From NCBI GenBank assembly GCA_027308685.1, contig DAIDEE010000006.1, positions 124,001 to 188,000 of the forward strand: a DNA stretch of 64,000 bases, given 5' to 3'. Position numbers and translations under genes: made by a program. Origin of the DNA: Acidocella sp. (lineage in GTDB: Bacteria > Pseudomonadota > Alphaproteobacteria > Acetobacterales > Acetobacteraceae). Of this stretch, positions 1 through 64,000 are shown piece by piece; the first letter of the stretch is position 1; each line of letters starts with the position of its first letter. Under the pieces are notes generated by a model that saw nothing but the letters and a program-made list of their open reading frames with translations, was not told where the DNA came from and ran no database searches.

Positions 1-124
1 TCACATCAAGATGCAGCCAATCCGCCCCGGCATTTTCAACCGCCTCGGCTTCAGCGCCAAGGCGCAAAAAATCGGCTGCCAGCAGGCTGGGGGCTATAAT
101 AAGGGGATTCGTTACAGGTTTCAT
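1..124 (-). CDS. rpe: Ribulose-phosphate 3-epimerase, N-terminal fragment
   Basis: Only the first 41 codons lie in the window; the gene continues past the left edge. The start reads [19 protein letters not shown] and is followed by [22 protein letters not shown]. This matches the first beta strand and the substrate/metal loop (H-x-D) of the (beta/alpha)8 epimerase, which interconverts ribulose-5-phosphate and xylulose-5-phosphate in the pentose phosphate pathway. The ATG at 124 lies 42 bases after the rsmB stop on the same strand, so rsmB and rpe are probably co-transcribed. The N-terminal signature is strong; the rest of the gene cannot be judged. Confidence 0.85.
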
Positions 125-166
125 GGTGCAGTTGTACCTAACCCGCTGTAGCTTTCACAAGGCTAG

Positions 167-1390
167 TTACGATTTGGTCAGCCTTGCGATGAAAAAACCG
201 TCTATCCCGCCTTTTTCAGTCCATAACCCAGGATGTGTGCGGATGTTTTTTTCTGCTGTGACGGCTTCCGGCAGGCTTGCCAGCCCTAGCCGGTCATGAC
301 GCAACCCAAGGCGTTTGCAGGCGGCATTCACCCTGGCCTCGCCTTCTTCGGGCTGTAATGAGCACACTGCGTAAACCAGCCGCCCTCCGGGACTCAGCAT
401 CTCAAAGGCGGCGTCCAATAGTTGGTCCTGCAGCCGGTTAAGGGCGATAATGTCGCGGGCTTTGCGAATATGCAGCAAATCCGGGTGGCGGCGGATGGTG
501 CCGGTGGCGCTGCACGGGGCGTCCAGTAAAATCGCGGGGAAGGTCTCAGCCGGTTGCCAGGTGGTGGCATCCGCCAGCACGGTTTCAACATCCAACTGCA
601 GCCGCGCCAGATTCCCCTTCAAGGTGCCCATCCGCCCGGCGTCGCGCTCCACGGCTGTCACCTTCGCCCCCGTCGCCGCCAACTGGGCGGTTTTGCCGCC
701 TGGGGCGGCGCATAAATCAAGCACCCGTTCGCCCGGCTGCACGTTCAAAATCAAAGCGGGCAGGGTGGCGGCCACATCCTGCACCCAAAAATCACCTTCG
801 GCGTAGCCCGCAAGCTCGGTAACCGATGTGCCGGCCGGGAACCTGAACGAGCCTGTGGGTAATCTCTCACCATCCATCACGATACCTGGCTTAACGGTCA
901 CATCCAGCGGCGCCTCGGTCTGGTGAGCAGTTGCGATGGCACGTGCGTTGGCCCCCCAGCTTGACCACGCCCAGACCGGCGTATCCAACCGGGGCATGTC
1001 CAGACCATCCAGAAGCTCTCTCCCACCGGTAGCGACCTTGCGGAGCACTGCGTTGATCAGCCCGGCGAAGGCTTCCAGCTTGTTGGCTTTTGCCAAATCC
1101 ACAGCCGTCCCCACGGCGGCATGGGGTGGACTGTCCAAAAATAGCGATGCCGCTGCCCCAAGCCACAAAATATACCGTACTGCCTGCGGTGGTTCACGCT
1201 GCAAAAACCCTTCCAGCACGGCGTTTAACGTGCCGGTGTGACGTAACACCGTGGCGGTCAGCCGATGTGCTGCGGCCTTGTCGCGCGAATCGATTTTCGG
1301 CAAGGAATCCAGAGCTGAGTCCAGCGACATATTGCGGGTTAAAACGGCCTTTAGCAGCTCCAGGGCCGCTTGGCGGGTTGGGTCTTTCAT
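167..1390 (-). CDS. rsmB: 16S rRNA (cytosine-C5)-methyltransferase RsmB
   Basis: 407 residues with the two-part RsmB layout. A NusB-like RNA-binding domain spans about residues 5-130, and a Rossmann SAM methyltransferase domain about 195-405. The SAM loop LDLCAAPGGKT is at 224-234. The two cysteines of m5C enzymes are present: Cys293 in DAPCSATG (product release) and Cys343 in AVCSLQPEEG (nucleophile). The family methylates C967 of 16S rRNA (E. coli numbering). The ATG lies only 13 bases after the 3' CCA of a tRNA-Ala gene on the same strand, so the mRNA leader is short or includes the tRNA. rpe follows downstream. Confidence 0.95.
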   Translation of the reverse strand: MKDPTRQAALELLKAVLTRNMSLDSALDSLPKIDSRDKAAAHRLTATVLRHTGTLNAVLEGFLQREPPQAVRYILWLGAAASLFLDSPPHAAVGTAVDLAKANKLEAFAGLINAVLRKVATGGRELLDGLDMPRLDTPVWAWSSWGANARAIATAHQTEAPLDVTVKPGIVMDGERLPTGSFRFPAGTSVTELAGYAEGDFWVQDVAATLPALILNVQPGERVLDLCAAPGGKTAQLAATGAKVTAVERDAGRMGTLKGNLARLQLDVETVLADATTWQPAETFPAILLDAPCSATGTIRRHPDLLHIRKARDIIALNRLQDQLLDAAFEMLSPGGRLVYAVCSLQPEEGEARVNAACKRLGLRHDRLGLASLPEAVTAEKNIRTHPGLWTEKGGIDGFFIARLTKS

Positions 1391-1403
1391 AAAAATTGAA
1401 CCC

Positions 1404-1479
<76 letters not shown>

Positions 1480-1606
1480 TGTCTGATTGTTGAAATCGAA
1501 AGGGTTCATCTGGTGCGTGGCATCGCGTATCGCTGCAACTAAGTCAAGTATTTGCCTCAAAGCCCGCCTCCCGCTACTGCTGCGCAAGGTTTTTTTGGGA
1601 TGTATC

Positions 1607-1915
1607 ATGGTCAACGCAATCTTCTGGCTCGCTGATGAGCTGATCAGCCTTTATATTTTTGCCGTGATCGCCGCCGTGGTGATCTCAATGTTGATCGCAT
1701 TCGGTGTCATCAACAGCCGCAACCAAATCGTCTATCAGGTGGCGGATTTTCTGGGTCGGCTCACCGATCCCGCGCTTAATGTGATTCGCCGCTGGCTGCC
1801 CAATTTCGGCAGCATCGATATCAGCCCGGTCATTCTCATTCTGCTGCTGGATGCGCTACGCATGGTGCTGGGCGATATTCATTTGCATTTGGCGCTCGTC
1901 GGCTTGAACTTTTGA
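1607..1915 (+). CDS. YggT family integral membrane protein
   Basis: 102 residues from the ATG at 1607. The frame is open further upstream, but the added residues have no family character. Two hydrophobic segments (about residues 12-32 and 70-90) flank a polar stretch containing NQIVYQVADFLGRLTDPALNV, close to the YggT pattern of a conserved polar loop with a Pro near an Arg-rich stretch (IRRWLP). Family members are inner-membrane proteins linked to osmotic tolerance or to cell shape and division, but the molecular function is unsettled. It is divergent from the tRNA/rsmB unit and lies 46 bases upstream of hpnN. Confidence 0.8.
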   Translation: MVNAIFWLADELISLYIFAVIAAVVISMLIAFGVINSRNQIVYQVADFLGRLTDPALNVIRRWLPNFGSIDISPVILILLLDALRMVLGDIHLHLALVGLNF

Positions 1916-1961
1916 TCCACCGCTCCGTCTACAGGTTGGTTGTATTTAAAGGTCAATATAG

Positions 1962-4559
1962 GTGCTGAGTCTGATTGTGGGCGTTGTCGGCATCTCGCAG
2001 CGGCGCGCCGCCTGGGTGGTGGTTTTTGCGCTGGCATTGGCGGCCTTGGGCCTGAATTATTGCACTCATCATCTCAGCGTTGACACCGATACCAGTCATT
2101 TGTTCGCCGCCAATCTACCCTGGCGGCAGGCGCAAATGGCTGAGGATGCGAATTTTCCGCAATTTGATAAATTGATCGTCGCGGTGGTGCGTGCAAAAAC
2201 GCCCGAGGAAGCCGCCGAAACCGCCGCCGCGCTGAATTTGGCGTTGCAGGCCGACAAAGCTAATTTCCTCGACTCTCAATACCCGGCCGGCGACAGTTTT
2301 TACACCCGTGAGGGCCTGTTGCTTCTACCCACAGCGGAGCTTGCAAAACTTCTCAACTCCATCGTCGCCGCGCAGCCGTTTTTGGGTCAATTGGCAGCCG
2401 ACCCCTCTTCACGTGGCTTGTTCAATGGGATTGGCTTGATCGCTCAGGGTGTTGCGCTGGGGCAAGCCAATTTGAAGCCTTATGATACCGCGCTGCGTGG
2501 CGTCCAAAATTCCTTGCAAACCGCCGCGGATGGTCATCCGCAACCGCTTTCCTGGCAGTCACTTATCGGCGGCACTATTGGCGGTGACGCCGAATTTGTT
2601 CTTGCTCACCCCGTGTTGAATCAGGCCAGTCTGACGCCGGGCGGCATTGCGACGGCCTCGTTAAGGCAGCTTGCCGCGGCTTTGCCGGATGTTAAAAAAG
2701 GCCGTGCCACGATTGATTACACCGGACAGATTCCTCTGGCCGACGAGCAATTTGCCTCGCTTACCCACGGGCTGGTATTAGGCAGTTTGATCAGCGTGCT
2801 GCTGATCGCGCTATGGCTATTTTTGGCGTTGCGCTCATGGCGGTTGATCTTGCCGATTTTGGCGACTCTGATTTTGGGTCTTGCCTACACCATCACCTTC
2901 GCTGCCGTGGCGTTTGGGGTGATGAACCTCATATCTGTCGCCTTTGCTATTTTATTCATCGGCTTAGCCGTCGATTTCGCGATACAATTTTGTGTACGGC
3001 TGCGCGATGTGCGCCATGGTGAGCCGGATCTGGCGCTCGCCATCACCGAAACCGCGCGGCAGGCGGGAGGCCAGATTGCCTTGGCGGCCGCAGCCACAGC
3101 CTGCGGTTTTTTGGCTTTCGCCCCAACAGACTTCGTCGGCGTGGCGGAGCTTGGGGTGATTGCCGGCGTTGGAATGTTGATTGCGTTTATCTGTACGATC
3201 ACGTTTTTGCCGGCACTTTTAGCGCTTATCCAGCCGGCCGCCGAGGCTGTCGCCATTGGGTTGCCGATGGCCGTGATGGCTGATACCGGCCTGCGCCGCC
3301 ACCGAAACATTGTGTTGATCGGAGCGGCCTTATTCGCGGTTGCTGGCGTTTATGGCGCGGTCACGCTGGGCTTTGATGCCAACCCCCTGGATACCCAAGA
3401 CCCTCACACCGAAAGCATGGTCACCTTAAATAAATTGCTCGATAACCCGGCGACCAATCCGTTTTATGCCGACGCACTGGTGGCGAACCTGCACGATGCC
3501 GCCTCGCTCAGTAAAAAACTCAGCGCTTTGCCACAAGTGGCGGGGGTCATCTCGGGCGCAACATTCGTGCCTGCCAATCAGGCGCAGAAACTGGCGATGG
3601 TAAACCAGGCGCAAACCATCATGGCGCCAACGATCGAAACCACCAATATCTCTCAAACCGGTGGTGGCAATCCGGTGACTGCCGCTGATATTCGAATTTC
3701 GATGGTGGCAGCGCATGATGCGATATTAAAAGTTAAATCGCAATTACCAGCCAATTCGCCGGTTCTGGGTATCGACACCGCGTTAACAAAACTTATCAGC
3801 GATGGTGATGCGCAGGTGATGGCGATGAATGCCGCGATCACTAAATTTCTGCCCGGAGAGTTGGAACGGTTAAATCAGTCGCTCAGCCCGCAGCCCATCA
3901 CGCTGCAAAATCTGCCGAAGTCGATAGCGCGTAGTTGGTTTTTGCCAAATGGCCAGGTCCGCGTTGAGGCCTTCCCAACAGCGGCGGCCCAGACCACGAC
4001 TGGTTTAAAACAATTTTCGGCAGCCGTACTTTCGGTGGCTCCCAATGCCGGTGGCCCTGCCATATCCACCATCGCGACTGCCGGTACGATTTTGAGCTCG
4101 TTTCGAGAGGCGGCGATGCTCGCCAGTATTGCGATCGCTGTCATATTGTTCATCGTGTTCCGCAATCTCCGCGACATGATGCTGGTAATTGCCACGTTAG
4201 CGTTATCGGCTTTGTTAACCGCCTTATTTGCTAAGCTTGCCGGGCTTGAAATAAACTATGCGAACATCATCGCCCTGCCACTGTTGTTGGGAGTGGGAGT
4301 TTCATTCAATGTTTATTTTGTAATGAATTTTCGCGCCGGGATGCGCAATTTTCTCGCCTCCGCCACCGCGCGGGCCGTGCTGTTTTCGGCCCTCACCACC
4401 GGCACCGCGTTCGGCACCCTGGCGGCATCACACGACCGTGGTACCGCCAGTATGGGATATTTGCTGCTTATCAGTTTGCTCGCGGTATTGATCGCTACTT
4501 TCGTATTTTTACCGGCTTTGCTGTATGCGCTGCAAGATGCTCGAAAAACGCAGCTTTAG
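1962..4559 (+). CDS. hpnN: Hopanoid-type RND transporter HpnN
   Basis: 865 residues from a GTG start. It is an RND (MMPL/SSD-like) membrane protein in two repeats. Each repeat has one N-terminal TM helix, a large periplasmic domain, then a bundle of TM helices (about residues 265-430 and 710-860). The first bundle carries the GLAVDF-type RND motif (FIGLAVDFAIQF). Length and layout fit HpnN, which moves hopanoids from the inner to the outer membrane in bacteria such as Rhodopseudomonas and Burkholderia. No other hopanoid genes are adjacent here. A general MMPL-type exporter cannot be excluded from reading alone. Its 3' end overlaps a small RHH gene. Confidence 0.8.
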   Translation: MLSLIVGVVGISQRRAAWVVVFALALAALGLNYCTHHLSVDTDTSHLFAANLPWRQAQMAEDANFPQFDKLIVAVVRAKTPEEAAETAAALNLALQADKANFLDSQYPAGDSFYTREGLLLLPTAELAKLLNSIVAAQPFLGQLAADPSSRGLFNGIGLIAQGVALGQANLKPYDTALRGVQNSLQTAADGHPQPLSWQSLIGGTIGGDAEFVLAHPVLNQASLTPGGIATASLRQLAAALPDVKKGRATIDYTGQIPLADEQFASLTHGLVLGSLISVLLIALWLFLALRSWRLILPILATLILGLAYTITFAAVAFGVMNLISVAFAILFIGLAVDFAIQFCVRLRDVRHGEPDLALAITETARQAGGQIALAAAATACGFLAFAPTDFVGVAELGVIAGVGMLIAFICTITFLPALLALIQPAAEAVAIGLPMAVMADTGLRRHRNIVLIGAALFAVAGVYGAVTLGFDANPLDTQDPHTESMVTLNKLLDNPATNPFYADALVANLHDAASLSKKLSALPQVAGVISGATFVPANQAQKLAMVNQAQTIMAPTIETTNISQTGGGNPVTAADIRISMVAAHDAILKVKSQLPANSPVLGIDTALTKLISDGDAQVMAMNAAITKFLPGELERLNQSLSPQPITLQNLPKSIARSWFLPNGQVRVEAFPTAAAQTTTGLKQFSAAVLSVAPNAGGPAISTIATAGTILSSFREAAMLASIAIAVILFIVFRNLRDMMLVIATLALSALLTALFAKLAGLEINYANIIALPLLLGVGVSFNVYFVMNFRAGMRNFLASATARAVLFSALTTGTAFGTLAASHDRGTASMGYLLLISLLAVLIATFVFLPALLYALQDARKTQL

Positions 4560-4734
4560 CCTCTCGGGTCATCGCACCAGTATCGCGCTGGAGCCGGAGT
4601 TTTGGGTGGTCCTGCAAGCCATGGCGGCCGCGCAATCTCAGTCGCTGACAGGCTTGATCGGGGGCATTGATGCAAACCGCACCCCGGAGCAACCGTTGGC
4701 TTCGGCGCTGCGGGTTTTTGCCTTGCGAGGATAA
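4537..4734 (+). CDS. Ribbon-helix-helix domain protein
   Basis: 65 residues from the ATG at 4537; another in-frame ATG lies at 4525. The start is LEKRSFSLSGHRTSIALEPEFW, then helices ending in a conserved-looking tail SALRVFALRG. This is the pattern of the small alphaproteobacterial RHH proteins (COG4321-like), whose beta strand (TSIALE) would insert in the DNA major groove of a dimer. Targets are unknown. It overlaps the 3' end of hpnN by about 23 bases in another frame, so it is probably translated from the same mRNA. Family recognition is moderate to good. Confidence 0.7.
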   Translation: MLEKRSFSLSGHRTSIALEPEFWVVLQAMAAAQSQSLTGLIGGIDANRTPEQPLASALRVFALRG

Positions 4735-4769
4735 GCACGCGGTAATCAATAATATTCGTCCGGCCAGCC

Positions 4770-5117
4770 TCAGCCATATTTAGCGATGAAAGCCTCGTCT
4801 GACATCGTCAGATACACAATGCCTTCAACAAGCCCAACAATCGAGGGGATGAGGGTCCAGCACAGCAATAAGTAAACCACGCCCCAGCCGACCTTACCCA
4901 AATAGAATTTATGAATGCCAAGCCCGCCAAGTAAAATAGCAAATAGCGCGGCGGCTAGCCGGTTTTTACCGGTTGGTGAGGTAGCACCCTGAAACGATGA
5001 CTGCGGCAGCATTTGCCGAACACCGCATTTTGGACAAATTTCAGCCTTGGCGTTGATGATCGCACCGCATTCGGAACAGAATTTTTCATTATCTGCTTTT
5101 TGGACGGCGTTTGTCAT
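4770..5117 (-). CDS. Zinc-ribbon plus TM2 domain membrane protein
   Basis: 115 residues from the ATG at 5117, chosen because AGGAG lies about 7 bases upstream; the frame stays open upstream without support. A four-cysteine zinc ribbon comes first (FCSECGA...ICPKCGV, about residues 14-35). A TM2 domain follows, with two hydrophobic helices (AALFAILLGGLGIHKFYLG and VVYLLLCWTLIPSIVGLVEG) joined by the typical HKFYLGK turn. TM2 proteins are small inner-membrane proteins of unknown function. It is convergent with the RHH gene and stands alone on its strand, about 70 bases after pheT's end. Confidence 0.88.
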   Translation of the reverse strand: MTNAVQKADNEKFCSECGAIINAKAEICPKCGVRQMLPQSSFQGATSPTGKNRLAAALFAILLGGLGIHKFYLGKVGWGVVYLLLCWTLIPSIVGLVEGIVYLTMSDEAFIAKYG

Positions 5118-5185
5118 GGCAACTCCTGCGTTATTAAAATGATACGATCGGTATGACATCATAACAGATCAAGGCTCTACGGCAA

Positions 5186-7633
5186 TCAGGCCCGCAAAAC
5201 TCCACCTGTTGCTTTACCAATCGCTGCGATGATTTTAGCTGCCACGGCCTCAAGTTCAATTTCCGTCAGAGTCTTTTCGACTGGCTGAATCGTCACCGCA
5301 ATCGCCAATGAAATTTGCCCTTCTGGAAGGTTTTTTCCTGCGTAGCGGTCAAATAAAACAACATTCGTGATCAAATTGCGCTCGGCACCTTTGGCGGCCC
5401 GCAACAGCACATCGGAGGATGTTTCAGCGGATACCAGAAACGCGAAATCGCGCCTGATTGGCTGCAAGGCCGACAATAAGGGCGCTGCCTTTTTGCGCCG
5501 TTTCGGCTCGGGGATGGCATCGAGAAACACCTCAAAAGCCACGCTGCCGAGCGGCAAATCAAGTTTTGCGCAGAGGCTGGGGTGCAAGGTGCCAAAATGT
5601 CCAAGTATAATTTTTGGCCCTTGGCGAAGCACACCAGATTGCCCAGGGTGATAGAATTTTGGAGCATCGGCGGTGGCGCTCACCGCGTCTGTGGAAACCC
5701 CTAGCGCAACCAATACTGCCATCGCATCAGCCTTGGCATCCATGGCATCATACTTGCGGCTTGGCTGCAACGCCGACAGCGGGGTTTCGCCGGTACGGAT
5801 GCCGGTGGCCACCAGGCGTTGCTCAGTAGCACTCACATAGCCTGGCCCCACTTCAAAGAAACCCAAGTCGCCATAGCCGCGCGCGATGTTGCGGGCGGCA
5901 GCGAGGATGAGGGTTGCCACTGGCGTAGGCCGCATCTCATCGAGATCCGCGGCAATTGGATTGGCAAGGCGTAAATCTGAGGCGTCGCCGAACAGTTTGG
6001 CAATGTTGTGGTCGAGAAAACTGAACGTCACACATTCCATCAGCCCACGCGCTGCCAGCACGCGCCGCGCCAGGGCTGTGCGAACTTGCTTTTGCGTGAG
6101 CATGGGCGCCGGAATCCCGGAAGGGACCGGCAGTGAAACTGCTACAATCGCATCAAGTCCGCGTAAGCGCAGCACTTCCTCGATCAGATCATGTTCCGGC
6201 TCGATCTCCGCGGCACCCGCTGCTGCTTGCGTGGCTTGTGGGGCTTCACGCTGGTCGAGCGCAGGCGGGCTGGCGATGTCATTGCGCCATGACGGTACGT
6301 CAAGTTCGACATGCATCGCATCGCGCCGGTAGATGGTGAAGCCAAGTTTTTCGAGCGAGGCTACAGCTTCATCTGGTGCAATATCAGCACCGCCAAAATC
6401 TCTCAAACGCTTGAATCGTAAGGCCGCCTTGCGGTTCCAATCTGGCCTTTCACCAGCCTCACTCACTAGGCTTGGGGTGCCACCGCAAAGCTGCAGCACC
6501 ATCGCCGAGGCGGCATCAAGGGCGGCGGGCAGCAACATGGAATCGATGCCGCGTTCAAACCGCTGCCGCGCATCGGAAAAAATTCCATGACGTTGGCCAG
6601 TTTGCGCAATATGCACCCTGTCAAACAACGCACATTCAATGAATACGTTTTTGGTGTTTTCGTCGCATCCTGTTGCCTCGCCACCGACGATTCCGGCCAG
6701 TGACTGTACACCGCTGGTATCGGAGATCACGCAATCATCGGGGCCCACGCTGACAGGTTTCCCGTGCAGCCCCTGGAAGGTCTCGTCCGCGCCACGCCGC
6801 AGGGTAAGTACACCGCCCGCGACTTTATCGGCATCAAACACATGCAGCGGCCGGCCCAGGTCGATGGTAAAAAAATTGGTGATATCCACCAGCGCGTTGA
6901 TTGGACGCAATCCGATAGAGGTGAGCCGTGTTTTTAGCCAGTCTGGGCTTTCAATATTTTTAACGCCCGTGATGGTGCGCCCAATAACGTAAGGGCAAGC
7001 CTCGGGATAGTCGTTTTTCCACGCCACTGAACCGGCACCACTGCCAATAACCGGCGGCGACGAAAATGGTTTCAGGGTTCCCAGTCCGGCCGCCGCGAGG
7101 TCGCGTGCCACGCCGCGCACCGCCAGAGCATCGCCACGATTAGGGGTAACTGAAATATCAATCACAGGGTCATCCATACCCGCCCAAACTGCATAGGGTG
7201 TGCCTACCGGCGCATCGGCAGGAAGCTCGATGATCCCGTCATGTTCTTCCCCCAGCCCCAATTCCCGAAAGCTAACCAACATGCCTTCGGATTTAACCCC
7301 GCGAATTTCACCAACCTTCAAGGCGATGCCAGAGCCTGGTATGAAGGCTCCTGGCGGCGCAAATACCGCCTTCATACCGGTGCGGGCATTTGGTGCGCCG
7401 CACACCACAGATACGTCCCCACCACCGGCATTCACCCGGCAGGCCCGCAGACGGTCGGCGTTCGGGTGGGGCAGGGCCTCGATGACGTCGGCGATGACAA
7501 AGGGCGCCAGCGGTGCCGCGCGGTTTTCAACGCTTTCAACTTCCAGACCAATGGCCGAGAGCATCTCTACGATCGCCTCCAGCGGCGCATCGGTCTCCAG
7601 CCAGGTTTTTAACCAGGAGAGGGAGAATTTCAT
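5186..7633 (-). CDS. pheT: Phenylalanyl-tRNA synthetase beta subunit
   Basis: 815 residues, the usual PheT size. It begins MKFSLSWLKTWLE, followed by the EMAP/tRNA-binding OB-fold (PHPNADRLRACRV, VVCGAPN), the B3/B4 editing region, the B5 domain, a catalytic-like core and a C-terminal ferredoxin-fold anticodon-binding domain (PIRRDFAFLV...VVLFDRYAG). It forms the (alpha-beta)2 enzyme with PheS, providing tRNA binding and Tyr-tRNA-Phe editing. It is separated from pheS by only 3 bases, so the two are one operon. The position usually reading MLCS is MLVSFRELGLG here, a minor variation. Confidence 0.97.
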   Translation of the reverse strand: MKFSLSWLKTWLETDAPLEAIVEMLSAIGLEVESVENRAAPLAPFVIADVIEALPHPNADRLRACRVNAGGGDVSVVCGAPNARTGMKAVFAPPGAFIPGSGIALKVGEIRGVKSEGMLVSFRELGLGEEHDGIIELPADAPVGTPYAVWAGMDDPVIDISVTPNRGDALAVRGVARDLAAAGLGTLKPFSSPPVIGSGAGSVAWKNDYPEACPYVIGRTITGVKNIESPDWLKTRLTSIGLRPINALVDITNFFTIDLGRPLHVFDADKVAGGVLTLRRGADETFQGLHGKPVSVGPDDCVISDTSGVQSLAGIVGGEATGCDENTKNVFIECALFDRVHIAQTGQRHGIFSDARQRFERGIDSMLLPAALDAASAMVLQLCGGTPSLVSEAGERPDWNRKAALRFKRLRDFGGADIAPDEAVASLEKLGFTIYRRDAMHVELDVPSWRNDIASPPALDQREAPQATQAAAGAAEIEPEHDLIEEVLRLRGLDAIVAVSLPVPSGIPAPMLTQKQVRTALARRVLAARGLMECVTFSFLDHNIAKLFGDASDLRLANPIAADLDEMRPTPVATLILAAARNIARGYGDLGFFEVGPGYVSATEQRLVATGIRTGETPLSALQPSRKYDAMDAKADAMAVLVALGVSTDAVSATADAPKFYHPGQSGVLRQGPKIILGHFGTLHPSLCAKLDLPLGSVAFEVFLDAIPEPKRRKKAAPLLSALQPIRRDFAFLVSAETSSDVLLRAAKGAERNLITNVVLFDRYAGKNLPEGQISLAIAVTIQPVEKTLTEIELEAVAAKIIAAIGKATGGVLRA

Positions 7634-7636
7634 CGC

Positions 7637-8704
7637 TTAAATCCCCTCATGCAGCGTGGCAGGTGCCAGCGGCGAAAATCCATAATGGCGCAACCAGCGC
7701 ACATCGCTCTCGTAAAACAGTCGCAAATCCGCGATGCCGTGTTTCAGCATGGTAATACGCTCGATGCCCACGCCGAAGGCAAATCCCTGGTACTCGCGCG
7801 GGTCGATCCCGCAATTGGCCAGCACATTCGGGTGAACCATGCCGGAACCCAAAATCTCCAGCCAGTCGCTGCCCTTGCCGATTTCACCGGTTTTGCGGTT
7901 CCATCCGATATCCACTTCCATCGAAGGCTCGGTGAACGGAAAATAACTGGCACGAAAGCGAACCGGCAACTGCGGCATGTCGAAAAACGCCCGCAGAAAA
8001 TCGATCAGGCAGCCTTTGAGGTGGCCAAGTGAGATATCCTTACCGATGACCAGCCCTTCGGTTTGGTGAAACATCGGCGAATGGGTGGCGTCATGGTCGG
8101 CACGAAAGGTCCGGCCGGGCACAATAATCCGGATCGGCGGAGGCTCCTGCAGTAAGGTTCTGATTTGCACGGGCGACGTGTGCGTGCGCAATACGGGGGG
8201 GCGTTCACCCCCGTCGGCCTGCAAATAAAACGTGTCCATCATCGCCCGCGCCGGGTGATGCGCCGGAATGTTCAAAGCACTAAAGTTATACCAGTCATCC
8301 TCGATGTCAGGGCCATCCTTGATGCTAAACCCCATGGCAGTGAAAATAGCGGTGATTTCCTCAATCGTCCGGCTGATGGGATGGATCGTGCCCGTGACTT
8401 CGGGCCGGGCAGGGGCGGAAATATCAATTTTTTCAGCTTGAAGTCTTAATGATAGTGCGGCTTCATCCAGGATCGCTTTGCGGGCTTCCAGTGCGACGGT
8501 GACCGCCGCTTTCAGCTCATTGACCTCGGCGCCTCTCGCTTTGCGGGCTTCAGGTTCCATGCCTCCGAGGGATTTCAACAAAGACGTTATTTGTCCTGCT
8601 TTGCCCAACAACCCAATCCGCAGGCTTTCCAGCGTCGCCGGGTCGGCCCGTCCGATCGCCGCTTCCGAGTCGGAACGTAATTGCAGCAGGTCAGGGTCGG
8701 TCAT
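7637..8704 (-). CDS. pheS: Phenylalanyl-tRNA synthetase alpha subunit
   Basis: 355 residues from the ATG at 8704; an adjacent ATG at 8707 and an unsupported GTG at 8749 are alternatives. The coiled-coil N-terminal arm (LRIGLLGKAGQITSLLKSLG) is followed by the class II catalytic core with HPARAMMDTFYL, LRTHTSPVQIR (motif 2 region), a GRTFRADHDATHSPMFHQ loop, and motif 3 (FGVGIERITMLKHGI). It activates phenylalanine and charges tRNA-Phe together with PheT. The start is fixed by alignment logic, since E. coli PheS begins at an equivalent place. The Shine-Dalgarno is weak. First gene of the pheST operon. Confidence 0.95.
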   Translation of the reverse strand: MTDPDLLQLRSDSEAAIGRADPATLESLRIGLLGKAGQITSLLKSLGGMEPEARKARGAEVNELKAAVTVALEARKAILDEAALSLRLQAEKIDISAPARPEVTGTIHPISRTIEEITAIFTAMGFSIKDGPDIEDDWYNFSALNIPAHHPARAMMDTFYLQADGGERPPVLRTHTSPVQIRTLLQEPPPIRIIVPGRTFRADHDATHSPMFHQTEGLVIGKDISLGHLKGCLIDFLRAFFDMPQLPVRFRASYFPFTEPSMEVDIGWNRKTGEIGKGSDWLEILGSGMVHPNVLANCGIDPREYQGFAFGVGIERITMLKHGIADLRLFYESDVRWLRHYGFSPLAPATLHEGI

Positions 8705-8707
8705 CAT

Positions 8708-9029
8708 CAATCCATCAGGTTCGAGGCACCGCTGAATATGCGGTTTCACGGAGGCTTCGCAGACAAGGAGTGGACCAAAATGTCAAGCCGGAGTTTTTTG
8801 CCGAATCTTGAAGCTTTCCAGTCATCAAGTGTTACAAATAATCAACAGCAACAAATTTCTGCAATAAATAGCTGGAATCATGGCTCGAACGCACAAAATA
8901 CATGGGTATGATGCTTGACCCATTACGCACCTGCGCTGTAATCCCCGCATCGAGGCTCGAAACCATGTGGTCGCGAGTCTACTGTATTGTCAATTTCGAC
9001 ACCCATTTTGGACAGGGACGGTTTTTACT
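8708..9029. other. Divergent intergenic region between pheS and pal
   Basis: About 320 bases without a convincing gene. It is relatively AT-rich in the first half. It must hold the pheST promoter (minus) and the pal promoter (plus). A frame open on the plus strand through 8911 has no coding character. No attenuator-like leader with a run of Phe codons is obvious ahead of pheS on the minus strand. Confidence 0.6.
8915..8942 (+). promoter_or_regulatory. Candidate sigma70 promoter for pal
   Basis: A -35-like TTGACC (8915-8920), a 16-base spacer and a -10-like TGTAAT (8937-8942). Transcription would start near 8949, leaving a leader of about 80 bases before the pal ATG at 9030. Seen as a pattern only; not proven. 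Confidence 0.45.
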
Positions 9030-9524
9030 ATGAATTTCAAAGCATTGGGCGCTTTTGCCGGCCTTGCCCTGCTGGCAGCCTGCTCTTCTTCACCAACCGC
9101 GAACACCACCGGCGCATCCGGTGCTGGCAGTGCAATGGTTGCTCCTGGCAGCGAACAGGACCTGGTCGCCAACGTTGGTGATCGTGTGTTCTACGACTTC
9201 AACAAGGCAACTCTGAGCTCCGACGCTGACGCCACCCTCGGCCGTCAGGCTGCTTGGCTCGCCAAGTATCCGAATGTTGACGTCCTTGTGGCCGGTAACG
9301 CTGACGAGCGCGGCACCGAGACCTACAACTTGGCACTCGGCAAGCACCGCGCCAACGCCGCACGTGACTATCTGGTCGCTCAGGGCGTTGCAGCTTCGCG
9401 CATCCAGACCATCTCTTATGGCAAGAATTGCCCGGTTGCCGCTGGTAACGACGAAGCCTCATACCAGCAGAACCGTAATGCCATTACCTCAGTTCAGGGT
9501 AACAACCCGCAGAACTGCCACTAA
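9030..9524 (+). CDS. pal: Peptidoglycan-associated lipoprotein Pal
   Basis: 164 residues from the ATG at 9030. The upstream open frame is rejected because the signal peptide starts here. A lipoprotein signal ends in LLAAC with the lipidated Cys at residue 18. A Ser/Ala/Gly linker follows, then an OmpA-like peptidoglycan-binding domain. It has VFYDFNKATLS, the NADERGTETYNLALGKHRANAARDYL region with its conserved Asp/Arg diaminopimelate contacts, and a C-terminal QNRNA motif. Pal anchors the outer membrane to peptidoglycan and works with Tol proteins at division. tolQRAB are not next to it; cpoB follows after a terminator-like hairpin. Confidence 0.95.
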   Translation: MNFKALGAFAGLALLAACSSSPTANTTGASGAGSAMVAPGSEQDLVANVGDRVFYDFNKATLSSDADATLGRQAAWLAKYPNVDVLVAGNADERGTETYNLALGKHRANAARDYLVAQGVAASRIQTISYGKNCPVAAGNDEASYQQNRNAITSVQGNNPQNCH

Positions 9525-9566
9525 TTTTTGGGTCGCCCGGCTTCTGCGGGGCGGACCAGGTTAAGC

Positions 9567-9613
9567 AACCGGCGGCGTTTCCTTAAAAGGAAGCTCCGCC
9601 GGTTTTGTTTTTA
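9567..9613 (+). terminator. Rho-independent terminator after pal
   Basis: Nine-pair outer stem AACCGGCGG (9567-9575) / CCGCCGGTT (9596-9604), with an inner TTCCTT/AAGGAA stem, then a T-rich tract (TTTTGTTTTT). It probably ends a large share of pal transcripts and lets cpoB be expressed at a lower or separate level. Confidence 0.8.
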
Positions 9614-9681
9614 GCCTTTGCCTTCTTTTCACCATGGAATTGCGGGACTAAACCAAGCACAGGATTCTCAAGGGTTAGCCA

Positions 9682-10581
9682 ATGCGCCAGAATATTTTTG
9701 CGATAGCCGCCTTTACCGTGTTGCTGCCCCTGGGTGCGGCCTATGGTCAGCCGATGGTGCAAAGCCAGGAGGGCATCGCGCTCGAAAATCAAATTCTGCA
9801 ATTGCAGCAGCAGGTTCAGCAGATGCAATCGGGCGGTGGCAGTAGCGGCGGTTCAGCTTTAGGAGGCTCATCGGCCCCCGCGCCCGTGGCTCAGAGCAGC
9901 GGGGCCCCTCCGGATGCAAGTGTGGTGACCAATCTGCTTACTCAGGTCAGCCAGTTGCAAAGCCAGGTGCAGGAGCTACGCGGCAAGGTAGATACGCTGC
10001 AAAACCAGATGAACACCCAGAATGCCTCAATGCAAAAGGAAATTGACGATCTGAAATTCCAGATGGCCAATGGCAGTGCTGCTGCGGCCCCCGGTGCGGC
10101 TTCTGGCGCAGTCACGCCGCAAAATGCCCCACAATCGCTCAATGCCCCGGCGAGCGATGCGCCAGCCCCGGTAACCGCTCCTGCCGCTGTTGCGGTGGCA
10201 CCCAAAGTGGCACTGCGCAACGCGCAGGCGGCTCTGGCCAAGCATAATTACGCGGTGGCGGAGCAAAATGCCCGTGGTATTCTGGCAACCGCCAAAAACT
10301 CACCAGAGGGTTATCAGGCGCAATATATTCTTGCGCAATCTCTCTACGGCGAGGGCAAAAGTCAGGATGCGGCGATCGCTTTTGATGATGCCTATAACCG
10401 CGCTCACACGGGCCCTAACGCCCCTGGCGCTTTGCTCGGTCTTGCTAATTCGCTTACGGCCATTCACCAGGCGTCGGCGGCTTGCGATACGTTGGCCTCG
10501 CTGAACAGCCAGTTCCCTGACCCGCCTAAGGGGATGGCCCCGGCCATCGCGGCTGCCAGTCACCGGGCGCGTTGCAATTAG
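9682..10581 (+). CDS. cpoB: Cell division coordinator CpoB (YbgF)
   Basis: 299 residues. The signal peptide is MRQNIFAIAAFTVLLPLGAAYG, with cleavage likely after AYG. A Gln-rich coiled-coil segment (LENQILQLQQQVQQM, then VSQLQSQVQELRGKVDTLQNQM) would trimerise the protein. After a Pro/Ala-rich linker comes a C-terminal TPR domain (about 175-295: ALRNAQAALAKHNYAVAEQ...PEGYQAQYILAQSLYGEGKSQDAAIAFDDAY). CpoB links Tol-Pal constriction to septal peptidoglycan synthesis in the periplasm. The gene follows pal as in most proteobacteria. tilS begins inside its last codons. Confidence 0.9.
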   Translation: MRQNIFAIAAFTVLLPLGAAYGQPMVQSQEGIALENQILQLQQQVQQMQSGGGSSGGSALGGSSAPAPVAQSSGAPPDASVVTNLLTQVSQLQSQVQELRGKVDTLQNQMNTQNASMQKEIDDLKFQMANGSAAAAPGAASGAVTPQNAPQSLNAPASDAPAPVTAPAAVAVAPKVALRNAQAALAKHNYAVAEQNARGILATAKNSPEGYQAQYILAQSLYGEGKSQDAAIAFDDAYNRAHTGPNAPGALLGLANSLTAIHQASAACDTLASLNSQFPDPPKGMAPAIAAASHRARCN

Positions 10582-11720
10582 ATTTTGCGACTTCAATGGC
10601 CCGGCTTGGGCCATTTGGCGGGTCGCCCCGGTTGGCGGTGGCGGTTTCGGGTGGCGCTGACAGTACCGCTTTGGCCTTATTGGCGCAGCAATGGGTAACA
10701 GCGCAGGGTGGCTCTGTCGTCGCGTTGATTGTTGACCACGGCTTACGCCTGGAATCCTCGTCGCAAGCGTTACTTACGCAATCGCGTCTGGCAAGTCGCG
10801 CGATTCCGGCGCGGGTGCTGAAACTCGCGGGTCTGCCCAAGGGCGCTAAATTACAGCAAGCCGCCCGTGCCGCCCGCTATGAGGCCCTTTTAGAAGCTTG
10901 CCGGGCTGAGACCAGCTTGTTTTTGTTGCTCGGACATCACGCAAGTGATCAATCCGAGACCGTGACCATGCGAGCCAGCCGAGGTCCTCACGGGCTGGAA
11001 GGCATGGCAGCCTGGACCGCCCGAAGCGATGCTTTGCTTCTACGTCCTTTGTTGGGCACGAAGCCTGAGACTCTGAGGGCGTTTTTGGTCAGGCAAGGCA
11101 TGGAGTGGGTGGAAGACCCGTCCAACAGCAATGAAAAATTCGAGCGTGTCAGGGTTCGTAATACGGGCACGCAAGCGCTGGCCGCCGATTCGTCACGGCG
11201 CCAAGATAACGAACAAGCTGCAGCGGATTTTATTGCCAGACATGTGGTTCTACGCCCGGAAGGTTTTGCGTTGATCCAGGCGCATTCCATGCCCAGTGTC
11301 GCGTTGGCGGCGCTGTTGCGGGTGGTTGCCGGGTCGGGTTATCCGCCGGCCCAGGCATCGGTTGCGTCGTTGGCAAATGCTTTAGCCCCGGCCACGTTGG
11401 GCGGTGTGCGCATTGCTCGTACTGCGAAACTGGGTGGCGGCTGGCTGGTGGCGCGAGAACCCGCCGCCTGTGCGCCTGCAATTGCGGCGCTGACAAATGC
11501 ACTGTGGGACAACCGTTTCAGGCTCAACGCCGGGGCCGAAGGCCGGTCTTTTGGCGCTCTCGGCGACAATGCCGCTGATTTTCGTAAATCAAGCCCGCTG
11601 CCTGCCCTGGTTTTGCGCGGCATGCCTTGTTTACGCCACCATGGCATGGTCTCATCCTTCCCTGTACCATGCCAGTTTACCCCACCTTACCCGGCCACAT
11701 CTCACCCGTTTTTTTCCTGA
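10572..11720 (+). CDS. tilS: tRNA(Ile)-lysidine synthase TilS
   Basis: 382 residues from a TTG at 10572 that overlaps cpoB by 10 bases; an ATG at 10596 is an alternative that would still precede the catalytic loop. The PP-loop SGGADST is at residues 26-32, followed by VDHGLR and a GHHASDQSET segment, all typical of TilS. The enzyme attaches lysine to C34 of the CAU-anticodon tRNA-Ile, changing its specificity to AUA. The C-terminal half is divergent and the last 30 residues are Pro/His-rich without domain character, so the true family homology probably stops near residue 350. Confidence 0.92.
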   Translation: MQLDFATSMARLGPFGGSPRLAVAVSGGADSTALALLAQQWVTAQGGSVVALIVDHGLRLESSSQALLTQSRLASRAIPARVLKLAGLPKGAKLQQAARAARYEALLEACRAETSLFLLLGHHASDQSETVTMRASRGPHGLEGMAAWTARSDALLLRPLLGTKPETLRAFLVRQGMEWVEDPSNSNEKFERVRVRNTGTQALAADSSRRQDNEQAAADFIARHVVLRPEGFALIQAHSMPSVALAALLRVVAGSGYPPAQASVASLANALAPATLGGVRIARTAKLGGGWLVAREPAACAPAIAALTNALWDNRFRLNAGAEGRSFGALGDNAADFRKSSPLPALVLRGMPCLRHHGMVSSFPVPCQFTPPYPATSHPFFS

Positions 11721-11888
11721 AACGCATTGTGGTTGTATGGGGCTGTCAAATCGTTAGACTATGCCTATGTTGATGTCAGACGTGAAGTTTTAATGGCAAC
11801 GGCTAATAATGCGTGCCATGTTGAACATGAAGCTACGGGGCTTTGCGAAAGCGGGGCTGCCATTTTTGAAAGAATTGGACAAGGCTAG

Positions 11889-13805
11889 ATGAATAATCTT
11901 GGTCGTAATATCGCACTCTGGGTCGTGGTGGCACTTTTTTTAGTGGTGCTTTTCAATGTGTTCCAGCCCTCAACCAGCAGCACCAGCGCGACGCCGGTCG
12001 CCTATTCCAGCTTCCTGGATGAGGTGAATAATTCGCAGGTGCAGGATGTCACCATTACCGGACACGACATCACGGGCACTACTAAGGATGGTAAAGCCTT
12101 TGAGACCTACACGCCGGATGACCCGGCGCTGGTCGGTAAACTGGTGGCCGCGGGTGTGCATGTGGATGCCAAACCGGTGGGGGACAACATGAACCCTATC
12201 CTGAAGGTTCTGATTTCTTGGGCACCTATGCTTCTGTTGATTGGAGTGTGGATTTTCTTCATGCGCCAGATGCAGTCAGGTGGTGGCCGCGCCATGGGTT
12301 TTGGTAAGTCTCGTGCCCGGTTGCTGACTGAAAAACAGGGCCGCATCACTTTTGAGGATGTCGCCGGCATTGATGAAGCAAAGGGCGAATTGCAGGAAAT
12401 TGTGGAATTTTTACGCGACCCGCAGAAGTTCCAGCGCCTCGGTGGTAAAATTCCCAAGGGCTGCTTGCTGGTTGGCCCGCCCGGTACCGGTAAAACCTTG
12501 CTGGCCCGTGCCATTGCGGGTGAGGCCAACGTGCCGTTCTTCACCATCTCCGGTTCGGACTTTGTGGAAATGTTCGTCGGTGTCGGTGCCTCGCGCGTTC
12601 GTGACATGTTCGAGCAGGGCAAAAAAAATGCGCCTTGCATTATTTTTATCGACGAAATCGACGCTGTGGGCCGCCATCGCGGTGCTGGCCTCGGCGGTGG
12701 TAACGATGAGCGCGAGCAAACCCTTAATCAGATGCTGGTCGAGATGGACGGGTTTGAGAGCAATGAAGGCGTGATTTTGATCGCCGCCACCAACCGCCCG
12801 GACGTGCTGGACCCGGCGCTGCTGCGCCCGGGCCGGTTTGACCGTCAGGTGGTGGTGCCTAACCCGGACGTACTGGGCCGTGAGAAAATCCTCAAAGTGC
12901 ATATGCGCAAAGTTCCCTTGGCGTCCGACGTGGATGCCAAAACCATCGCCCGCGGCACGCCCGGGTTCTCCGGTGCTGATCTTGCTAACCTGGTGAATGA
13001 GGCCGCGTTGCTGGCTGCGCGCATTGGTAAGCGGGTCGTCGCGATGTCGGAGTTCGAGCATGCCAAGGACAAGGTGATGATGGGTGCTGAGCGTCGCAGC
13101 TTGGTGATGTCTGACGATGAGAAGAAGATGACTGCCTATCATGAAGGCGGCCATGCGATCTGTTCAATCACTCTGCCGGAGTGTGATCCGGTGCATAAAG
13201 CCACCATCATTCCGCGCGGCCGTGCCCTTGGCATGGTGATGAGTTTGCCGGAGGGCGACCGCTACTCCACCAGCAAGGTGAAGCTGCTGCAGCAACTCAT
13301 CATGGCGATGGGCGGCCGGGCAGCTGAGGAAATCATCTTCGGCGCTGACCGGGTTTCCAACGGTGCCTCGGGCGATATCAAAATGGCGACCGATACCACG
13401 CGGCGGATGGTCACCGAATGGGGCATGTCGGAAAAACTTGGCATGATCTCCTATGGTGATAACGGCCAGGAGGTGTTCCTCGGCCATTCCGTGACGCAGA
13501 ATAAAAACGTCTCGGAAGCCACGGCGCGTGAGATCGACACGGAAATCAAGGCGATCATCGACCACGCCTACGCTGAAGCCCGCCGAATTCTCACCGAGCG
13601 TCTTGCAGATTTGCATGCGCTGGCCAAAGGGCTTCTGGAATATGAAACCCTCTCGGGCGATGAAATCCGGATGGTCATCAACGGCGAGAAAATCATCCGC
13701 AAGGTGGTGGACGAGCCGATGCCGGACCAGCGCCGCGCCTCGGTGCCAACCGCCACCCCGCGCCCGGATATGCCAGGCATGGGGCCGGTGCCAGCGCCGG
13801 GTTGA
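11889..13805 (+). CDS. ftsH: ATP-dependent zinc metalloprotease FtsH
   Basis: 638 residues. Two TM helices (about 8-26 and 104-124) flank a periplasmic domain. The AAA module has Walker A GPPGTGKT (196-203), Walker B IIFIDEID (251-258) and an arginine-finger region (RPGRFDR). The zinc protease site is HEGGH at 418-422, a variant of the commoner HEAGH that keeps both His and the Glu. The enzyme is a membrane hexamer that degrades unassembled or damaged membrane proteins and regulators. Its position after tilS follows the common alphaproteobacterial order. Its transcript runs into a convergent gap with two palindromes. Confidence 0.98.
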
Positions 13806-13828
13806 AGTTCGTAAGCAACAATTTGTGA

Positions 13829-13912
13829 TGGCCCGGCTTGTCCGGGCCACTCACATATTTCTCCTAGTCTATAAATCCGAAAATTTTGGATGGCCGGGCC
13901 TAGCCCGGCCAT
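13829..13912. repeat. Pair of REP-like palindromes in convergent gap
   Basis: Two GC-rich inverted repeats about 40 bases apart lie between the ends of ftsH and the acyl-CoA ligase gene. The first (13829-13849) has an 8-bp stem TGGCCCGG with loop CTTGT. The second (13890-13912) is a perfect 10-bp stem ATGGCCGGGC around CTA. Read as peptides they give the MARLVRATH and MAGLGPAI strings often mis-called as genes in alphaproteobacteria, which suggests dispersed REP-type repeats. They may also serve as a bidirectional terminator. Confidence 0.8.
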
Positions 13913-13945
13913 GACGTTGAATGTGAGTCAGTTAAACGTCTGCGT

Positions 13946-15577
13946 TTAAGCTGCCTGCACCGCTCCGTACATCGCCCGCATTTTCTTTTTGTCCAGTTTG
14001 CCGACAGAGGTCTTTTCCAGCGACTGTGCGAACACCACATGGTCGGGGATGGCGAATTTTGAAAGTTCGCCGGTTTCGGTGCGTGTGCGCACCAGGTTTT
14101 TGATATCATCTTCGCTCGCAATGGCATCAGGCTTCAGCACCACCACGGCAATCGGCCGTTCGCCCCAGCGGGAATCCTCGATGCCGATCACCGCGCATTC
14201 GCTCACCGCCGGATGGCTGAGAATGACATCTTCCAGCCCGATGGAGGAAATCCATTCGCCGCCGGTCTTGATCACGTCCTTGCTGCGATCAAGCACATGC
14301 AGATAGCCGTTTTTGTCGATGGTGCCGATATCGCCGGTATGCAGCCAGCCACCGTTCCACAGAGTATCCGAGGCTTCCTGGTTTTTCACATAGCCGGCGG
14401 TCAGGGCTGGTCCGCGCGCCACAACCTCGCCGACCGTGCGCCCATCGCGTGGTTGCGGGTTCATCTCTTCATCCATAATCGCCAGTTCAATCAACGCTCC
14501 CGGCAGGCCAGCTGCGACACGATAATCAATCTCGGTTTCGCTGCCGGTGCCTACGTCGTTGACCAGATCGCCTTTCAAATGGCTGAGTGTCAAAATCGGG
14601 CAGGTCTCGGACATTCCATAGCCGGTGAAAATATCAATCCCGCGCTCCAGCCCGGCCTTGCACATGGCCCGCGGCATGGCCGAGCCGCCGATAATTACCC
14701 GCCAGCCGCGCAGGTCGATATTTGCAGCTTCGGGTGCAGTCAAAATCATGTGCATGATGGTGGGAACACAGTGCGAAACAGTTACCTTCTCGCTCGCCAG
14801 CAGCTTCAGCACCACCGGCGGCAGGAACCGCCCGGCATACACCTGCTGCATCCCCATCATGGTGGCCACGTACGGAAATCCCCAGGCATGTACATGGAAC
14901 ATCGGGGTGAGAGGCATATACACATCCTCACGCGAGATGCGGCCATTCAACCCCGCCATCATCATGGTGGACATCAGCATCAGCGTGTGAAGCACAAGTT
15001 GCCGGTGGGTGAAGTACACACCCTTCGGGTTGCCAGTGGTGCCGGTGGTATAGAAGGTAGTGGCGATGGTGTTTTCATCGAAATCCGGGAAGTCGAATTG
15101 ATCGGAAGCCGCCGCCAGTAGTTCCTCATACGCGCCGGCAAACGGGCCTTCAACTTTAACGCCGTCATCGGTAAGCAAAATTACCTTTTGAAGTTTGGGC
15201 AATTTTTCGCGGATTTGTTCCAGGACCGGCAGAAAATCCTTGTTGACCAGCAGAATTTCAACTTCTGCATGGTTGATGGTATAGGCAATTTGTTCCGGGC
15301 TGAGGCGGATGTTCACCATCATCAGCGTCGCACCCATCATCGGCACGGCGAAGTATGACTCCAAGTACCTATGGCTATCCCAATCCATCACGCCGACGCG
15401 GCTGCCCCGCTTGGCGCCCAGTGTCGTGAGCACAGTGGCAAGACGGCTGATGCGTTCAGCGAATTGTGGATAACTGAAGCGCTGCTCACCACGATACACA
15501 ATCTGCTTTTTAGTCGCTTGCGCCAGCGGCATTTTCAAAATATTTTTGATGAGCAACTGATAGCTTGGTGCTGACAT
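13946..15577 (-). CDS. Fatty-acid/medium-chain acyl-CoA ligase
   Basis: 543 residues of the AMP-binding (ANL) superfamily. The phosphate loop is YTTGTTGNPKGV (about residues 175-186). GYGMSETCP lies near 315 and the hinge-region motif WLHTGDIGTIDKNGYLHVLDRSKDVIK near 420-445. The catalytic lysine motif near the C-terminus (KTSVGKLDKKKMR) is intact. These enzymes activate carboxylates to acyl-AMP and then acyl-CoA. Substrate chain length cannot be told by reading; the style resembles medium/long-chain ligases (AlkK-like). It is divergent from an acyl-CoA dehydrogenase gene 143 bases away, consistent with beta-oxidation. Confidence 0.9.
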   Translation of the reverse strand: MSAPSYQLLIKNILKMPLAQATKKQIVYRGEQRFSYPQFAERISRLATVLTTLGAKRGSRVGVMDWDSHRYLESYFAVPMMGATLMMVNIRLSPEQIAYTINHAEVEILLVNKDFLPVLEQIREKLPKLQKVILLTDDGVKVEGPFAGAYEELLAAASDQFDFPDFDENTIATTFYTTGTTGNPKGVYFTHRQLVLHTLMLMSTMMMAGLNGRISREDVYMPLTPMFHVHAWGFPYVATMMGMQQVYAGRFLPPVVLKLLASEKVTVSHCVPTIMHMILTAPEAANIDLRGWRVIIGGSAMPRAMCKAGLERGIDIFTGYGMSETCPILTLSHLKGDLVNDVGTGSETEIDYRVAAGLPGALIELAIMDEEMNPQPRDGRTVGEVVARGPALTAGYVKNQEASDTLWNGGWLHTGDIGTIDKNGYLHVLDRSKDVIKTGGEWISSIGLEDVILSHPAVSECAVIGIEDSRWGERPIAVVVLKPDAIASEDDIKNLVRTRTETGELSKFAIPDHVVFAQSLEKTSVGKLDKKKMRAMYGAVQAA

Positions 15578-15720
15578 TTTCTGCTGTCTCCGAGACGTAT
15601 TATTTTAACAATAATGCGCAGAATGGCAGCGCTTGACAACAGGCTCACGCACCTGATCACTTGTCCCGGCAATTATGTGAGGGTTTCAGTGATGCGATAT
15701 CATTCTGCTGCGGTGCAACA

Positions 15721-17502
15721 ATGAACAATTTGATTGATCGTGCCACGCTGGATTTTTATCTGCATGATTGGTTGCATCTGGAAACGCTGCTGACGCGCCC
15801 GCAATTTGCCGAGCATTCGGTGGAGAGTGTGAGCGCCATGCTTGATACGGCGGAGAGGCTCGCCACCAGCCATTTTCTGCCGTTTTATAAAAAGGGTGAC
15901 GTGCAGGAGCCTTACCAAGACGCTGACGGTGCGCATGTGCTGCCGGAGGTGCAAAACGCCATTACCGCCTATGCTGAGGCTGGATTCCTGGCTGCTGGAT
16001 TTGCACCTGAGTTGGGCGGCTTAGGTGCGCCGAATTTGGTGCATAGCGCTGCCACCGCCTATTTCATGGCCGCCAACGGGCCGCTCGCGGCGTATTCGTT
16101 TCTGACGGTCGGCAATGCCAACCTGATCGCGCATTTTGGCACGCCCCAACAAATTGAAACCTTTGTAACACCCGAGCTGGAGGGCAGATGGACGGGCACG
16201 ATGTGCCTCTCGGAGCCACAGGCAGGATCGTCACTCGCCGATATTATCACCCGGGCCTTGCCAGATGGCGCGGATGAATTGGGGCCGCGCTATAAAATCA
16301 CCGGCAATAAAATGTGGATATCAGGCGGGGACCATGATGCGGCGGAGAATATTGTGCATCTGGTGCTGGCAAAAATTCCCGGGCCGGATGGTAAATTGAT
16401 CGCCGGCAGCAAGGGGATTTCGATTTTTATTGTGCCAAAATTCCTGCCGGGGTCGGGGGCGCGCAACGATGTGCATCTGGCCGGGCTCAACCATAAAATG
16501 GGCTGTCGTGCTACCTCCAACTGCCTGCTGAATTTGGGTGAGCATGGCGGTGCTATTGGTTGGCGGGTGGGCGAAATAGGGCAGGGGTTGCCGATCATGT
16601 TTCACATGATGAACGAGGCCCGCATCGGCGTGGGACTGGGGGCGACCATGAACGGCTACCGGGGCTACCGCCTGGCACTTGATTACGCCCGCAACCGGCC
16701 ACAGGGCCGCGCTATCAGCACACGCGACGCAGTGAGCAAACAAATTCCAATTATCGAACATGCAGATGTCAAGCGGATGTTGCTGGCCTGCAAAGCCTAT
16801 ACCGAGGGTGCGTTGGCGCTGATTTTATATTGCGCCAAACTGGTGGATGACGCGGCCACCGCAACCACTGAGGACGCGCGGGCGGAGGCTGAGGCGGTGT
16901 TGGGGTTGCTTACCCCAGTTGCGAAAACCTGGCCCTCGGAATGGGCGCTGGCTGCGAATGAACTGGCGATTCAGGTGCATGGCGGTTATGGGTACACGCG
17001 CGATTTTGATGTGGAACAATTATACCGCGACAACCGGCTGAACGCGATCCATGAGGGCACCACCGGGATTCAGGCGCTGGATTTATTGGGGCGGAAAATC
17101 CTGCGCGATCAGGGCAAAATTCTCGCACAATTCGCACTGCGGGTGCAGGCAACCATCAAGGCGGCACCAGCGGATTTTGCCGGTGAGGCGGCAGCGCTGG
17201 GGGCGGCGATGGCGGCGTTGCAGGCGTGCTTGCGCGACATGCAGGCGGCAAATAACGAGACCGAAATGCTGGCGAATGCCACAAATTTCCTCTCTGCCTT
17301 CGGCCATGCGGTGCTAGGCTTTGTGTGGCTTGATCTGGTGGCGCACCTTGATACCACGCGGTACGATTTAAATTTCATCGAAGGTAAAAAAGCCGCCGCC
17401 CGGTTTTTCTTTGCGTTTGAGATACCGAAAATTGCCGCGTGGCTAGCTCCGGTTTCCACCCGCAACGGGCTGACGGTGGCAATGCAGGATGGCTGGTTTT
17501 AG
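15721..17502 (+). CDS. Acyl-CoA dehydrogenase family protein (large, DmdC-like)
   Basis: 593 residues from the ATG at 15721; the preceding open frame lacks family sequence. The FAD-binding core shows MCLSEPQAGSSLADI and NKMWISGGDHD. The C-terminal helical domain has VHGGYGYTRDFDVEQLYRDNRLNAIHEGTTGIQALDLLGRK, holding the adenine-binding and catalytic-base region. About 120 extra C-terminal residues mark the approximately 600-residue subgroup that includes DmdC and several FadE-like enzymes. It oxidises an acyl-CoA to the 2-enoyl-CoA and passes electrons to ETF. It is paired head-to-head with an acyl-CoA ligase. Exact substrate unknown. Confidence 0.92.
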   Translation: MNNLIDRATLDFYLHDWLHLETLLTRPQFAEHSVESVSAMLDTAERLATSHFLPFYKKGDVQEPYQDADGAHVLPEVQNAITAYAEAGFLAAGFAPELGGLGAPNLVHSAATAYFMAANGPLAAYSFLTVGNANLIAHFGTPQQIETFVTPELEGRWTGTMCLSEPQAGSSLADIITRALPDGADELGPRYKITGNKMWISGGDHDAAENIVHLVLAKIPGPDGKLIAGSKGISIFIVPKFLPGSGARNDVHLAGLNHKMGCRATSNCLLNLGEHGGAIGWRVGEIGQGLPIMFHMMNEARIGVGLGATMNGYRGYRLALDYARNRPQGRAISTRDAVSKQIPIIEHADVKRMLLACKAYTEGALALILYCAKLVDDAATATTEDARAEAEAVLGLLTPVAKTWPSEWALAANELAIQVHGGYGYTRDFDVEQLYRDNRLNAIHEGTTGIQALDLLGRKILRDQGKILAQFALRVQATIKAAPADFAGEAAALGAAMAALQACLRDMQAANNETEMLANATNFLSAFGHAVLGFVWLDLVAHLDTTRYDLNFIEGKKAAARFFFAFEIPKIAAWLAPVSTRNGLTVAMQDGWF

Positions 17503-17540
17503 CCACCGCAGCGCTTATCCGCGCTACGTTTTCTTAAATT

Positions 17541-17614
17541 GTCATCCCCGCGGAAGCGGGGATCCTAGGTTGATAACTGTTGGTTAGGAAGGTTCCCGCT
17601 TTCGCGGGAATGAC
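17541..17614. repeat. MITE/REP-like element with two hairpins and terminal inverted repeats
   Basis: A 74-base element in the convergent gap after the acyl-CoA dehydrogenase. It starts GTCATCCCCGC and ends GCGGGAATGAC, its approximate inverse. Inside are two hairpins: ATCCCCGC-GGAA-GCGGGGAT (17544-17563) and TTCCCGC-TTTC-GCGGGAA (17593-17610). This is the widespread GTCAT-CCCGC type of dispersed palindromic repeat. It could also act as a transcript end for both neighbours. Confidence 0.8.
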
Positions 17615-17676
17615 GAGAGTGGGCAACAGGTAGTCGTGATAATTGGCCATCGCCGGCATGACGGTGGTGGAGCCGC

Positions 17677-18645
17677 TTACCCCACCAACCCACTCGCCTC
17701 CGCCAGCGCCCGGCTCTCGGCAATCGCCTTACTCACCGCCAGCGCCGCGGCCAGCGCCCGCTTGCCGGCTTCGGCGTCCACCGCCACGGGTGCACCATCC
17801 AGCACTGAGGCAAAAAACGCTTCATGTTCCGCCGCCAGCGCGTCGTGGTCTTCCCAACTGGCCTGCTCGAGGCCAAATTCCTCGAACCCCGGCAGCTTCA
17901 TCCCAATATCGCGTCCGATCAGCGTTAGTTTCCGTGCCGCGAAATCCACCGTCAAATAGCCGGTGGCGGAAAATATCCGCATCTTGCGCTCGGTCTTCAG
18001 TGAAATCCGGCTGGCGGTAATTGTCGCCACCGCGCCATTGCTGAATTTTATCCGCGCGTTGGCGATATCTTCATGCGCGCTGGCCACACTCGCCCCTACC
18101 GCATCCACGTGGTCAATCGGCTCATCCACCAGGGCTAATATCAAATCCAGGTCGTGAATCATCAAATCCAGAATCACCGAGACATCAGTGCCGCGTGGCT
18201 TAAATGGCGCCACCCGCACCGCCTCGATGTAAAGCGGCTTGCCCATGCGCTTGGTTACTGCCCCGTGGGCAGCAGAAAACCGCTCCAGATGCCCCACCTG
18301 CAGCACCAGCCCCTTAGCCTTCGCCAACGCCGCTAGTTCAGTGGCCTGGTCCAAGGTTGCGGCAATTGGCTTTTCCACCAGCACATGCTTGCCGGCGTTC
18401 AGCGCCCTGGCCGCCAGCTCGAAATGAAATTCCGCCGGGGCGGCGATAATCACGGCATCCGAGGCCGCCAGCAATTCATCCAGCCCCAGCGGCTGGGAGC
18501 CGGCTTCCCAGGCCACGGCCTGGGCACGCTCAGGGTTGGCGTCATAAATGCCGGTGAGGGTGGCGCGACCGGCCGCGGCTAGCTTCAGCGCATGAAACCG
18601 CCCAAAATGTCCCGCCCCAATTAGCCCCACTCGTAAGCCTGACAT
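17677..18645 (-). CDS. Gfo/Idh/MocA family oxidoreductase
   Basis: 322 residues from the ATG at 18645, selected because AGGGGAG sits upstream and the Rossmann start MSGLRVGLIGAGHFGRFHA follows at once. The family EKP motif (VLVEKPIAATLDQA) with its catalytic Lys is near residue 95. The C-terminal half forms the substrate-binding beta sheet. Such enzymes oxidise or reduce sugars, inositols or related compounds with NAD(P). The substrate cannot be named; members next to lipid A or sugar genes are often UDP-sugar dehydrogenases, but the neighbours here (secD, acyl-CoA dehydrogenase) say nothing. It is divergent from secD. Confidence 0.88.
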   Translation of the reverse strand: MSGLRVGLIGAGHFGRFHALKLAAAGRATLTGIYDANPERAQAVAWEAGSQPLGLDELLAASDAVIIAAPAEFHFELAARALNAGKHVLVEKPIAATLDQATELAALAKAKGLVLQVGHLERFSAAHGAVTKRMGKPLYIEAVRVAPFKPRGTDVSVILDLMIHDLDLILALVDEPIDHVDAVGASVASAHEDIANARIKFSNGAVATITASRISLKTERKMRIFSATGYLTVDFAARKLTLIGRDIGMKLPGFEEFGLEQASWEDHDALAAEHEAFFASVLDGAPVAVDAEAGKRALAAALAVSKAIAESRALAEASGLVG

Positions 18646-18759
18646 CTGCCACTCCCCTGAAAACCTTGGTAAAGCCGCCTGGGCTTGCACGCAACCAACG
18701 GTGCCGCCATACCCCGCTCGCTGCCTTTCGAGCAAATTACCGGAGCCTGGCTGTCGCCC

Positions 18760-20340
18760 ATGTTGTATTTTTCCCGCGCCAAAACCTATGCCATCGCAGG
18801 GCTCTGCGCCCTGGGTATTCTGTTCAGCCTGCCCAACCTAGCCCCGCGCCCCAATTTTTGGCCTGGCTTCCTGCCGTGGAACCAGGTGCATCTGGGGTTG
18901 GATTTGCGCGGCGGCAGTTATTTGCTGCTGCAGCTCGACCTGGGTGCCGTGGAAAAGCAGGATTTAGCCAATTTGGTGGACAGCGCCCGGCAGGCGATGC
19001 GCAAGGCCAACCTTGGCTACACCGGCCTGCATGGCGATGCGAGCCATAACCAGGTCACGCTGCATCTGCTGCACAATGAGGACGCCGCTGCCGCCCAGGC
19101 AGCTCTTGGTAAGCTCATTACGTTCAACCAGACCACCGGCGGCGCTAACCTGCTGGTGAACGTCGGCAGCGATGGTACGGTAACCCTGCAGGTGCCGCAT
19201 CAAGCGCAGGTGGCGCGCGAGTCGCAGGCGGTGGACCAGTCCATCACCATCATCCAGCGCCGGATCGACGGCTCAGGTGTGCTCAACCCGCAAATTGCCC
19301 GCCAAGGCTCCGATCAGATCGTGGTGCAACTGCCCGGTGTGTCCGACCCTGAGCGTATTCGCGCCCTGATCGGCACCACCGCCCACATGACGTTCCAGTT
19401 GGTGGACACCACTGCCCAGCCCAGCGGCCCGCCGCCGGTGGGTGACGAGGTACTGCCAATGCAGAACGACCCCAACCAGAGCATGGTGGTGAATGCTTCG
19501 GTGGCGGTGGATGGCGCCGATTTGCAAAACGCCCAGGCCAGTACCGACCCCCAAAGCGGCAACTGGGTGGTGAATTTCACCCTCAACTCGGTGGGTGCTC
19601 GTGAATTCGCCGATGTCACAACCGAAAACGTGGGTAAGCCGTTTGCGATTATTCTTGACGGCAAAATCATCTCGGCCCCGGTCATCCGTGAGCCCATTAC
19701 CGGCGGCTCTGGTCAGATCACCGGCAATTATTCCGCCCAGCAGGCAACCGACTTTGCGCTGCTGCTAAGGGCAGGGGCATTGCCCGCACCGCTCAGCATT
19801 GTTGAAGAACAAAGTGTCGGGCCAGAACTGGGTGCCGATGCCATCAAGGCGGGGGCACTTTCGCTGGGTTTAGGCTTCGTTTTGGTGCTGGTGTTCATGG
19901 CCACATTCTATGGCCTGTTCGGCTGGTTCGCGAACATCGCCTTGCTGATGAACTTGTTCATCATGCTGGCGGTGCTCTCGGTCATGGGGGCCACGCTCAC
20001 GCTGCCAGGTATGGCAGGTATTTTGCTCACGCTCGGCATGGCAGTGGATGCCAATGTGCTGATCAATGAGCGGGTACGTGAAGAGGTAAAAAATGGCCGT
20101 AAACCGCTGGCGGCTTTGGAGGCGGGTTATTCGCGCGCCTACGGCACCATCATCGACAGTAACGTCACCACGTTGCTGGCCCACGTAACCCTGTTCATTT
20201 TTGGCTCTCCGCCGGTGCGTGGCTTTGCCGTGACCATTTGCGTCGGCATCATCACCACCTTGTTCACGGCCACGGTGCTGGTGCGCCTCATCACCTCGCG
20301 TTGGTACATTTCGCGGCGCCCCGCCGCCCTACCTGTTTAA
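18760..20340 (+). CDS. secD: Protein translocase subunit SecD
   Basis: 526 residues from the ATG at 18760; a TTG further upstream would add an unusual N-terminus overlapping the divergent gene. It has the first TM (FSRAKTYAIAGLCALGILFSL), GLDLRGGSYLLLQ, a large periplasmic P1 domain, and a C-terminal bundle of five TM helices starting at VGPELGADAIKAGALSLGLGFVLVL. It also has the conserved GMAVDANVLINERVREE with its membrane Asp. With SecF it uses the proton gradient to help secretion through SecYEG. yajC is not adjacent. secF follows after 12 bases. Confidence 0.96.
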   Translation: MLYFSRAKTYAIAGLCALGILFSLPNLAPRPNFWPGFLPWNQVHLGLDLRGGSYLLLQLDLGAVEKQDLANLVDSARQAMRKANLGYTGLHGDASHNQVTLHLLHNEDAAAAQAALGKLITFNQTTGGANLLVNVGSDGTVTLQVPHQAQVARESQAVDQSITIIQRRIDGSGVLNPQIARQGSDQIVVQLPGVSDPERIRALIGTTAHMTFQLVDTTAQPSGPPPVGDEVLPMQNDPNQSMVVNASVAVDGADLQNAQASTDPQSGNWVVNFTLNSVGAREFADVTTENVGKPFAIILDGKIISAPVIREPITGGSGQITGNYSAQQATDFALLLRAGALPAPLSIVEEQSVGPELGADAIKAGALSLGLGFVLVLVFMATFYGLFGWFANIALLMNLFIMLAVLSVMGATLTLPGMAGILLTLGMAVDANVLINERVREEVKNGRKPLAALEAGYSRAYGTIIDSNVTTLLAHVTLFIFGSPPVRGFAVTICVGIITTLFTATVLVRLITSRWYISRRPAALPV

Positions 20341-20352
20341 GGTTACCCTACG

Positions 20353-21327
20353 ATGTTTATGAAACCCATGTTCCGCTTCGTTCCGGACGGTACCCGCATC
20401 AAATTTATGAAGGGCCGTTTCGCTGGCTTGATCGTCTCGGCGATATTATCCTCCGCATCGATCGGGTTGTTCTTTTATCCAGGGCTGAACCTCGGGCTGG
20501 ATTTCAAGGGCGGCGTGGTGATCCAGGTCAACACCCCGCAAAAGGCTGATTTTTCCGCTCTGCGGGGCGCACTCGCCAAAGCCGGCCTGACCGATGCGGC
20601 TCTGCAGAGCTTCGGCACTGGCGCTGCCGCGGACCATGGGGTGCTGATCAGCCTGGAGTCCCGCCAAACCGCCGGGCAAACCCAAACCGCGATCACCGAG
20701 GTTGAAACCGCGCTCGCCAGCGCAGCGCCCGGAGCAAAAATCCTCTCGACCCAGGCCATTGGCGCGTCAGTTTCAGACCAGTTGTTCACCCAGGGTCTGG
20801 AAGCGCTGGGCCTCAGCTTTGTGATGATTCTGGCCTACATCTGGTTCCGGTTTGAATGGCAGTTCGCGGTCGGCGCGGTAGCCACCCTGATTCTCGATAC
20901 CACCAAAACCATCGGTTTCATGGTTATCACCCGTATCCCGTTTGACCTCGTGACCATCGCTGCGATTCTCACGGTGATCGGATACTCCACCAACGACAAA
21001 GTGGTGGTGTACGACCGGATGCGCGAGAATTTGCGTAAGTTCAAAACCATGCCTTTGCGTGAGTTGATCGACCTTTCCATTAACGAAACCTTAAACCGCA
21101 CGCTCGGTACCTCGGGTACGGTGTTTCTGGCAGCCTTGCCGTTGGCGTTGTTCGGTGGCTCTGCGCTCTCTGGTTTTGCCTGGATCATGCTATTCGGCAT
21201 TGTCGTCGGCACGTCGTCCTCGATCTTCATCGCGGCACCGATTTTGTTATTTTTAGGTGAGCACCGCCTGCGCCGCAGTAGCGCACCACCAAAGGCACCG
21301 GCGGACACAAAGCCGGCAAAGTCATGA
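20353..21327 (+). CDS. secF: Protein translocase subunit SecF
   Basis: 324 residues. TM1 is followed by the signature GLNLGLDFKGGVVIQV, a periplasmic domain, then five TM helices. These include GASVSDQLFTQGLEALGLSF and TVIGYSTNDKVVVYDRMREN, the usual SecF motif with a membrane Asp, and the C-terminal LNRTLGTSGTVFLA. It forms a complex with SecD. The Pro/Lys-rich tail is cytoplasmic. The gene starts 12 bases after secD and no further gene follows in the same transcript before a 120-base AT-rich gap. Confidence 0.96.
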   Translation: MFMKPMFRFVPDGTRIKFMKGRFAGLIVSAILSSASIGLFFYPGLNLGLDFKGGVVIQVNTPQKADFSALRGALAKAGLTDAALQSFGTGAAADHGVLISLESRQTAGQTQTAITEVETALASAAPGAKILSTQAIGASVSDQLFTQGLEALGLSFVMILAYIWFRFEWQFAVGAVATLILDTTKTIGFMVITRIPFDLVTIAAILTVIGYSTNDKVVVYDRMRENLRKFKTMPLRELIDLSINETLNRTLGTSGTVFLAALPLALFGGSALSGFAWIMLFGIVVGTSSSIFIAAPILLFLGEHRLRRSSAPPKAPADTKPAKS

Positions 21328-21447
21328 TGTTACAAATAATTTATATGTAGTTGTCGCAATATATATACACGGAATAGAATCATTCGTTTTCATTAACGTT
21401 TTTAAGTGATATGAGACACGTATGAAACGTGTCCATACAACACTGTG

Positions 21448-22611
21448 ATGCCGAGGCGGATCCTAACCGTCGCAGACCCAAAATGGCAGGCGGCTTTACA
21501 GGCCGCTATTCAACCGAGCGGTTTGCCGGGTTTTATCGATGTTCAAACCGCCTCTGATGCGGTGATCACGTTGGCGACCAATCCTGCTGCCTATCATGCG
21601 CTGGCGCTCGACCAATCGGCCTGTGGTGCCTGGTTTGATACGCTGTTGGACCTCACTTTAGGTGACACCGAGCGCTCGGTGAGCCTGTTAATGCTGGGTG
21701 CATCTTCGGAGGCCGATGTAAGGCTGGACGGTGCGGCGCGGCTCGAATGGCCGGTTGATCAAAATAGCTTCGCCGATGCGCTCCAACAGGCTGAACGCAA
21801 CATTGCTAAAACGTCTGCGCCGCAGCGGCCGGAAGTTTTTTCGCAAGTGGAAACCATTCGGGTGCGCTATCAACCGGTCGTGCGGTTCCGCGATATGCGT
21901 CCTACCTCGGTCGAGGTGCTGGCCCGCATTGCCACCAAGGGCGGCACACTCATCGGGCCGGAGGCGATCGTGACAGCCATGGTCAGCAGCGAGCACTCAA
22001 TGTGGCTCAGTGGCTTCATCATGCAGTTGGCGCTGCGCGAGCGGGGTGAAGGGGCCTTTGATCGTCTCGACACCAGATTTGCCTTTAACCTGCCGCTCGA
22101 TGCCTTGCTGCACCCGCAAATGCCGACCCTACTGGACAATATTCGCCAAGGCGCGGGCATTGCTGCCAATATGCTCAGTTTTGAACTAACCGAGACGCAA
22201 CCGGTCACCGACCTGCCGGAGTTGGCGGCGGTAATGTCGAAAATGTGCAAATCGGGCTACCGGCTGGCGCTCGATGATATCACGCCTGAAACGCCAAATC
22301 TCATTAACTTGCTCGATTTGCCGTTCCGGTGTGTGAAGCTCGACCGCAGCGTTGTGATCAATGCGCAAAGCGATCATCCCGCCATCGCCCAACCCGCGCG
22401 CGACTTCATCTCGATGGTCGCGGTCAATGCGCGTAAAACCCACCGGGCGGTGATTGCCGAAGGTATCGAAACCCAAAAAACCATGGAGGTTTTACAAGCG
22501 CTCGGCGCCACTCATGGTCAGGGGTTTTACTTTGCGCGCCCGTTACCTGCCAGCGCCCTCAAGCCGTGGCTGGCGCATTGGCATGTCGCCGCCGACCGCA
22601 TTGGCGAGTAG
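21448..22611 (+). CDS. EAL-domain protein with degenerate receiver-like N-terminus
   Basis: 387 residues from the ATG at 21448 (a GTG lies one codon earlier). Residues 1-115 look like a receiver fold without the usual acidic pocket. Residues about 135-375 form an EAL domain. The metal/catalytic residues look retained: Glu in EVL (the EAL position), Asn in AFNLP, Glu in FELTET, the Asp pair in LALDDI, Lys in CVKLD, Glu in AEGIET and the GQGFYFARP end. However, loop 6, normally DFGTGYSS, reads DITPETPN here. It may hydrolyse cyclic di-GMP weakly or only bind it. Monocistronic between secF and a convergent gene. Confidence 0.85.
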   Translation: MPRRILTVADPKWQAALQAAIQPSGLPGFIDVQTASDAVITLATNPAAYHALALDQSACGAWFDTLLDLTLGDTERSVSLLMLGASSEADVRLDGAARLEWPVDQNSFADALQQAERNIAKTSAPQRPEVFSQVETIRVRYQPVVRFRDMRPTSVEVLARIATKGGTLIGPEAIVTAMVSSEHSMWLSGFIMQLALRERGEGAFDRLDTRFAFNLPLDALLHPQMPTLLDNIRQGAGIAANMLSFELTETQPVTDLPELAAVMSKMCKSGYRLALDDITPETPNLINLLDLPFRCVKLDRSVVINAQSDHPAIAQPARDFISMVAVNARKTHRAVIAEGIETQKTMEVLQALGATHGQGFYFARPLPASALKPWLAHWHVAADRIGE

Positions 22612-22646
22612 CGCCCGAAGCCAGCAGCGACGGGCGTTATCGGAAA

Positions 22647-22976
22647 TTAACGTTCGACGTCGTCGCCTTCCGGCTGCACATCGATATCAGCGTCGATGAC
22701 GGCGTCATCATCTTCCATATCATCAGCATCTTCGAGGATATCCTCGTCGGCATCGTCGTCAGCCACCTCGACATCCACATCGTCAGGGTCGGTTGGTACG
22801 GGCTTAATAATCTTCTTGGCTTCGTCGGGCAAAGGCGCCTGACGCTTCAGCCGGGGTTGCTCGGCGGGTTGCTCGGTTGCGCATTTGGGGCAGATAGCGG
22901 GCGTTTTGCCCAGGTCGAAAAAGCGTGCGCCGCATGAGACGCAAGTGTGTTTTTCGCCGAGTTCGGGTTTGGCCAT
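22647..22976 (-). CDS. FYDLN_acid (TIGR02300-type) zinc-binding acidic protein
   Basis: 109 residues from the ATG at 22976, with AGAGG just upstream. The N-terminal 40 residues hold a four-Cys zinc ribbon (HTCVSCGARFFDLGKTPAICPKC), in which FFDLGKTP corresponds to the FYDLN motif. The rest is a disordered, very acidic tail (DPDDVDVEVADDDADEDILEDADD). The family is almost restricted to Alphaproteobacteria and has no established function. It is divergent from aroA, as it often is in this class. The acidic tail suggests binding to a basic partner, but that is inference. Confidence 0.9.
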   Translation of the reverse strand: MAKPELGEKHTCVSCGARFFDLGKTPAICPKCATEQPAEQPRLKRQAPLPDEAKKIIKPVPTDPDDVDVEVADDDADEDILEDADDMEDDDAVIDADIDVQPEGDDVER

Positions 22977-23073
22977 GGCAACCTCTTTAAATAACGCTGA
23001 ATAGTAGGGGCGGCGCGATGCCATGCTCCGAAGCTGCTGTCAAACGCGCCTTGTCATGCTAAGCGCCGTCGCC

Positions 23074-24405
23074 ATGGAGTCACATCACATCAGGCCGCTC
23101 AAGGCCGCCCGCCCCAATGGCCCGCTCACGGGCGATATTTCTGTCCCCGGCGATAAATCGATCAGTCACCGTGCCCTGATGTTTGGTGCTTTGGCGGTGG
23201 GTCAGACCCGCATTTCCGGGCTGCTTGAGGGCGAGGACGTGCTGCGTACAGCCGCTGCGATGCGGGCTTTGGGCGCTGAGATCAGCCGCGATGGCGCTGA
23301 CTGGCTGGTGGCTGGCCGTGGCATTGGCGGGCTGACAGCGCCGGAGGATGTGCTGGATATGGGCAATTCCGGCACCGCGGCGCGGCTTTTGGCGGGTATT
23401 CTGGCCAGCCATGATATTTTTTCGATCATGACCGGCGATGCGTCGTTGCGCAAACGCCCGATGAAGCGGGTGATCGAGCCGCTGAAGGCCTGTGGGGCGG
23501 TGTTCGCGGCCCGTCCGGGGGACCGGCTGCCGCTGTCCATCCAAGGCGCCAGGGACGCCCTGCCGCTCACCTACACGCTGCCGGTGGCCTCCGCGCAGGT
23601 GAAGTCGGCGGTGTTGCTGGCCGGGTTGAACGCCCGCGGGATCACCGAGGTCACCGAGCCGGAACCGACTCGTGACCATTCAGAGAACATGCTCCGGCAT
23701 TTTGGCGCCACCGTGCAGGTGACACATCAGGGCAGGGGGCGGGTGATTCGCCTGACCGGCCAGCCGGAATTGCGCGCGGCTGATGTCACCGTGCCGGGTG
23801 ACCCTTCCTCAGCGGCGTTCCCGATTGTCGCGGGCTTGCTGGTGCCTGGCTCACGGCTGACCATCAATGCGGTGGGGCTGAACCCGCTGCGCACCGGGCT
23901 GTTTGAGTGTTTGCGTGAAATGGGGGCCGAACTGACCATCCGGAATCCGCGCCTGCAGGGCGGTGAGAGGATTGGCGACGTGGTGGTGGAATACACCGCC
24001 CTGAACGCCGTGGACGTGCCGCCCGAGCGGGCGCCCAGCATGATCGACGAATACCCCATCCTGGCTATCGCCTGCGCCTTTGCGAAGGGCACCTCGCGCC
24101 TGCGCGGCCTTTCGGAACTGCGGGTGAAGGAGAGCGACCGTCTGGCCGCCACCGCCGCCATGCTGCGGGCTGGCGGCGTGCGAGTTGAGATCGAGGGTGA
24201 TGATCTGATCGTCCATGGCGGCAACCCCGCTGGCGGCGGTCTGGTGGAGACCCATATGGACCACCGGCTTGCCATGAGTGCCCTGGTTTTCGGCCAGGCC
24301 ACCCAAACCCCGATGCAGATTGACGATGCCAGCTTCATCGACACCAGCTTCCCCGGCTTTGTGAAGCTGATGCGCGGCCTGGGTGCGAGCATGACCGCAC
24401 CATGA
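23074..24405 (+). CDS. aroA: 3-phosphoshikimate 1-carboxyvinyltransferase (EPSP synthase, class II-like)
   Basis: 443 residues from the ATG at 23074; two earlier in-frame starts lack family sequence. It catalyses the sixth step of the shikimate pathway, joining PEP to shikimate-3-phosphate. Visible motifs are [12 protein letters not shown] (24-35), GNSGT (97-101), [59 protein letters not shown] and [12 protein letters not shown]. The spacing and wording follow CP4-like class II enzymes. Residue 100 is Gly, where CP4 has the Ala that weakens glyphosate binding. It overlaps cmk by 4 bases (ATGA). Confidence 0.95.
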
Positions 24406-25022
24406 TCATCGCCATCGACGGCCCGGCAGCCGCCGGCAAGGGCACGCTGGCAAGGCGCATCGCGGCGGCGCTGGGGCTGCCCTACCTTGATACCGGCCTG
24501 CTGTACCGCGCCGTGGGGCGGCGGGTGCTGGATGTCGGCGGCGACCCTGCTGATGTGGAGGCTGCCACGACGGCGGCACGCTCGCTCACTGACGCGGATT
24601 TTCAGCGCACCGACTTACGCGGCCCGGAGGCTGACAAGGCCGCCAGCCAGGTGGCGTCGATTCCGGCGGTACGGGCGGCTTTGCTCGACTATCAGCGCCA
24701 TTATGGCACCACCAAGGGCGCGGTGTTGGATGGCCGGGATATCGGCACCATCGTATTCCCCAACGCCGATGTGAAGCTGTTTGTCACCGCCAGCCTGGAA
24801 GCCCGCACCCAGCGCCGGCATGCGGAAATTCTTGGCCGTGGTGAGTTAATCCCCATCGAAGCCGTCCGCGCCGACCTCGCCGCCCGCGACGAAGCCGACC
24901 GCACCCGCGCCGCCGCGCCGCTGATCCAAGCCGCCGACGCCACTCTGCTGGATACCAGCAACATGAATGCGGATGAGGCGTTTGCGAAAGCGCTGCGTTT
25001 GGTAAAGCAAAAAACTATTTAG
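24402..25022 (+). CDS. cmk: Cytidylate kinase
   Basis: 206 residues. The P-loop is GPAAAGKGT (residues 7-15), followed by [36 protein letters not shown] (CMP-binding region and strand) and a LID-like segment [27 protein letters not shown]. It phosphorylates CMP and dCMP. It is translationally coupled to aroA by an ATGA overlap. The order aroA-cmk (often then rpsA) is standard in proteobacteria, but here a nitroreductase gene follows instead of rpsA. Confidence 0.96.
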
Positions 25023-25042
25023 CGATAAAAAAGGAATTTGGT

Positions 25043-25735
25043 GTGACAGTCACAGAAGCCCTCGCCAGCCGGATCTCCGTGAGAGACTTTTTGCCTGACC
25101 CAGTTCCCGAAATGCTCCTTCGCGATATATTATGGAAGGCCGCCCGCGCGCCCTCAGGTGGTAACCTGCAGCCGTGGTTTGTCACCGTGCTTACCGGCGA
25201 ACCGCTAGAGAGGCTGATCGCGCGCGCTTCCGCCAGGGCCCTGGAGGCACCGAAGGGCGAGAGTTTGGAGTATAATGTTTATCCCAACCCGCTGGTGGAG
25301 CCATATTATGGCCGCCGCTTTAAAATCGGCGAGGATATGTATCACCTGCTTGGTATTCCGCGCGAGGATAAAGCCGCCCGCCGCGCCTGGTTCGGTAATA
25401 ATTTCCGATTCTTTGGTGCGCCGGTTGGCTTATTCTGCTTTATTGATCGCGGCATGGAGGCGGCGCAATGGTCCGACCTAGGCATGTTTCTTCAATCAGT
25501 CATGCTGCTGCTGCGCGAAGCAGGGTACGATAGTTGCGCCCAGGAATTTTGGGCGATGTTTGCCGCCACAATTTATGCTGAACTTAACGTGCCTGCAAAT
25601 CTCATGCTGTTTTGTGGCATGGCCATAGGCAAACGTAACCCTGATGCTGCAGTCAACCGCCTGGTGTCAGAGCGGGCTGAGGTTGATGAGTTTGCCAGCT
25701 TCAAAGGCTTCCGGGGCGGCGCTGAGCTGTCATAA
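25043..25735 (+). CDS. Nitroreductase family flavoprotein
   Basis: 230 residues from a GTG at 25043 with AAGGAA upstream. The FMN-phosphate contact is seen in SRISVRDFLPDPVP and the following APSGGNLQPWFVTVL, the usual nitroreductase opening. Conserved aromatic and Gly-rich parts follow (FGAPVGLFCFIDRGM...DLGMFLQSVMLLLREAGYDSCAQEFWAMF). Members reduce quinones, nitroaromatics or enones with NAD(P)H. No specific substrate can be assigned. It starts 20 bases after cmk and is probably co-transcribed with aroA-cmk. Confidence 0.88.
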   Translation: MTVTEALASRISVRDFLPDPVPEMLLRDILWKAARAPSGGNLQPWFVTVLTGEPLERLIARASARALEAPKGESLEYNVYPNPLVEPYYGRRFKIGEDMYHLLGIPREDKAARRAWFGNNFRFFGAPVGLFCFIDRGMEAAQWSDLGMFLQSVMLLLREAGYDSCAQEFWAMFAATIYAELNVPANLMLFCGMAIGKRNPDAAVNRLVSERAEVDEFASFKGFRGGAELS

Positions 25736-25780
25736 AAAAATATTTACGAATCAGCGGGTTCCAGCGTAGTATGAAGGCTT

Positions 25781-28183
25781 ATGTCTGTTTCATTCGAAGC
25801 CCGCCGGTTTATTTCCCCCAATATGCGGGCGCAATTGCGTCGGCGTATCGCCGAGTTGGCGGCGCTATTTATCGGGCTGGTGGGGCTGACATTGCTAGTT
25901 GCGCTCATCTCCTACCACGCACAGGACGCCTCGTTTGACACCGCCAGTACCGCCCGGCCGTTAAATCTGGCCGGCCCGTTTGGCGCGACAACGTCAGATT
26001 TTTTGTTGCAAAGCTTTGGTATTGCTGGGTTTTTACCAGTATTGGTGTTGCTGGCTTGGAGCTACCGGCTCGGCACGCGCGGGGCCATCGGCCATTTGAA
26101 ATGGCGCCTCTTCCTCGGCGCCATCGCCATGCCATTACTGGCGGCGGCGCTTGCGATGGCGGTGGCTATAATCCCCGGTCCCGCTGTTGCTTGGCCGGTG
26201 CCCGCTGGCATTGGTGGTGCGGCGGGGTTATTATTGTCCTCGGCATCCGTGGGGGCCGGGCATTCGGCCCTGGGCACGCTCGGCGGCGGTATTGTCATGA
26301 CGCTCACGCTGGTTTTGGCCCTGGCGTCGGTTGGCTTCGCGCTGGGTTTCACCCCCAGTGAATGGCGTTCGGCCGGCCGCCGTGCCGTGAGTGCTGCGAC
26401 CGCGTCGGCCAATCATAGTATGCGCGGTGCCGAGGCAGTGTCCTCCTGGTTGACGCCGCTGCTGGCCAGCGCGTCGGCTGGTGGCGGCACGCCCCGCCGC
26501 TGGGAGGAAGAGCCGCGCATCAATTCAGCCTTGCCCCGCCCGGTGTTTGAGCGCGAAGTCGGCGAGCCGGAAATCCATATCAAAACCGCCCTGCAGCGCC
26601 CCACCATCAAAACGCCAATTTTACCTAAAAAAGCCGCGCCGAAACAGGAGCGCCTACCGCTGCTCGACCCCGGCTGGAGTTTTCCCTCGCTCGATTTGTT
26701 GCAGGCGCCGCCTACCCGAACTTCGGTTGGCCCGTCTGCCGATGCGCTTGAGAGCAATGCCCGTCTGTTGGAAAATGTGCTACAGGATTACGGCGTGCAG
26801 GGTAAAATCGTCGAAATCCGCCCCGGCCCGGTGGTAACGCTGTACGAGCTTGAACCGGCCCCTGGTATTCGTTCATCGCGTGTCATCGGGCTCGCCGACG
26901 ATATCGCCCGCAGCCTCTCAGTGGTGGCGGTGCGCATTGCCACGGTCAGTGGCCGCAACGTGATCGGCATTGAGGTGCCAAATGCCAAGCGCGAAACGGT
27001 ATTTTTTTCAGAACTTCTCAGCGGTGCTGACTGGGAAACTCAAAGCGGCAAATTGATGCTGGCGTTGGGTAAGGATATCTCCGGCGCGCCAATTTTTGCT
27101 GACCTCGCGCGAATGCCGCATTTGCTGATCGCGGGTACCACCGGTTCGGGTAAGTCGGTCGGCGTGAATGCCATGATCATGAGCCTGCTGTTCCGGCTCT
27201 CTCCTGAACAATGCAGGCTGATCCTCATCGACCCGAAAATGCTCGAACTCTCGGTGTACGACGGTATTCCGCATCTGATGGCGCCGGTGGTGACCGAACC
27301 TGCCAAGGCGGTGGCTGCGCTGAAATGGGTGGTGCGCGAAATGGAGCGGCGCTACCGCTCGATGAGCCAGCTCGCTGTCCGTAACATCGGCGGCTACAAC
27401 GACCGCGTGAACGATGCCCGATCCAAGGGCGAAGTTGTCACCCGCCGCGTGCAAACCGGCTTTGATTCCGAAACCGGCAAGCCGGTGTTTGAGGACCAGC
27501 CGCTGGCGCTCGAGCCATTGCCGTTCATCGTCGTGTTCATCGACGAGATGGCCGATTTGATGATGGTGGCCGGCAAGGAAATTGAAATTGCCGTGCAGCG
27601 TCTGGCGCAGATGGCCCGTGCCGCTGGGATTCATGTGATTATGGCCACGCAACGGCCGTCGGTGGATGTCATCACCGGCACCATCAAAGCCAACTTCCCA
27701 ACCCGCATCAGCTTTCAGGTGATTTCGAAATTCGATAGCCGCACCATTTTGGGTGAACAAGGTGCTGAGCAACTGCTGGGTCAGGGCGATTTGCTCTACA
27801 TGGTGGGCGGTGGCCGCATCACCCGCGTGCACGGCCCGTTTGTGTCAGACCGCGAGGTTGAGGACGTGGTGGCATTCCTGCGTGAACAGGGTGAACCAGC
27901 TTACGTGGATGAAGTGACCGAGCCGATGGAGGATGACACCCCAATGCTGTCTGGCAGCGTCGGCGGTAACACCACCGGTGAGAATGCGCTCTATGACCAA
28001 GCTGTCTCCCTTGTGGCGCGCGAGGGTAAAGCCAGCACGTCGTTTATCCAGCGGCATTTGCAAATTGGTTATAACCGCGCGGCTAAACTCATCGAGCAGA
28101 TGGAAAAAGACGGCGTGGTCTCGGTGGCCAACCATGTCGGCAAGCGCGATGTGCTGGTGCGGCGCGAACGCGACGATGATTAA
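25781..28183 (+). CDS. ftsK: DNA translocase FtsK
   Basis: 800 residues. The N-terminal membrane region has four TM helices (about 28-190). A linker of about 110 residues follows, then the alpha domain (YELEPAPGIRSSRVIGLADDIARSL) and the RecA-like motor. Walker A is GTTGSGKS near residue 450 and Walker B is VVFIDEMADLMM near 585. The C-terminal gamma winged helix (about 730-795, TSFIQRHLQIGYNRAAKLIEQME) reads KOPS polarity sequences. It moves chromosome ends across the septum and activates XerCD at dif; a xerC-type gene lies at 56.2 kb. Confidence 0.96.
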   Translation: MSVSFEARRFISPNMRAQLRRRIAELAALFIGLVGLTLLVALISYHAQDASFDTASTARPLNLAGPFGATTSDFLLQSFGIAGFLPVLVLLAWSYRLGTRGAIGHLKWRLFLGAIAMPLLAAALAMAVAIIPGPAVAWPVPAGIGGAAGLLLSSASVGAGHSALGTLGGGIVMTLTLVLALASVGFALGFTPSEWRSAGRRAVSAATASANHSMRGAEAVSSWLTPLLASASAGGGTPRRWEEEPRINSALPRPVFEREVGEPEIHIKTALQRPTIKTPILPKKAAPKQERLPLLDPGWSFPSLDLLQAPPTRTSVGPSADALESNARLLENVLQDYGVQGKIVEIRPGPVVTLYELEPAPGIRSSRVIGLADDIARSLSVVAVRIATVSGRNVIGIEVPNAKRETVFFSELLSGADWETQSGKLMLALGKDISGAPIFADLARMPHLLIAGTTGSGKSVGVNAMIMSLLFRLSPEQCRLILIDPKMLELSVYDGIPHLMAPVVTEPAKAVAALKWVVREMERRYRSMSQLAVRNIGGYNDRVNDARSKGEVVTRRVQTGFDSETGKPVFEDQPLALEPLPFIVVFIDEMADLMMVAGKEIEIAVQRLAQMARAAGIHVIMATQRPSVDVITGTIKANFPTRISFQVISKFDSRTILGEQGAEQLLGQGDLLYMVGGGRITRVHGPFVSDREVEDVVAFLREQGEPAYVDEVTEPMEDDTPMLSGSVGGNTTGENALYDQAVSLVAREGKASTSFIQRHLQIGYNRAAKLIEQMEKDGVVSVANHVGKRDVLVRRERDDD

Positions 28184-28254
28184 GGCGTAAGCCCAAGGCA
28201 GACCTGCAAAATACGGGGGTTTCCGGTGTTTCGGCGTGGGCTTATGTCAAATTG

Positions 28255-29451
28255 ATGCTGGTCCCGATCGTGACAAAAAAATTGCCGCTGCTACTGGGGT
28301 TTTTGATCGCGGTTGGGCCACTTTCCACCGACATGTACTTGCCGGCGTTTCCGCAAATTGCCGTGGATTTTCACAATCAGGCGGCGCCGCAAATTTCACT
28401 GGCGGCATATTTTGTTGGCCTGGCCTTCGGGCAAATGACGATCGGCGCCCTGTCAGACCGGCTAGGCCGCCGCTCGCCGTTGTTGGTGGGGTTGGTTATC
28501 TACACGCTGGCATCAATTGGGTGCGCCTTTTGCTGGAGCGTATCCTCTTTGGCTGTATTTCGCTTTCTGGCGGCCTTGGGCTGTTCGGCAGGCGTCGTGG
28601 TTCCACGTGCCATGGTGCGAGACCTGGCAGATGGCCCAGCGGCAGCTAAATTATTCTCCAAATTGGTCCTGGTGATGGGCGTCGCCCCGATTGTAGCCCC
28701 GATGCTCGGTGCCATGGTGGTTTTGGTCTCCAACTGGCGGATGATTTTTATCGTGGCGGCCATGTATGGCGTGCTGGCGGTCTTGTTGGTGTGGCGCAAA
28801 CTGCCAGACACGTTGCCGGCGGAGCGCCGCACCCGCGTTGGTTTAGCTGCGGTGCTGATACGCTATGTGACGATCAGCCGGGAGCGGGCGTTTATCACCC
28901 ATGCGGCGGTGGGCGCGTTCACCTCCGCCGCCTTATTTGCGTATCTCTCGGCCACGCCGCAGATATTCATCGGCGGCTATGGCTGGAACACCGCTGAATA
29001 TGCGGCGCTGTTTGGGCTGAACGCTATCGCCTATATTGGCTATAATCAGATGAACCCGGCTTTGGTGAACCGTTTCGGCATCGGGCCCGTGATTGTGTTT
29101 GCTGTTTCCGTGCTGGTGATGTCATGCCTTATTTTGGTCGCACTGACGTTGCATCCCATCGGTCCGTTGGGCGTTATGGTGGCCTTACTGATGAGTGAGA
29201 TTGGTTTTGGCTTAATTAACCCCTGTGCCATGGTGGGTGCCTTATCGCGCCATCAGGCCCACGCCGGCAGCGCCTCGGCGTTGCTTGGCACCATGCAATA
29301 TACCGGCGGTGCCATTGCCGGGCTGACCATGGGCGTGCTGGGGAATAATACCGTCGGCCCGATGGCGGTGGCGATGCTGGCGTGCGCGCTGGCCGCTGCT
29401 GCCGCTGCCTGGGCCCGTCCGCCTTTGATATTTTCGCCTGTGGAGAATTGA
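28255..29451 (+). CDS. Bcr/CflA family multidrug efflux MFS transporter
   Basis: 398 residues from the ATG at 28255 (a TTG lies one codon earlier). It has twelve predicted TM helices. The family opening is GFLIAVGPLSTDMYLPAFPQIA, followed by the MFS motif A region GALSDRLGRRSPLL and RFLAALGCSAGVVVPRAMVRD with its conserved motif C-like stretch GVAPIVAPMLG. These drug/H+ antiporters export bicyclomycin, sulfonamides or other small molecules. The stop is 2 bases before the ATG of the next gene, so the pump and the downstream hydrolase are co-transcribed. Confidence 0.9.
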   Translation: MLVPIVTKKLPLLLGFLIAVGPLSTDMYLPAFPQIAVDFHNQAAPQISLAAYFVGLAFGQMTIGALSDRLGRRSPLLVGLVIYTLASIGCAFCWSVSSLAVFRFLAALGCSAGVVVPRAMVRDLADGPAAAKLFSKLVLVMGVAPIVAPMLGAMVVLVSNWRMIFIVAAMYGVLAVLLVWRKLPDTLPAERRTRVGLAAVLIRYVTISRERAFITHAAVGAFTSAALFAYLSATPQIFIGGYGWNTAEYAALFGLNAIAYIGYNQMNPALVNRFGIGPVIVFAVSVLVMSCLILVALTLHPIGPLGVMVALLMSEIGFGLINPCAMVGALSRHQAHAGSASALLGTMQYTGGAIAGLTMGVLGNNTVGPMAVAMLACALAAAAAAWARPPLIFSPVEN

Positions 29452-29453
29452 AC

Positions 29454-30191
29454 ATGTCGCAGATGAGTGTGGTGGGTATTCCCGCCTGTACCAAGTTGAT
29501 CAGCAATTACATCCAGCACGCCACCCCGGCGCGCTACGGCGCTGCCCTGATGGCGGCTTCCAACGCCATTCCTCTCCTCATCCCACCCGAGGGCGAGCCG
29601 ATGACCGCGCTGCTGGACCGTCTGGACGGCATTATGTTCAACGGCAGCCCCAGCAATGTGGCCCCGATCCGCTATGGTGCTGACTTTGACGCTACCCCCG
29701 ATTTCCACGACCCCGACCGCGACGCCACTACCCTGCCGTTGATCCGCGCGGCACTTGACCGCGGCATACCCACTCTATGCATCTGCCGTGGCTTGCAGGA
29801 GCTTAACGTGGCCCTGGGTGGCACGTTGTATCAGGAAGTTCATAAGGTTCCCGGCCGCATGGATCACCGGGCGGGCGAGGGCACCCGCGAACAACTATTC
29901 GCCATCAAGCATAATGTCAGCCTGTCGGGACGGATGGCGGAAATCTGCGGCGCCACTGAAATTGCGGTGAATTCCCTGCACGGACAGGGCATCGACCAGT
30001 TGGCCCCCGGCTTGGCGGTGGAGGCGTTAGCGCCCGACGGCACTATCGAAGCGGTGCGGGTGGAGGGCGCGAAAACCTTTGCCTTGGCAGTCCAATGGCA
30101 CCCGGAATGGGAGGTAACCCACTTTGAGGACCGCAAGCGCTTGTTTGAGGCGTTCGGCGCCGCCTGCGCTATCTACCGGCAGAGTAAATAA
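29454..30191 (+). CDS. Gamma-glutamyl-gamma-aminobutyrate hydrolase-like (peptidase C26, PuuD-type)
   Basis: 245 residues from the ATG at 29454. It is a class I glutamine-amidotransferase fold. The nucleophile is Cys111 in ICRGLQELNV, and the His/Glu pair lies in QWHPEW near the C-terminus, preceded by VNSLHGQGID. The N-terminal substrate loop NGSPSNVAP matches the FTGSxSNVxP stretch of PuuD-type hydrolases. PuuD cleaves gamma-glutamyl-GABA in putrescine breakdown; family members also hydrolyse gamma-glutamyl adducts of drugs. It is coupled to a Bcr/CflA pump rather than to other puu genes, so the substrate is uncertain. Confidence 0.88.
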   Translation: MSQMSVVGIPACTKLISNYIQHATPARYGAALMAASNAIPLLIPPEGEPMTALLDRLDGIMFNGSPSNVAPIRYGADFDATPDFHDPDRDATTLPLIRAALDRGIPTLCICRGLQELNVALGGTLYQEVHKVPGRMDHRAGEGTREQLFAIKHNVSLSGRMAEICGATEIAVNSLHGQGIDQLAPGLAVEALAPDGTIEAVRVEGAKTFALAVQWHPEWEVTHFEDRKRLFEAFGAACAIYRQSK

Positions 30192-30230
30192 TTACCTATA
30201 TAATCGCTATCTCATCAGGAGGACCGAACC

Positions 30231-30680
30231 ATGGACATCCAAACCATCGATACCCAATACAGCCAGTTGCAAAACCAGGCGCAGCAGACCGTGCAGGAAC
30301 TCAAAGACCTCGCGACCAAGCTGCAGGCCGCCAACCAGGCCGGCAACCAGGACGCCCGCGAGTGGCTGCTCGACCTCAAGAGCATCGCCCTTGCCATTCA
30401 GGCCGAACAGAATCAGGTTTCGAATTTATTGCAGGCGTTGCATGGCTTTGTTGAAAACCAGCAGCAGGCGTTGCAGCAAATGCCGCAGCAGTCCCCATGG
30501 GGCCAGCCGCCGCAGCAGCCCATGCCGTACCCGCCGCAGGGCGGTTATGGCGGTGGTTATCCGCAGCAGCAGGGTGCCGGCGGGTTGCTCGGCGGCTTGT
30601 TCAATTCCGGCTTTGGCCGCGCCATTGTCACCGGCGCCGGGTTTGGCATTGGCGACGATATCATCAACAAGATTTTTTAA
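30231..30680 (+). CDS. Hypothetical Q/G-rich protein with coiled-coil N-terminus
   Basis: 149 residues, preceded by a strong AGGAGG. I do not recognise a named family. Residues 1-85 are helical and Gln-rich with heptad-like spacing (IDTQYSQLQNQAQQTVQELKDLATKL). Residues 86-120 are a Pro/Gln/Gly/Tyr linker. The last 30 residues are a Gly-rich hydrophobic stretch ending in FGIGDDIINKIF, which could insert in or lie on a membrane. There is no signal peptide. It stands 39 bases after the C26 hydrolase on the same strand. It might be mis-annotated as a DUF2076-like protein, which shares the composition; low confidence in any function. Confidence 0.75.
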   Translation: MDIQTIDTQYSQLQNQAQQTVQELKDLATKLQAANQAGNQDAREWLLDLKSIALAIQAEQNQVSNLLQALHGFVENQQQALQQMPQQSPWGQPPQQPMPYPPQGGYGGGYPQQQGAGGLLGGLFNSGFGRAIVTGAGFGIGDDIINKIF

Positions 30681-30715
30681 GCATCCACCGTCAAGACGGT
30701 GTCATCTGAAGATTG

Positions 30716-31816
30716 CTAGCATGGCACCGGCTTGTAGGCGATAAATGTTATAATTTCGTCATGCTCGATTTCATTCACAGATGATCGATAGGCGGCCAGA
30801 TATTCTTGCTTGACAAGCGCAGGCGCTGATGGCGTGTCGGTAGCATAGGGGTCCATCCCGTTTTCAATCATCCAGCTTTGATTGACCGTAAAATATTGGT
30901 GGTTGAAATCCTTAATGTTTTTACACGCAACGTTCTGATACCCCTCCGCCGCCAGAGTATTGGCTAAGGATTTTGTGTCGAACATCACGAGATGTCGCGG
31001 CGGCTCCAGTAGGCGGGAGTTTTCATTGAACTTCCTCACCGAATACCCCGCAATATTCGGCACCTGTATCCACACACGGCCACCCGGCTTTAAGAGCGTG
31101 AAAATTTTGCCGAGTGCTACACGCGGTTCATGAAAATGTTCGAGTACGTGGCTGAGCGTAATCTGGTCAAAATAATTTTGCGGAAGAATGGCGTCCTCAA
31201 GACTTCCCTGCAAGACTTTAAACCCATACCCAGAGGCTACGGCGCATGCTGCCGGGTCAAACTCCACCCCCTGAACATCATATCCAATGTCCTGTGCGAT
31301 TTTCAAAAATTCACCATTTCCGCAACCAATATCAAGAAGCTTGCAAGCCCCGTTTGCAGGGTGGGGTAAATGTCTCACGGTGTTTTCGGTAACGGCGGAT
31401 TGTGAGGCGAAGAACAAATACGCCATCCACCCAAACGGGAGGACATTTTTTAAATCATACCCATGTTGTTTGTTCAGATAGCTGTTTCGGATCTTGGTTT
31501 TCAAACCTGCCAAAATTCGTCTCAAACCTGACTGGGGTGGTAGTTTATGCGTGTAGTAGGCTTCGTAAGCACGGCTAATGGATTTTGGGGTTGGGCGAGG
31601 ATCAAGGTAAACAACATTGCACGAGTTGCACCGCCAGTTAGACCATGCCCCCGGTGCACAAAAAAATATCTTATCCTTTAATCCTGCAAAAACAGGTTGC
31701 CGCGCAGCGGACCCACAAACAGGGCAATGTTCCAACCGCTCAAGATCGCTCTCCGGCCAATCAAGCTCGATCGGTAGTCGGGTGCGGAGAACTGCGCCAT
31801 GTTCGTTGCTATTCAT
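30716..31816 (-). CDS. Zinc-ribbon SAM-dependent methyltransferase
   Basis: 366 residues. An N-terminal zinc ribbon (CPVCGS about 32-37 and CNSCNVVYLDPRP about 63-75) is followed by a class I methyltransferase. SAM motif I is KLLDIGCGNGEFL (about 159-171), the acidic strand end is GVEFDPAA and motif IV is QITLSHVLEHFHEP. Such proteins occur in surface-polysaccharide and O-antigen clusters and act on sugars or glycan ends. The gene's base composition (roughly 50% GC) is below that of its neighbours. It is the last gene after purB and the NRDE gene on the minus strand. Confidence 0.85.
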   Translation of the reverse strand: MNSNEHGAVLRTRLPIELDWPESDLERLEHCPVCGSAARQPVFAGLKDKIFFCAPGAWSNWRCNSCNVVYLDPRPTPKSISRAYEAYYTHKLPPQSGLRRILAGLKTKIRNSYLNKQHGYDLKNVLPFGWMAYLFFASQSAVTENTVRHLPHPANGACKLLDIGCGNGEFLKIAQDIGYDVQGVEFDPAACAVASGYGFKVLQGSLEDAILPQNYFDQITLSHVLEHFHEPRVALGKIFTLLKPGGRVWIQVPNIAGYSVRKFNENSRLLEPPRHLVMFDTKSLANTLAAEGYQNVACKNIKDFNHQYFTVNQSWMIENGMDPYATDTPSAPALVKQEYLAAYRSSVNEIEHDEIITFIAYKPVPC

Positions 31817-31849
31817 TTGCCTCGTCCGGTCCAGAGCTGTTTCGTCATA

Positions 31850-32548
31850 TTAGAGCGAGAGAGTTACCGCAGCAAACGTCGTTTTATGCGGGGCACCGGC
31901 GGCGAAATCCCAGCTTGGTACTCCGTCTTTCGGTAACGCCACCAGCGATGCACATACGGTCCCAAATCCATGCTGCGGCGGAATACTCAGAGCGCTGTCC
32001 TCGGGCGGCCCATAGTCAGCCAGCAATACGCTCCATTTCTTCCATGCTGCCGCTTCAAACTTTGGCAAATGCCGGGCGATACGCGGCAGCTTCAACTCGT
32101 TCGGCTCACCTGATGTGATCATCCAGGTACCAAGCCCAAGTTCCGACACCACCGGCACGCCCTGTTCAAGCCCGCTGAGGCAAAACGCCTGCTCACAATC
32201 GGCAATCACCAGGTTAAAACTGCGGTAGGCTCCCGCATCAAGCCGCGCGATGGCTGACACCGCCGCTTCGGCTGTGGGGTGCGCCAACGCCTGCAGGGGC
32301 AATTCGCCCCGGCTGCGTTTGCCAGGCGCTGGGCCCAGCGAGCCGTGGCGGTTCAGCACCGCCGCCATCACGCCATCGCGGTTCAAGCCCATCCAGGTGC
32401 CGCCTGCGGTTTTGTCCTGCCCGGCAATCACGCCGGGCAGTTTCGGCCAATAGGCACCGGGCGCTGCCCAGGGCCGGTTAAGCATTTCATCGCGGTTGGC
32501 GGCGATGAAAATACCGCTCTCCTCAATCCGCAGAATGATCGAGCACAT
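31850..32548 (-). CDS. NRDE family protein
   Basis: 232 residues starting MCSIILRI and containing the family signature AANRDE at residues 16-21. Further family landmarks are GQDKTAGGTWMGLNRDGVMAAVLNRHG. The N-terminal Cys2 after Met removal resembles the N-terminal nucleophile fold seen in TANGO2/NRDE proteins, but activity has not been defined; TANGO2 relatives have been tied to heme and lipid handling. It starts 17 bases after the purB stop, so it is co-transcribed. The C-terminal 30 residues are less typical. Confidence 0.85.
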   Translation of the reverse strand: MCSIILRIEESGIFIAANRDEMLNRPWAAPGAYWPKLPGVIAGQDKTAGGTWMGLNRDGVMAAVLNRHGSLGPAPGKRSRGELPLQALAHPTAEAAVSAIARLDAGAYRSFNLVIADCEQAFCLSGLEQGVPVVSELGLGTWMITSGEPNELKLPRIARHLPKFEAAAWKKWSVLLADYGPPEDSALSIPPQHGFGTVCASLVALPKDGVPSWDFAAGAPHKTTFAAVTLSL

Positions 32549-32565
32549 CGGGTAAAACCTGCTGG

Positions 32566-33897
32566 TTAACCAAACACGCGAGCAAACAGAGTATCAATCT
32601 CGGCCAGATGCAGTTTGCAATCCATCGCCGCATCGATCACCGCCGGTGAAATCCGCCCGGCCACTTCAGGGTCGGCCAGCAAATTGTCCCGGAAATCCTT
32701 GGCGTCGGGCTGGCCGAGTTTGGTCCAGGTGGCCATAGCGTTCCGCTGCACAATTTTGTAGGAATCTTCACGCAAAATTCCCGCCTTGGTCAGCGCCAGC
32801 AATACTTCGCCGGAATGCACCACCCCGCCCAGGCTCTCCAAATTCGCCAGCATCTGGTCTGGGTAGATGGTCAGCTTATCGATCATCCCGGCCAGCCGGA
32901 ACAGGGCAAAATCCAGCGTCACCGTAGCATCGGGGCCAATTCCGCGTTCAACGGAGGAATGGCTGATATCGCGCTCATGCCACAGCGTCACATTCTCCAT
33001 CGCGGGCACCACCGCGCTGCGCACCAGCCGGGCGAGGCCGGTAAGGTTTTCCGACAGCACCGGGTTGCGCTTATGTGGCATGGCGGACGAGCCCTTTTGT
33101 CCGGCATGGAAAAACTCCTCGGCTTCGCGCACTTCCGAGCGCTGCAAATGCCGCACTTCGGTCGCCAACCGCTCAACCCCGCAGGCAATCACGCCCAAGG
33201 TGGCAAAAAATGCCGCATGGCGGTCACGCGGGATCACCTGGGTAGAAATCGGTTCGTTGACGAGGCCCAGCTTGCTCGCCACATAATCTTCAACCCGCGG
33301 GTCCACATGCGCGAACGTACCCACCGCGCCGGAAATGGAGCAGGTGGCAATCTCAGCCCGTGCCGCCAGCAACCGCACCCGGTTGCGGGCAAATTCGGCA
33401 TAATGGCCGGCCATTTTCAGCCCAAAACTTGTTGGCTCGGCGTGTATCCCGTGGCTGCGGCCAATGGTGATGGTGTGCTTATGCTCAATTGCCCGCTTCT
33501 TCAGTGCTGCCAGCACATCGTCAATATCGGCCAGCAGCAAATCCGCCGCCTGGGTAAGCTGTACGGCCAGGCAGGTATCCAGCACGTCTGATGAAGTGAG
33601 CCCCTGATGCACAAACCGGCTGTCCGCGCCGATGCCTTCGGCTAGCCAGGTTAGGAAGGCAATCACGTCATGGCGGGTTTCACGCTCGATCTCGTCAATC
33701 CGCTCGATGTCAGCCGGCCCGATGGAGGCCAGCTTGGCACCGCCCAGCTTGCGGATATTGGCAGCGGCCTCGGTGGGCACTGTACCCACAAGCGCCATGC
33801 CCTCGGCGGCCAGGGCCTCGATTTCAAACCAAATCCGGTAGCGGTTTTCCGGTGACCAGATGGCTGCGGCCTGCGGCCGTGTATAACGTGGGATCAT
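32566..33897 (-). CDS. purB: Adenylosuccinate lyase
   Basis: 443 residues from the ATG at 33897, supported by AAGGAG. The fumarase/aspartase superfamily signature GSSAMPHKRNP is at 269-279. The catalytic His region is GRSHGIHAEPTSFG (147-160) and HQGLTSSDVLDT is at 97-108. The enzyme removes fumarate from SAICAR and adenylosuccinate in purine synthesis. Length fits the Bacillus-type subgroup. The gene is divergent from the TerC-type gene with 80 bases between, and heads a minus-strand unit with the NRDE and methyltransferase genes. Confidence 0.96.
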   Translation of the reverse strand: MIPRYTRPQAAAIWSPENRYRIWFEIEALAAEGMALVGTVPTEAAANIRKLGGAKLASIGPADIERIDEIERETRHDVIAFLTWLAEGIGADSRFVHQGLTSSDVLDTCLAVQLTQAADLLLADIDDVLAALKKRAIEHKHTITIGRSHGIHAEPTSFGLKMAGHYAEFARNRVRLLAARAEIATCSISGAVGTFAHVDPRVEDYVASKLGLVNEPISTQVIPRDRHAAFFATLGVIACGVERLATEVRHLQRSEVREAEEFFHAGQKGSSAMPHKRNPVLSENLTGLARLVRSAVVPAMENVTLWHERDISHSSVERGIGPDATVTLDFALFRLAGMIDKLTIYPDQMLANLESLGGVVHSGEVLLALTKAGILREDSYKIVQRNAMATWTKLGQPDAKDFRDNLLADPEVAGRISPAVIDAAMDCKLHLAEIDTLFARVFG

Positions 33898-33977
33898 GAC
33901 AACTCCTTGAGCTTTGCGCCGGGGTAAGCCGCCCCGCGGGCGTTGACAAGCGGGGCTTGCGCAAGCCACCAGAGTAG

Positions 33978-34583
33978 ATGGATTTAGCCCAGGTCTCCGT
34001 TTTACTGCCCATCCTGCTGCAGGTCCTCCTCATCGACCTTGTGCTGGCAGGCGATAACGCCGTGGTGATCGGCCTCGCGGTCAACGGCCTCCCGAAAGCC
34101 CAGCGCCGCCGTGCCATTTTAGCGGGTATCGCGGGGGCCACCGTTATCCGCATCCTGTTTGCCCTCGTGGCGGTTAAAATGCTGGCGATCATCGGCCTCA
34201 CCCTGGCAGGGGGCATTTTGCTGCTCTGGGTGGTTTGGAAGTCCGCTCGCGAGTTCAAACAGGCTGAAACCATCCACCACGCGCCCCCCAAGGCCGGGCG
34301 GCTGCGCGGCGCTATCACCCGCATCATCATCGCGGATGTCTCGATGAGCCTCGATAATGTGCTGGCCGTGGCCGGCGCCGCGCATGGCCACCCGGCCTTG
34401 CTGGTCATCGGTTTGATCGTCTCGGTCGCCTTAATGGGGTTTGCCGCCACCCTGGTTGCGCGATTATTGCAACGATTCCGCTGGTTGACCTGGGTTGGGC
34501 TCGCAATCGTCCTATATGTATCTGTAACCATGATCTACCAAGGCTCCTTCGAGGTCCTCCACCACGCCCTGTTGCCGGCATGA
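33978..34583 (+). CDS. TerC/YjbE family integral membrane protein
   Basis: 201 residues with about six or seven TM helices. It has the two Asp-containing repeats of the TerC fold: LIDLVLAGDNAVVIGLA (about 18-34) and IIADVSMSLDNVLAVAGAA (about 117-135). These residues bind metal in the membrane. YjbE/TerC proteins have been linked to manganese and other metal efflux, often serving metal loading of exported proteins. Its 3' end overlaps the STAS-MlaE gene by 4 bases, placing it in the same operon as an MCE lipid transporter, which is an unusual pairing. Confidence 0.9.
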   Translation: MDLAQVSVLLPILLQVLLIDLVLAGDNAVVIGLAVNGLPKAQRRRAILAGIAGATVIRILFALVAVKMLAIIGLTLAGGILLLWVVWKSAREFKQAETIHHAPPKAGRLRGAITRIIIADVSMSLDNVLAVAGAAHGHPALLVIGLIVSVALMGFAATLVARLLQRFRWLTWVGLAIVLYVSVTMIYQGSFEVLHHALLPA

Positions 34584-35680
34584 GCAATGCCGTGCTGCGT
34601 CAGGACGGCGATGTTCTGGCGTTCTCGGGCGATCTGGTGGCGAAGAATGTGGGTGGCATCTGGAAATCATCGATCGCCGCCGCCAAGCGGGCTCAGGCCG
34701 ACGTCCTCAGCGTTGATATTTCGGCTTGCCCAATGATCGACACCGCCGGTGCAACCCTGCTGCTCACAATGGAGCAGGCGCACGGCGGGGAAATGCAACT
34801 GCAAGGGGCTGAGACGCAAGGTGTGGCGCTGATTGCGCAATTGCGTAAAATTATTCCGCCACCACTTACCTCTCAGGAGGATCAACGCGCTGCCCGTGAA
34901 GCTGTGCACGAATCGCGGGCGCCGACAGCCCTGGAAAACCTTAAAATCCGGATTGCGTTTTTTGGTGAAACCATCGTTGCCCTGATGGTATTGCCAGCGA
35001 AACTGCGGTTTTTGCGTGGCTCAGACTTTGCTCACATCGCCGATAATGCGGGCCTGAAAGCCTTGCCGTTGGTGGTGATGCTGGGATTCCTGATCGGGAT
35101 GATTCTGGCCTTCCAATCTGCCATCCCGATGCAGCAATTCGGCGCCGATTTATACGTGGCGGATCTGGTGGCGCTATCTTTGTTTCGTGAGCTTGGCCCG
35201 CTGCTGGTGTCGGTGATTCTGGCTGGCCGTACCGGTTCGGCGTTCGCAGCGGAACTCGGCACCATGCAGGTGAATGAGGAAATCGCTGCCCTCACCACCA
35301 TGGGGATCGACCCTGAAACAATGCTGGTGCTGCCGCGTGTGGCCGCTGCCGTACTGGTGATGCCAGCCTTGGTGGTGGCGATGGATGTCTCGGGGCTCAT
35401 CGGCATGGGTGTGGTGCTGATGGCATTTGGGTTCCCCGCATCTGCGATCATCGGGCAGATTACGTTCGCTGCCGGGCCATCGGATTTTCTGCTGGGCCTG
35501 TGCAAGGCCATGGTCTTCGCTGCCGCCGTCGCCATGATCGGCTGCCGCTCCGGCTTGACCGCTGGCAATGGCCCACGCGCGGTGGGTGAGGCCGCCACTT
35601 CGGCGGTGGTGGGCGGCATTGTGGCCACGGTGCTGCTTGATGGTTTGTTTGCCGTGCTGTTTTACCGGTTGGGCCTGTAA
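34580..35680 (+). CDS. mlaE: STAS (MlaB-like) - MlaE fusion permease
   Basis: 366 residues against about 260 for a stand-alone MlaE. The extra N-terminal 100 residues are a STAS-type domain (VLSVDISACPMIDTAGATLLLTMEQAH), equal to MlaB, fused to the permease. The permease part has the MlaE elements LGFLIGMILAFQS, LSLFRELGPLLVSVILAGRTGSAFAAELGTMQVNEEIAAL and five or so TM helices. In E. coli MlaB regulates the ATPase MlaF and MlaE forms the channel. The start overlaps the TerC-type gene (ATGA) and the stop overlaps mlaF by 1 base. Confidence 0.93.
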   Translation: MSNAVLRQDGDVLAFSGDLVAKNVGGIWKSSIAAAKRAQADVLSVDISACPMIDTAGATLLLTMEQAHGGEMQLQGAETQGVALIAQLRKIIPPPLTSQEDQRAAREAVHESRAPTALENLKIRIAFFGETIVALMVLPAKLRFLRGSDFAHIADNAGLKALPLVVMLGFLIGMILAFQSAIPMQQFGADLYVADLVALSLFRELGPLLVSVILAGRTGSAFAAELGTMQVNEEIAALTTMGIDPETMLVLPRVAAAVLVMPALVVAMDVSGLIGMGVVLMAFGFPASAIIGQITFAAGPSDFLLGLCKAMVFAAAVAMIGCRSGLTAGNGPRAVGEAATSAVVGGIVATVLLDGLFAVLFYRLGL

Positions 35681-36414
35681 TGACCAGCATCATTCAGGTT
35701 GATGATGTTGCCCAAAGCTTCGGTGACCGGGTAATTTTTAAAAATGTCAGTTTTTCTGTGGAAGAGCGAGAAGTTTTCGTCATCCTTGGTGGCTCAGGCT
35801 GCGGTAAATCAACCCTGCTCAAACAAATGATCGGCCTGCTCCCCCCAACAGCGGGTCGTATCAATATTTGCGGTAACGATGTCGCTACTGAAACTGAAGC
35901 AGTCCGGCGCAATATTGGTGTGATGTTTCAATCAGGCGCTTTATTCGGTTCAATGAATTTGCTCGACAATGTCACATTGGCGATGGCCGTATTCACCGAC
36001 CTGCCGGCCTCAGCACGTAATGAGATTGCCCGGATGAAACTTGCGATGGTGGGGTTGGCCGATGCGGCTTTTCGCCTGCCCGCTGAAATTTCAGGCGGCA
36101 TGGCCAAACGCGCCGCCATCGCCCGCGCCCTGGCGCTCGACCCGCCGGTGTTGTTTCTCGATGAACCTTCCGCCGGATTAGACCCGATCACGTCCGCGGG
36201 CCTTGATGAGTTGATCCTCGAGTTGCGCGACACACTGGGTGCAACTTTTGTGGTAGTCACGCATGAACTGCAATCAATTCTCGCCATATCCGATCGTTGC
36301 GTGATGCTGGACCGCGAGGCCCAAGGAATGATCGCGATGGGCAAACCGCAAGACCTACAGGCCCACTCCGATGTAAAAATGGTACAGGCGTTTTTTAACC
36401 GGGAGAGTGTGTGA
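35680..36414 (+). CDS. mlaF: MlaF-type ABC transporter ATPase
   Basis: 244 residues. Walker A is GGSGCGKST (about 38-46), the signature is EISGGMAKRAAIARAL (about 132-147), a Gly-Gly variant typical of MlaF, and Walker B is VLFLDEPSAGLD. A His switch lies in VVTHELQS. It drives the MlaFEDB complex that moves phospholipids between the membranes. It overlaps the upstream gene by 1 base (TAATG), and its stop overlaps the mlaD start. Confidence 0.95.
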   Translation: MTSIIQVDDVAQSFGDRVIFKNVSFSVEEREVFVILGGSGCGKSTLLKQMIGLLPPTAGRINICGNDVATETEAVRRNIGVMFQSGALFGSMNLLDNVTLAMAVFTDLPASARNEIARMKLAMVGLADAAFRLPAEISGGMAKRAAIARALALDPPVLFLDEPSAGLDPITSAGLDELILELRDTLGATFVVVTHELQSILAISDRCVMLDREAQGMIAMGKPQDLQAHSDVKMVQAFFNRESV

Positions 36415-37406
36415 TGGATCATAAACGAGCCGCATTCCGGGTCGGGCTATTCACGCTGGCGGGCATCGCATCGCTCCTGGCGTTGGTGTTTTTTCTCTCG
36501 GGTTCAGCCTTGCATCCCGGTATTCCGTTCGAGACCTATTTTCAGGAATCCGTGCAGGGGCTGGACGTTGGTACCGAAGTGAAGTTTCGTGGTGTGACCA
36601 TCGGCAAGGTCACTGATGTCGGGTTGGTGACGGCTGAATATCCGCCAGCGAACATCAAGGATGAGAACGAAAAGGTTTATCAGCTAGTGGTTGTGCGGTT
36701 CCGTGTGGACCCGAAAAAACTTGGCCACGTCGATGATATTCAACAAGCCGTCAACCGTGGCCTGCGAGTTCAAATTGCACCGCAGGGCATTACCGGGCTG
36801 GCTTATGTGGAGTTGAGCTTTGTGAATCCGCAGCAATATCCGGTTACGCCGGTTCCATGGACACCTGATAGTACGGTCATTCCCTCAATGCCAAGCACAC
36901 TTACCCAGGTACAGGATGCGATCGAAAATCTGATGACATCATTAAGCAAGGTAGATGCTGGAAAAATTGTGACGCAGTTTAGTGATTTACTCGCATCGCT
37001 AGACCACGAGGTCACCACCGGCGATGCGCATCAGGCCATCGCCAATGCCAATATATTACTTAATAATTTGAACATTGCGGTTAGCAAGGCCGATTTACCT
37101 GCGACGTCGGCGTCCATCCGCAACTTGGCAGGTGGGCCGCAGACGACTCAAATCCTCGTACAACTCAACCAAACTACTGCACAACTCAGCAAGGTCAGCG
37201 CTGAGCTTCCTGCTTTGGTGGCGCAGAGCCAGGCCACCATCAATCAGGCTGATGAAACCACCGCCGATCTGCAAGCCTCACTTGGCCCGATTTTGCAGGA
37301 TTTGAAAACCACCACCGCCAATTTGCGTGAACTTACCGACAGCCTGAAGCACAACCCTGCGCAGGTGCTTGATGGCGCTGCCCCCCCGCCGGAAGGAGAT
37401 CACTGA
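36414..37406 (+). CDS. mlaD: MlaD/MCE domain periplasmic protein
   Basis: 330 residues from the ATG at 36414 (a GTG lies one codon earlier). An N-terminal TM anchor (GLFTLAGIASLLALVFFLSGSAL) is followed by an MCE domain with VQGLDVGTEVKFRGVTIGKVTDVGL (about residues 45-70) and RGLRVQIAPQGITGLAYVEL. The long C-terminal helical region has repeated LSKVSAELPAL and ATINQADETTADLQ segments, probably coiled-coil, which would form a tunnel or ring extension. It binds lipids in the periplasm as a hexamer. TGATG coupling links it to mlaF and to the following lipoprotein gene. Confidence 0.94.
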   Translation: MDHKRAAFRVGLFTLAGIASLLALVFFLSGSALHPGIPFETYFQESVQGLDVGTEVKFRGVTIGKVTDVGLVTAEYPPANIKDENEKVYQLVVVRFRVDPKKLGHVDDIQQAVNRGLRVQIAPQGITGLAYVELSFVNPQQYPVTPVPWTPDSTVIPSMPSTLTQVQDAIENLMTSLSKVDAGKIVTQFSDLLASLDHEVTTGDAHQAIANANILLNNLNIAVSKADLPATSASIRNLAGGPQTTQILVQLNQTTAQLSKVSAELPALVAQSQATINQADETTADLQASLGPILQDLKTTTANLRELTDSLKHNPAQVLDGAAPPPEGDH

Positions 37407-38011
37407 TGCAACGCCGCCTGATACTCACAGCAACTCTGTGGCTGGCCGGATGTGGCTCACTGTTACCAGCTCAAAAATACGTGCCGCAAGTGAACTGGCC
37501 ATTGCAGCCCGCGCCACCCATATTAAATTCGCCAAACCCGAACGGGCCGGTTCTTTTGGTGCGCGACCTTGCCGCAGGCCCTGGTCTGCAGGAGCAGGGG
37601 TTACAAACATTACGCTCTGATGGCAGTTTGGATATAGCCTATTACAACCGCTGGGCCGTGGCGCCGGCTGATGCTGCCACCGCCGCCTTGACCGCTTGGG
37701 CTGAGGCGAGTGGCATATTTTCGGCCGTGGTGAACACCGGCACACGTTTAACCCCGAAGTTGATTGTTGAAGGCGAATTCACGGAGTTTGTTGCCGACCT
37801 CGCAAACGGTCAGGCGCGGGCCGTGTTAACGTTGGTGGTCATAGCCAATAGTGACAGCCTCATCGCGAAGTCCCGCCCGCTCACGCAGCAACGCATCATC
37901 GGCACAGCACCACTGCACGGTACTGATGCGCCAGCGGAGGTTATGGCACTGCAGGCAGCATTGGCAAATGCCCTTACCCAGGCTGTGGGCTTGCTGACGC
38001 GGTTGGCTTGA
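37406..38011 (+). CDS. ABC-type transport auxiliary lipoprotein (PqiC/YmbA-type)
   Basis: 201 residues. The lipobox LAGC puts the lipidated Cys at about residue 16. The mature part matches PF03886-type proteins (LLVRDLAAGPGLQEQGLQTLRSDGSLDIAYYNRWAVAPADAATAALTAWAEASGIFSAVV). These outer-membrane lipoproteins partner MCE systems; PqiC works with PqiAB. It overlaps mlaD by 1 base. No mlaC (periplasmic shuttle) is present here, so the lipoprotein may be the outer-membrane side of this MCE transporter. The stop is 17 bases from the stop of the facing small gene. Confidence 0.85.
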   Translation: MQRRLILTATLWLAGCGSLLPAQKYVPQVNWPLQPAPPILNSPNPNGPVLLVRDLAAGPGLQEQGLQTLRSDGSLDIAYYNRWAVAPADAATAALTAWAEASGIFSAVVNTGTRLTPKLIVEGEFTEFVADLANGQARAVLTLVVIANSDSLIAKSRPLTQQRIIGTAPLHGTDAPAEVMALQAALANALTQAVGLLTRLA

Positions 38012-38028
38012 CGAGCCCGATCAAGCCA

Positions 38029-38196
38029 CTACCGCCGCGCGAGATACGCGGCACCGCTCAGCAGGCTGACCGGCAACACCGCGCCCGCCAGAATCGCTGC
38101 CGGTGTGTGCAACAAGGCCCCCGCTACAAAAATGCAAATCCCCGCAACACCTAGCGTGTATTTGTCACCGAACAATGTTTTGATAAAACCCTGCAT
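38029..38196 (-). CDS. Small two-helix membrane protein (55 aa)
   Basis: 55 residues, found by reading the minus strand. It begins MQGFIKTLFGDKYTLGVAG and ends LSGAAYLARR. Two hydrophobic segments (about 14-30 and 35-51) are joined by HTP. The ATG overlaps the stop of the FTR1-like gene in a TAATG junction, so it is translationally coupled to the ABC operon. It has no signal-peptide cleavage site and no recognised family. It could stabilise or regulate the membrane parts of the transporter; this is inference from position and size. Its coding nature rests on the overlap and composition. Confidence 0.7.
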   Translation of the reverse strand: MQGFIKTLFGDKYTLGVAGICIFVAGALLHTPAAILAGAVLPVSLLSGAAYLARR

Positions 38197-38912
38197 TATG
38201 CCACTCCCGATGCGGCAGATTTAAAACTATAGAGCCGGATAAGCGCGAGGCCTCCAAGCACGTAAAACCCGAATAACACCAGTAAGGTAGCATCCCCGAG
38301 CGGCCATTTATAGCCGAGTGATTCTAATATCCAAAACGTACCAAAGCTCAAAATACCCGAACCTACAGTAAATTTAATGGTATTTTCAGGAACTTTCGCA
38401 AGTGGTTTGCGTGCCAGTATGCCTGCGACGCACACCACGATCAAAGCAACCGCAGCGGCAGCGGAGGCCGCCAGCGTATGATGTGTTTGCACGCCCAATG
38501 CCACCACGATCAGCCAAACCTCAAGCCCTTCAAGGAGCGTTCCATTGAACGCAATCCACCAGGCAGCGCGCGCCTCATGAATATCGGCACGAGCACGTAA
38601 CCCCGCAAATTCGGCATCTTCATCATGGAGTTTTTTCAATCCGGCGCCACGGGCAATGGCTTTGCCTAACCAGCGAACACCGAACAAGGTGAGAAATACC
38701 CCGATAATAAACTGCAAGATTGTAAGGTCGTGAATCATGGTGAGGATCAAGCTGCCAATGGTGGTCAGTACCGCAAGAAACAGCAACGCTGAGCCAGCTG
38801 CCCCCAATGCTCGCGGCCAGCCAATGGAGAGTGCCACGGCAAGCACGATCGTATAAGCCTCCACCCATTCAACGGTAGCGGTTAGATAAGTTGCAATCAG
38901 GGCGCCCATCAT
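38196..38912 (-). CDS. COG4280-like membrane protein resembling FTR1 iron permease
   Basis: 238 residues with about seven TM helices. Two ExxE motifs lie in membrane segments, TVEWVEAY (E15/E18) and LLEGLEVW (E128/E131). They resemble the paired REGLE motifs with which FTR1/EfeU permeases bind ferric iron, although the leading Arg is not present at either. A cytoplasmic-looking acidic/His loop (LHDEDAEFAGLRARADIHEARAAW) sits between. It overlaps the ABC ATPase gene by ATGA and the 55-aa gene by 1 base. Metal transport is inferred; another substrate is possible. It reads as a member of predicted membrane protein group COG4280. Confidence 0.75.
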   Translation of the reverse strand: MMGALIATYLTATVEWVEAYTIVLAVALSIGWPRALGAAGSALLFLAVLTTIGSLILTMIHDLTILQFIIGVFLTLFGVRWLGKAIARGAGLKKLHDEDAEFAGLRARADIHEARAAWWIAFNGTLLEGLEVWLIVVALGVQTHHTLAASAAAAVALIVVCVAGILARKPLAKVPENTIKFTVGSGILSFGTFWILESLGYKWPLGDATLLVLFGFYVLGGLALIRLYSFKSAASGVA

Positions 38913-39967
38913 GGGTTTTTGTCTCCAGTTTCAGGAAATAAAAATAACTTGTCGGGGTTGATATTAATATAGCCAGGGCCGGTTGGTACCACGTCTGGCT
39001 CAAAGCTGACCAGCGGACGGGGCACACCGGCCACTAGCCAACGTACCCTGAAACGGCCAGCATCGAAATGTACTGACATGGCTTCAGCAGGAATACCAAT
39101 GTTATTTGGGGCGCGCTGGATCCCGCCCTCACGCCAAAATAAGCGGACACGCGGGCTGAGGATGTTACGGTCAACGGGGATGAGCGTCCCGGCGATATCC
39201 AGGAATTTGTCGGCAGCAATCGTGGTGACCGCTATGGACACGCCGCCGGCAGCCCCGGTGAAGCGCGCGATGTAGGCCGAGGCAGGCGTGCGCCATAAAT
39301 CCTGCGGTGCGCCTTGCTGGCGAATAGTTCCGTGTTCCAGCACGGCCACATGGTCGGCCATATGCCAGCAGTCTTCTGGATCATGGCTGACCAGCAGTGC
39401 TGAAATTCCAGCATCGCGGACGGTTTCCAGCAGTTCCTCACGCAATTTGTCGCGGGTTTCCATATCGAGGCTGGAAAGTGGTTCATCAAGCAACAGCAAA
39501 TTTGGTTTGGCGGCAAGCGCACGAGCGATGCCGACCCGCTGTTGCTGTCCACCCGAGAGCAACGCCGGGCGGCGTTGCGCAAATGAGGCAACACCCAAGC
39601 GGTCAAGCAAGGCCATGGCGGTTTTATCGCGGTTTCCTACATCGGCGGGTACGGCCAGCGCCACATTTTCCAGGCAGCTTAAATGTGGCCACAACGCAAA
39701 TTCCTGAAATACCATGCCCAACCGGCGCTTCTCGGAGGGAATGAAAATGGCTCTCGAATCATCAACCAGGTTTCCCTGAATTTTAATCGTTCCGCTGTCC
39801 GCGCGATCAAGCCCGGCGGCCATCCGCAGCAGAGTGGTTTTGCCTGAACCAGACTCACCTGCGAGCACAAGAAATTGTCCCTGTTTGAGTTGCAGGGAAA
39901 TATTTTTAAGCACCATCCGGCCACCAAGTTTGCGGCTTGCGTCGGCAATGTCGAGGCTCGGGATCAT
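38909..39967 (-). CDS. ABC transporter ATPase, ferric iron/AEP type
   Basis: 352 residues. Walker A is GESGSGKTT (about 37-45), the signature is LSGGQQQRVGIARAL (about 138-152), Walker B is LLLLDEPLSSLD and the switch His is in SHDPED. The C-terminal 110 residues carry a TOBE-type regulatory domain. This is the FbpC/PotA/PhnT group (iron, polyamine, sulfate or aminoethylphosphonate importers). It overlaps the permease gene by 4 bases upstream and the FTR1-like gene by 4 bases downstream. Confidence 0.9.
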   Translation of the reverse strand: MIPSLDIADASRKLGGRMVLKNISLQLKQGQFLVLAGESGSGKTTLLRMAAGLDRADSGTIKIQGNLVDDSRAIFIPSEKRRLGMVFQEFALWPHLSCLENVALAVPADVGNRDKTAMALLDRLGVASFAQRRPALLSGGQQQRVGIARALAAKPNLLLLDEPLSSLDMETRDKLREELLETVRDAGISALLVSHDPEDCWHMADHVAVLEHGTIRQQGAPQDLWRTPASAYIARFTGAAGGVSIAVTTIAADKFLDIAGTLIPVDRNILSPRVRLFWREGGIQRAPNNIGIPAEAMSVHFDAGRFRVRWLVAGVPRPLVSFEPDVVPTGPGYININPDKLFLFPETGDKNP

Positions 39968-41514
39968 GGCGTTACGGCATGTTCGGTGTGCGGGCGAGTC
40001 AATAAATGCACGAGACCTGCAAGGCCCAAAGCCAGTGCGCCCAAACTAACCATACCAAGCAACGCCATCCGGGCGGCATCGCTGTAATGTGCCATCATGT
40101 CATCGGAGACGATAGCAACACCCAAAGGCATTGCGCCTGGAACATACAGAAGTTCTGAAATCGGCAACTCATACATCACGCCGGCGACCACCAGCAGCCA
40201 CGCATATAGCCCCGGTTTGGCAAGCAGGGTGGCCTGAATATCGATGAGCCGCGTGACCTGGGGTAAGGCGAAAATGCGGGCTGCTTCATCCAGTTTAGGA
40301 TCAAGCTGCGCGATAGCCGTGCCCATAAGCCGGATGGCAATAGGTAGGGCTCCCGCTGCATAAGCAATAACCAACAGGAGCACGGTGCCGTACAGCGGTA
40401 GATATTGGTTGTTGAACGCAATCACGTAGCCTGCCCCCAATATCAAGCCTGGAACCGCCATATTGGCCGAAAGGAGGCCTTGCAAAATGGCCGGGAACCA
40501 GATGCTACGTCCGGCTTGCAGTTTGAGGACGATAACCCCCACCGCGAGCGCGACGCTGGCGGCAAGCATACCGTATCCCAGAGATCTTAGGACGGCGTTG
40601 TATGAATCGATCCCCGGACCATCGCTGGTCATGGCGATGGAAACTAACGCCAGCATCGGTGCGGCCACGCCGAAGCCCCAGAGCAACGTGGCGCTTGCTG
40701 TAAAAACTAAATTTTCAATACGAGTGCACGGCCTTGGTGCGTTGCGGCGCGCCCGCCCCTGGGTCAAGGCCGCCTGGTGGCGTGCCTGCACGCTGAGTTG
40801 TATAACAGCCAACAGTCCTGCTGTGAGTATAAGCCACCAGCATAGTGCGGCGGCCCCTGCAAAATCGGTAGGTGTGGTATTGAGCCGCTGATATATAGCA
40901 TAGGTAATAACAGGAAATTTGGCAGTGATGCCCAATGTAGCGGGAATTCCGAATTCCTGCATCGTCTCAATCGCCGCGATGGTAAACGAGGCCGCCATCG
41001 CTGGAAGGGCTAAACGCAGCGTCAACCAGCGCCGACGCCAAACACTCACGCCGAGCACCAATGCCGCCTCCATCAACGACGAACTGCTTTGTGCAAACGT
41101 AGCCCTGGCCACAAAGGTCGCAAACGGAATTGACTTCAGACAATATAAAAATATCAAACCGGCAGGACCGAGAAAAGCATGGCCAAAAAAGCCATTACGG
41201 GCGAGCGGATTGGTAAAAATAACGAGCCAACCGGTGGTGAGCACATATCCGGGCGAGAGAAACAGCACCCATAGCACCAAGCCTAATGCCCGAACCACGT
41301 TACCCCGCAAGGTTTCCAGCGCATGGGCAAACAAGGCCCCCAACGGGGCGACAATCAGGCCAACAAGTAATGCCATCGCAAGTGAATCGAGGTAAGCACG
41401 GGGGTCTGCCGTGGCTGCCATATGGACAAAAAATGGCAGGCTCAACAGCCGAGCCAGCGGATACACAAACAGTAACGCCAGCAGGCCCAACAGCAGGCCG
41501 CGCAAAATACTCAT
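39964..41514 (-). CDS. ABC transporter permease, fused two-domain (FbpB-type)
   Basis: 516 residues with two permease halves of about six TM helices each, as in FbpB/ThiP-type fused permeases. Each half has an EAA-like loop (SLMEAALVLGVSVWRRRWLTLRLALPAM near residue 145, and LDEAARIFALPQVTRLIDIQATLLAKPGL near 420). It forms the membrane channel for a periplasmic-binding-protein importer. The strong Thr/Gly-rich second half begins near residue 290. It overlaps both the binding-protein and ATPase genes by 4 bases (ATGA), so the three are a unit. Confidence 0.9.
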   Translation of the reverse strand: MSILRGLLLGLLALLFVYPLARLLSLPFFVHMAATADPRAYLDSLAMALLVGLIVAPLGALFAHALETLRGNVVRALGLVLWVLFLSPGYVLTTGWLVIFTNPLARNGFFGHAFLGPAGLIFLYCLKSIPFATFVARATFAQSSSSLMEAALVLGVSVWRRRWLTLRLALPAMAASFTIAAIETMQEFGIPATLGITAKFPVITYAIYQRLNTTPTDFAGAAALCWWLILTAGLLAVIQLSVQARHQAALTQGRARRNAPRPCTRIENLVFTASATLLWGFGVAAPMLALVSIAMTSDGPGIDSYNAVLRSLGYGMLAASVALAVGVIVLKLQAGRSIWFPAILQGLLSANMAVPGLILGAGYVIAFNNQYLPLYGTVLLLVIAYAAGALPIAIRLMGTAIAQLDPKLDEAARIFALPQVTRLIDIQATLLAKPGLYAWLLVVAGVMYELPISELLYVPGAMPLGVAIVSDDMMAHYSDAARMALLGMVSLGALALGLAGLVHLLTRPHTEHAVTP

Positions 41515-42527
41515 GCGCCTGTCATGGCTTTCGCAAACCAGGTGTTGATGGCATTTTCAAGCGTACCCCATTGCACCGGGTCGAGCGTCATGCTGGTGAT
41601 GCTATCAAGGGCTGGCATAGCAGGCAGCGGTGCCGGGCCATCGGTCGTGATCGGCCAGTAGTCACCGTCGGCCTCACCTTGCGTCTGCCGGAGCCTTTGG
41701 ATGTCTGGGCGCATGACAAACGCGAGGAACTTGGCAGCCTCTGCTTGTTTATGGCTGTTTAAACCGGCGGCTTCCACTATCACGTTGGGTAAAACAAAGG
41801 CAGGGTTGGGAATCATAATTTTCAGGTCCGGGTGCGAACCCGCAAAATAAATCGCGGCTGAAGACTGCACGATTGCAATGCCGATGGCTTGCGATTGCAG
41901 TGCCGCTAAAGTGGCATCGTTTTTAGCAAACATGTGCAACCCATTGGCTTTTAGCGCCTCTACATAGTCTTGCCCCTTCGGCCAGCCCCCGGCATTGTTC
42001 AACATGCCGGCCAGCATGGGGAAGGTTGGTCCGGAGATCGACGGATCGTTGATGCCGATCAGCCCTTGATACGCAGGATTGGTCAGATCATTCCAGGTTG
42101 CTGGCGGAGTATTAACCCGCTTTGGGTCATAGATGTAAACGCCCGCCAGGGTCATTCCCGTCGGCACATAAGCACCCTGCTGGCTCAACAAGGTTTTGCC
42201 CGTTGCGGTCAGGTTAGCGGGGGCGGGAAGATCATGCGCGAGCAGTCCTGCCTGGTCCAATGACACCGCAGCGGTCGCGCCATCGAACCATGCGAGGTCC
42301 CATGCCGGATGAGTCCCCTGCGAGGCGATGCGTGCCATGAGGCTGCCGGTTGAGAGGCGAACCACCGCTATTTTGATGCCGGTTTCCTTGGTGAAGGCAT
42401 CGGCGACGGCAGGACCGTAATCGAGTCCTGAATATAAAACGAGCCCGGTATCAGGGCTGGGCCACATCAAAACCACGCCGATAATTACTATAATCGTCGT
42501 CACAATACCCGCGAACAGCTTCCGCAT
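41511..42527 (-). CDS. ABC transporter periplasmic solute-binding protein (COG1840-like)
   Basis: 338 residues from the ATG at 42527 (AGGTGGGA upstream; an earlier start lacks support). The N-terminus (KLFAGIVTTIIVIIGVVLMW) is hydrophobic without a clear cleavage site, so it may stay membrane-anchored. The body has the class II binding-protein pattern GLVLYSGLDYGPAVADAFTKETGIKI and WDLAWFDGATAAV, like FbpA/FutA and aminoethylphosphonate binders. I do not see the adjacent Tyr pair that holds iron in FbpA, so the ligand is open. It is the first gene of the operon. Confidence 0.85.
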   Translation of the reverse strand: MRKLFAGIVTTIIVIIGVVLMWPSPDTGLVLYSGLDYGPAVADAFTKETGIKIAVVRLSTGSLMARIASQGTHPAWDLAWFDGATAAVSLDQAGLLAHDLPAPANLTATGKTLLSQQGAYVPTGMTLAGVYIYDPKRVNTPPATWNDLTNPAYQGLIGINDPSISGPTFPMLAGMLNNAGGWPKGQDYVEALKANGLHMFAKNDATLAALQSQAIGIAIVQSSAAIYFAGSHPDLKIMIPNPAFVLPNVIVEAAGLNSHKQAEAAKFLAFVMRPDIQRLRQTQGEADGDYWPITTDGPAPLPAMPALDSITSMTLDPVQWGTLENAINTWFAKAMTGA

Positions 42528-42723
42528 GATTCCCACCTGACCTCGTTCTTGGGCGGCATAGGCAGAGAACGCTGGCCGTGCAATCAACCAAGCATCAACG
42601 TTTTACAAACTTCATTGAAGATTCCTCGAAAATTCATAAAACTGTCAAATTTCAATAAATGTGGTGACAAACCTCTAAGACAGCTAATCATGCAACCGCG
42701 ATACGGCGTTACCTGATGAAAGG

Positions 42724-43503
42724 TTACCCGCCCAGCGAATGTTCCGCAGGCTTGCGTGGCACCCGGGAAAAAACTGTTTTCGGCAGCATCTGCCCGAAGC
42801 GTGCAAACAGCCCGAACCAGCCAGGAGACGTAATGTGCGTTTTCCCGGCCGCCAGCCCCGCCAGAATAATTCTTGCGGCATCATCAGCATCCATAAGTCC
42901 CGGCATTTTGTAGGGGTTGTGCGCGGTCATCGGGGTGCGGATAAAGCCGGGGCGCACCAGGGTCAGCCCCACGCCGTCCTTAGCAGCATTCGGTGCCGTG
43001 GCGGTCACCCAAAAATCCAGGGCGGCTTTGGAGGCGGAATAGGCCGGTGAGGTGGGCAGCGCGATCAACCCCGCGATCGAGCCTATAATCACCGCCCGGC
43101 CACGCCAGCCGTTCGTGGCAATCGGCTGCTCTGCCATCAGCGCCATCGCCGGCAGCACGGTGTTGAAGGCGCCGATGACATTGGTGTTGAAAATTGCGTT
43201 GATCTGCACGGCGGATTCCGAATTGCTATGGCCCGGCCCGCCGGAAATACCCGCGTTGGCGATGATCAGGTCCAGCCGCCCACAACCTTGTACCCACGCT
43301 TGCGTAGCTGCGGCATCGGTCACGTCGAGCACGGTTTCCATGACGCTGGCACCCAGCGCCCGCGCGGTAGTGGCCACCTCACTTAGGCGGGTGGCATCGC
43401 GTCCAGCCAGATGCAGGCTGATCCCGGGTTTGGCGTAGTTTAGCGCCAAGGCGCGGCCCAAGCCGCTGGAGGCGCCGGTGATGGCAATGTTTTGGTACGG
43501 CAT
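42724..43503 (-). CDS. Short-chain dehydrogenase/reductase (SDR)
   Basis: 259 residues. The Rossmann nucleotide motif TGASSGLG is at residues 9-16, LDVTD near 60, NAGISG near 84, and the catalytic Ser...YSASK pair near residues 142-160. The following PGFIRTPMT is typical of SDRs. The C-terminal 30 residues are basic and Pro-rich (SRVPRKPAEHSLGG), which may indicate membrane association. Substrate unknown. It is divergent from yicC with a 38-base gap, and follows no obvious operon partner on its own strand. Confidence 0.9.
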   Translation of the reverse strand: MPYQNIAITGASSGLGRALALNYAKPGISLHLAGRDATRLSEVATTARALGASVMETVLDVTDAAATQAWVQGCGRLDLIIANAGISGGPGHSNSESAVQINAIFNTNVIGAFNTVLPAMALMAEQPIATNGWRGRAVIIGSIAGLIALPTSPAYSASKAALDFWVTATAPNAAKDGVGLTLVRPGFIRTPMTAHNPYKMPGLMDADDAARIILAGLAAGKTHITSPGWFGLFARFGQMLPKTVFSRVPRKPAEHSLGG

Positions 43504-43541
43504 ATGGGCAGACTAGCAGCCCGCTGCTAAGACGCCAGCCC

Positions 43542-44444
43542 ATGACCCTGTACCATATTTTAGCCTCTATGACTGGCTTCTCCCGCGCCCAAGGCGCGCT
43601 TGCCGATATCTCCTGGGTTTGGGAGTTGCGCAGCGTCAACGGCCGTGGGTTGGATATCAAGCTGCGCCTGCCCGCCGGGCTGGATGCGCTTGATCTGCCT
43701 CTGCGCGATGTTGCCGCCAAATCACTCAAACGTGGCAATGTCTCCGGCACGCTGACCATCAAGCGCGATAGCATCGGTGGCTTGACCGCCGACCTCGATG
43801 CGCTGGAGCGGGTGAAAGAGCTGGCCATCGAACTGGCCGATAACATTCCCGGTGCCTTGCCGCCACGCGCCGAGTTGCTGCTGGCACTTCCCGGGGTGAT
43901 GCGTTCGGTCAATGCCCAGGATGACAGTGAGGAATTGAAAGCCGAACTGCAGACCGCCGTGCAAACCGGCTTTGCCGAAGCGCTGGCTGGTTTAGTGGCG
44001 GCGCGGGCAGGCGAGGGGACCAGGCTACACGAAATTGCTACCGCCCTGCTTGATGAAATCACCGCGCTGCACGCTGCCGCCGCGCTTGAGGCCGCCACGC
44101 AACCCGCCTTGCACATCGCCCGGTTGAAGGCACAATTGGCAGAGATTATCGGCAGCACGCCAAATTTGCCGGATGAGCGAATCGCTCAGGAAGTGGCATT
44201 GCTAGCCACCAAATCCGACGTGCGGGAGGAACTCGACCGGCTTTCCGCTCATATCGCGGCGGCGCGGGCCTTGCTGGCGGAAGCCGCCAATGTAGGCCGC
44301 AAACTGGATTTTCTGATGCAGGAATTCAACCGCGAAGTGAACACGCTGTGCAGCAAATCCGCCTCGCTGCCGCTCACCGCCATCGGACTGAAGCTGAAAG
44401 CCGCGGTTGAGCAGTTGCGCGAGCAGGTCGCCAACATTGAATAA
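43542..44444 (+). CDS. yicC: YicC family endoribonuclease-like protein
   Basis: 300 residues. The family opening SMTGFSRAQG is at residues 9-18, followed by WELRSVNGRGLDIKLRLPAGLDALD. The C-terminal DUF1732 portion holds DVREELDRLSAHIAAARALL and the closing LDFLMQEFNREVNTLCSKS, which is very characteristic. YicC proteins are Mn-dependent RNases acting on small RNA or mRNA in E. coli. The start at 43542 is accepted, but the ATG at 43569 is also possible. The stop overlaps gmk by 8 bases, the standard yicC-gmk pair. Confidence 0.93.
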   Translation: MTLYHILASMTGFSRAQGALADISWVWELRSVNGRGLDIKLRLPAGLDALDLPLRDVAAKSLKRGNVSGTLTIKRDSIGGLTADLDALERVKELAIELADNIPGALPPRAELLLALPGVMRSVNAQDDSEELKAELQTAVQTGFAEALAGLVAARAGEGTRLHEIATALLDEITALHAAAALEAATQPALHIARLKAQLAEIIGSTPNLPDERIAQEVALLATKSDVREELDRLSAHIAAARALLAEAANVGRKLDFLMQEFNREVNTLCSKSASLPLTAIGLKLKAAVEQLREQVANIE

Positions 44445-45015
44445 CCGGCGCGGCTTATGCCTGGTGCTGGCCGCCCCTTCCGGTGCCGGCAAAACCACGT
44501 TGTCGCGCGCCTTGCTGGCTTCCGACCCCGGGTTATCGCTCTCTGTCAGCGTCACCACCCGCGGCCCGCGCACCGGTGAGGTCGATGGCCAGCACTATCA
44601 TTTTATTAACCAAGCCCGTTTCGAGCAGATGGTGGAACAGGGTGAATTGCTGGAGCACGCCACGGTGTTCGGCCGCTCCTACGGCACGCCGCGTGCCCCG
44701 GTGGAAGCCGCTCTCGCGGCGGGCAAGGATATATTGTTCGACATCGACTGGCAGGGCTTCCGCCAGGTGCGTGCTGCCTTGCCGGGCGACGTGGTTGGCG
44801 TGTTCATATTGCCGCCCTCACTGCCCGACCTCGCCGCGCGGCTAACAGCGCGCGGTGATTCTCCCGAGGCCGTTAACAGCCGCATGGCCTATGCCGAGGC
44901 CGAAATGGCGCACGCGCCGGAGTTCGATTTCCAGGTGGAAAACGGGGATTTTGACAAGGCGCTGGAAGACATCCGCAGCATTCTAACCAGTAGCCGGGCG
45001 GCGCGAATAAGCTGA
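44437..45015 (+). CDS. gmk: Guanylate kinase
   Basis: 192 residues from a TTG at 44437, chosen because it gives the usual short lead before RRGLCLVLAAPSGAGKTT; an earlier TTG at 44407 is unlikely. The P-loop PSGAGKTT is followed by SVTTRGPRTGEVDGQHYHFI (GMP-binding) and a TVFGRSYGTPRAPVE segment. It makes GDP from GMP. It overlaps the 3' end of yicC by 8 bases, implying translational coupling. All core motifs are present. Confidence 0.95.
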   Translation: MNNRRGLCLVLAAPSGAGKTTLSRALLASDPGLSLSVSVTTRGPRTGEVDGQHYHFINQARFEQMVEQGELLEHATVFGRSYGTPRAPVEAALAAGKDILFDIDWQGFRQVRAALPGDVVGVFILPPSLPDLAARLTARGDSPEAVNSRMAYAEAEMAHAPEFDFQVENGDFDKALEDIRSILTSSRAARIS

Positions 45016-45049
45016 GCCTCCCAAAGTTTAAATGCCGGACCATTTCACC

Positions 45050-45553
45050 TCATTGCATAGCCAAGTCATCGCCCACAGCATCCAACCCGGCCTGGGCGCA
45101 TTGCTCGTCAACCGCGCCGCTGGGCGTTCCGCTTACGCCGATGGCGCCATAGACAAAGCCGCCAACATTGATTGGCACGGAGCCGCCGGCGAACAGCAGG
45201 CCGGCGTCGGCGGTGCCGAGTGCCTCACGCCCTGGGAATTTCTCCAAATCGGTACCCTTCGATTGAAACATCGCGCTGGTGTAGGCTTTCTCGAAGCTGA
45301 TCTTCATGGCCACTGGGGCTGCCAGCGTGTCACGCTCGGAGACCTGGGCCGCACCGTCGCGGTCAACCACGGTTACCGCCACCGAATACCCTGCCTTGCG
45401 GCAATCCTCGATGGATGCTGCCGCCATCTTCAAGGCCGTTTGCAGCGTCAGCTGCGCTACTTTCACGGTCAGGTGTGGTTGCGGGTCAGCCGCCTGTGCC
45501 ACACCCATCGTGCCGCTTAGGATGATGAAAGCCGTTATAATGCCGGTCCGCAT
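45050..45553 (-). CDS. Periplasmic GlcG/HbpS-family heme-binding-type protein
   Basis: 167 residues. The signal peptide is MRTGIITAFIILSGTMGVAQA with cleavage likely after AQA. The mature domain has the GlcG/HbpS pattern: LTLQTALKMAAASIEDCRKAGYSVAVTVVDRDGAAQVSERDTLAAPVAMKISFEKAYTSAMF and FAGGSVPINVGGFVYGAIGVSG. Homologues bind heme or act in oxidative-stress sensing (HbpS) or with glycolate genes; the role here is unknown. It is convergent with gmk (34 bases) and lies near the DUF1348/MFS pair but with a gap. Confidence 0.85.
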   Translation of the reverse strand: MRTGIITAFIILSGTMGVAQAADPQPHLTVKVAQLTLQTALKMAAASIEDCRKAGYSVAVTVVDRDGAAQVSERDTLAAPVAMKISFEKAYTSAMFQSKGTDLEKFPGREALGTADAGLLFAGGSVPINVGGFVYGAIGVSGTPSGAVDEQCAQAGLDAVGDDLAMQ

Positions 45554-45603
45554 GCGGAATCCTCACCTTTTTTAGTATTTTCGTACCATGCGCCAGATGG
45601 AAT

Positions 45604-46074
45604 CTACAGCCCTAACGCCCGCAACCCCGGGTAATCCGCCGGACGAGGGCCGGGGGCATCCCATAAAAATTTACGTTCTGATTCCTGAATTTTTACGTCG
45701 TTAATACTGGCCTGTCGCCACGACATATAGCCGTGCTCGTCGAATTCCCAGTTCTCATTGCCATAGGCCCGCCACCATTGGCCGCTGGCATCATGGAACT
45801 CATATTGGAACCGCACGGCAATCCGGTTCTCAGCAAACGCCCATAACTCTTTGATTAAACGATATTCATGCTCTTTAGCATATTTGCGGGCCATGAACGC
45901 CACAATTGCCGGACGGCCGGTGAAAAACTCATCGCGGTTCCGCCAGACGCTGGTCTCGGTATAGGCCAGCGACACCCTTACCGGGTCACGGCTGTTCCAG
46001 GCATCCTCGGCGGCCCGCACCTTCATCGCGGCGGTTTCAGCACTAAAAGGCGGTAACGGCGGGCGCGGGTCCAT
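45604..46074 (-). CDS. DUF1348 / NTF2-like family protein
   Basis: 156 residues. The cone-like NTF2 fold shows as [100 protein letters not shown], which is the wording of DUF1348 proteins. Small NTF2-like proteins may be enzymes or binding proteins; no function is established for this group. The ATG follows the stop of the upstream MFS gene directly (TAGATG), so they are co-transcribed and coupled. Confidence 0.9.
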
Positions 46075-47523
46075 CTAACTCTCCAGTTCGGCAGGGGTGG
46101 TATGCAGCGTATTTCGTAACATCGCGTTTTCCATGCTGAACGCAATCAGGGTGCCAACCGCCAGCATCACAGAACATATGAAAAACCCAAGCCTAAAGCC
46201 ATTCATTTGGTCGCTGGCTGCATAAGCCAACACTGCCCCCGCCATGGTCGCCCCGAAGGCGCCACCGAGTGCGCGCACAAGCAGCAAAATGCCGGTGGCG
46301 GTCCCTACGTCGCGCTGTGCGGCTTGGCTCTGTACGGTTACGATCGATGTGGGCATCACGCCGCCTATTCCCAGGCCAAACAATCCTGAAACGGAGGCAA
46401 ACCCCAGAACGCCGCTGGTGAGGGGCAGCGCCGTCATCAGCAAAAACATCGCAGCGGCGCTGCCAAGCGAAGCCGCCATGATATTCTTGGTCTTGCCGGT
46501 GCGTTTGGCCATCTGGCCGCCAATAAACGCGCCGACAGTGGTGCTGAACAAAAACGGCATGATCTCCAGGCCGGCAGCGGCGGCGCTTGCGTGCAGTTGG
46601 CCTTGCAAGAGCAACGGCAGCATAAATATCGCCCCGAACATGGCAGCCGAATTGAGAAATGAGACAAGGTTGGTCTGCACAAACCCGGTCTTGCCCAGCA
46701 ATGCCCCAGGAAACAACGGTTCAACGGCCCGCCGTTGCTGGAAAGCCAGGGCACTGAACAACATCAGGCTGAGTGCGAAAGCGCTAAAAATCGGTGCTGA
46801 TAGCCACGGAAAATCCACCCCGCCCAGGCTAAGCCCTGCCAGCAATACAGTGACGCTGATCAACAGTAATCCGGCCCCAGCATAGTCAATTTGGGTGCGC
46901 CGTCCGGTGGGAGCCAGGCCGCTTAGTCCTCGCACGCACAATACCAGAGCTACCAAGCCTAACGGCACATTGGCCCAGAAAATCCACCGCCAAGAGAAAT
47001 GCTGCACCACGAATCCGCCGGCGATTGGCCCGGCAACCGACGAAACTGCCCAGACGCCCGCCAGCCAGCCCTGATATTTGCCGCGTTCGCGCGGCGGAAT
47101 CACATCAGCAATGGCTGATTGGCTGACCGATAGCAGCGCCCCACCGCCAATTCCCTGAAAGGCGCGGGCCAGGATCAGCATCGGCACCGAATCGGCTAAT
47201 GCACAAAATACGCATGCCAGCAGGAAGAGAATAATCGCCGGGACCAGGACTTCGCGCCGCCCTAACTGGTCTGACAATTTGCCATAAATCGGCGTGGTTG
47301 CGGTGGTGGTGAGCAAATAGGCTGAGACCACCCAAGATAAATGCGCCCCGCCGTGCAGACTGGTTGCCATTTGTGGCAGCGCTGGCAACACCACGGTTTG
47401 GTCGAGGGCGGCCAGTAATATGCAAGTTAAAATACCACCCAGCACCCGCATTTTCTCGGCATGGGTGTAGACGCGGCCCGTCGGGGGTGCCGTAATGGGC
47501 ATATCAGCCGGGCTTGCATCCAT
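46075..47523 (-). CDS. MDR-type MFS transporter (EmrB/QacA, 14-TM family)
   Basis: 482 residues from the ATG at 47523 (a TTG at 47538 is possible). About fourteen TM helices. The opening LLAALDQTVVLPALPQMATSL is the D1 motif of the DHA2 drug-export family, followed by motif A (GKLSDQLGRREVL) and LARAFQGIGGGALLSVSQSAIADVIPPRERGKYQG (motif B region with its Arg). Such pumps export drugs or metabolites against protons. It is translationally joined to the DUF1348 gene. No local regulator such as a TetR or MarR gene is visible. Confidence 0.92.
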   Translation of the reverse strand: MDASPADMPITAPPTGRVYTHAEKMRVLGGILTCILLAALDQTVVLPALPQMATSLHGGAHLSWVVSAYLLTTTATTPIYGKLSDQLGRREVLVPAIILFLLACVFCALADSVPMLILARAFQGIGGGALLSVSQSAIADVIPPRERGKYQGWLAGVWAVSSVAGPIAGGFVVQHFSWRWIFWANVPLGLVALVLCVRGLSGLAPTGRRTQIDYAGAGLLLISVTVLLAGLSLGGVDFPWLSAPIFSAFALSLMLFSALAFQQRRAVEPLFPGALLGKTGFVQTNLVSFLNSAAMFGAIFMLPLLLQGQLHASAAAAGLEIMPFLFSTTVGAFIGGQMAKRTGKTKNIMAASLGSAAAMFLLMTALPLTSGVLGFASVSGLFGLGIGGVMPTSIVTVQSQAAQRDVGTATGILLLVRALGGAFGATMAGAVLAYAASDQMNGFRLGFFICSVMLAVGTLIAFSMENAMLRNTLHTTPAELES

Positions 47524-47643
47524 ATTGCTGTGCACCAATCCAACCTGTTACCAATACTGACCTGTTTTGCCGTAAGCCCCGCACCAGACAAGCATATATT
47601 CTTGAAACCCCGCTATGCAGGGTCCGTTTGAAAGTTTTTTTCT

Positions 47644-48192
47644 ATGCCTTTACCCAGTTCCTCGCCCCGTAAACTCTTGCATCTGCGGGATATCAAGCTC
47701 CGGGGTTATGAGCGCGAAGATGGCCTCGTCGATATCGAAGCCCATATGACCGACACCAAAACCTATAGCTGGGGCAACCAGGACCGCGGCGGAATCCATG
47801 CCGGCGAGCCACTGCATGATATGTGGCTGCGTGTGACGATCCAGCACGACATGACCATCACCGCTGTTGATGCCGCCATGGACGCGACGCCTCACACCAT
47901 TTGCCCGGGCGTTTTACCGAACTTCCAGCGTTTGGTGGGGCTGAATATCAGTAAAGGATTTTTGAAATCGGCCATGCAGGTGCTGGGCGGCGTTGAGGGT
48001 TGCACCCATTTACGCGAGCTTTTGCAGCAGTTGGGCACCGTGGCATTTCAGACCATGTTCAGCATCCGGGGCCATAAAAAACCTGTAGCTGAGCCCACAA
48101 AGTCAGGCATTGCGCCGTTTTTGCTGAACACCTGCTACAGTTATAACGAGCACGGCCCCTTGGCTGCCCCACGTGAAACGGCCGCGCAATAA
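47644..48192 (+). CDS. DUF2889 family protein
   Basis: 182 residues. The body matches DUF2889: RDIKLRGYEREDGLVDIEAHMTDTKTYSW near the start, GEPLHDMWLRVTIQHDMTITAVDAAMDATPHTICPGV in the middle and a C-terminal region GCTHLRELLQQLGTVAFQTM. Function unknown. Members often lie near aromatic degradation or quinone-linked genes in some proteobacteria, which is not the case here. It is divergent from the MFS gene (120 bases) and upstream of the atp operon by 123 bases. Confidence 0.88.
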   Translation: MPLPSSSPRKLLHLRDIKLRGYEREDGLVDIEAHMTDTKTYSWGNQDRGGIHAGEPLHDMWLRVTIQHDMTITAVDAAMDATPHTICPGVLPNFQRLVGLNISKGFLKSAMQVLGGVEGCTHLRELLQQLGTVAFQTMFSIRGHKKPVAEPTKSGIAPFLLNTCYSYNEHGPLAAPRETAAQ

Positions 48193-48315
48193 TCGGCTGA
48201 GTTAATCTGCCTTTGCCTGACTGACGAAATTTCCTGCCTCATATAGGCCGCTGACCGCGTTGCGCTCCGTGGAACGCTATGTTACTGCCCCGCGGAAGGC
48301 CCGTAAGGGCAAGGA

Positions 48316-48906
48316 ATGCTTAGTAAAAACACGAAAGCGACAAAATTGGTCGAGATATCTACCACGGGTGAAACAGGCTTCTCCGCACGTTATGCTGCGG
48401 CTCTGTATGCTTTGGCTTTCGAACAGAACGTATTGGACAAGGTTGTTGACGAAATGGCGTCCCTTGGCCGCCTGATGACCGAGAGCTCCCAATTATCGCG
48501 GCTGGTCCGTACGCCATTTACGGACACCCTTACCCGCAATATTTTGAATAACGCATTGGCAGCGCAGGGTTTTTCGACCATCGTGTTGAATTTCGTCAAT
48601 GTCGCCGTGACCAATCGTCGGCTGCACGACCTGCCCGCGTTGGTGGCAGGGTTTGCTGCCTATGTGGCGAACAAGCGAGGTGAGGTGGTTGCCAATGTGG
48701 CTACCGCGACTCCGCTGAGCGACCTGCAACGCACCCAACTACGCGCCCGCCTGACCGAAGCCGGTTATGGCAGCGTGAAGCTGTTTGAACACACCGACCC
48801 GGAATTACTGGGTGGGATGACACTGAAAATCGGCACCAAGCTCTACGACACGAGCCTGAAGTCGCGCCTTAACCGTTTAAATTATTCTCTAAAGGGAGCC
48901 ATCTGA
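48316..48906 (+). CDS. atpH: ATP synthase F1 subunit delta
   Basis: 196 residues. The N-terminal helical domain contains [27 protein letters not shown], and the C-terminal region has the family signature [24 protein letters not shown]. Delta joins the F1 head to the peripheral stalk b subunits. The first 20 residues ([20 protein letters not shown]) extend beyond most homologues but are accepted since the ATG has an AAGG upstream. It is the first gene of the atpHAGDC operon. The stop and the atpA start are adjacent. Confidence 0.95.
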
Positions 48907-48907
48907 T

Positions 48908-50440
48908 ATGGAGATCCGCCCAGCCGAAATCTCCGAAATTCTGAAGAGCCAGATCGCGAATTTCGACACTGAAGCCAATGTTGCCGAGACCGGCCAGGTT
49001 TTAAGTGTTGGCGATGGCATTGCCCGGATTTTCGGCCTCAGCAACGTCATGGCTGGTGAACTCATCGAGTTCCCCTCCGCTGGCATCAAAGGCATGGCCC
49101 TGAACCTCGAGCTCGATAACGTCGGCGCCGTGATTTTCGGCGATGACCGCCAGATCCGTGAAGGTGACATGGTCACCCGGACCGGCGAAATTGTGGACGT
49201 GCCGGTTGGCAAGGGTCTGCTCGGCCGCGTGGTGGATGCTCTGGGTAACCCGATCGACGGCAAAGGCCCGATCCAGTTCACCGAACGCAAGCTGGTTGAA
49301 ACCAAAGCTCCCGGCATCATACCGCGTAAATCGGTGCACGAGCCGATGCAGACGGGTGTGAAATCGATCGACGTGCTGATCCCGATTGGCCGTGGCCAGC
49401 GCGAATTGATCATCGGTGACCGCCAGACCGGCAAATCAGCCATCGTGATGGACACCATCATCAACCAAAAGGAAGCCAACGCTGGCACTGATGAGAGCAA
49501 AAAGCTCTATTGCATCTATGTCGCCATCGGCCAGAAGCGCTCGACTGTGGCGCAATTGGTTCGCACGCTCGAAGAGCAGGGCGTGATGGAATATTGCACC
49601 GTGGTTGCCGCCACCGCCTCCGACCCTGCGCCGATGCAGTTCCTGGCACCTTACACCGGCTGCACCATGGGCGAATATTTCCGTGACAACGGGATGCATG
49701 CGGTTATATTCTACGACGATCTTTCCAAGCAGGCTGTGGCGTATCGCCAAATGTCGTTGCTGCTGCGCCGTCCGCCAGGCCGTGAAGCCTATCCGGGTGA
49801 CGTTTTCTATCTGCATTCGCGCTTGCTGGAACGTGCAGCTAAAATGTCTGACGAATTCGGTGCAGGTAGCTTGACCGCATTGCCGATCATCGAGACCCAG
49901 GCTGGTGACGTTTCCGCTTACATTCCTACCAACGTGATCTCAATCACCGATGGTCAGATTTTCCTTGAAACCGAATTATTCTTCAAAGGCATCCGCCCTG
50001 CGGTGAACGTGGGTCTTTCGGTGTCGCGCGTTGGCTCTGCGGCGCAGATCAAAGCGATGAAGCAAGTGGCTGGTAAAATTAAACTTGACCTGGCGCAGTA
50101 TCGCGAAATGGCGGCATTCGCACAGTTCTCTTCCGATCTCGATCCCTCGACCCAGAAGCTGCTGGCCCGTGGTGCGCGTTTGACCGAATTGCTCAAGCAG
50201 CCGCAATACCGCCCGCTGCCGGTTGAGGAGCAGGTGATTTCAGTTTTCGCGGGCACCCGTGGCTATCTGGACGGCATCGATGTTTCCAAGGTTGGCAAGT
50301 TTGAGGCGCAACTTATCTCCGAGATTAAGGCCCGCGAGCCTGCAATCATCGAGGCGATCCGCAATGACCAGCAGATCAAGCCGGAAACCGAGAAGAGCCT
50401 GATCGCGTTTATCGAAGCCTTCGCCAAGAGCTTTGGTTGA
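48908..50440 (+). CDS. atpA: ATP synthase F1 subunit alpha
   Basis: 510 residues. It starts [22 protein letters not shown], the usual alpha N-terminus. The P-loop GDRQTGKSA is near residue 169-177. [35 protein letters not shown] is preserved (reads AYRQ at the start). The alpha subunits bind non-catalytic nucleotide in the alpha3beta3 head. The tail FIEAFAKSF is standard. One base separates it from atpH, and atpG follows after 3 bases. Confidence 0.98.
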
Positions 50441-50443
50441 GCC

Positions 50444-51319
50444 ATGCCAAGCCTGAAGTCCCTCCGTATTCGGATCAATAGCGTTAAATCAACGCAGAAG
50501 ATCACGAGTGCCATGAAGATGGTGGCGGCGGCGAAATTGCGCCGTTCGCAATCACAGGCGGAAGCCGCACGGCCTTATGCCAAGCGCATGGGCCAGATGA
50601 TGAGCGCAATCGCCGCGGGTGCGGCGAGCAACCCGAACGCTCCGGAACTGCTGGTCGGTACGGGAAAGGATAAAGTCCATCTACTGGTGGCGGTGACCGC
50701 TGACCGCGGTTTAGCTGGCGCATTTAACTCTAACATTGGCCGTGCTGTCCGCCTCAAGGCCCGAGAGTTGCAAGCGCAAGGCAAGATGGTGAAAATCCTT
50801 GCTGTTGGCCGCAAGGGCCATGACTACTTCCGCCGCGAGATGAACGATCTGATCGTCGGCCACAAAAACTTCGTTGGCAAAAAGACCATCGAATTCACTG
50901 ATGCTGAAGCCATTGCCGACAATATCGTGACGATGTTCCGCGAGGGGCAGTTTGATATCTGCACGCTGGTATTCAACCGCTTCATGTCTGTGATGACCCA
51001 GACCGTCACGGAATCCCCGCTGATTCCAGCCGCGACCCCAACCGCCAATGATAATGCCCCGGCAGCAGATTACGAAGTGGAGCCCGATGACGGCACACTG
51101 CTTGACCGTCTGTTGCCGCGTAACCTCGCGGTGCAGATTTACTCGGCTCTGTTGGAAAACAGCGCCGGCTTCTATGCCAGCCAGATGACGGCGATGGATA
51201 ACGCCACCCGTAATGCTGGTGAAATGATCAAGAAGCTCTCGCTGAATTACAACCGCGCCCGGCAGGCGAATATTACATCCGAACTTATCGAGATCATCTC
51301 CGGCGCTGAAGCCGTATAA
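50444..51319 (+). CDS. atpG: ATP synthase F1 subunit gamma
   Basis: 291 residues. N-terminus PSLKSLRIRINSVKSTQKITSAMKMVAAAKLRR and C-terminus ASQMTAMDNATRNAGEMIKKLSLNYNRARQANITSELIEIISGAEA are the two coiled-coil parts of the rotor shaft, both highly typical. The middle has VAVTADRGLAGAFNSNIGR. A loop of about 20 residues near position 200 (ATPTANDNAPAADYEVEPDD) is longer than in E. coli, as is common in alphaproteobacteria. It lies between atpA and atpD in the operon. Confidence 0.98.
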   Translation: MPSLKSLRIRINSVKSTQKITSAMKMVAAAKLRRSQSQAEAARPYAKRMGQMMSAIAAGAASNPNAPELLVGTGKDKVHLLVAVTADRGLAGAFNSNIGRAVRLKARELQAQGKMVKILAVGRKGHDYFRREMNDLIVGHKNFVGKKTIEFTDAEAIADNIVTMFREGQFDICTLVFNRFMSVMTQTVTESPLIPAATPTANDNAPAADYEVEPDDGTLLDRLLPRNLAVQIYSALLENSAGFYASQMTAMDNATRNAGEMIKKLSLNYNRARQANITSELIEIISGAEAV

Positions 51320-51328
51320 GGTAGATAG

Positions 51329-52762
<1,434 letters not shown>

Positions 52763-52766
52763 AATC

Positions 52767-53186
52767 ATGCCAATCACCTTAGAGATCATCAGCCCAGAAA
52801 AACTGCTGCTCTCCAAGCCGGTGGATATGGTTGTTATCCCCGGCACTGAGGGCGATCTCGGTATTCTGCCGGGCCATTCCAAACTTATCACCGGCCTGCG
52901 CGGCGGGCTGGTGGATTTATACGAGAACGGCAAAATCACCGAGCGCTTCTTCGTCTCTGGCGGCTTTGCCGAGGTCACCGAGGAGCATTGCTCGATATTG
53001 GCTGACACCATCACCCGCCAGTCCGAGCTTGATTCCGGTGTCGCTGCCGAGACGCTGGCGAAGGCGCAGGCCGACTATGACGCCACCGACATGATGGACA
53101 GCAACGCCTACCGTGAAGCTAGCGACAAATTAATCTCCGCGCAGGCGATGGTGGATTCGGTCTCAGTGAAACGGGCTGACCACTAA
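52767..53186 (+). CDS. atpC: ATP synthase F1 subunit epsilon
   Basis: 139 residues from the ATG at 52767. The beta-sandwich begins MPITLEIISPEKLLLSKPVDMVVIPGTEGDLGILPGHSKLITGLRGG, and ends in a C-terminal two-helix hairpin (DYDATDMMDSNAYREASDKLISAQAMVD). Epsilon contacts gamma and the c-ring and can inhibit hydrolysis. Last gene of the operon. F0 genes (atpB/E/F) are not here, as is normal for Alphaproteobacteria, where they form a separate cluster. Confidence 0.95.
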   Translation: MPITLEIISPEKLLLSKPVDMVVIPGTEGDLGILPGHSKLITGLRGGLVDLYENGKITERFFVSGGFAEVTEEHCSILADTITRQSELDSGVAAETLAKAQADYDATDMMDSNAYREASDKLISAQAMVDSVSVKRADH

Positions 53187-53426
53187 ATCACTAGCGAGCA
53201 AACGAAAACTCGGCGCTCCTGCCAGCATAGAGGGGAGGATGATCCCCGACCCCCAAACGATGGTATCTTCGCCGCACTGGTTTCTGGTGTCGGCAATGGT
53301 GGAAAACCGCTGCGGGCTCCCTAAACCTGTCATTGCCCCCATCACTTCATCCTGATTTGCGGGCGTCATGCCGGTCTGAGCCATGGCAGGTGAAGCTGAA
53401 AGCACCGCAGGGACCCGTGCAGCCAC
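53163..53426 (-). pseudogene. Possible remnant of a small secreted protein gene
   Basis: An 87-codon frame from a GTG at 53426. It starts with a signal-like AARVPAVLSASPAMAQ (cut after AMA), then QDEVMGAMTGLGSPQRFSTIADTRNQCGEDTIVWGSG. The Cys-x3-DTIVW stretch recalls small secreted proteins with a C-(P/G)-x-DTVVW signature, whose C-terminal half (normally SG-x-YH... CE) is absent here. The end of the frame runs into atpC antisense. It may be truncated or frameshifted, or simply chance. No gene otherwise occupies 53187-53498, an approximately 310-base gap. Confidence 0.3.
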
Positions 53427-53498
53427 GCATTTACGGATTTAATGGCGAGTCAGTAAAATTTCCATCCCCGCCTGCGCGCGCCTGGCATATTGTGGCCA

Positions 53499-55478
53499 TT
53501 ACATAAACGAAACAGGGTCGACATCCACATCCACCCGCACGTTGCGCGGACTATCGGTTCGCGTCAGCCAGTCGCGCACCAAACTTTGCACATCAATATG
53601 CCGCGCCGCTTTTAACAACAGTCGCCGCCGGAAACGGCCGCGCAACAAAGCAAAAGGCGCAGGTGCTGGGCCAAGAATTTCAATGCCAGCCCCCGAAGGT
53701 GCCGAGCGGGCCAGGGCGCGAGCGGTCTGGTCGGCCATTCGCTCATCCGGCCCGCTCACAATCAGCGCCACCAACCGGCCAAACGGCGGCCAGTGTCCTG
53801 GGCGGCGCTGCACCGCTTCCTGCATCATGAACGCATTCAAATCACCGGAGAGGAGTGCCGCCATCACCGGATGCTCCGGCGCGTAGGTTTGCAACAACAC
53901 AACCCCCGGCGCTTCGGCGCGTCCGGCGCGCCCCGCCACTTGGTGCAGCATCTGCACCGTGCGTTCACCCGCCCGCAAATCACCACCGGCTAGCCCCAAA
54001 TCGGCATCCACCACGCCGACCAAAGTGAGTGCCGGAAAATGCCAGCCTTTCGCCACCATCTGGGTGCCGATGATCACATCAATCTCACGGTCCAAAATCA
54101 GCCGCGCCGCCTCGGCGGCCTGTTTTGGTCCGGCAATCACATCTGAGGCCATCATCAGCACCCGCGCCTCAGGAAATGCCTCCCGTACTTCTTCGGCAAT
54201 TCGTTCCACCCCCGGCCCAATCGCGGCAAAGCTGTCCTTGGCAGCACAGGCGGGGCAGGCGATAGGCATAATTGTCGCGTAGTCGCAATGATGGCAGATC
54301 AATCTTTTGTGGCTTTTATGCTCTACCAGCCAGGCGGAACAATTCGGGCAGGCCATCCGGTGCCCGCAATGACGGCATAATGTCAGCGGCGCGTAGCCAC
54401 GGCGGTTGAGAAACAGCATGGCCTGCTCGCCGCGCGCCATGCTGTCGCGCATCGCCTCCAGCAGCACCGGGCTGATGAATTTGCCGCGCTCGGGCGGGTG
54501 CGCCCGCATATCCAGCGCCGCCACTTTCGGCAGTTGTGCTCCGCCATGGCGGGCCGGCAAATCCAGTCGCGCATAGCGCCCGCTCGCGGCATTCTCCACG
54601 GTCTCCAGGCTTGGCGTGGCAGAACACAGCACGCACAAAGCCGAGGCGAACTTCGCCCGTACCACCGCCATGTCGCGGGCGTGGTACACCACGCCGTCCT
54701 CCTGCTTGAAGGCGCTCTCATGCTCCTCATCCACCACAATAAGGCCCAGCGTGGGGAAGGGGAGAAACAACGCCGAGCGCGCCCCCACCACCACATTGGC
54801 CCGGCCTTCCGCCACAGCCCGGAATGTCTCGCGCCGCATCGCGGGCGTTAACTCGGAATGCCAGACCGCCGGCGCGACATCAAAACGTTTCTCGAAACGC
54901 TGCAAAAACTGCACGGAGAGCGCAATTTCCGGCAGCAGCACCAGTGCCTGCCTGCCTGCTGCCAAACACGCTGCCACCGCTTCCAAATAAACCTCGGTCT
55001 TGCCGGAACCCGTCACGCCGTCCAGTAGTATGACGCTGAATTTTTCCGTCGCCACACTGGCTCGCAGGGCCGCCGCCGCCGCCCGCTGGTCGGCTGATAA
55101 ATCGGGTCCAGCCAGCGAAAAATCCGCGCCGCCAAAGGTGAAATGTTTTGCCCGCCGCTTTGGCGCCACCAGCAAGCTGGCTTTCAACCCTAATGCCAGC
55201 ACATCGCCACGCTTTGAGAGGGTGTAGTGCGCCACCCAATCCACGAACTGCCGCATCGCCTCCGGCAGTGGTGGAAAATCCAGCACCTCCGCTACCTGTT
55301 TGGTGCGGATCTGCGTATCCGGCGCTTCATCCCACACCGCGCCCACCACCATGCGCGGCCCCAGCGGCACCCGCACCAGCGTCCCAGGCACCAGCGGGGC
55401 CTCGGCCATGTAGGTGAATGCCGTATCAAACGGGAAAGGCAGCAATACGCTGACGCGGGTGGGACTCGGAGCACTCAT
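53499..55478 (-). CDS. priA: Primosomal protein N' (replication restart helicase PriA)
   Basis: 659 residues, somewhat shorter than E. coli's 732. The 3'-binding N-terminal domain ([18 protein letters not shown]...[13 protein letters not shown]) is followed by a superfamily 2 helicase with Walker A GVTGSGKT (154-161) and DEEH (250-253). A zinc-binding insertion has paired Cys motifs ([27 protein letters not shown]) near residues 370-415. The end [13 protein letters not shown] is the family C-terminus. It restarts stalled forks. It is divergent from the transaldolase-family gene. Confidence 0.96.
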
Positions 55479-55523
55479 GGTTTAAGCAATGTCATACACC
55501 TAACCCCTCCGGGAGGAGAAAAT

Positions 55524-56180
55524 ATGAAGTTCTTTGTCGATACCGCCGAAATTGCTGAAATCAGAGACCTGGCGGCGACTGGCCTGTTGGATGGCGTAAC
55601 CACCAACCCCTCCCTGATCGCCAAGTCGGGCCGCAATATTCTGGAAGTTATCGCTGAAATTTGCGCCATCGTGCCCGGCCCGGTGAGTGCCGAGGTGGCT
55701 GCCACCGACTATGCCCAAATGCTGAAAGAGGCGGCGGCGCTGAAGGCGATCGCGCCGAATGTCACCATCAAAGTACCGCTGACACCTGATGGCTTGAAAG
55801 CCTGTTATGCGCTCTCCCAAGAGGGTACCATGGTAAATGTCACGCTGTGCTTCTCTTCGGCGCAGGCGCTACTGGCCGCTAAGGCCGGTGCCACTTTTAT
55901 CTCACCTTTCGTGGGCCGGCTCGATGATATCGGCCAGAACGGCATGGACCTGATCGCCGACATCGTCCAAATTTACGCCAACTACCCAGCGATCAAAACT
56001 GAGGTGCTGGTGGCCTCCATCCGCAACCCCATCCACCTCATCGAAGCCGCCAAAATTGGTGCTGATGTCGCCACAATCCCGCCCAACGTCATCCGCCAGC
56101 TCTACAACCACCCGCTGACCAGCAGTGGCTTGGCTGCCTTCCTGACCGACTGGGCTAAAACCGGCCAGACGATTGGCTGA
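55524..56180 (+). CDS. fsa: Transaldolase / fructose-6-phosphate aldolase family protein
   Basis: 218 residues from the ATG at 55524, which has a strong GGAGGAG. It begins [36 protein letters not shown], the short transaldolase (type 3B/TalC/FSA) opening. The Schiff-base Lys lies in [14 protein letters not shown] near residue 87. The family acts as F6P aldolase or transaldolase in sugar-phosphate metabolism; bacterial enzymes of this length are often transaldolases, so the symbol is tentative. Located next to priA in many Alphaproteobacteria. Its 3' end overlaps a xerC-type gene by 8 bases. Confidence 0.9.
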
Positions 56181-57084
56181 AGCCGCTGAGGCGCTGCGCG
56201 TAAAATTTCTCTCCTGGCTAGGGGGAGAACGCCGCGCGGCGCCGAAAACGGTGGAAACCTATGGGCGCGATATCGCCGCCTTCCTGGGGTTTCTCACCAA
56301 CCATACCGGCGGTGAACCTACCGCCGCGACGTTGCAAAATCTCCGTGCCGCCGATGTCCGCGCCTGGCTGGCGCAGGAAGCGAAAAACGGAGCCGGTAAT
56401 GCCACCCGCGCCAAAAAACTATCTGCCACAGCGACGTTTTTCAAATTTTTGCATAAGCGCCATTGCATCGAAACCACGGCACTTTCGCTCATCACCCGGC
56501 CACGTCCCAAGCGTCCATTGCCGCGAGCCCTCACTCTGGCCGATGCGGCTCTTGTTACCACTGACATCGGTGATGCTTCGGACATTGCCGCGATCCAGGC
56601 GCGTGATGCTGCGTTAATGTGCCTGCTGTATGGCGCTGGCCTGCGGATCAATGAGGCGCTGAGCCTGAATGTCGGGGATGTTCCGCGCGTTGGAAATCCG
56701 ATGCGCGTCACCGGCAAGGGCAATAAACAGCGCATTGTCCCTATTTTGTCGGTCGTGCATGAGGCACTGGCTACGCATCTGAAACTTCACCCCAACCCGG
56801 CGGCAACGGAACCCTTGTTTATCGGGCTGCGCGGTAAGCGCCTGAACGCCGGGGTGGTGCAGAAAACGCTGCGCGATTTCCGACGCCTCAATGGCCTGCC
56901 CGAGCACGCCACCCCGCATGCGCTACGCCACTCGTTTGCCACGCACCTACTCTCAGGCGGGGCGGATTTACGCTCGATCCAGGAACTCCTCGGCCACGCC
57001 AGCCTCTCCACCACCCAGCGCTATACCGATGTGGATACCGACCAGCTTATGGCAGTTTGGCGCTCAGCCCACCCCCGCGCTTAA
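56173..57084 (+). CDS. xerC: Tyrosine recombinase XerC
   Basis: 303 residues from a TTG at 56173 overlapping fsa by 8 bases. The N-terminal SAM-like core-binding domain spans about residues 5-100, then a catalytic domain with the full set: Arg158 in GLRINEAL, Lys182 in TGKGNKQR, His249-xx-Arg252 in [12 protein letters not shown], His275 in [14 protein letters not shown] and nucleophile Tyr284. It resolves chromosome dimers at dif with XerD and FtsK. XerC is preferred over XerD by the context next to priA, but a XerD assignment is possible. Its stop overlaps the facing ATP-grasp gene by 4 bases. Confidence 0.88.
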
Positions 57085-58211
57085 TCGTTGGCGGGGTATA
57101 ACGCCATTAAGCGCTTTTGATAGCGCCACAGGCTGAACAGGCGTGACAGGCCGATCGCTTTCAAGCCCTTTGCGCGCATGATCGCCCCAATTTTGAACGA
57201 TTCCCCATAATGGAAAAACTGCGTTTGATAGGCTTTGCGGATACTCATCGCAGGGTCCCAGATATTAGTGGCTTCCGAACCGCTGCCGTTAAATTCAATG
57301 ATTTTGAAGTTCTGGCCGGCGCGCAAATCATCAAGGCTATCATAGCGCAGGTCGATCCGGGAGAAGTATAAATCCGGCATATCCTTTGCAATCGCGTCAA
57401 TCCGCGCGGTCAGGCAGGGGGTAACGATCTCCAGCCCATCCTTAAAAATTGAGCCCCGGCAATGGTTGCCAACAAACACCAACTGCACTGTTTCGCCGGG
57501 TGGCGGTATCCGCTCGGCCTTGGCCGCCAATTTTGGCAACAGGAGCTTTGCTACGGCGCGCAGGCGTGGATCAGCGTTGATCAAGGCCCGGATATTTTGC
57601 ACCCCATCGCCGGTGACGGCGGGTGGGTATTTCAACGTGACTGAGGTGATCCTCCCGGTTGCTTCATCCGGGCGGCGAATATAAAATATTCCAGCCTCAC
57701 CTGGCTTGGTGACCAAGGTCTGCAATTGTAGTCTGGTGGCTCGCGGAAATGCCGCCAGATAGGCGGCAAGCTCTGCATCGTCTCGTACAATGCGTACGCC
57801 CACGCCATTACAGCTCATGTCGGGCTTGGCAACCAGCGGGTAGCTCAGATGGGCCTCTGCCATTGCTATTTTAGCCAGTGCTAAATCATTGGCATCATTG
57901 TGGCCGGAGGTCGTGAGCTCGGCGTAATCGGCAATCCACAGTCGGGCGAACGGACCAGCTAACGCCAGAATATCGTTTTTAGACTCGCCGCAAATGCCCC
58001 CCGCATCAATTCGCGGGTTGGCGAGGCTCGGTAGCGTGATGCTGCGATATTTAATGGCGTTAAAAATCCAGAACAATACAACCGGTGCGTAGAACAGCCA
58101 GCCTGGCCAGAACTCGAAAAATGATACGGGACTTGCGGATGGCTTCCGCCGGCTCCAACTTGCTGGCATGAAACGAGCTCGCAGAGTGGTTGCGAGCGAA
58201 GTTTCGCTCAT
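57081..58211 (-). CDS. Membrane-linked ATP-grasp protein of unknown substrate
   Basis: 376 residues. One N-terminal TM segment (SFFEFWPGWLFYAPVVLFWIFNAI, about 30-53) is followed by an ATP-grasp fold. ATP-binding elements include SYPLVAKPDMSCNGVGVRIVRDD (about 128-150), then a TLVTKPGEAGIFYIRRP strand and acidic metal ligands in YFSRIDLRYDSLDD and FKIIEFNGSGSEATN (D and E/N positions). It resembles D-Ala-D-Ala ligase-type carboxylate-amine ligases but no specific family is recognised. It overlaps the dedA gene by 4 bases, so the two are coupled. Possible roles are amide or ester modification of a lipid or cell-wall precursor; unproven. Confidence 0.8.
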   Translation of the reverse strand: MSETSLATTLRARFMPASWSRRKPSASPVSFFEFWPGWLFYAPVVLFWIFNAIKYRSITLPSLANPRIDAGGICGESKNDILALAGPFARLWIADYAELTTSGHNDANDLALAKIAMAEAHLSYPLVAKPDMSCNGVGVRIVRDDAELAAYLAAFPRATRLQLQTLVTKPGEAGIFYIRRPDEATGRITSVTLKYPPAVTGDGVQNIRALINADPRLRAVAKLLLPKLAAKAERIPPPGETVQLVFVGNHCRGSIFKDGLEIVTPCLTARIDAIAKDMPDLYFSRIDLRYDSLDDLRAGQNFKIIEFNGSGSEATNIWDPAMSIRKAYQTQFFHYGESFKIGAIMRAKGLKAIGLSRLFSLWRYQKRLMALYPAND

Positions 58212-58792
58212 GACGATGTCCTATTGTTATACAGCCTTGCCGCCAAACGCCCTGTAACAATCAACATACCGCAAAAAACCCCCAAACCAGCCCAGCGCCA
58301 GGCGCCGAGATAAACCATCATGAAGAGCCCCAGCTTCATACTGATAAAGAACAGTCCGGACGTCCAAATCAAGGTTGCGCCGATGGCGGCTGTTGTGAAC
58401 TTTTGTAACGGCGCGTGCAAAAACCCCATAGTTGTATAGGTGGGTAGTCGTAAGCCCGGAATAAAGCGACTTACTAAAACAATAGGAATGACGCGCTGAC
58501 TCACCCATTCGCGTCCCAGATCCTGCCGCCGTGCGGGTACCAGGCGCTGCGCCCAACGATGATGTGCCGAGAGCCTTCCCAGCCCATACAACCCAAGGTC
58601 TCCCAATACGATACCAGCATACAGAGCCCCCAGCGCCAGGGGTAATGAGAGAAAACCGGTAGCCACCTGCATGGCGGCCAGCAACGTGGCAGCATCTTCC
58701 AGGATAAAGGTACCGCCAATGATAATCGCTGCCTGCATCGGCTTACTGCCGGCCGCGGCGATCAGATAGCTGGTGAATTCTGAGGTTATCAT
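58208..58792 (-). CDS. DedA/SNARE-associated-type membrane protein
   Basis: 194 residues with about four to five TM helices. The family pattern is FILEDAATLLAAMQVATGFLSLPLALGALYAGIVLGDLGLYGLGRL (with the conserved acidic and Gly pattern), then VSRFIPGLRLPTYTTMGFLHAPLQKFTTAAIGATLIWTS, where the R-x-PG-x-R segment is characteristic. DedA proteins recycle lipid carriers such as undecaprenyl phosphate or flip phospholipids (DedA/PopT-type work). Its stop overlaps the ATP-grasp gene start by ATGA. A D,D-carboxypeptidase gene ends 50 bases upstream on the other side. Confidence 0.9.
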   Translation of the reverse strand: MITSEFTSYLIAAAGSKPMQAAIIIGGTFILEDAATLLAAMQVATGFLSLPLALGALYAGIVLGDLGLYGLGRLSAHHRWAQRLVPARRQDLGREWVSQRVIPIVLVSRFIPGLRLPTYTTMGFLHAPLQKFTTAAIGATLIWTSGLFFISMKLGLFMMVYLGAWRWAGLGVFCGMLIVTGRLAARLYNNRTSS

Positions 58793-58843
58793 GGTGCCGT
58801 CACATACGGGTGCGGCGGATAAAAGCCAAACCGGCGGGGCTTA

Positions 58844-60199
58844 TTAGCCCTCCGAGAGGCTGCGTGAGGCCAAATGGTCCGTTTGCGGCGGAATGATGAA
58901 GCACGAGGCGCCGTGCGCCGAAAGTTGCGAGCAGGTGGCGTGCGCAGCATCATGCGAGAGACCAGCGACCTGGGCTGTCCACATTATTTTGCCATGAACT
59001 TCCAACCGGGCCACCCGGGCGATCCCCTCGCCACGCATCCGCCGTACGGCATTTGCTTGCGCACGGGCACTGCTAAATAGCTTGAAGCTGCCAACCTGAG
59101 CGGTCCAACCAGACGTAACATTATGGGGCTTCGGACGGTTCGCGGCCACCTCAACCGGTTTGGCATGCGGTTTGGTCTTGGTCACAGGAACGTCCACCGG
59201 GCGAGTCGTCGCCGCATCTGCTGAAGAGATCAGGGATGGACCGTTTTGTTTGATCGGCTGAACGACCGTCGGCAGATTGCTGGCCATCATCGTGGCGGTG
59301 GCGCTGGGGGCTTCAAAACCATTGTCCAGCATGGCGGTCATTTGCTGGTAGGTGGCGCCCCACGAGGGCTCGTGCAATTCAACCCCAATCAGCACGCGGC
59401 CATCACGCATGGCGCTGGTGATCAGGTTGTGGCGGGCCAGGGTGGTGTACCCGGTTTTCATGCCGGTGGCCCCCGGGTAGGTTTTTAACATATTGTTATT
59501 GCTATAAATTGTATGTCCGTCAAGGTCGAATTTCTGAACTTCAAAAAACGGCTGGTCCTGCGGGAATGTCATCACAATGTCGCGTGCCAGAATAGCAAGG
59601 TCGCGGGCGGTGGAAACTTGGTTTGGGTTGGGCAGCCCGGAGGCGTTGTAAAATCGCGTCTGTTCCATGCCCAGCGCATGGGCTCGTTGGGTCATCAGTT
59701 CAGCGCAATGCTCTTCCGATCCACCGCCGAGATATTCACCAAGTGCAGTGGCAGCATCGTTGGCTGACATCGTTGTCATCGATAAAATCGCCTGGCGGAC
59801 CGTAATGGTGGACCCTGGTGCGAGGCCGAGTTTCACGGGTTGCACGCTGGCGGCATGCTCGGAGATCGGGATTCGCGTGTCGAGCGTGATCTGCCCGTCG
59901 CGTAGGGCTTCAAACGCCAGGTCAAGGGTCATCAGCTTGGTCAGGCTGGCGGGGTAGCGTGGCGTATCTGCGCCGGATGCTGCCAGCACATGCCCGGTGC
60001 TGGCGTCAATTAAAATGGCGCTGACGCCAGAGGCTGTGGGGCCAAAACCACTATCGGCCGGAGCCGGGGCGATATGCCGCGTTTTGTCGGAGCGCGCTTG
60101 CGCCGAAGGGGCTGTTAGTAAACTGGCAGCGACCAAACATGAACTGAGCGCAGCAATGGTTACAATAGAAGATTTCACGTATTGTTTTGCCCGTAACAT
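58844..60199 (-). CDS. D-alanyl-D-alanine carboxypeptidase with SPOR domain
   Basis: 451 residues from the ATG at 60199, with a GGACAGA-like site upstream. A signal peptide ends near APSAQA (residue 35). The penicillin-binding peptidase S11 core has SLTK (85-88, nucleophile Ser85), SAN (145-147) and KTG (248-250). A Pro/Lys/Ala-rich linker follows, then a C-terminal SPOR domain (about 375-445: SGWTAQVGSFKLFSSARAQANAVRRM) that binds denuded peptidoglycan at the septum. It trims the terminal D-Ala of peptidoglycan stem peptides. It precedes dedA on the same strand, separated by 51 bases. Confidence 0.95.
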   Translation of the reverse strand: MLRAKQYVKSSIVTIAALSSCLVAASLLTAPSAQARSDKTRHIAPAPADSGFGPTASGVSAILIDASTGHVLAASGADTPRYPASLTKLMTLDLAFEALRDGQITLDTRIPISEHAASVQPVKLGLAPGSTITVRQAILSMTTMSANDAATALGEYLGGGSEEHCAELMTQRAHALGMEQTRFYNASGLPNPNQVSTARDLAILARDIVMTFPQDQPFFEVQKFDLDGHTIYSNNNMLKTYPGATGMKTGYTTLARHNLITSAMRDGRVLIGVELHEPSWGATYQQMTAMLDNGFEAPSATATMMASNLPTVVQPIKQNGPSLISSADAATTRPVDVPVTKTKPHAKPVEVAANRPKPHNVTSGWTAQVGSFKLFSSARAQANAVRRMRGEGIARVARLEVHGKIMWTAQVAGLSHDAAHATCSQLSAHGASCFIIPPQTDHLASRSLSEG

Positions 60200-60489
60200 G
60201 ATGCTCTGTCCAACAAATTTATGAATTGCATTACACAGTGACGCCGTCATCTGTCCAGCCAAAATAACCAAAAGTCGTAAAAAGCCAAAGGCTTAGCGAG
60301 CACTTCCTCAGATAAAATTCAGTAATCAGGTTGGTTGTATTTTTTTGTGCGACGCAACAATTTTTCTTGACCTGTTGATTTCATTCAACTATACCAGATT
60401 TGCTGCACTGCGGTAAGTACCGTATTCGCTCGACGTGTTGGGGCTGGTGCAGAGGTTTTAATCATGTCCTAACCAGGAGTTTGACTATT
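60200..60489. other. Divergent AT-rich intergenic region
   Basis: 290 bases between the carboxypeptidase start and the phasin start. It contains a clear phasin promoter (60367-60395) and a TGC/GC-rich stretch around it: TTGTGCGACGCAACAA near 60344-60359, and TTGCTGCACTGCGG near 60400-60413. The upstream half is AT-rich and would also hold the promoter for the divergent carboxypeptidase. No gene is visible. Confidence 0.6.
60367..60395 (+). promoter_or_regulatory. Sigma70-like promoter of the phasin gene
   Basis: -35 TTGACC (60367-60372), a 17-base spacer and -10 TATACC (60390-60395). Transcription would start near 60402, giving a leader of nearly 90 bases before the ATG at 60490. It is the cleanest promoter seen in the window. 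The downstream TGC-rich segment may be a site for a PhaR-type repressor, but this is inference. Confidence 0.65.
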
Positions 60490-61026
60490 ATGAGCACCAC
60501 CAAGTCCAAAGCCACTGCCGCTGTTGTTGATTCCACTGCCGAGACCGTTAACGAAACCGCTGCCGCCGCTGCCAAGGGTTTTGATAAAACCCTGACCGCG
60601 ATGAAGGATGGTATGGAAAAGGCTTCCAAAGGCTTTGAATCCCAGCAGGTTAAAATGAAGGAAAGCGTTGAAAAAGCCATGAAAACAGCTGAAGAAATGG
60701 TTGCGTTTAGCCAGGGTAACGTTGAAGCCTTCATGAAGGCTTCGCAGATTTTCACGACCGGCTTGCAGGACCTTTCCAAGCACCTGACCGCCCAGAGCAA
60801 GGCTGCTTTTGAAGAATCCACTTCCTTCACCAAAACCCTTATGGGCGTGAAGTCTGTCAAGGAAGCTGTCGACCTGCAGTCCGGCTTTGCCAAGGCTTCG
60901 CTCGAGAAGGCTGTCGCTGAGACCAGCAAGATTACCGACGCTTCCGTGAAGCTGGCCGAACAGGCCGTTGCGCCGCTGACCGCTCGTCTGACCTTGGCTG
61001 TCGAAAAGTTCGGCAAGACCCACTAA
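60490..61026 (+). CDS. Phasin family protein (PHA granule-associated)
   Basis: 178 residues from the ATG at 60490, chosen for its AGGAG and because the phasin domain follows. It is Ala/Lys-rich and almost entirely helical: AAAAAKGFDKTLTAMKDGMEKASKGFESQQVKMKESVEKAMKTAEEM, then FSQGNVEAFMKASQIFTTGLQDLSKHLTAQSKAAFEESTSFTKTLMGVKSVKEAVDLQSGFAKASLEKAV, the Phasin_2 pattern. Such proteins coat polyhydroxyalkanoate granules or act as general membrane-active coats. Strong RBS, strong promoter and strong terminator predict high expression as a single gene. Confidence 0.9.
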   Translation: MSTTKSKATAAVVDSTAETVNETAAAAAKGFDKTLTAMKDGMEKASKGFESQQVKMKESVEKAMKTAEEMVAFSQGNVEAFMKASQIFTTGLQDLSKHLTAQSKAAFEESTSFTKTLMGVKSVKEAVDLQSGFAKASLEKAVAETSKITDASVKLAEQAVAPLTARLTLAVEKFGKTH

Positions 61027-61050
61027 TTCGTTAAATCTTAACGGATAACA

Positions 61051-61081
61051 AAGGCTCGAACCGCAAGGTTCGGGCCTTTTT
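61051..61081 (+). terminator. Rho-independent terminator of the phasin gene
   Basis: A 12-pair stem AAGGCTCGAACC / GGTTCGGGCCTT (one G-T wobble) closed by loop GCAA and followed by a T run (TTT at 61079-61081). It ends the phasin transcript 25 bases after the stop codon. Confidence 0.92.
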
Positions 61082-61210
61082 GTTTGTGTGCGGTAATTTT
61101 TTTGTAAACCTCCGCCTCTCTCCCTTTCACAGGTGGCCGGCGGTTCGATATGATAGTGACTTGCTGTCTGAGGGGTCCCCCCTTGCATTGCCTGAAATAA
61201 GAGACAGGAT

Positions 61211-61546
61211 ATGGGTATGAGTGACAATGATAAGCGCAAAGGCTCCGACAGTCCGGTTACCGGCGTGGTGGTCAAACCGCGTCCGAAAACGCGCAAACCC
61301 ACCATGTACAAGGTTTTAATGCTTAACGACGACTACACGCCGATGGAGTTCGTTGTGCATGTGCTCGAGCGGTTTTTCCAGAAGTCGCGCGACCAAGCGA
61401 CACAGATCATGCTGCATGTGCACCGCCGTGGAGTCGGGGTGTGCGGCGTTTACACTTATGAAGTGGCCGAAACCAAGGTGACCCAGGTGATGGACCTGGC
61501 CCGCCAGAACCAGCATCCTCTGCAATGCACCATTGAAAAAGAATGA
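61211..61546 (+). CDS. clpS: ATP-dependent Clp protease adaptor ClpS
   Basis: 111 residues. A disordered N-terminal tail of about 30 residues is followed by the ClpS core: [62 protein letters not shown]. The [10 protein letters not shown] loop is the N-end-rule pocket, and HVHRRG is standard. ClpS hands N-degron substrates to ClpAP. The start at 61211 is accepted; an ATG at 61217 is an alternative. It precedes clpA by 204 bases. Confidence 0.96.
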
Positions 61547-61750
61547 CGTGAAGGTGACCCTGACAAGATCGTTCAGCATCACCACTTATTTTTATTGCGG
61601 CGCTATGACAGCACTCTATAGTCTGAACTTGCGGCGGGACATTGAGGTTGGCTTCATATTTGTCGCATAAACTTGGCCGGGCTGGGCAGGCCATTTTGAC
61701 GCCCGGGGATTAGAGCGCCGTGGTTCGGCGTGAAGGAACGGTTTAGATCC

Positions 61751-64000
61751 ATGCTTTCCAGGAATCTTGAACAAACATTACATCGTGCTCTGACGCTGGC
61801 GGCTGACCGCAAGCATGAATACGCAACCCTGGAACATTTGCTGCTTGGCCTTATCGATGATGCCGATGCCATCACCGTGCTGCGTGCCTGTGGCGTCGAT
61901 ATCGATAAAATTAAAAAGGATCTCACTGAGTTTCTCGATAAGGACCTGGCAGGTTTGGCAACCGACCGCTCCGGCGACCCAAAACCCACCGCAGGCTTCC
62001 AGCGCGTGGTGCAACGTGCTGCCATCCATGTGCAGTCGTCGGGCCGCGATGAAGTGACCGGCGCCAATGTGCTGGTGGCATTGTTCAGCGAGCGGGAAAG
62101 CCACGCGGTATATTTTCTGCAACTGCAGGATATGACCCGTCTGGATGCGGTGAATTTCATTTCGCACGGCATCGCCAAATCGCCGGGTAAATCTGCTCCG
62201 CGCACGCCTAGCGGGTCGGCTGACCAACCGGAAGCCGAACGCGAGGAAAAAACTGCCAAGCGTGGCCAGGATGCGCTTTCAACCTATTGTGTGAATTTGA
62301 ACAAAAAGGCGACCGCCGGAAAGATCGACCCGCTGATCGGGCGCGAGCACGAGATAGAGCGTACCATCCAAATTCTCTGCCGCCGCACCAAGAACAACCC
62401 GCTCTATGTCGGTGATCCCGGGGTCGGCAAAACCGCCATTGCTGAGGGTCTGGCAAAACGTATTGTCGATGGCGATGTGCCGGAAGTACTGGCCAAATGC
62501 ACCATCTATGCGCTCGATATGGGCGCCTTGTTGGCCGGCACGCGTTACCGTGGTGACTTTGAGGAGCGCTTGAAAGCGGTTGTCACCGAGATGGAAAATT
62601 CACCCGGGGCTATTTTGTTCATCGATGAAATCCATACTGTTATCGGGGCGGGCGCTACCTCCGGCGGCGCGATGGATGCTTCCAATTTGCTCAAGCCTGC
62701 CTTGGCGCAAGGTACACTTCGTTGCATCGGCTCCACCACCTATAAGGAGTTCCGCAATTACTTCGAGAAGGACCGTGCTCTGGTGCGGCGATTCCAGAAA
62801 ATTGATGTGAACGAGCCATCAGTGGAAGATGCCGTGAAAATCTTGCGTGGCCTTAAAACTGCCTACGAAAAACACCATAAGGTTCGTTACACCGACGATG
62901 CGATCAGGGGTGCGGTGGAACTGGCTGCCAAATACATCAACGACCGCAAGCTGCCGGATAAAGCCATCGACGTGATCGATGAAGCCGGAGCCGCCCGGAT
63001 GCTGCAACCTGAGGGCAAGCGGCGTAAAACCGTGACGCTGAAGGACATCGAGGAGATGGTCTCCAAAATTGCTCGCATTCCGCCCAAATCGGTCTCGGCT
63101 GACGATAAGGAAGTGCTGCGGACCCTGGAGCGCGATTTGAAATCGATGGTGTTCGGCCAGAACGCCGCCATCGAGGCGCTCTCGGCTGCGATCAAACTTT
63201 CGCGCGCTGGCTTGCGGGATTCCGAAAAGCCGATCGGCAATTACCTGTTCTCCGGCCCCACCGGCGTCGGTAAAACCGAAGTGGCGCGGCAGTTGTCTTC
63301 GACTCTCGGCATCGAACTGGTTCGCTTCGATATGAGCGAATATATGGAGCGTCATTCGGTCTCACGCCTGATTGGTGCCCCACCTGGTTATGTAGGGTTC
63401 GACCAGGGCGGTATGCTGACCGACGCCATCGACCAGCACCCGCATTGCGTACTGCTGCTTGACGAGATCGAGAAAGCGCATCCGGATTTGTTCAATATCC
63501 TGCTGCAAATTATGGATCACGGGAAGCTCACCGATCATAACGGCAAAAAGATCGATTTCCGCAATGTCATTCTCATCATGACCACCAACGCCGGTGCGGC
63601 TGACATGGCGAAAGCCGGAATCGGGTTCGGCCGCGAGGTGCGGGTGGGCGAGGATGAAGAGGCAATTAAGCGGATGTTCACACCGGAATTCCGCAACCGT
63701 CTTGATGCGGTGATTCCGTTCGCCGCCCTCACGCCTGAAATCGTTGGCCGTGTGGTCGAGAAATTCATCATGCAGCTTGAGGCGCAACTGGCTGACCGTA
63801 ATGTTACGATCGAGCTATCCTCGGCAGCCAAGGAATATCTGGCCGAACGCGGGTACGAACCACTTTATGGTGCCCGCCCGCTGGCCCGCGTCATCCAGGA
63901 ACTCATCAAAAAGCCGCTCGCCGAAGAATTATTATTCGGCAAGCTGGTCAAAGGTGGCGCGGTCAAAGTCACGCTCAAGGATGGCAAATTGGCTTTCGAC
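61751..64000 (+). CDS. clpA: ATP-dependent Clp protease ATP-binding subunit ClpA (3' end cut)
   Basis: 750 codons lie in the window and the frame stays open at the right edge. [37 protein letters not shown] is the N-domain. The first AAA module has Walker A GDPGVGKT near residue 225 and Walker [13 protein letters not shown]. The second has GPTGVGKTE near residue 505, then the [11 protein letters not shown] stretch. The end reads [27 protein letters not shown], so only a short tail is missing. ClpA unfolds proteins for ClpP, with ClpS upstream as adaptor. Confidence 0.97.

Follow-up and report, generated by a model that had tools for sequence, protein, structure and literature searches.

The question raised by this locus is what a seven-helix membrane protein of the COG4280 family does in an operon that otherwise resembles a ferric-type ABC importer, and in which direction it might move a metal. 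The operon lies in the window, by which we mean the whole 64,000-nucleotide stretch of DNA that was analyzed, and the host is an acid-loving bacterium, Acidocella sp. The answer that we prefer, at a probability of roughly 0.4, is that a TonB/ABC route takes up an anionic, probably metal-bound ligand and that the COG4280 protein and its small partner move the metal, most likely outward.

Layout and recurrence of the operon

All five open reading frames are on the minus strand at the positions given in the earlier note, whose five overlapping genes were reproduced in full, with junctions that read, in order, ATGA, ATGA, ATGA, and TAATG. The genes are, in operon order and followed by the upstream region:

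41511..42527, minus strand: solute-binding protein (SBP), membrane-anchored, 338 aa, of the ferric/aminoethylphosphonate/hexose-phosphate structural class
39964..41514, minus strand: fused two-module ABC permease, 516 aa (nearest NCBIfam model PhnU2, far under its cut-off)
38909..39967, minus strand: ABC importer ATPase, 352 aa (nearest NCBIfam model PhnT2, under its cut-off)
38196..38912, minus strand: COG4280/OFeT_1 seven-helix membrane protein, 238 aa, the proposed metal carrier
38029..38196, minus strand: two-helix protein, 55 aa, constant partner of COG4280
42528..42723, minus strand: intergenic region upstream of the SBP gene, expected to hold the operon promoter

Pfam assigns SBP_bac_8/6/11 to the binding protein, BPD_transp_1 to the permease, and ABC_tran to the ATPase. 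A sigma-70-type promoter scan of 42528..42723 returned no match on the minus strand, and a Fur-box scan upstream of 42527, where the earlier note had proposed looking for Fur sites, gave no site better than those in shuffled sequence (best 11/19 matches). Genes of MCE/PqiC type adjoin the operon in the window; they were considered as members of the system and rejected, because they are convergent to it and are present at only 8 of 156 COG4280 loci.

The architecture of SBP, permease, ATPase, COG4280, and small protein is not peculiar to this locus: it is found in the same order and on one strand at 43 of the 156 COG4280 loci collected and in 30 of the 80 best genome matches (open reading frames at high-GC relative loci being chosen by homology guidance), and it recurs in several classes, with same-order operons in Acidocella/Acidiphilium, Burkholderiales, Gammaproteobacteria, and Rhizobiales; in the Chloroflexota (Dictyobacter) the ABC genes are divergent neighbors of COG4280. 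The linkage of COG4280 to COG1840/FbpB/FbpC-type importers, which the earlier note had proposed as a check, is thus conserved. The same note held that the idea would fail if COG4280 homologs occurred mostly without ABC genes, and numerically this is the case, the full ABC set being absent at 113 of the 156 loci, including those of Bacillota and Actinomycetota; the link nevertheless survives, because the association is kept over large distances. As that note had supposed, no described system of this composition was found in the literature searched.

In many relatives the operon continues upstream into genes for a TonB receptor, ExbB, ExbD, and TonB and for an RpiR regulator. The genome that holds the window has its TonB receptor (57% identical), ExbB, and ExbD on a different contig (C6, 48.5-52.2 kb), so that the receptor and ExbBD of a TonB-dependent uptake system are present there as they are within the operon of many relatives. 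RpiR regulators belong to a family that senses sugar phosphates. Their genes occur at 28 of the 156 COG4280 loci, and since they often adjoin COG4280 even where ABC genes are missing, they hint that the signal is metabolic and not a metal.

The solute-binding protein and its ligand class

The conserved residues of the SBP are T60, S165, G166, Q221, and S223. When it is aligned to FbpA, Tyr195 and Tyr196 of that protein fall on Ser223 and Ala224, confirming the earlier observation that an obvious tyrosine pair for iron is lacking; the adjacent cleft pair of FbpA-type ferric binders is absent. Of the phosphate site of AfuA and P5PA (T/S plus S-G-T), T60, S165, and G166 are present and the threonine of SGT is P167, while AfuA His205-Asp206-Glu229 is not kept, the SBP family having Q221-S/D-S at the histidine position. 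The fold comparison (VIA) gives Z 31-32 for ferric binders, 32.5 for the AfuA class, and 31.8 for the P5PA class. As ligand classes, phosphorylated compounds, ferric iron, and metal-citrate come out level, which bears out the earlier decision to leave the ligand open.

Each of the known importers is matched in part. With FbpABC/HitABC/SfuABC (COG1840 class, with TonB receptors, as in Neisseria) the operon shares the SBP fold, the fused FbpB-like permease, the ATPase, and, in relatives, the TonB receptor in front, but it differs from them in lacking the iron tyrosine pair and a Fur-like site and in adding RpiR genes and a module of either COG4280 and its small partner or FetAB. The AfuABC hexose-phosphate and P5PAB pyridoxal-phosphate importers are similar in the SBP fold and in part of the anion site (T60, S165, and G166, apparently much of the P5PA phosphate site), but their ring-binding residues (AfuA H205/D206/E229; P5PA H203) are not kept, the threonine of SGT is replaced by proline, and they have no such extra modules. 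Among NCBIfam models, those of PhnS2-U2-T2, for 2-aminoethylphosphonate, score highest with each of the three ABC proteins, yet the scores (56.6, 84.2, and 238.5 bits for PhnS2, PhnU2, and PhnT2) stay far under the curated equivalog cut-offs of 392.8, 593.3, and 457.7 bits, and no phosphonate catabolism genes were recognized among the recurrent neighbors. Among the operons that annotation would name ferric or aminoethylphosphonate transporters is a distinct uptake system that is prominent where habitats are acid and rich in metals.

The COG4280 protein and its small partner

The AF2 model of the COG4280 protein (pLDDT 89.5) has seven membrane helices, the first carrying E15xxE18 and the fourth E128GxE131 at mid-helix, and together with the arginine and lysine distribution of the loops it predicts an N-out, C-in orientation. 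The two glutamate pairs are invariant and, in the model, sit mid-membrane with the topology of FTR1; a profile match at the REGxE site of helix 4 agrees with this, and the FTR1-like position proposed earlier for these residues therefore stands. The label of FTR1-like permease is too strong, because the arginines of the FTR1 REGxE motifs are lost: across 69 aligned sequences their places are taken by V14, which never varies, and by L127, which is kept in at least 90%. Pfam OFeT_1 (PF16955) matches the protein at E 1.5e-7 (31.8 bits, above the cut-off of 26.9) and 33 of 34 of its relatives; PF03239 (FTR1) does not match it and is found only weakly in 5 of the 34, with a best E of 6e-5. There is also a profile match to GDT1/TMEM165 (PF01169) at E 4e-5, but the E-x-G-D-[KR]-[ST] motifs of that family were not found in the COG4280 alignments. 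When the model was compared with PDB folds, nothing reached significance (best E 0.48, every VIA Z under 8) and no FTR1-type chain stood in the match lists; sequence searches of the PDB found nothing. With the glutamates and topology of FTR1 but not its arginines, COG4280 belongs to the LysE-type superfamily as a sister of FTR1 and GDT1 rather than a member of either. COG4280 is mentioned nowhere in the literature searched, and public records often name its members TMEM165/GDT1, or otherwise hypothetical.

The small protein has no Pfam domain, but a similar open reading frame follows COG4280 at 120 of 143 loci, compared with 20 of 690 control genes. It is under purifying selection (pN/pS 0.21-0.41), its Asp11 is nearly invariant, and its length ranges over 55-75 aa across relatives. 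Because it follows COG4280 almost everywhere, it belongs to COG4280 and not to the ABC genes. The pair is found in at least six phyla. Stand-alone COG4280 often lies near metal-resistance genes, and on plasmids such pairs adjoin genes for CzcA-type RND proteins, DmeF, ChrB, and CrcB.

Direction of transport and competing readings

Seven relatives without any COG4280 carry FetA-FetB (YbbL-YbbM, UPF0014; annotated as an iron exporter) in the importer operon, after the ATPase in six genomes and upstream of the receptor in one. FetAB is an ABC transporter, not homologous to COG4280. The UPF0014 matches have E 1e-69 to 3e-73, with a best NCBIfam model of "iron efflux"; no FetB was found in the window's genome. 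In two congeners a single operon, beside a divergent RpiR gene, holds both FetAB and COG4280, so the two modules are not strict substitutes, and mutual exclusion was dropped as an explanation. The evidence that FetAB exports iron comes from overexpression and not from a transport assay (PMC4902296). In the SBP tree the FetAB-linked proteins are nested among the COG4280-linked ones (the entries L219-L224, L227, and L228, labeled "other", are short copies of COG4280 loci). Few generic binding proteins are in the tree, so that support for the linked importers having one origin is no more than moderate (89).

This recurrent arrangement, with an iron-exporter pair in the carrier's place, suggests that a metal-bound compound is imported and its metal disposed of. 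Gene content, conserved order, the constant pairing with the small gene, the receptor and ExbBD in the same genome, and FetAB in the operons of relatives are observed; from them and the SBP comparisons we infer substrate class, metal involvement, and direction. The operon would supply the inner-membrane steps by which an anionic organic ligand, probably arriving metal-bound, is taken up: the outer membrane would be crossed via the TonB-dependent receptor, the SBP and fused-permease importer would take the ligand to the cytoplasm, and COG4280 with its two-helix partner would act apart from the importer as a metal carrier, of the LysE/FTR1/GDT1 superfamily, whose four membrane glutamates may move the co-imported metal, most likely outward, so that the ligand would be kept and metal overload avoided. 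Against this reading, the motif of COG4280 most resembles that of FTR1, which imports, and many COG4280 loci lack any importer. It is rather doubtful that this amounts to a new transport logic, in which an obligate 55-75 aa membrane partner assists COG4280 in expelling metal and FetAB has solved the same problem independently. Together with the FetAB replacement, the recurrent operon does provide a concrete functional hypothesis for the pair and a connection of FetAB to a defined importer.

The earlier note had raised a second entry route. In an FTR1-like version of it, the SBP or receptor would hand ferric iron to COG4280 as well as to the ABC importer. The predicted topology, the four glutamates, the helix-4 match, and the OFeT_1 score fit it, as do Acidiphilium loci (L056-L059, L108, L112, and L113) at which the SBP is directly followed by COG4280, permease and ATPase being gone, which looks like an SBP feeding COG4280. 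Such entry is unlikely, and less likely than metal disposal, because relatives have FetAB in this operon and stand-alone pairs adjoin metal-resistance and efflux genes; moreover, the whole aligned family has other residues in place of the REGxE arginines, the recurrent neighbors included no recognizable ferroxidase, EfeO, or EfeB, the constant partner being instead the 55-75 aa protein, and the SBP and upstream region lack the tyrosine pair and a Fur-like site. That the pair instead modifies or gates the importer, also raised earlier, could explain its translational coupling and its conserved position directly after the ATPase, but an accessory subunit is very improbable for a pair that is widespread without any ABC genes, and the same importer dispenses with COG4280 in the seven FetAB genomes.

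That the cargo is not a metal but, say, an acid or organic phosphate that metabolism of the imported ligand releases, under the RpiR sugar-phosphate regulator, seems quite unlikely. The RpiR genes would suit it, as would PAP2 phosphatases at 4 loci, the MCE/PqiC genes at 8, and the fold tie of the SBP with hexose-phosphate and PLP binders; in plants, UPF0014 proteins (ALS3/STAR) are linked to UDP-glucose. Against this, the superfamily neighbors FTR1 and GDT1 carry metal cations, the invariant acidic membrane residues fit a cation, and there are the metal-resistance neighborhoods.

The operon and its binding protein

All five reading frames were found as first described, and the overlapping operon of the earlier note was borne out down to its last junction, with the genes joined in order by ATGA, ATGA, ATGA and TAATG.

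42527 to 38029, minus strand: solute-binding protein (SBP), fused permease, ATPase, COG4280 (seven helices, 238 aa) and small protein (55 aa)
34580-38011, plus strand: MCE-type transport operon (MlaE-like, MlaF-like, MlaD/MCE, PqiC-like lipoprotein), converging on the small gene across a gap of about 18 bases

For the ABC genes, domain searches returned three families of solute-binding proteins, a domain of inner-membrane permeases and an ABC ATPase; COG4280 matched OFeT_1, and the small protein had no match. The nearest NCBIfam models of the ABC proteins are the aminoethylphosphonate set PhnS2/U2/T2, with all scores far under cut-off. The SBP model (pLDDT 93.5) has its best fold match in AfuA-hexose phosphate (Z 32.5), followed by HitA-iron (Z 32.1), P5PA-PLP (Z 31.8) and FbpA (Z 31.3), with MctA-metal citrate lower (Z 27.5). 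S223/A224 stand in place of the Tyr pair of ferric binding proteins, in agreement with the earlier remark that no obvious pair for iron is present. Some phosphate contacts of P5PA (PMC8427247) are matched by T60, S165 and G166, whereas its ring-binding His is replaced by Q221 and the Thr of its SGT by P167, and the SBP family has a conserved Q-S/D-S of its own. An anionic ligand would fit best.

Distribution, FetAB and the outer-membrane part

COG4280 is present in 62 of the 395 genomes of the same order in a genome search, and in only 10/398 genomes drawn from the phylum. Scored neighbourhoods show that the window's genus and two further genera have the five-gene order. When named genomes were scanned with a profile of 34 COG4280 sequences, 80 loci emerged, the closest named records being from Acidocella and Acidiphilium. 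Order and strand of all five genes recur in Burkholderiales/Thiomonas and Gammaproteobacteria, whose ABC proteins share 32-51% identity with those of the window, and again in Rhizobiales, at 26-44%. Dictyobacter kobayashii (Chloroflexota) has divergent ABC genes beside COG4280. A complete ABC set lies upstream on the same strand at 43 of 156 loci overall and at 30 of the 80 from named genomes, counts that are not population frequencies, the loci having been picked by similarity; the same order across several groups upholds the conserved linkage that had been proposed for checking. On a quick-method tree of 117 COG4280 proteins, ABC linkage occurs in both main clades and changes 16 times, compared with about 30 when labels are shuffled.

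A search with the SBP turned up loci that have this importer but no COG4280, one from a congener (L248) and the rest from two further genera of the same family (L251-L256); a COG4280 search of the order's genomes found none in these seven genomes. All seven loci carry FetA-FetB, a UPF0014 ABC transporter annotated as an iron exporter, 3' of the ATPase in six and upstream of the receptor in L248. Two congeners (L046/L266, L047/L267) have both, in the order FetA-FetB-receptor-ExbB-ExbD-TonB-SBP-permease-ATPase-COG4280-small, with a divergent RpiR gene. In the SBP tree, the sequences linked to FetAB branch within those linked to COG4280, so a change of partner is the simpler reading. The export role attributed to FetAB comes from overexpression (Nicolaou 2013, as cited in PMC4902296 and PMC6338753).

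Many relatives have TonB receptor, ExbB, ExbD and TonB genes upstream of the SBP, with a receptor at 19 loci and ExbB at 14, counted within flanks that contig ends often truncate. Orthologues of the operonic receptor, ExbB and ExbD lie together in the window's genome, near the end of another contig (G000:C6, 48.5-52.2 kb).

G000:C6:48566-52192 (L264): ExbB (69%), ExbD (84%) and TonB receptor (57%)

Receptor, energisers and importer are thus all present, split over two loci.

COG4280 and its small partner

The paired membrane ExxE motifs noted earlier hold up: E15/E18 and E128/E131 lie mid-helix in helices 1 and 4 of an AF2 model (pLDDT 89.5) and, with E98 and E176, are invariant among 69 relatives. 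Since R and K cluster in loops 1, 3, 5 and the C terminus, COG4280 is predicted to be N-out and C-in, as is FTR1. FTR1 proteins of the same order carry FREV.EA-type and LREG.EV-type motifs at the sites of the Glu pairs, and profile comparison aligned COG4280 with FTR1 at the helix-4 motif (E 2e-4) and also matched GDT1 (E 4e-5); however, it lacks the motif Arg of the former and the GDK of the latter. Structure-database sequence searches and a fold search with the model matched no solved structure. We place COG4280 as a separate branch of the FTR1/GDT1 superfamily.

A hydrophobic 45-90-aa ORF begins where COG4280 ends at 120 of 143 loci, compared with 20 of 690 control ORFs, its start lying within -5 to +3 bases of that end in 111 of the 120, and comparable ORFs follow COG4280 in Alicyclobacillus, Paenibacillus, Actinomycetota and Chloroflexota; the small protein is therefore a partner of COG4280 and not of the importer. 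Its N terminus carries an LFGD or LFVDDG segment, in which one Asp is nearly invariant, and the protein also has two hydrophobic stretches; pN/pS of its gene is 0.21-0.41 in the window's clade. A second COG4280 group in the genus (L066, L068, L075, L079, L096), a distant paralogue, lacks the small gene and has conserved neighbours of its own (clusters C8, C11, C17, C18).

Proposed role of the pair, and its other neighbours

Because COG4280 and the small protein can stand alone, they are a functional unit of their own and not an ABC subunit, and the earlier suggestion that they modify or gate the importer is unlikely, the pair occurring without ABC genes. Superfamily and acidic core suggest a cation as cargo, and the accompanying genes suggest a metal load. 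That an annotated iron exporter can replace the pair or occur alongside it suggests that the pair would dispose of metal entering with the ligand. The main rival is an FTR1-like entry route, which is favoured by the Acidiphilium loci (L056-L059, L108, L112, L113), where the SBP directly precedes COG4280 and the small gene, and permease and ATPase are absent.

Literature searches of limited coverage found no paper naming COG4280 and no description of combinations of the operon parts, consistent with the earlier note's knowing of no such system. A 2008 comparison of acidophiles (PMC2631029) proposed that TonB iron uptake is linked to citrate or phosphate metabolism; its passages on that link do not describe the operon.

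RpiR regulators lie next to COG4280 at 28 loci, some without ABC genes, as do DUF347 membrane proteins at 12, ChrB-type genes at 10 and MCE/PqiC genes at 8; some plasmid-borne copies adjoin RND efflux, DmeF, CrcB or ChrB genes. ChrB-like genes (ChrB_N, PF20229) are neighbours at L139, L141, L142, L153, L156, L157, L173, L036 and L037, from Chloroflexota, Bacillota, Dormibacterota and Alphaproteobacteria. The stand-alone pair may have a role related to chromate or oxyanions. DUF347-repeat proteins (COG4705-like) lie near COG4280 at L032, L037, L069, L087, L145, L150, L163, L167 and L168, some of these loci also having two-component systems. At the Rhodopila-type loci L060, L062 and L063, which have no ABC genes, MCE/PqiC genes lie directly 5' of COG4280 on the same strand.
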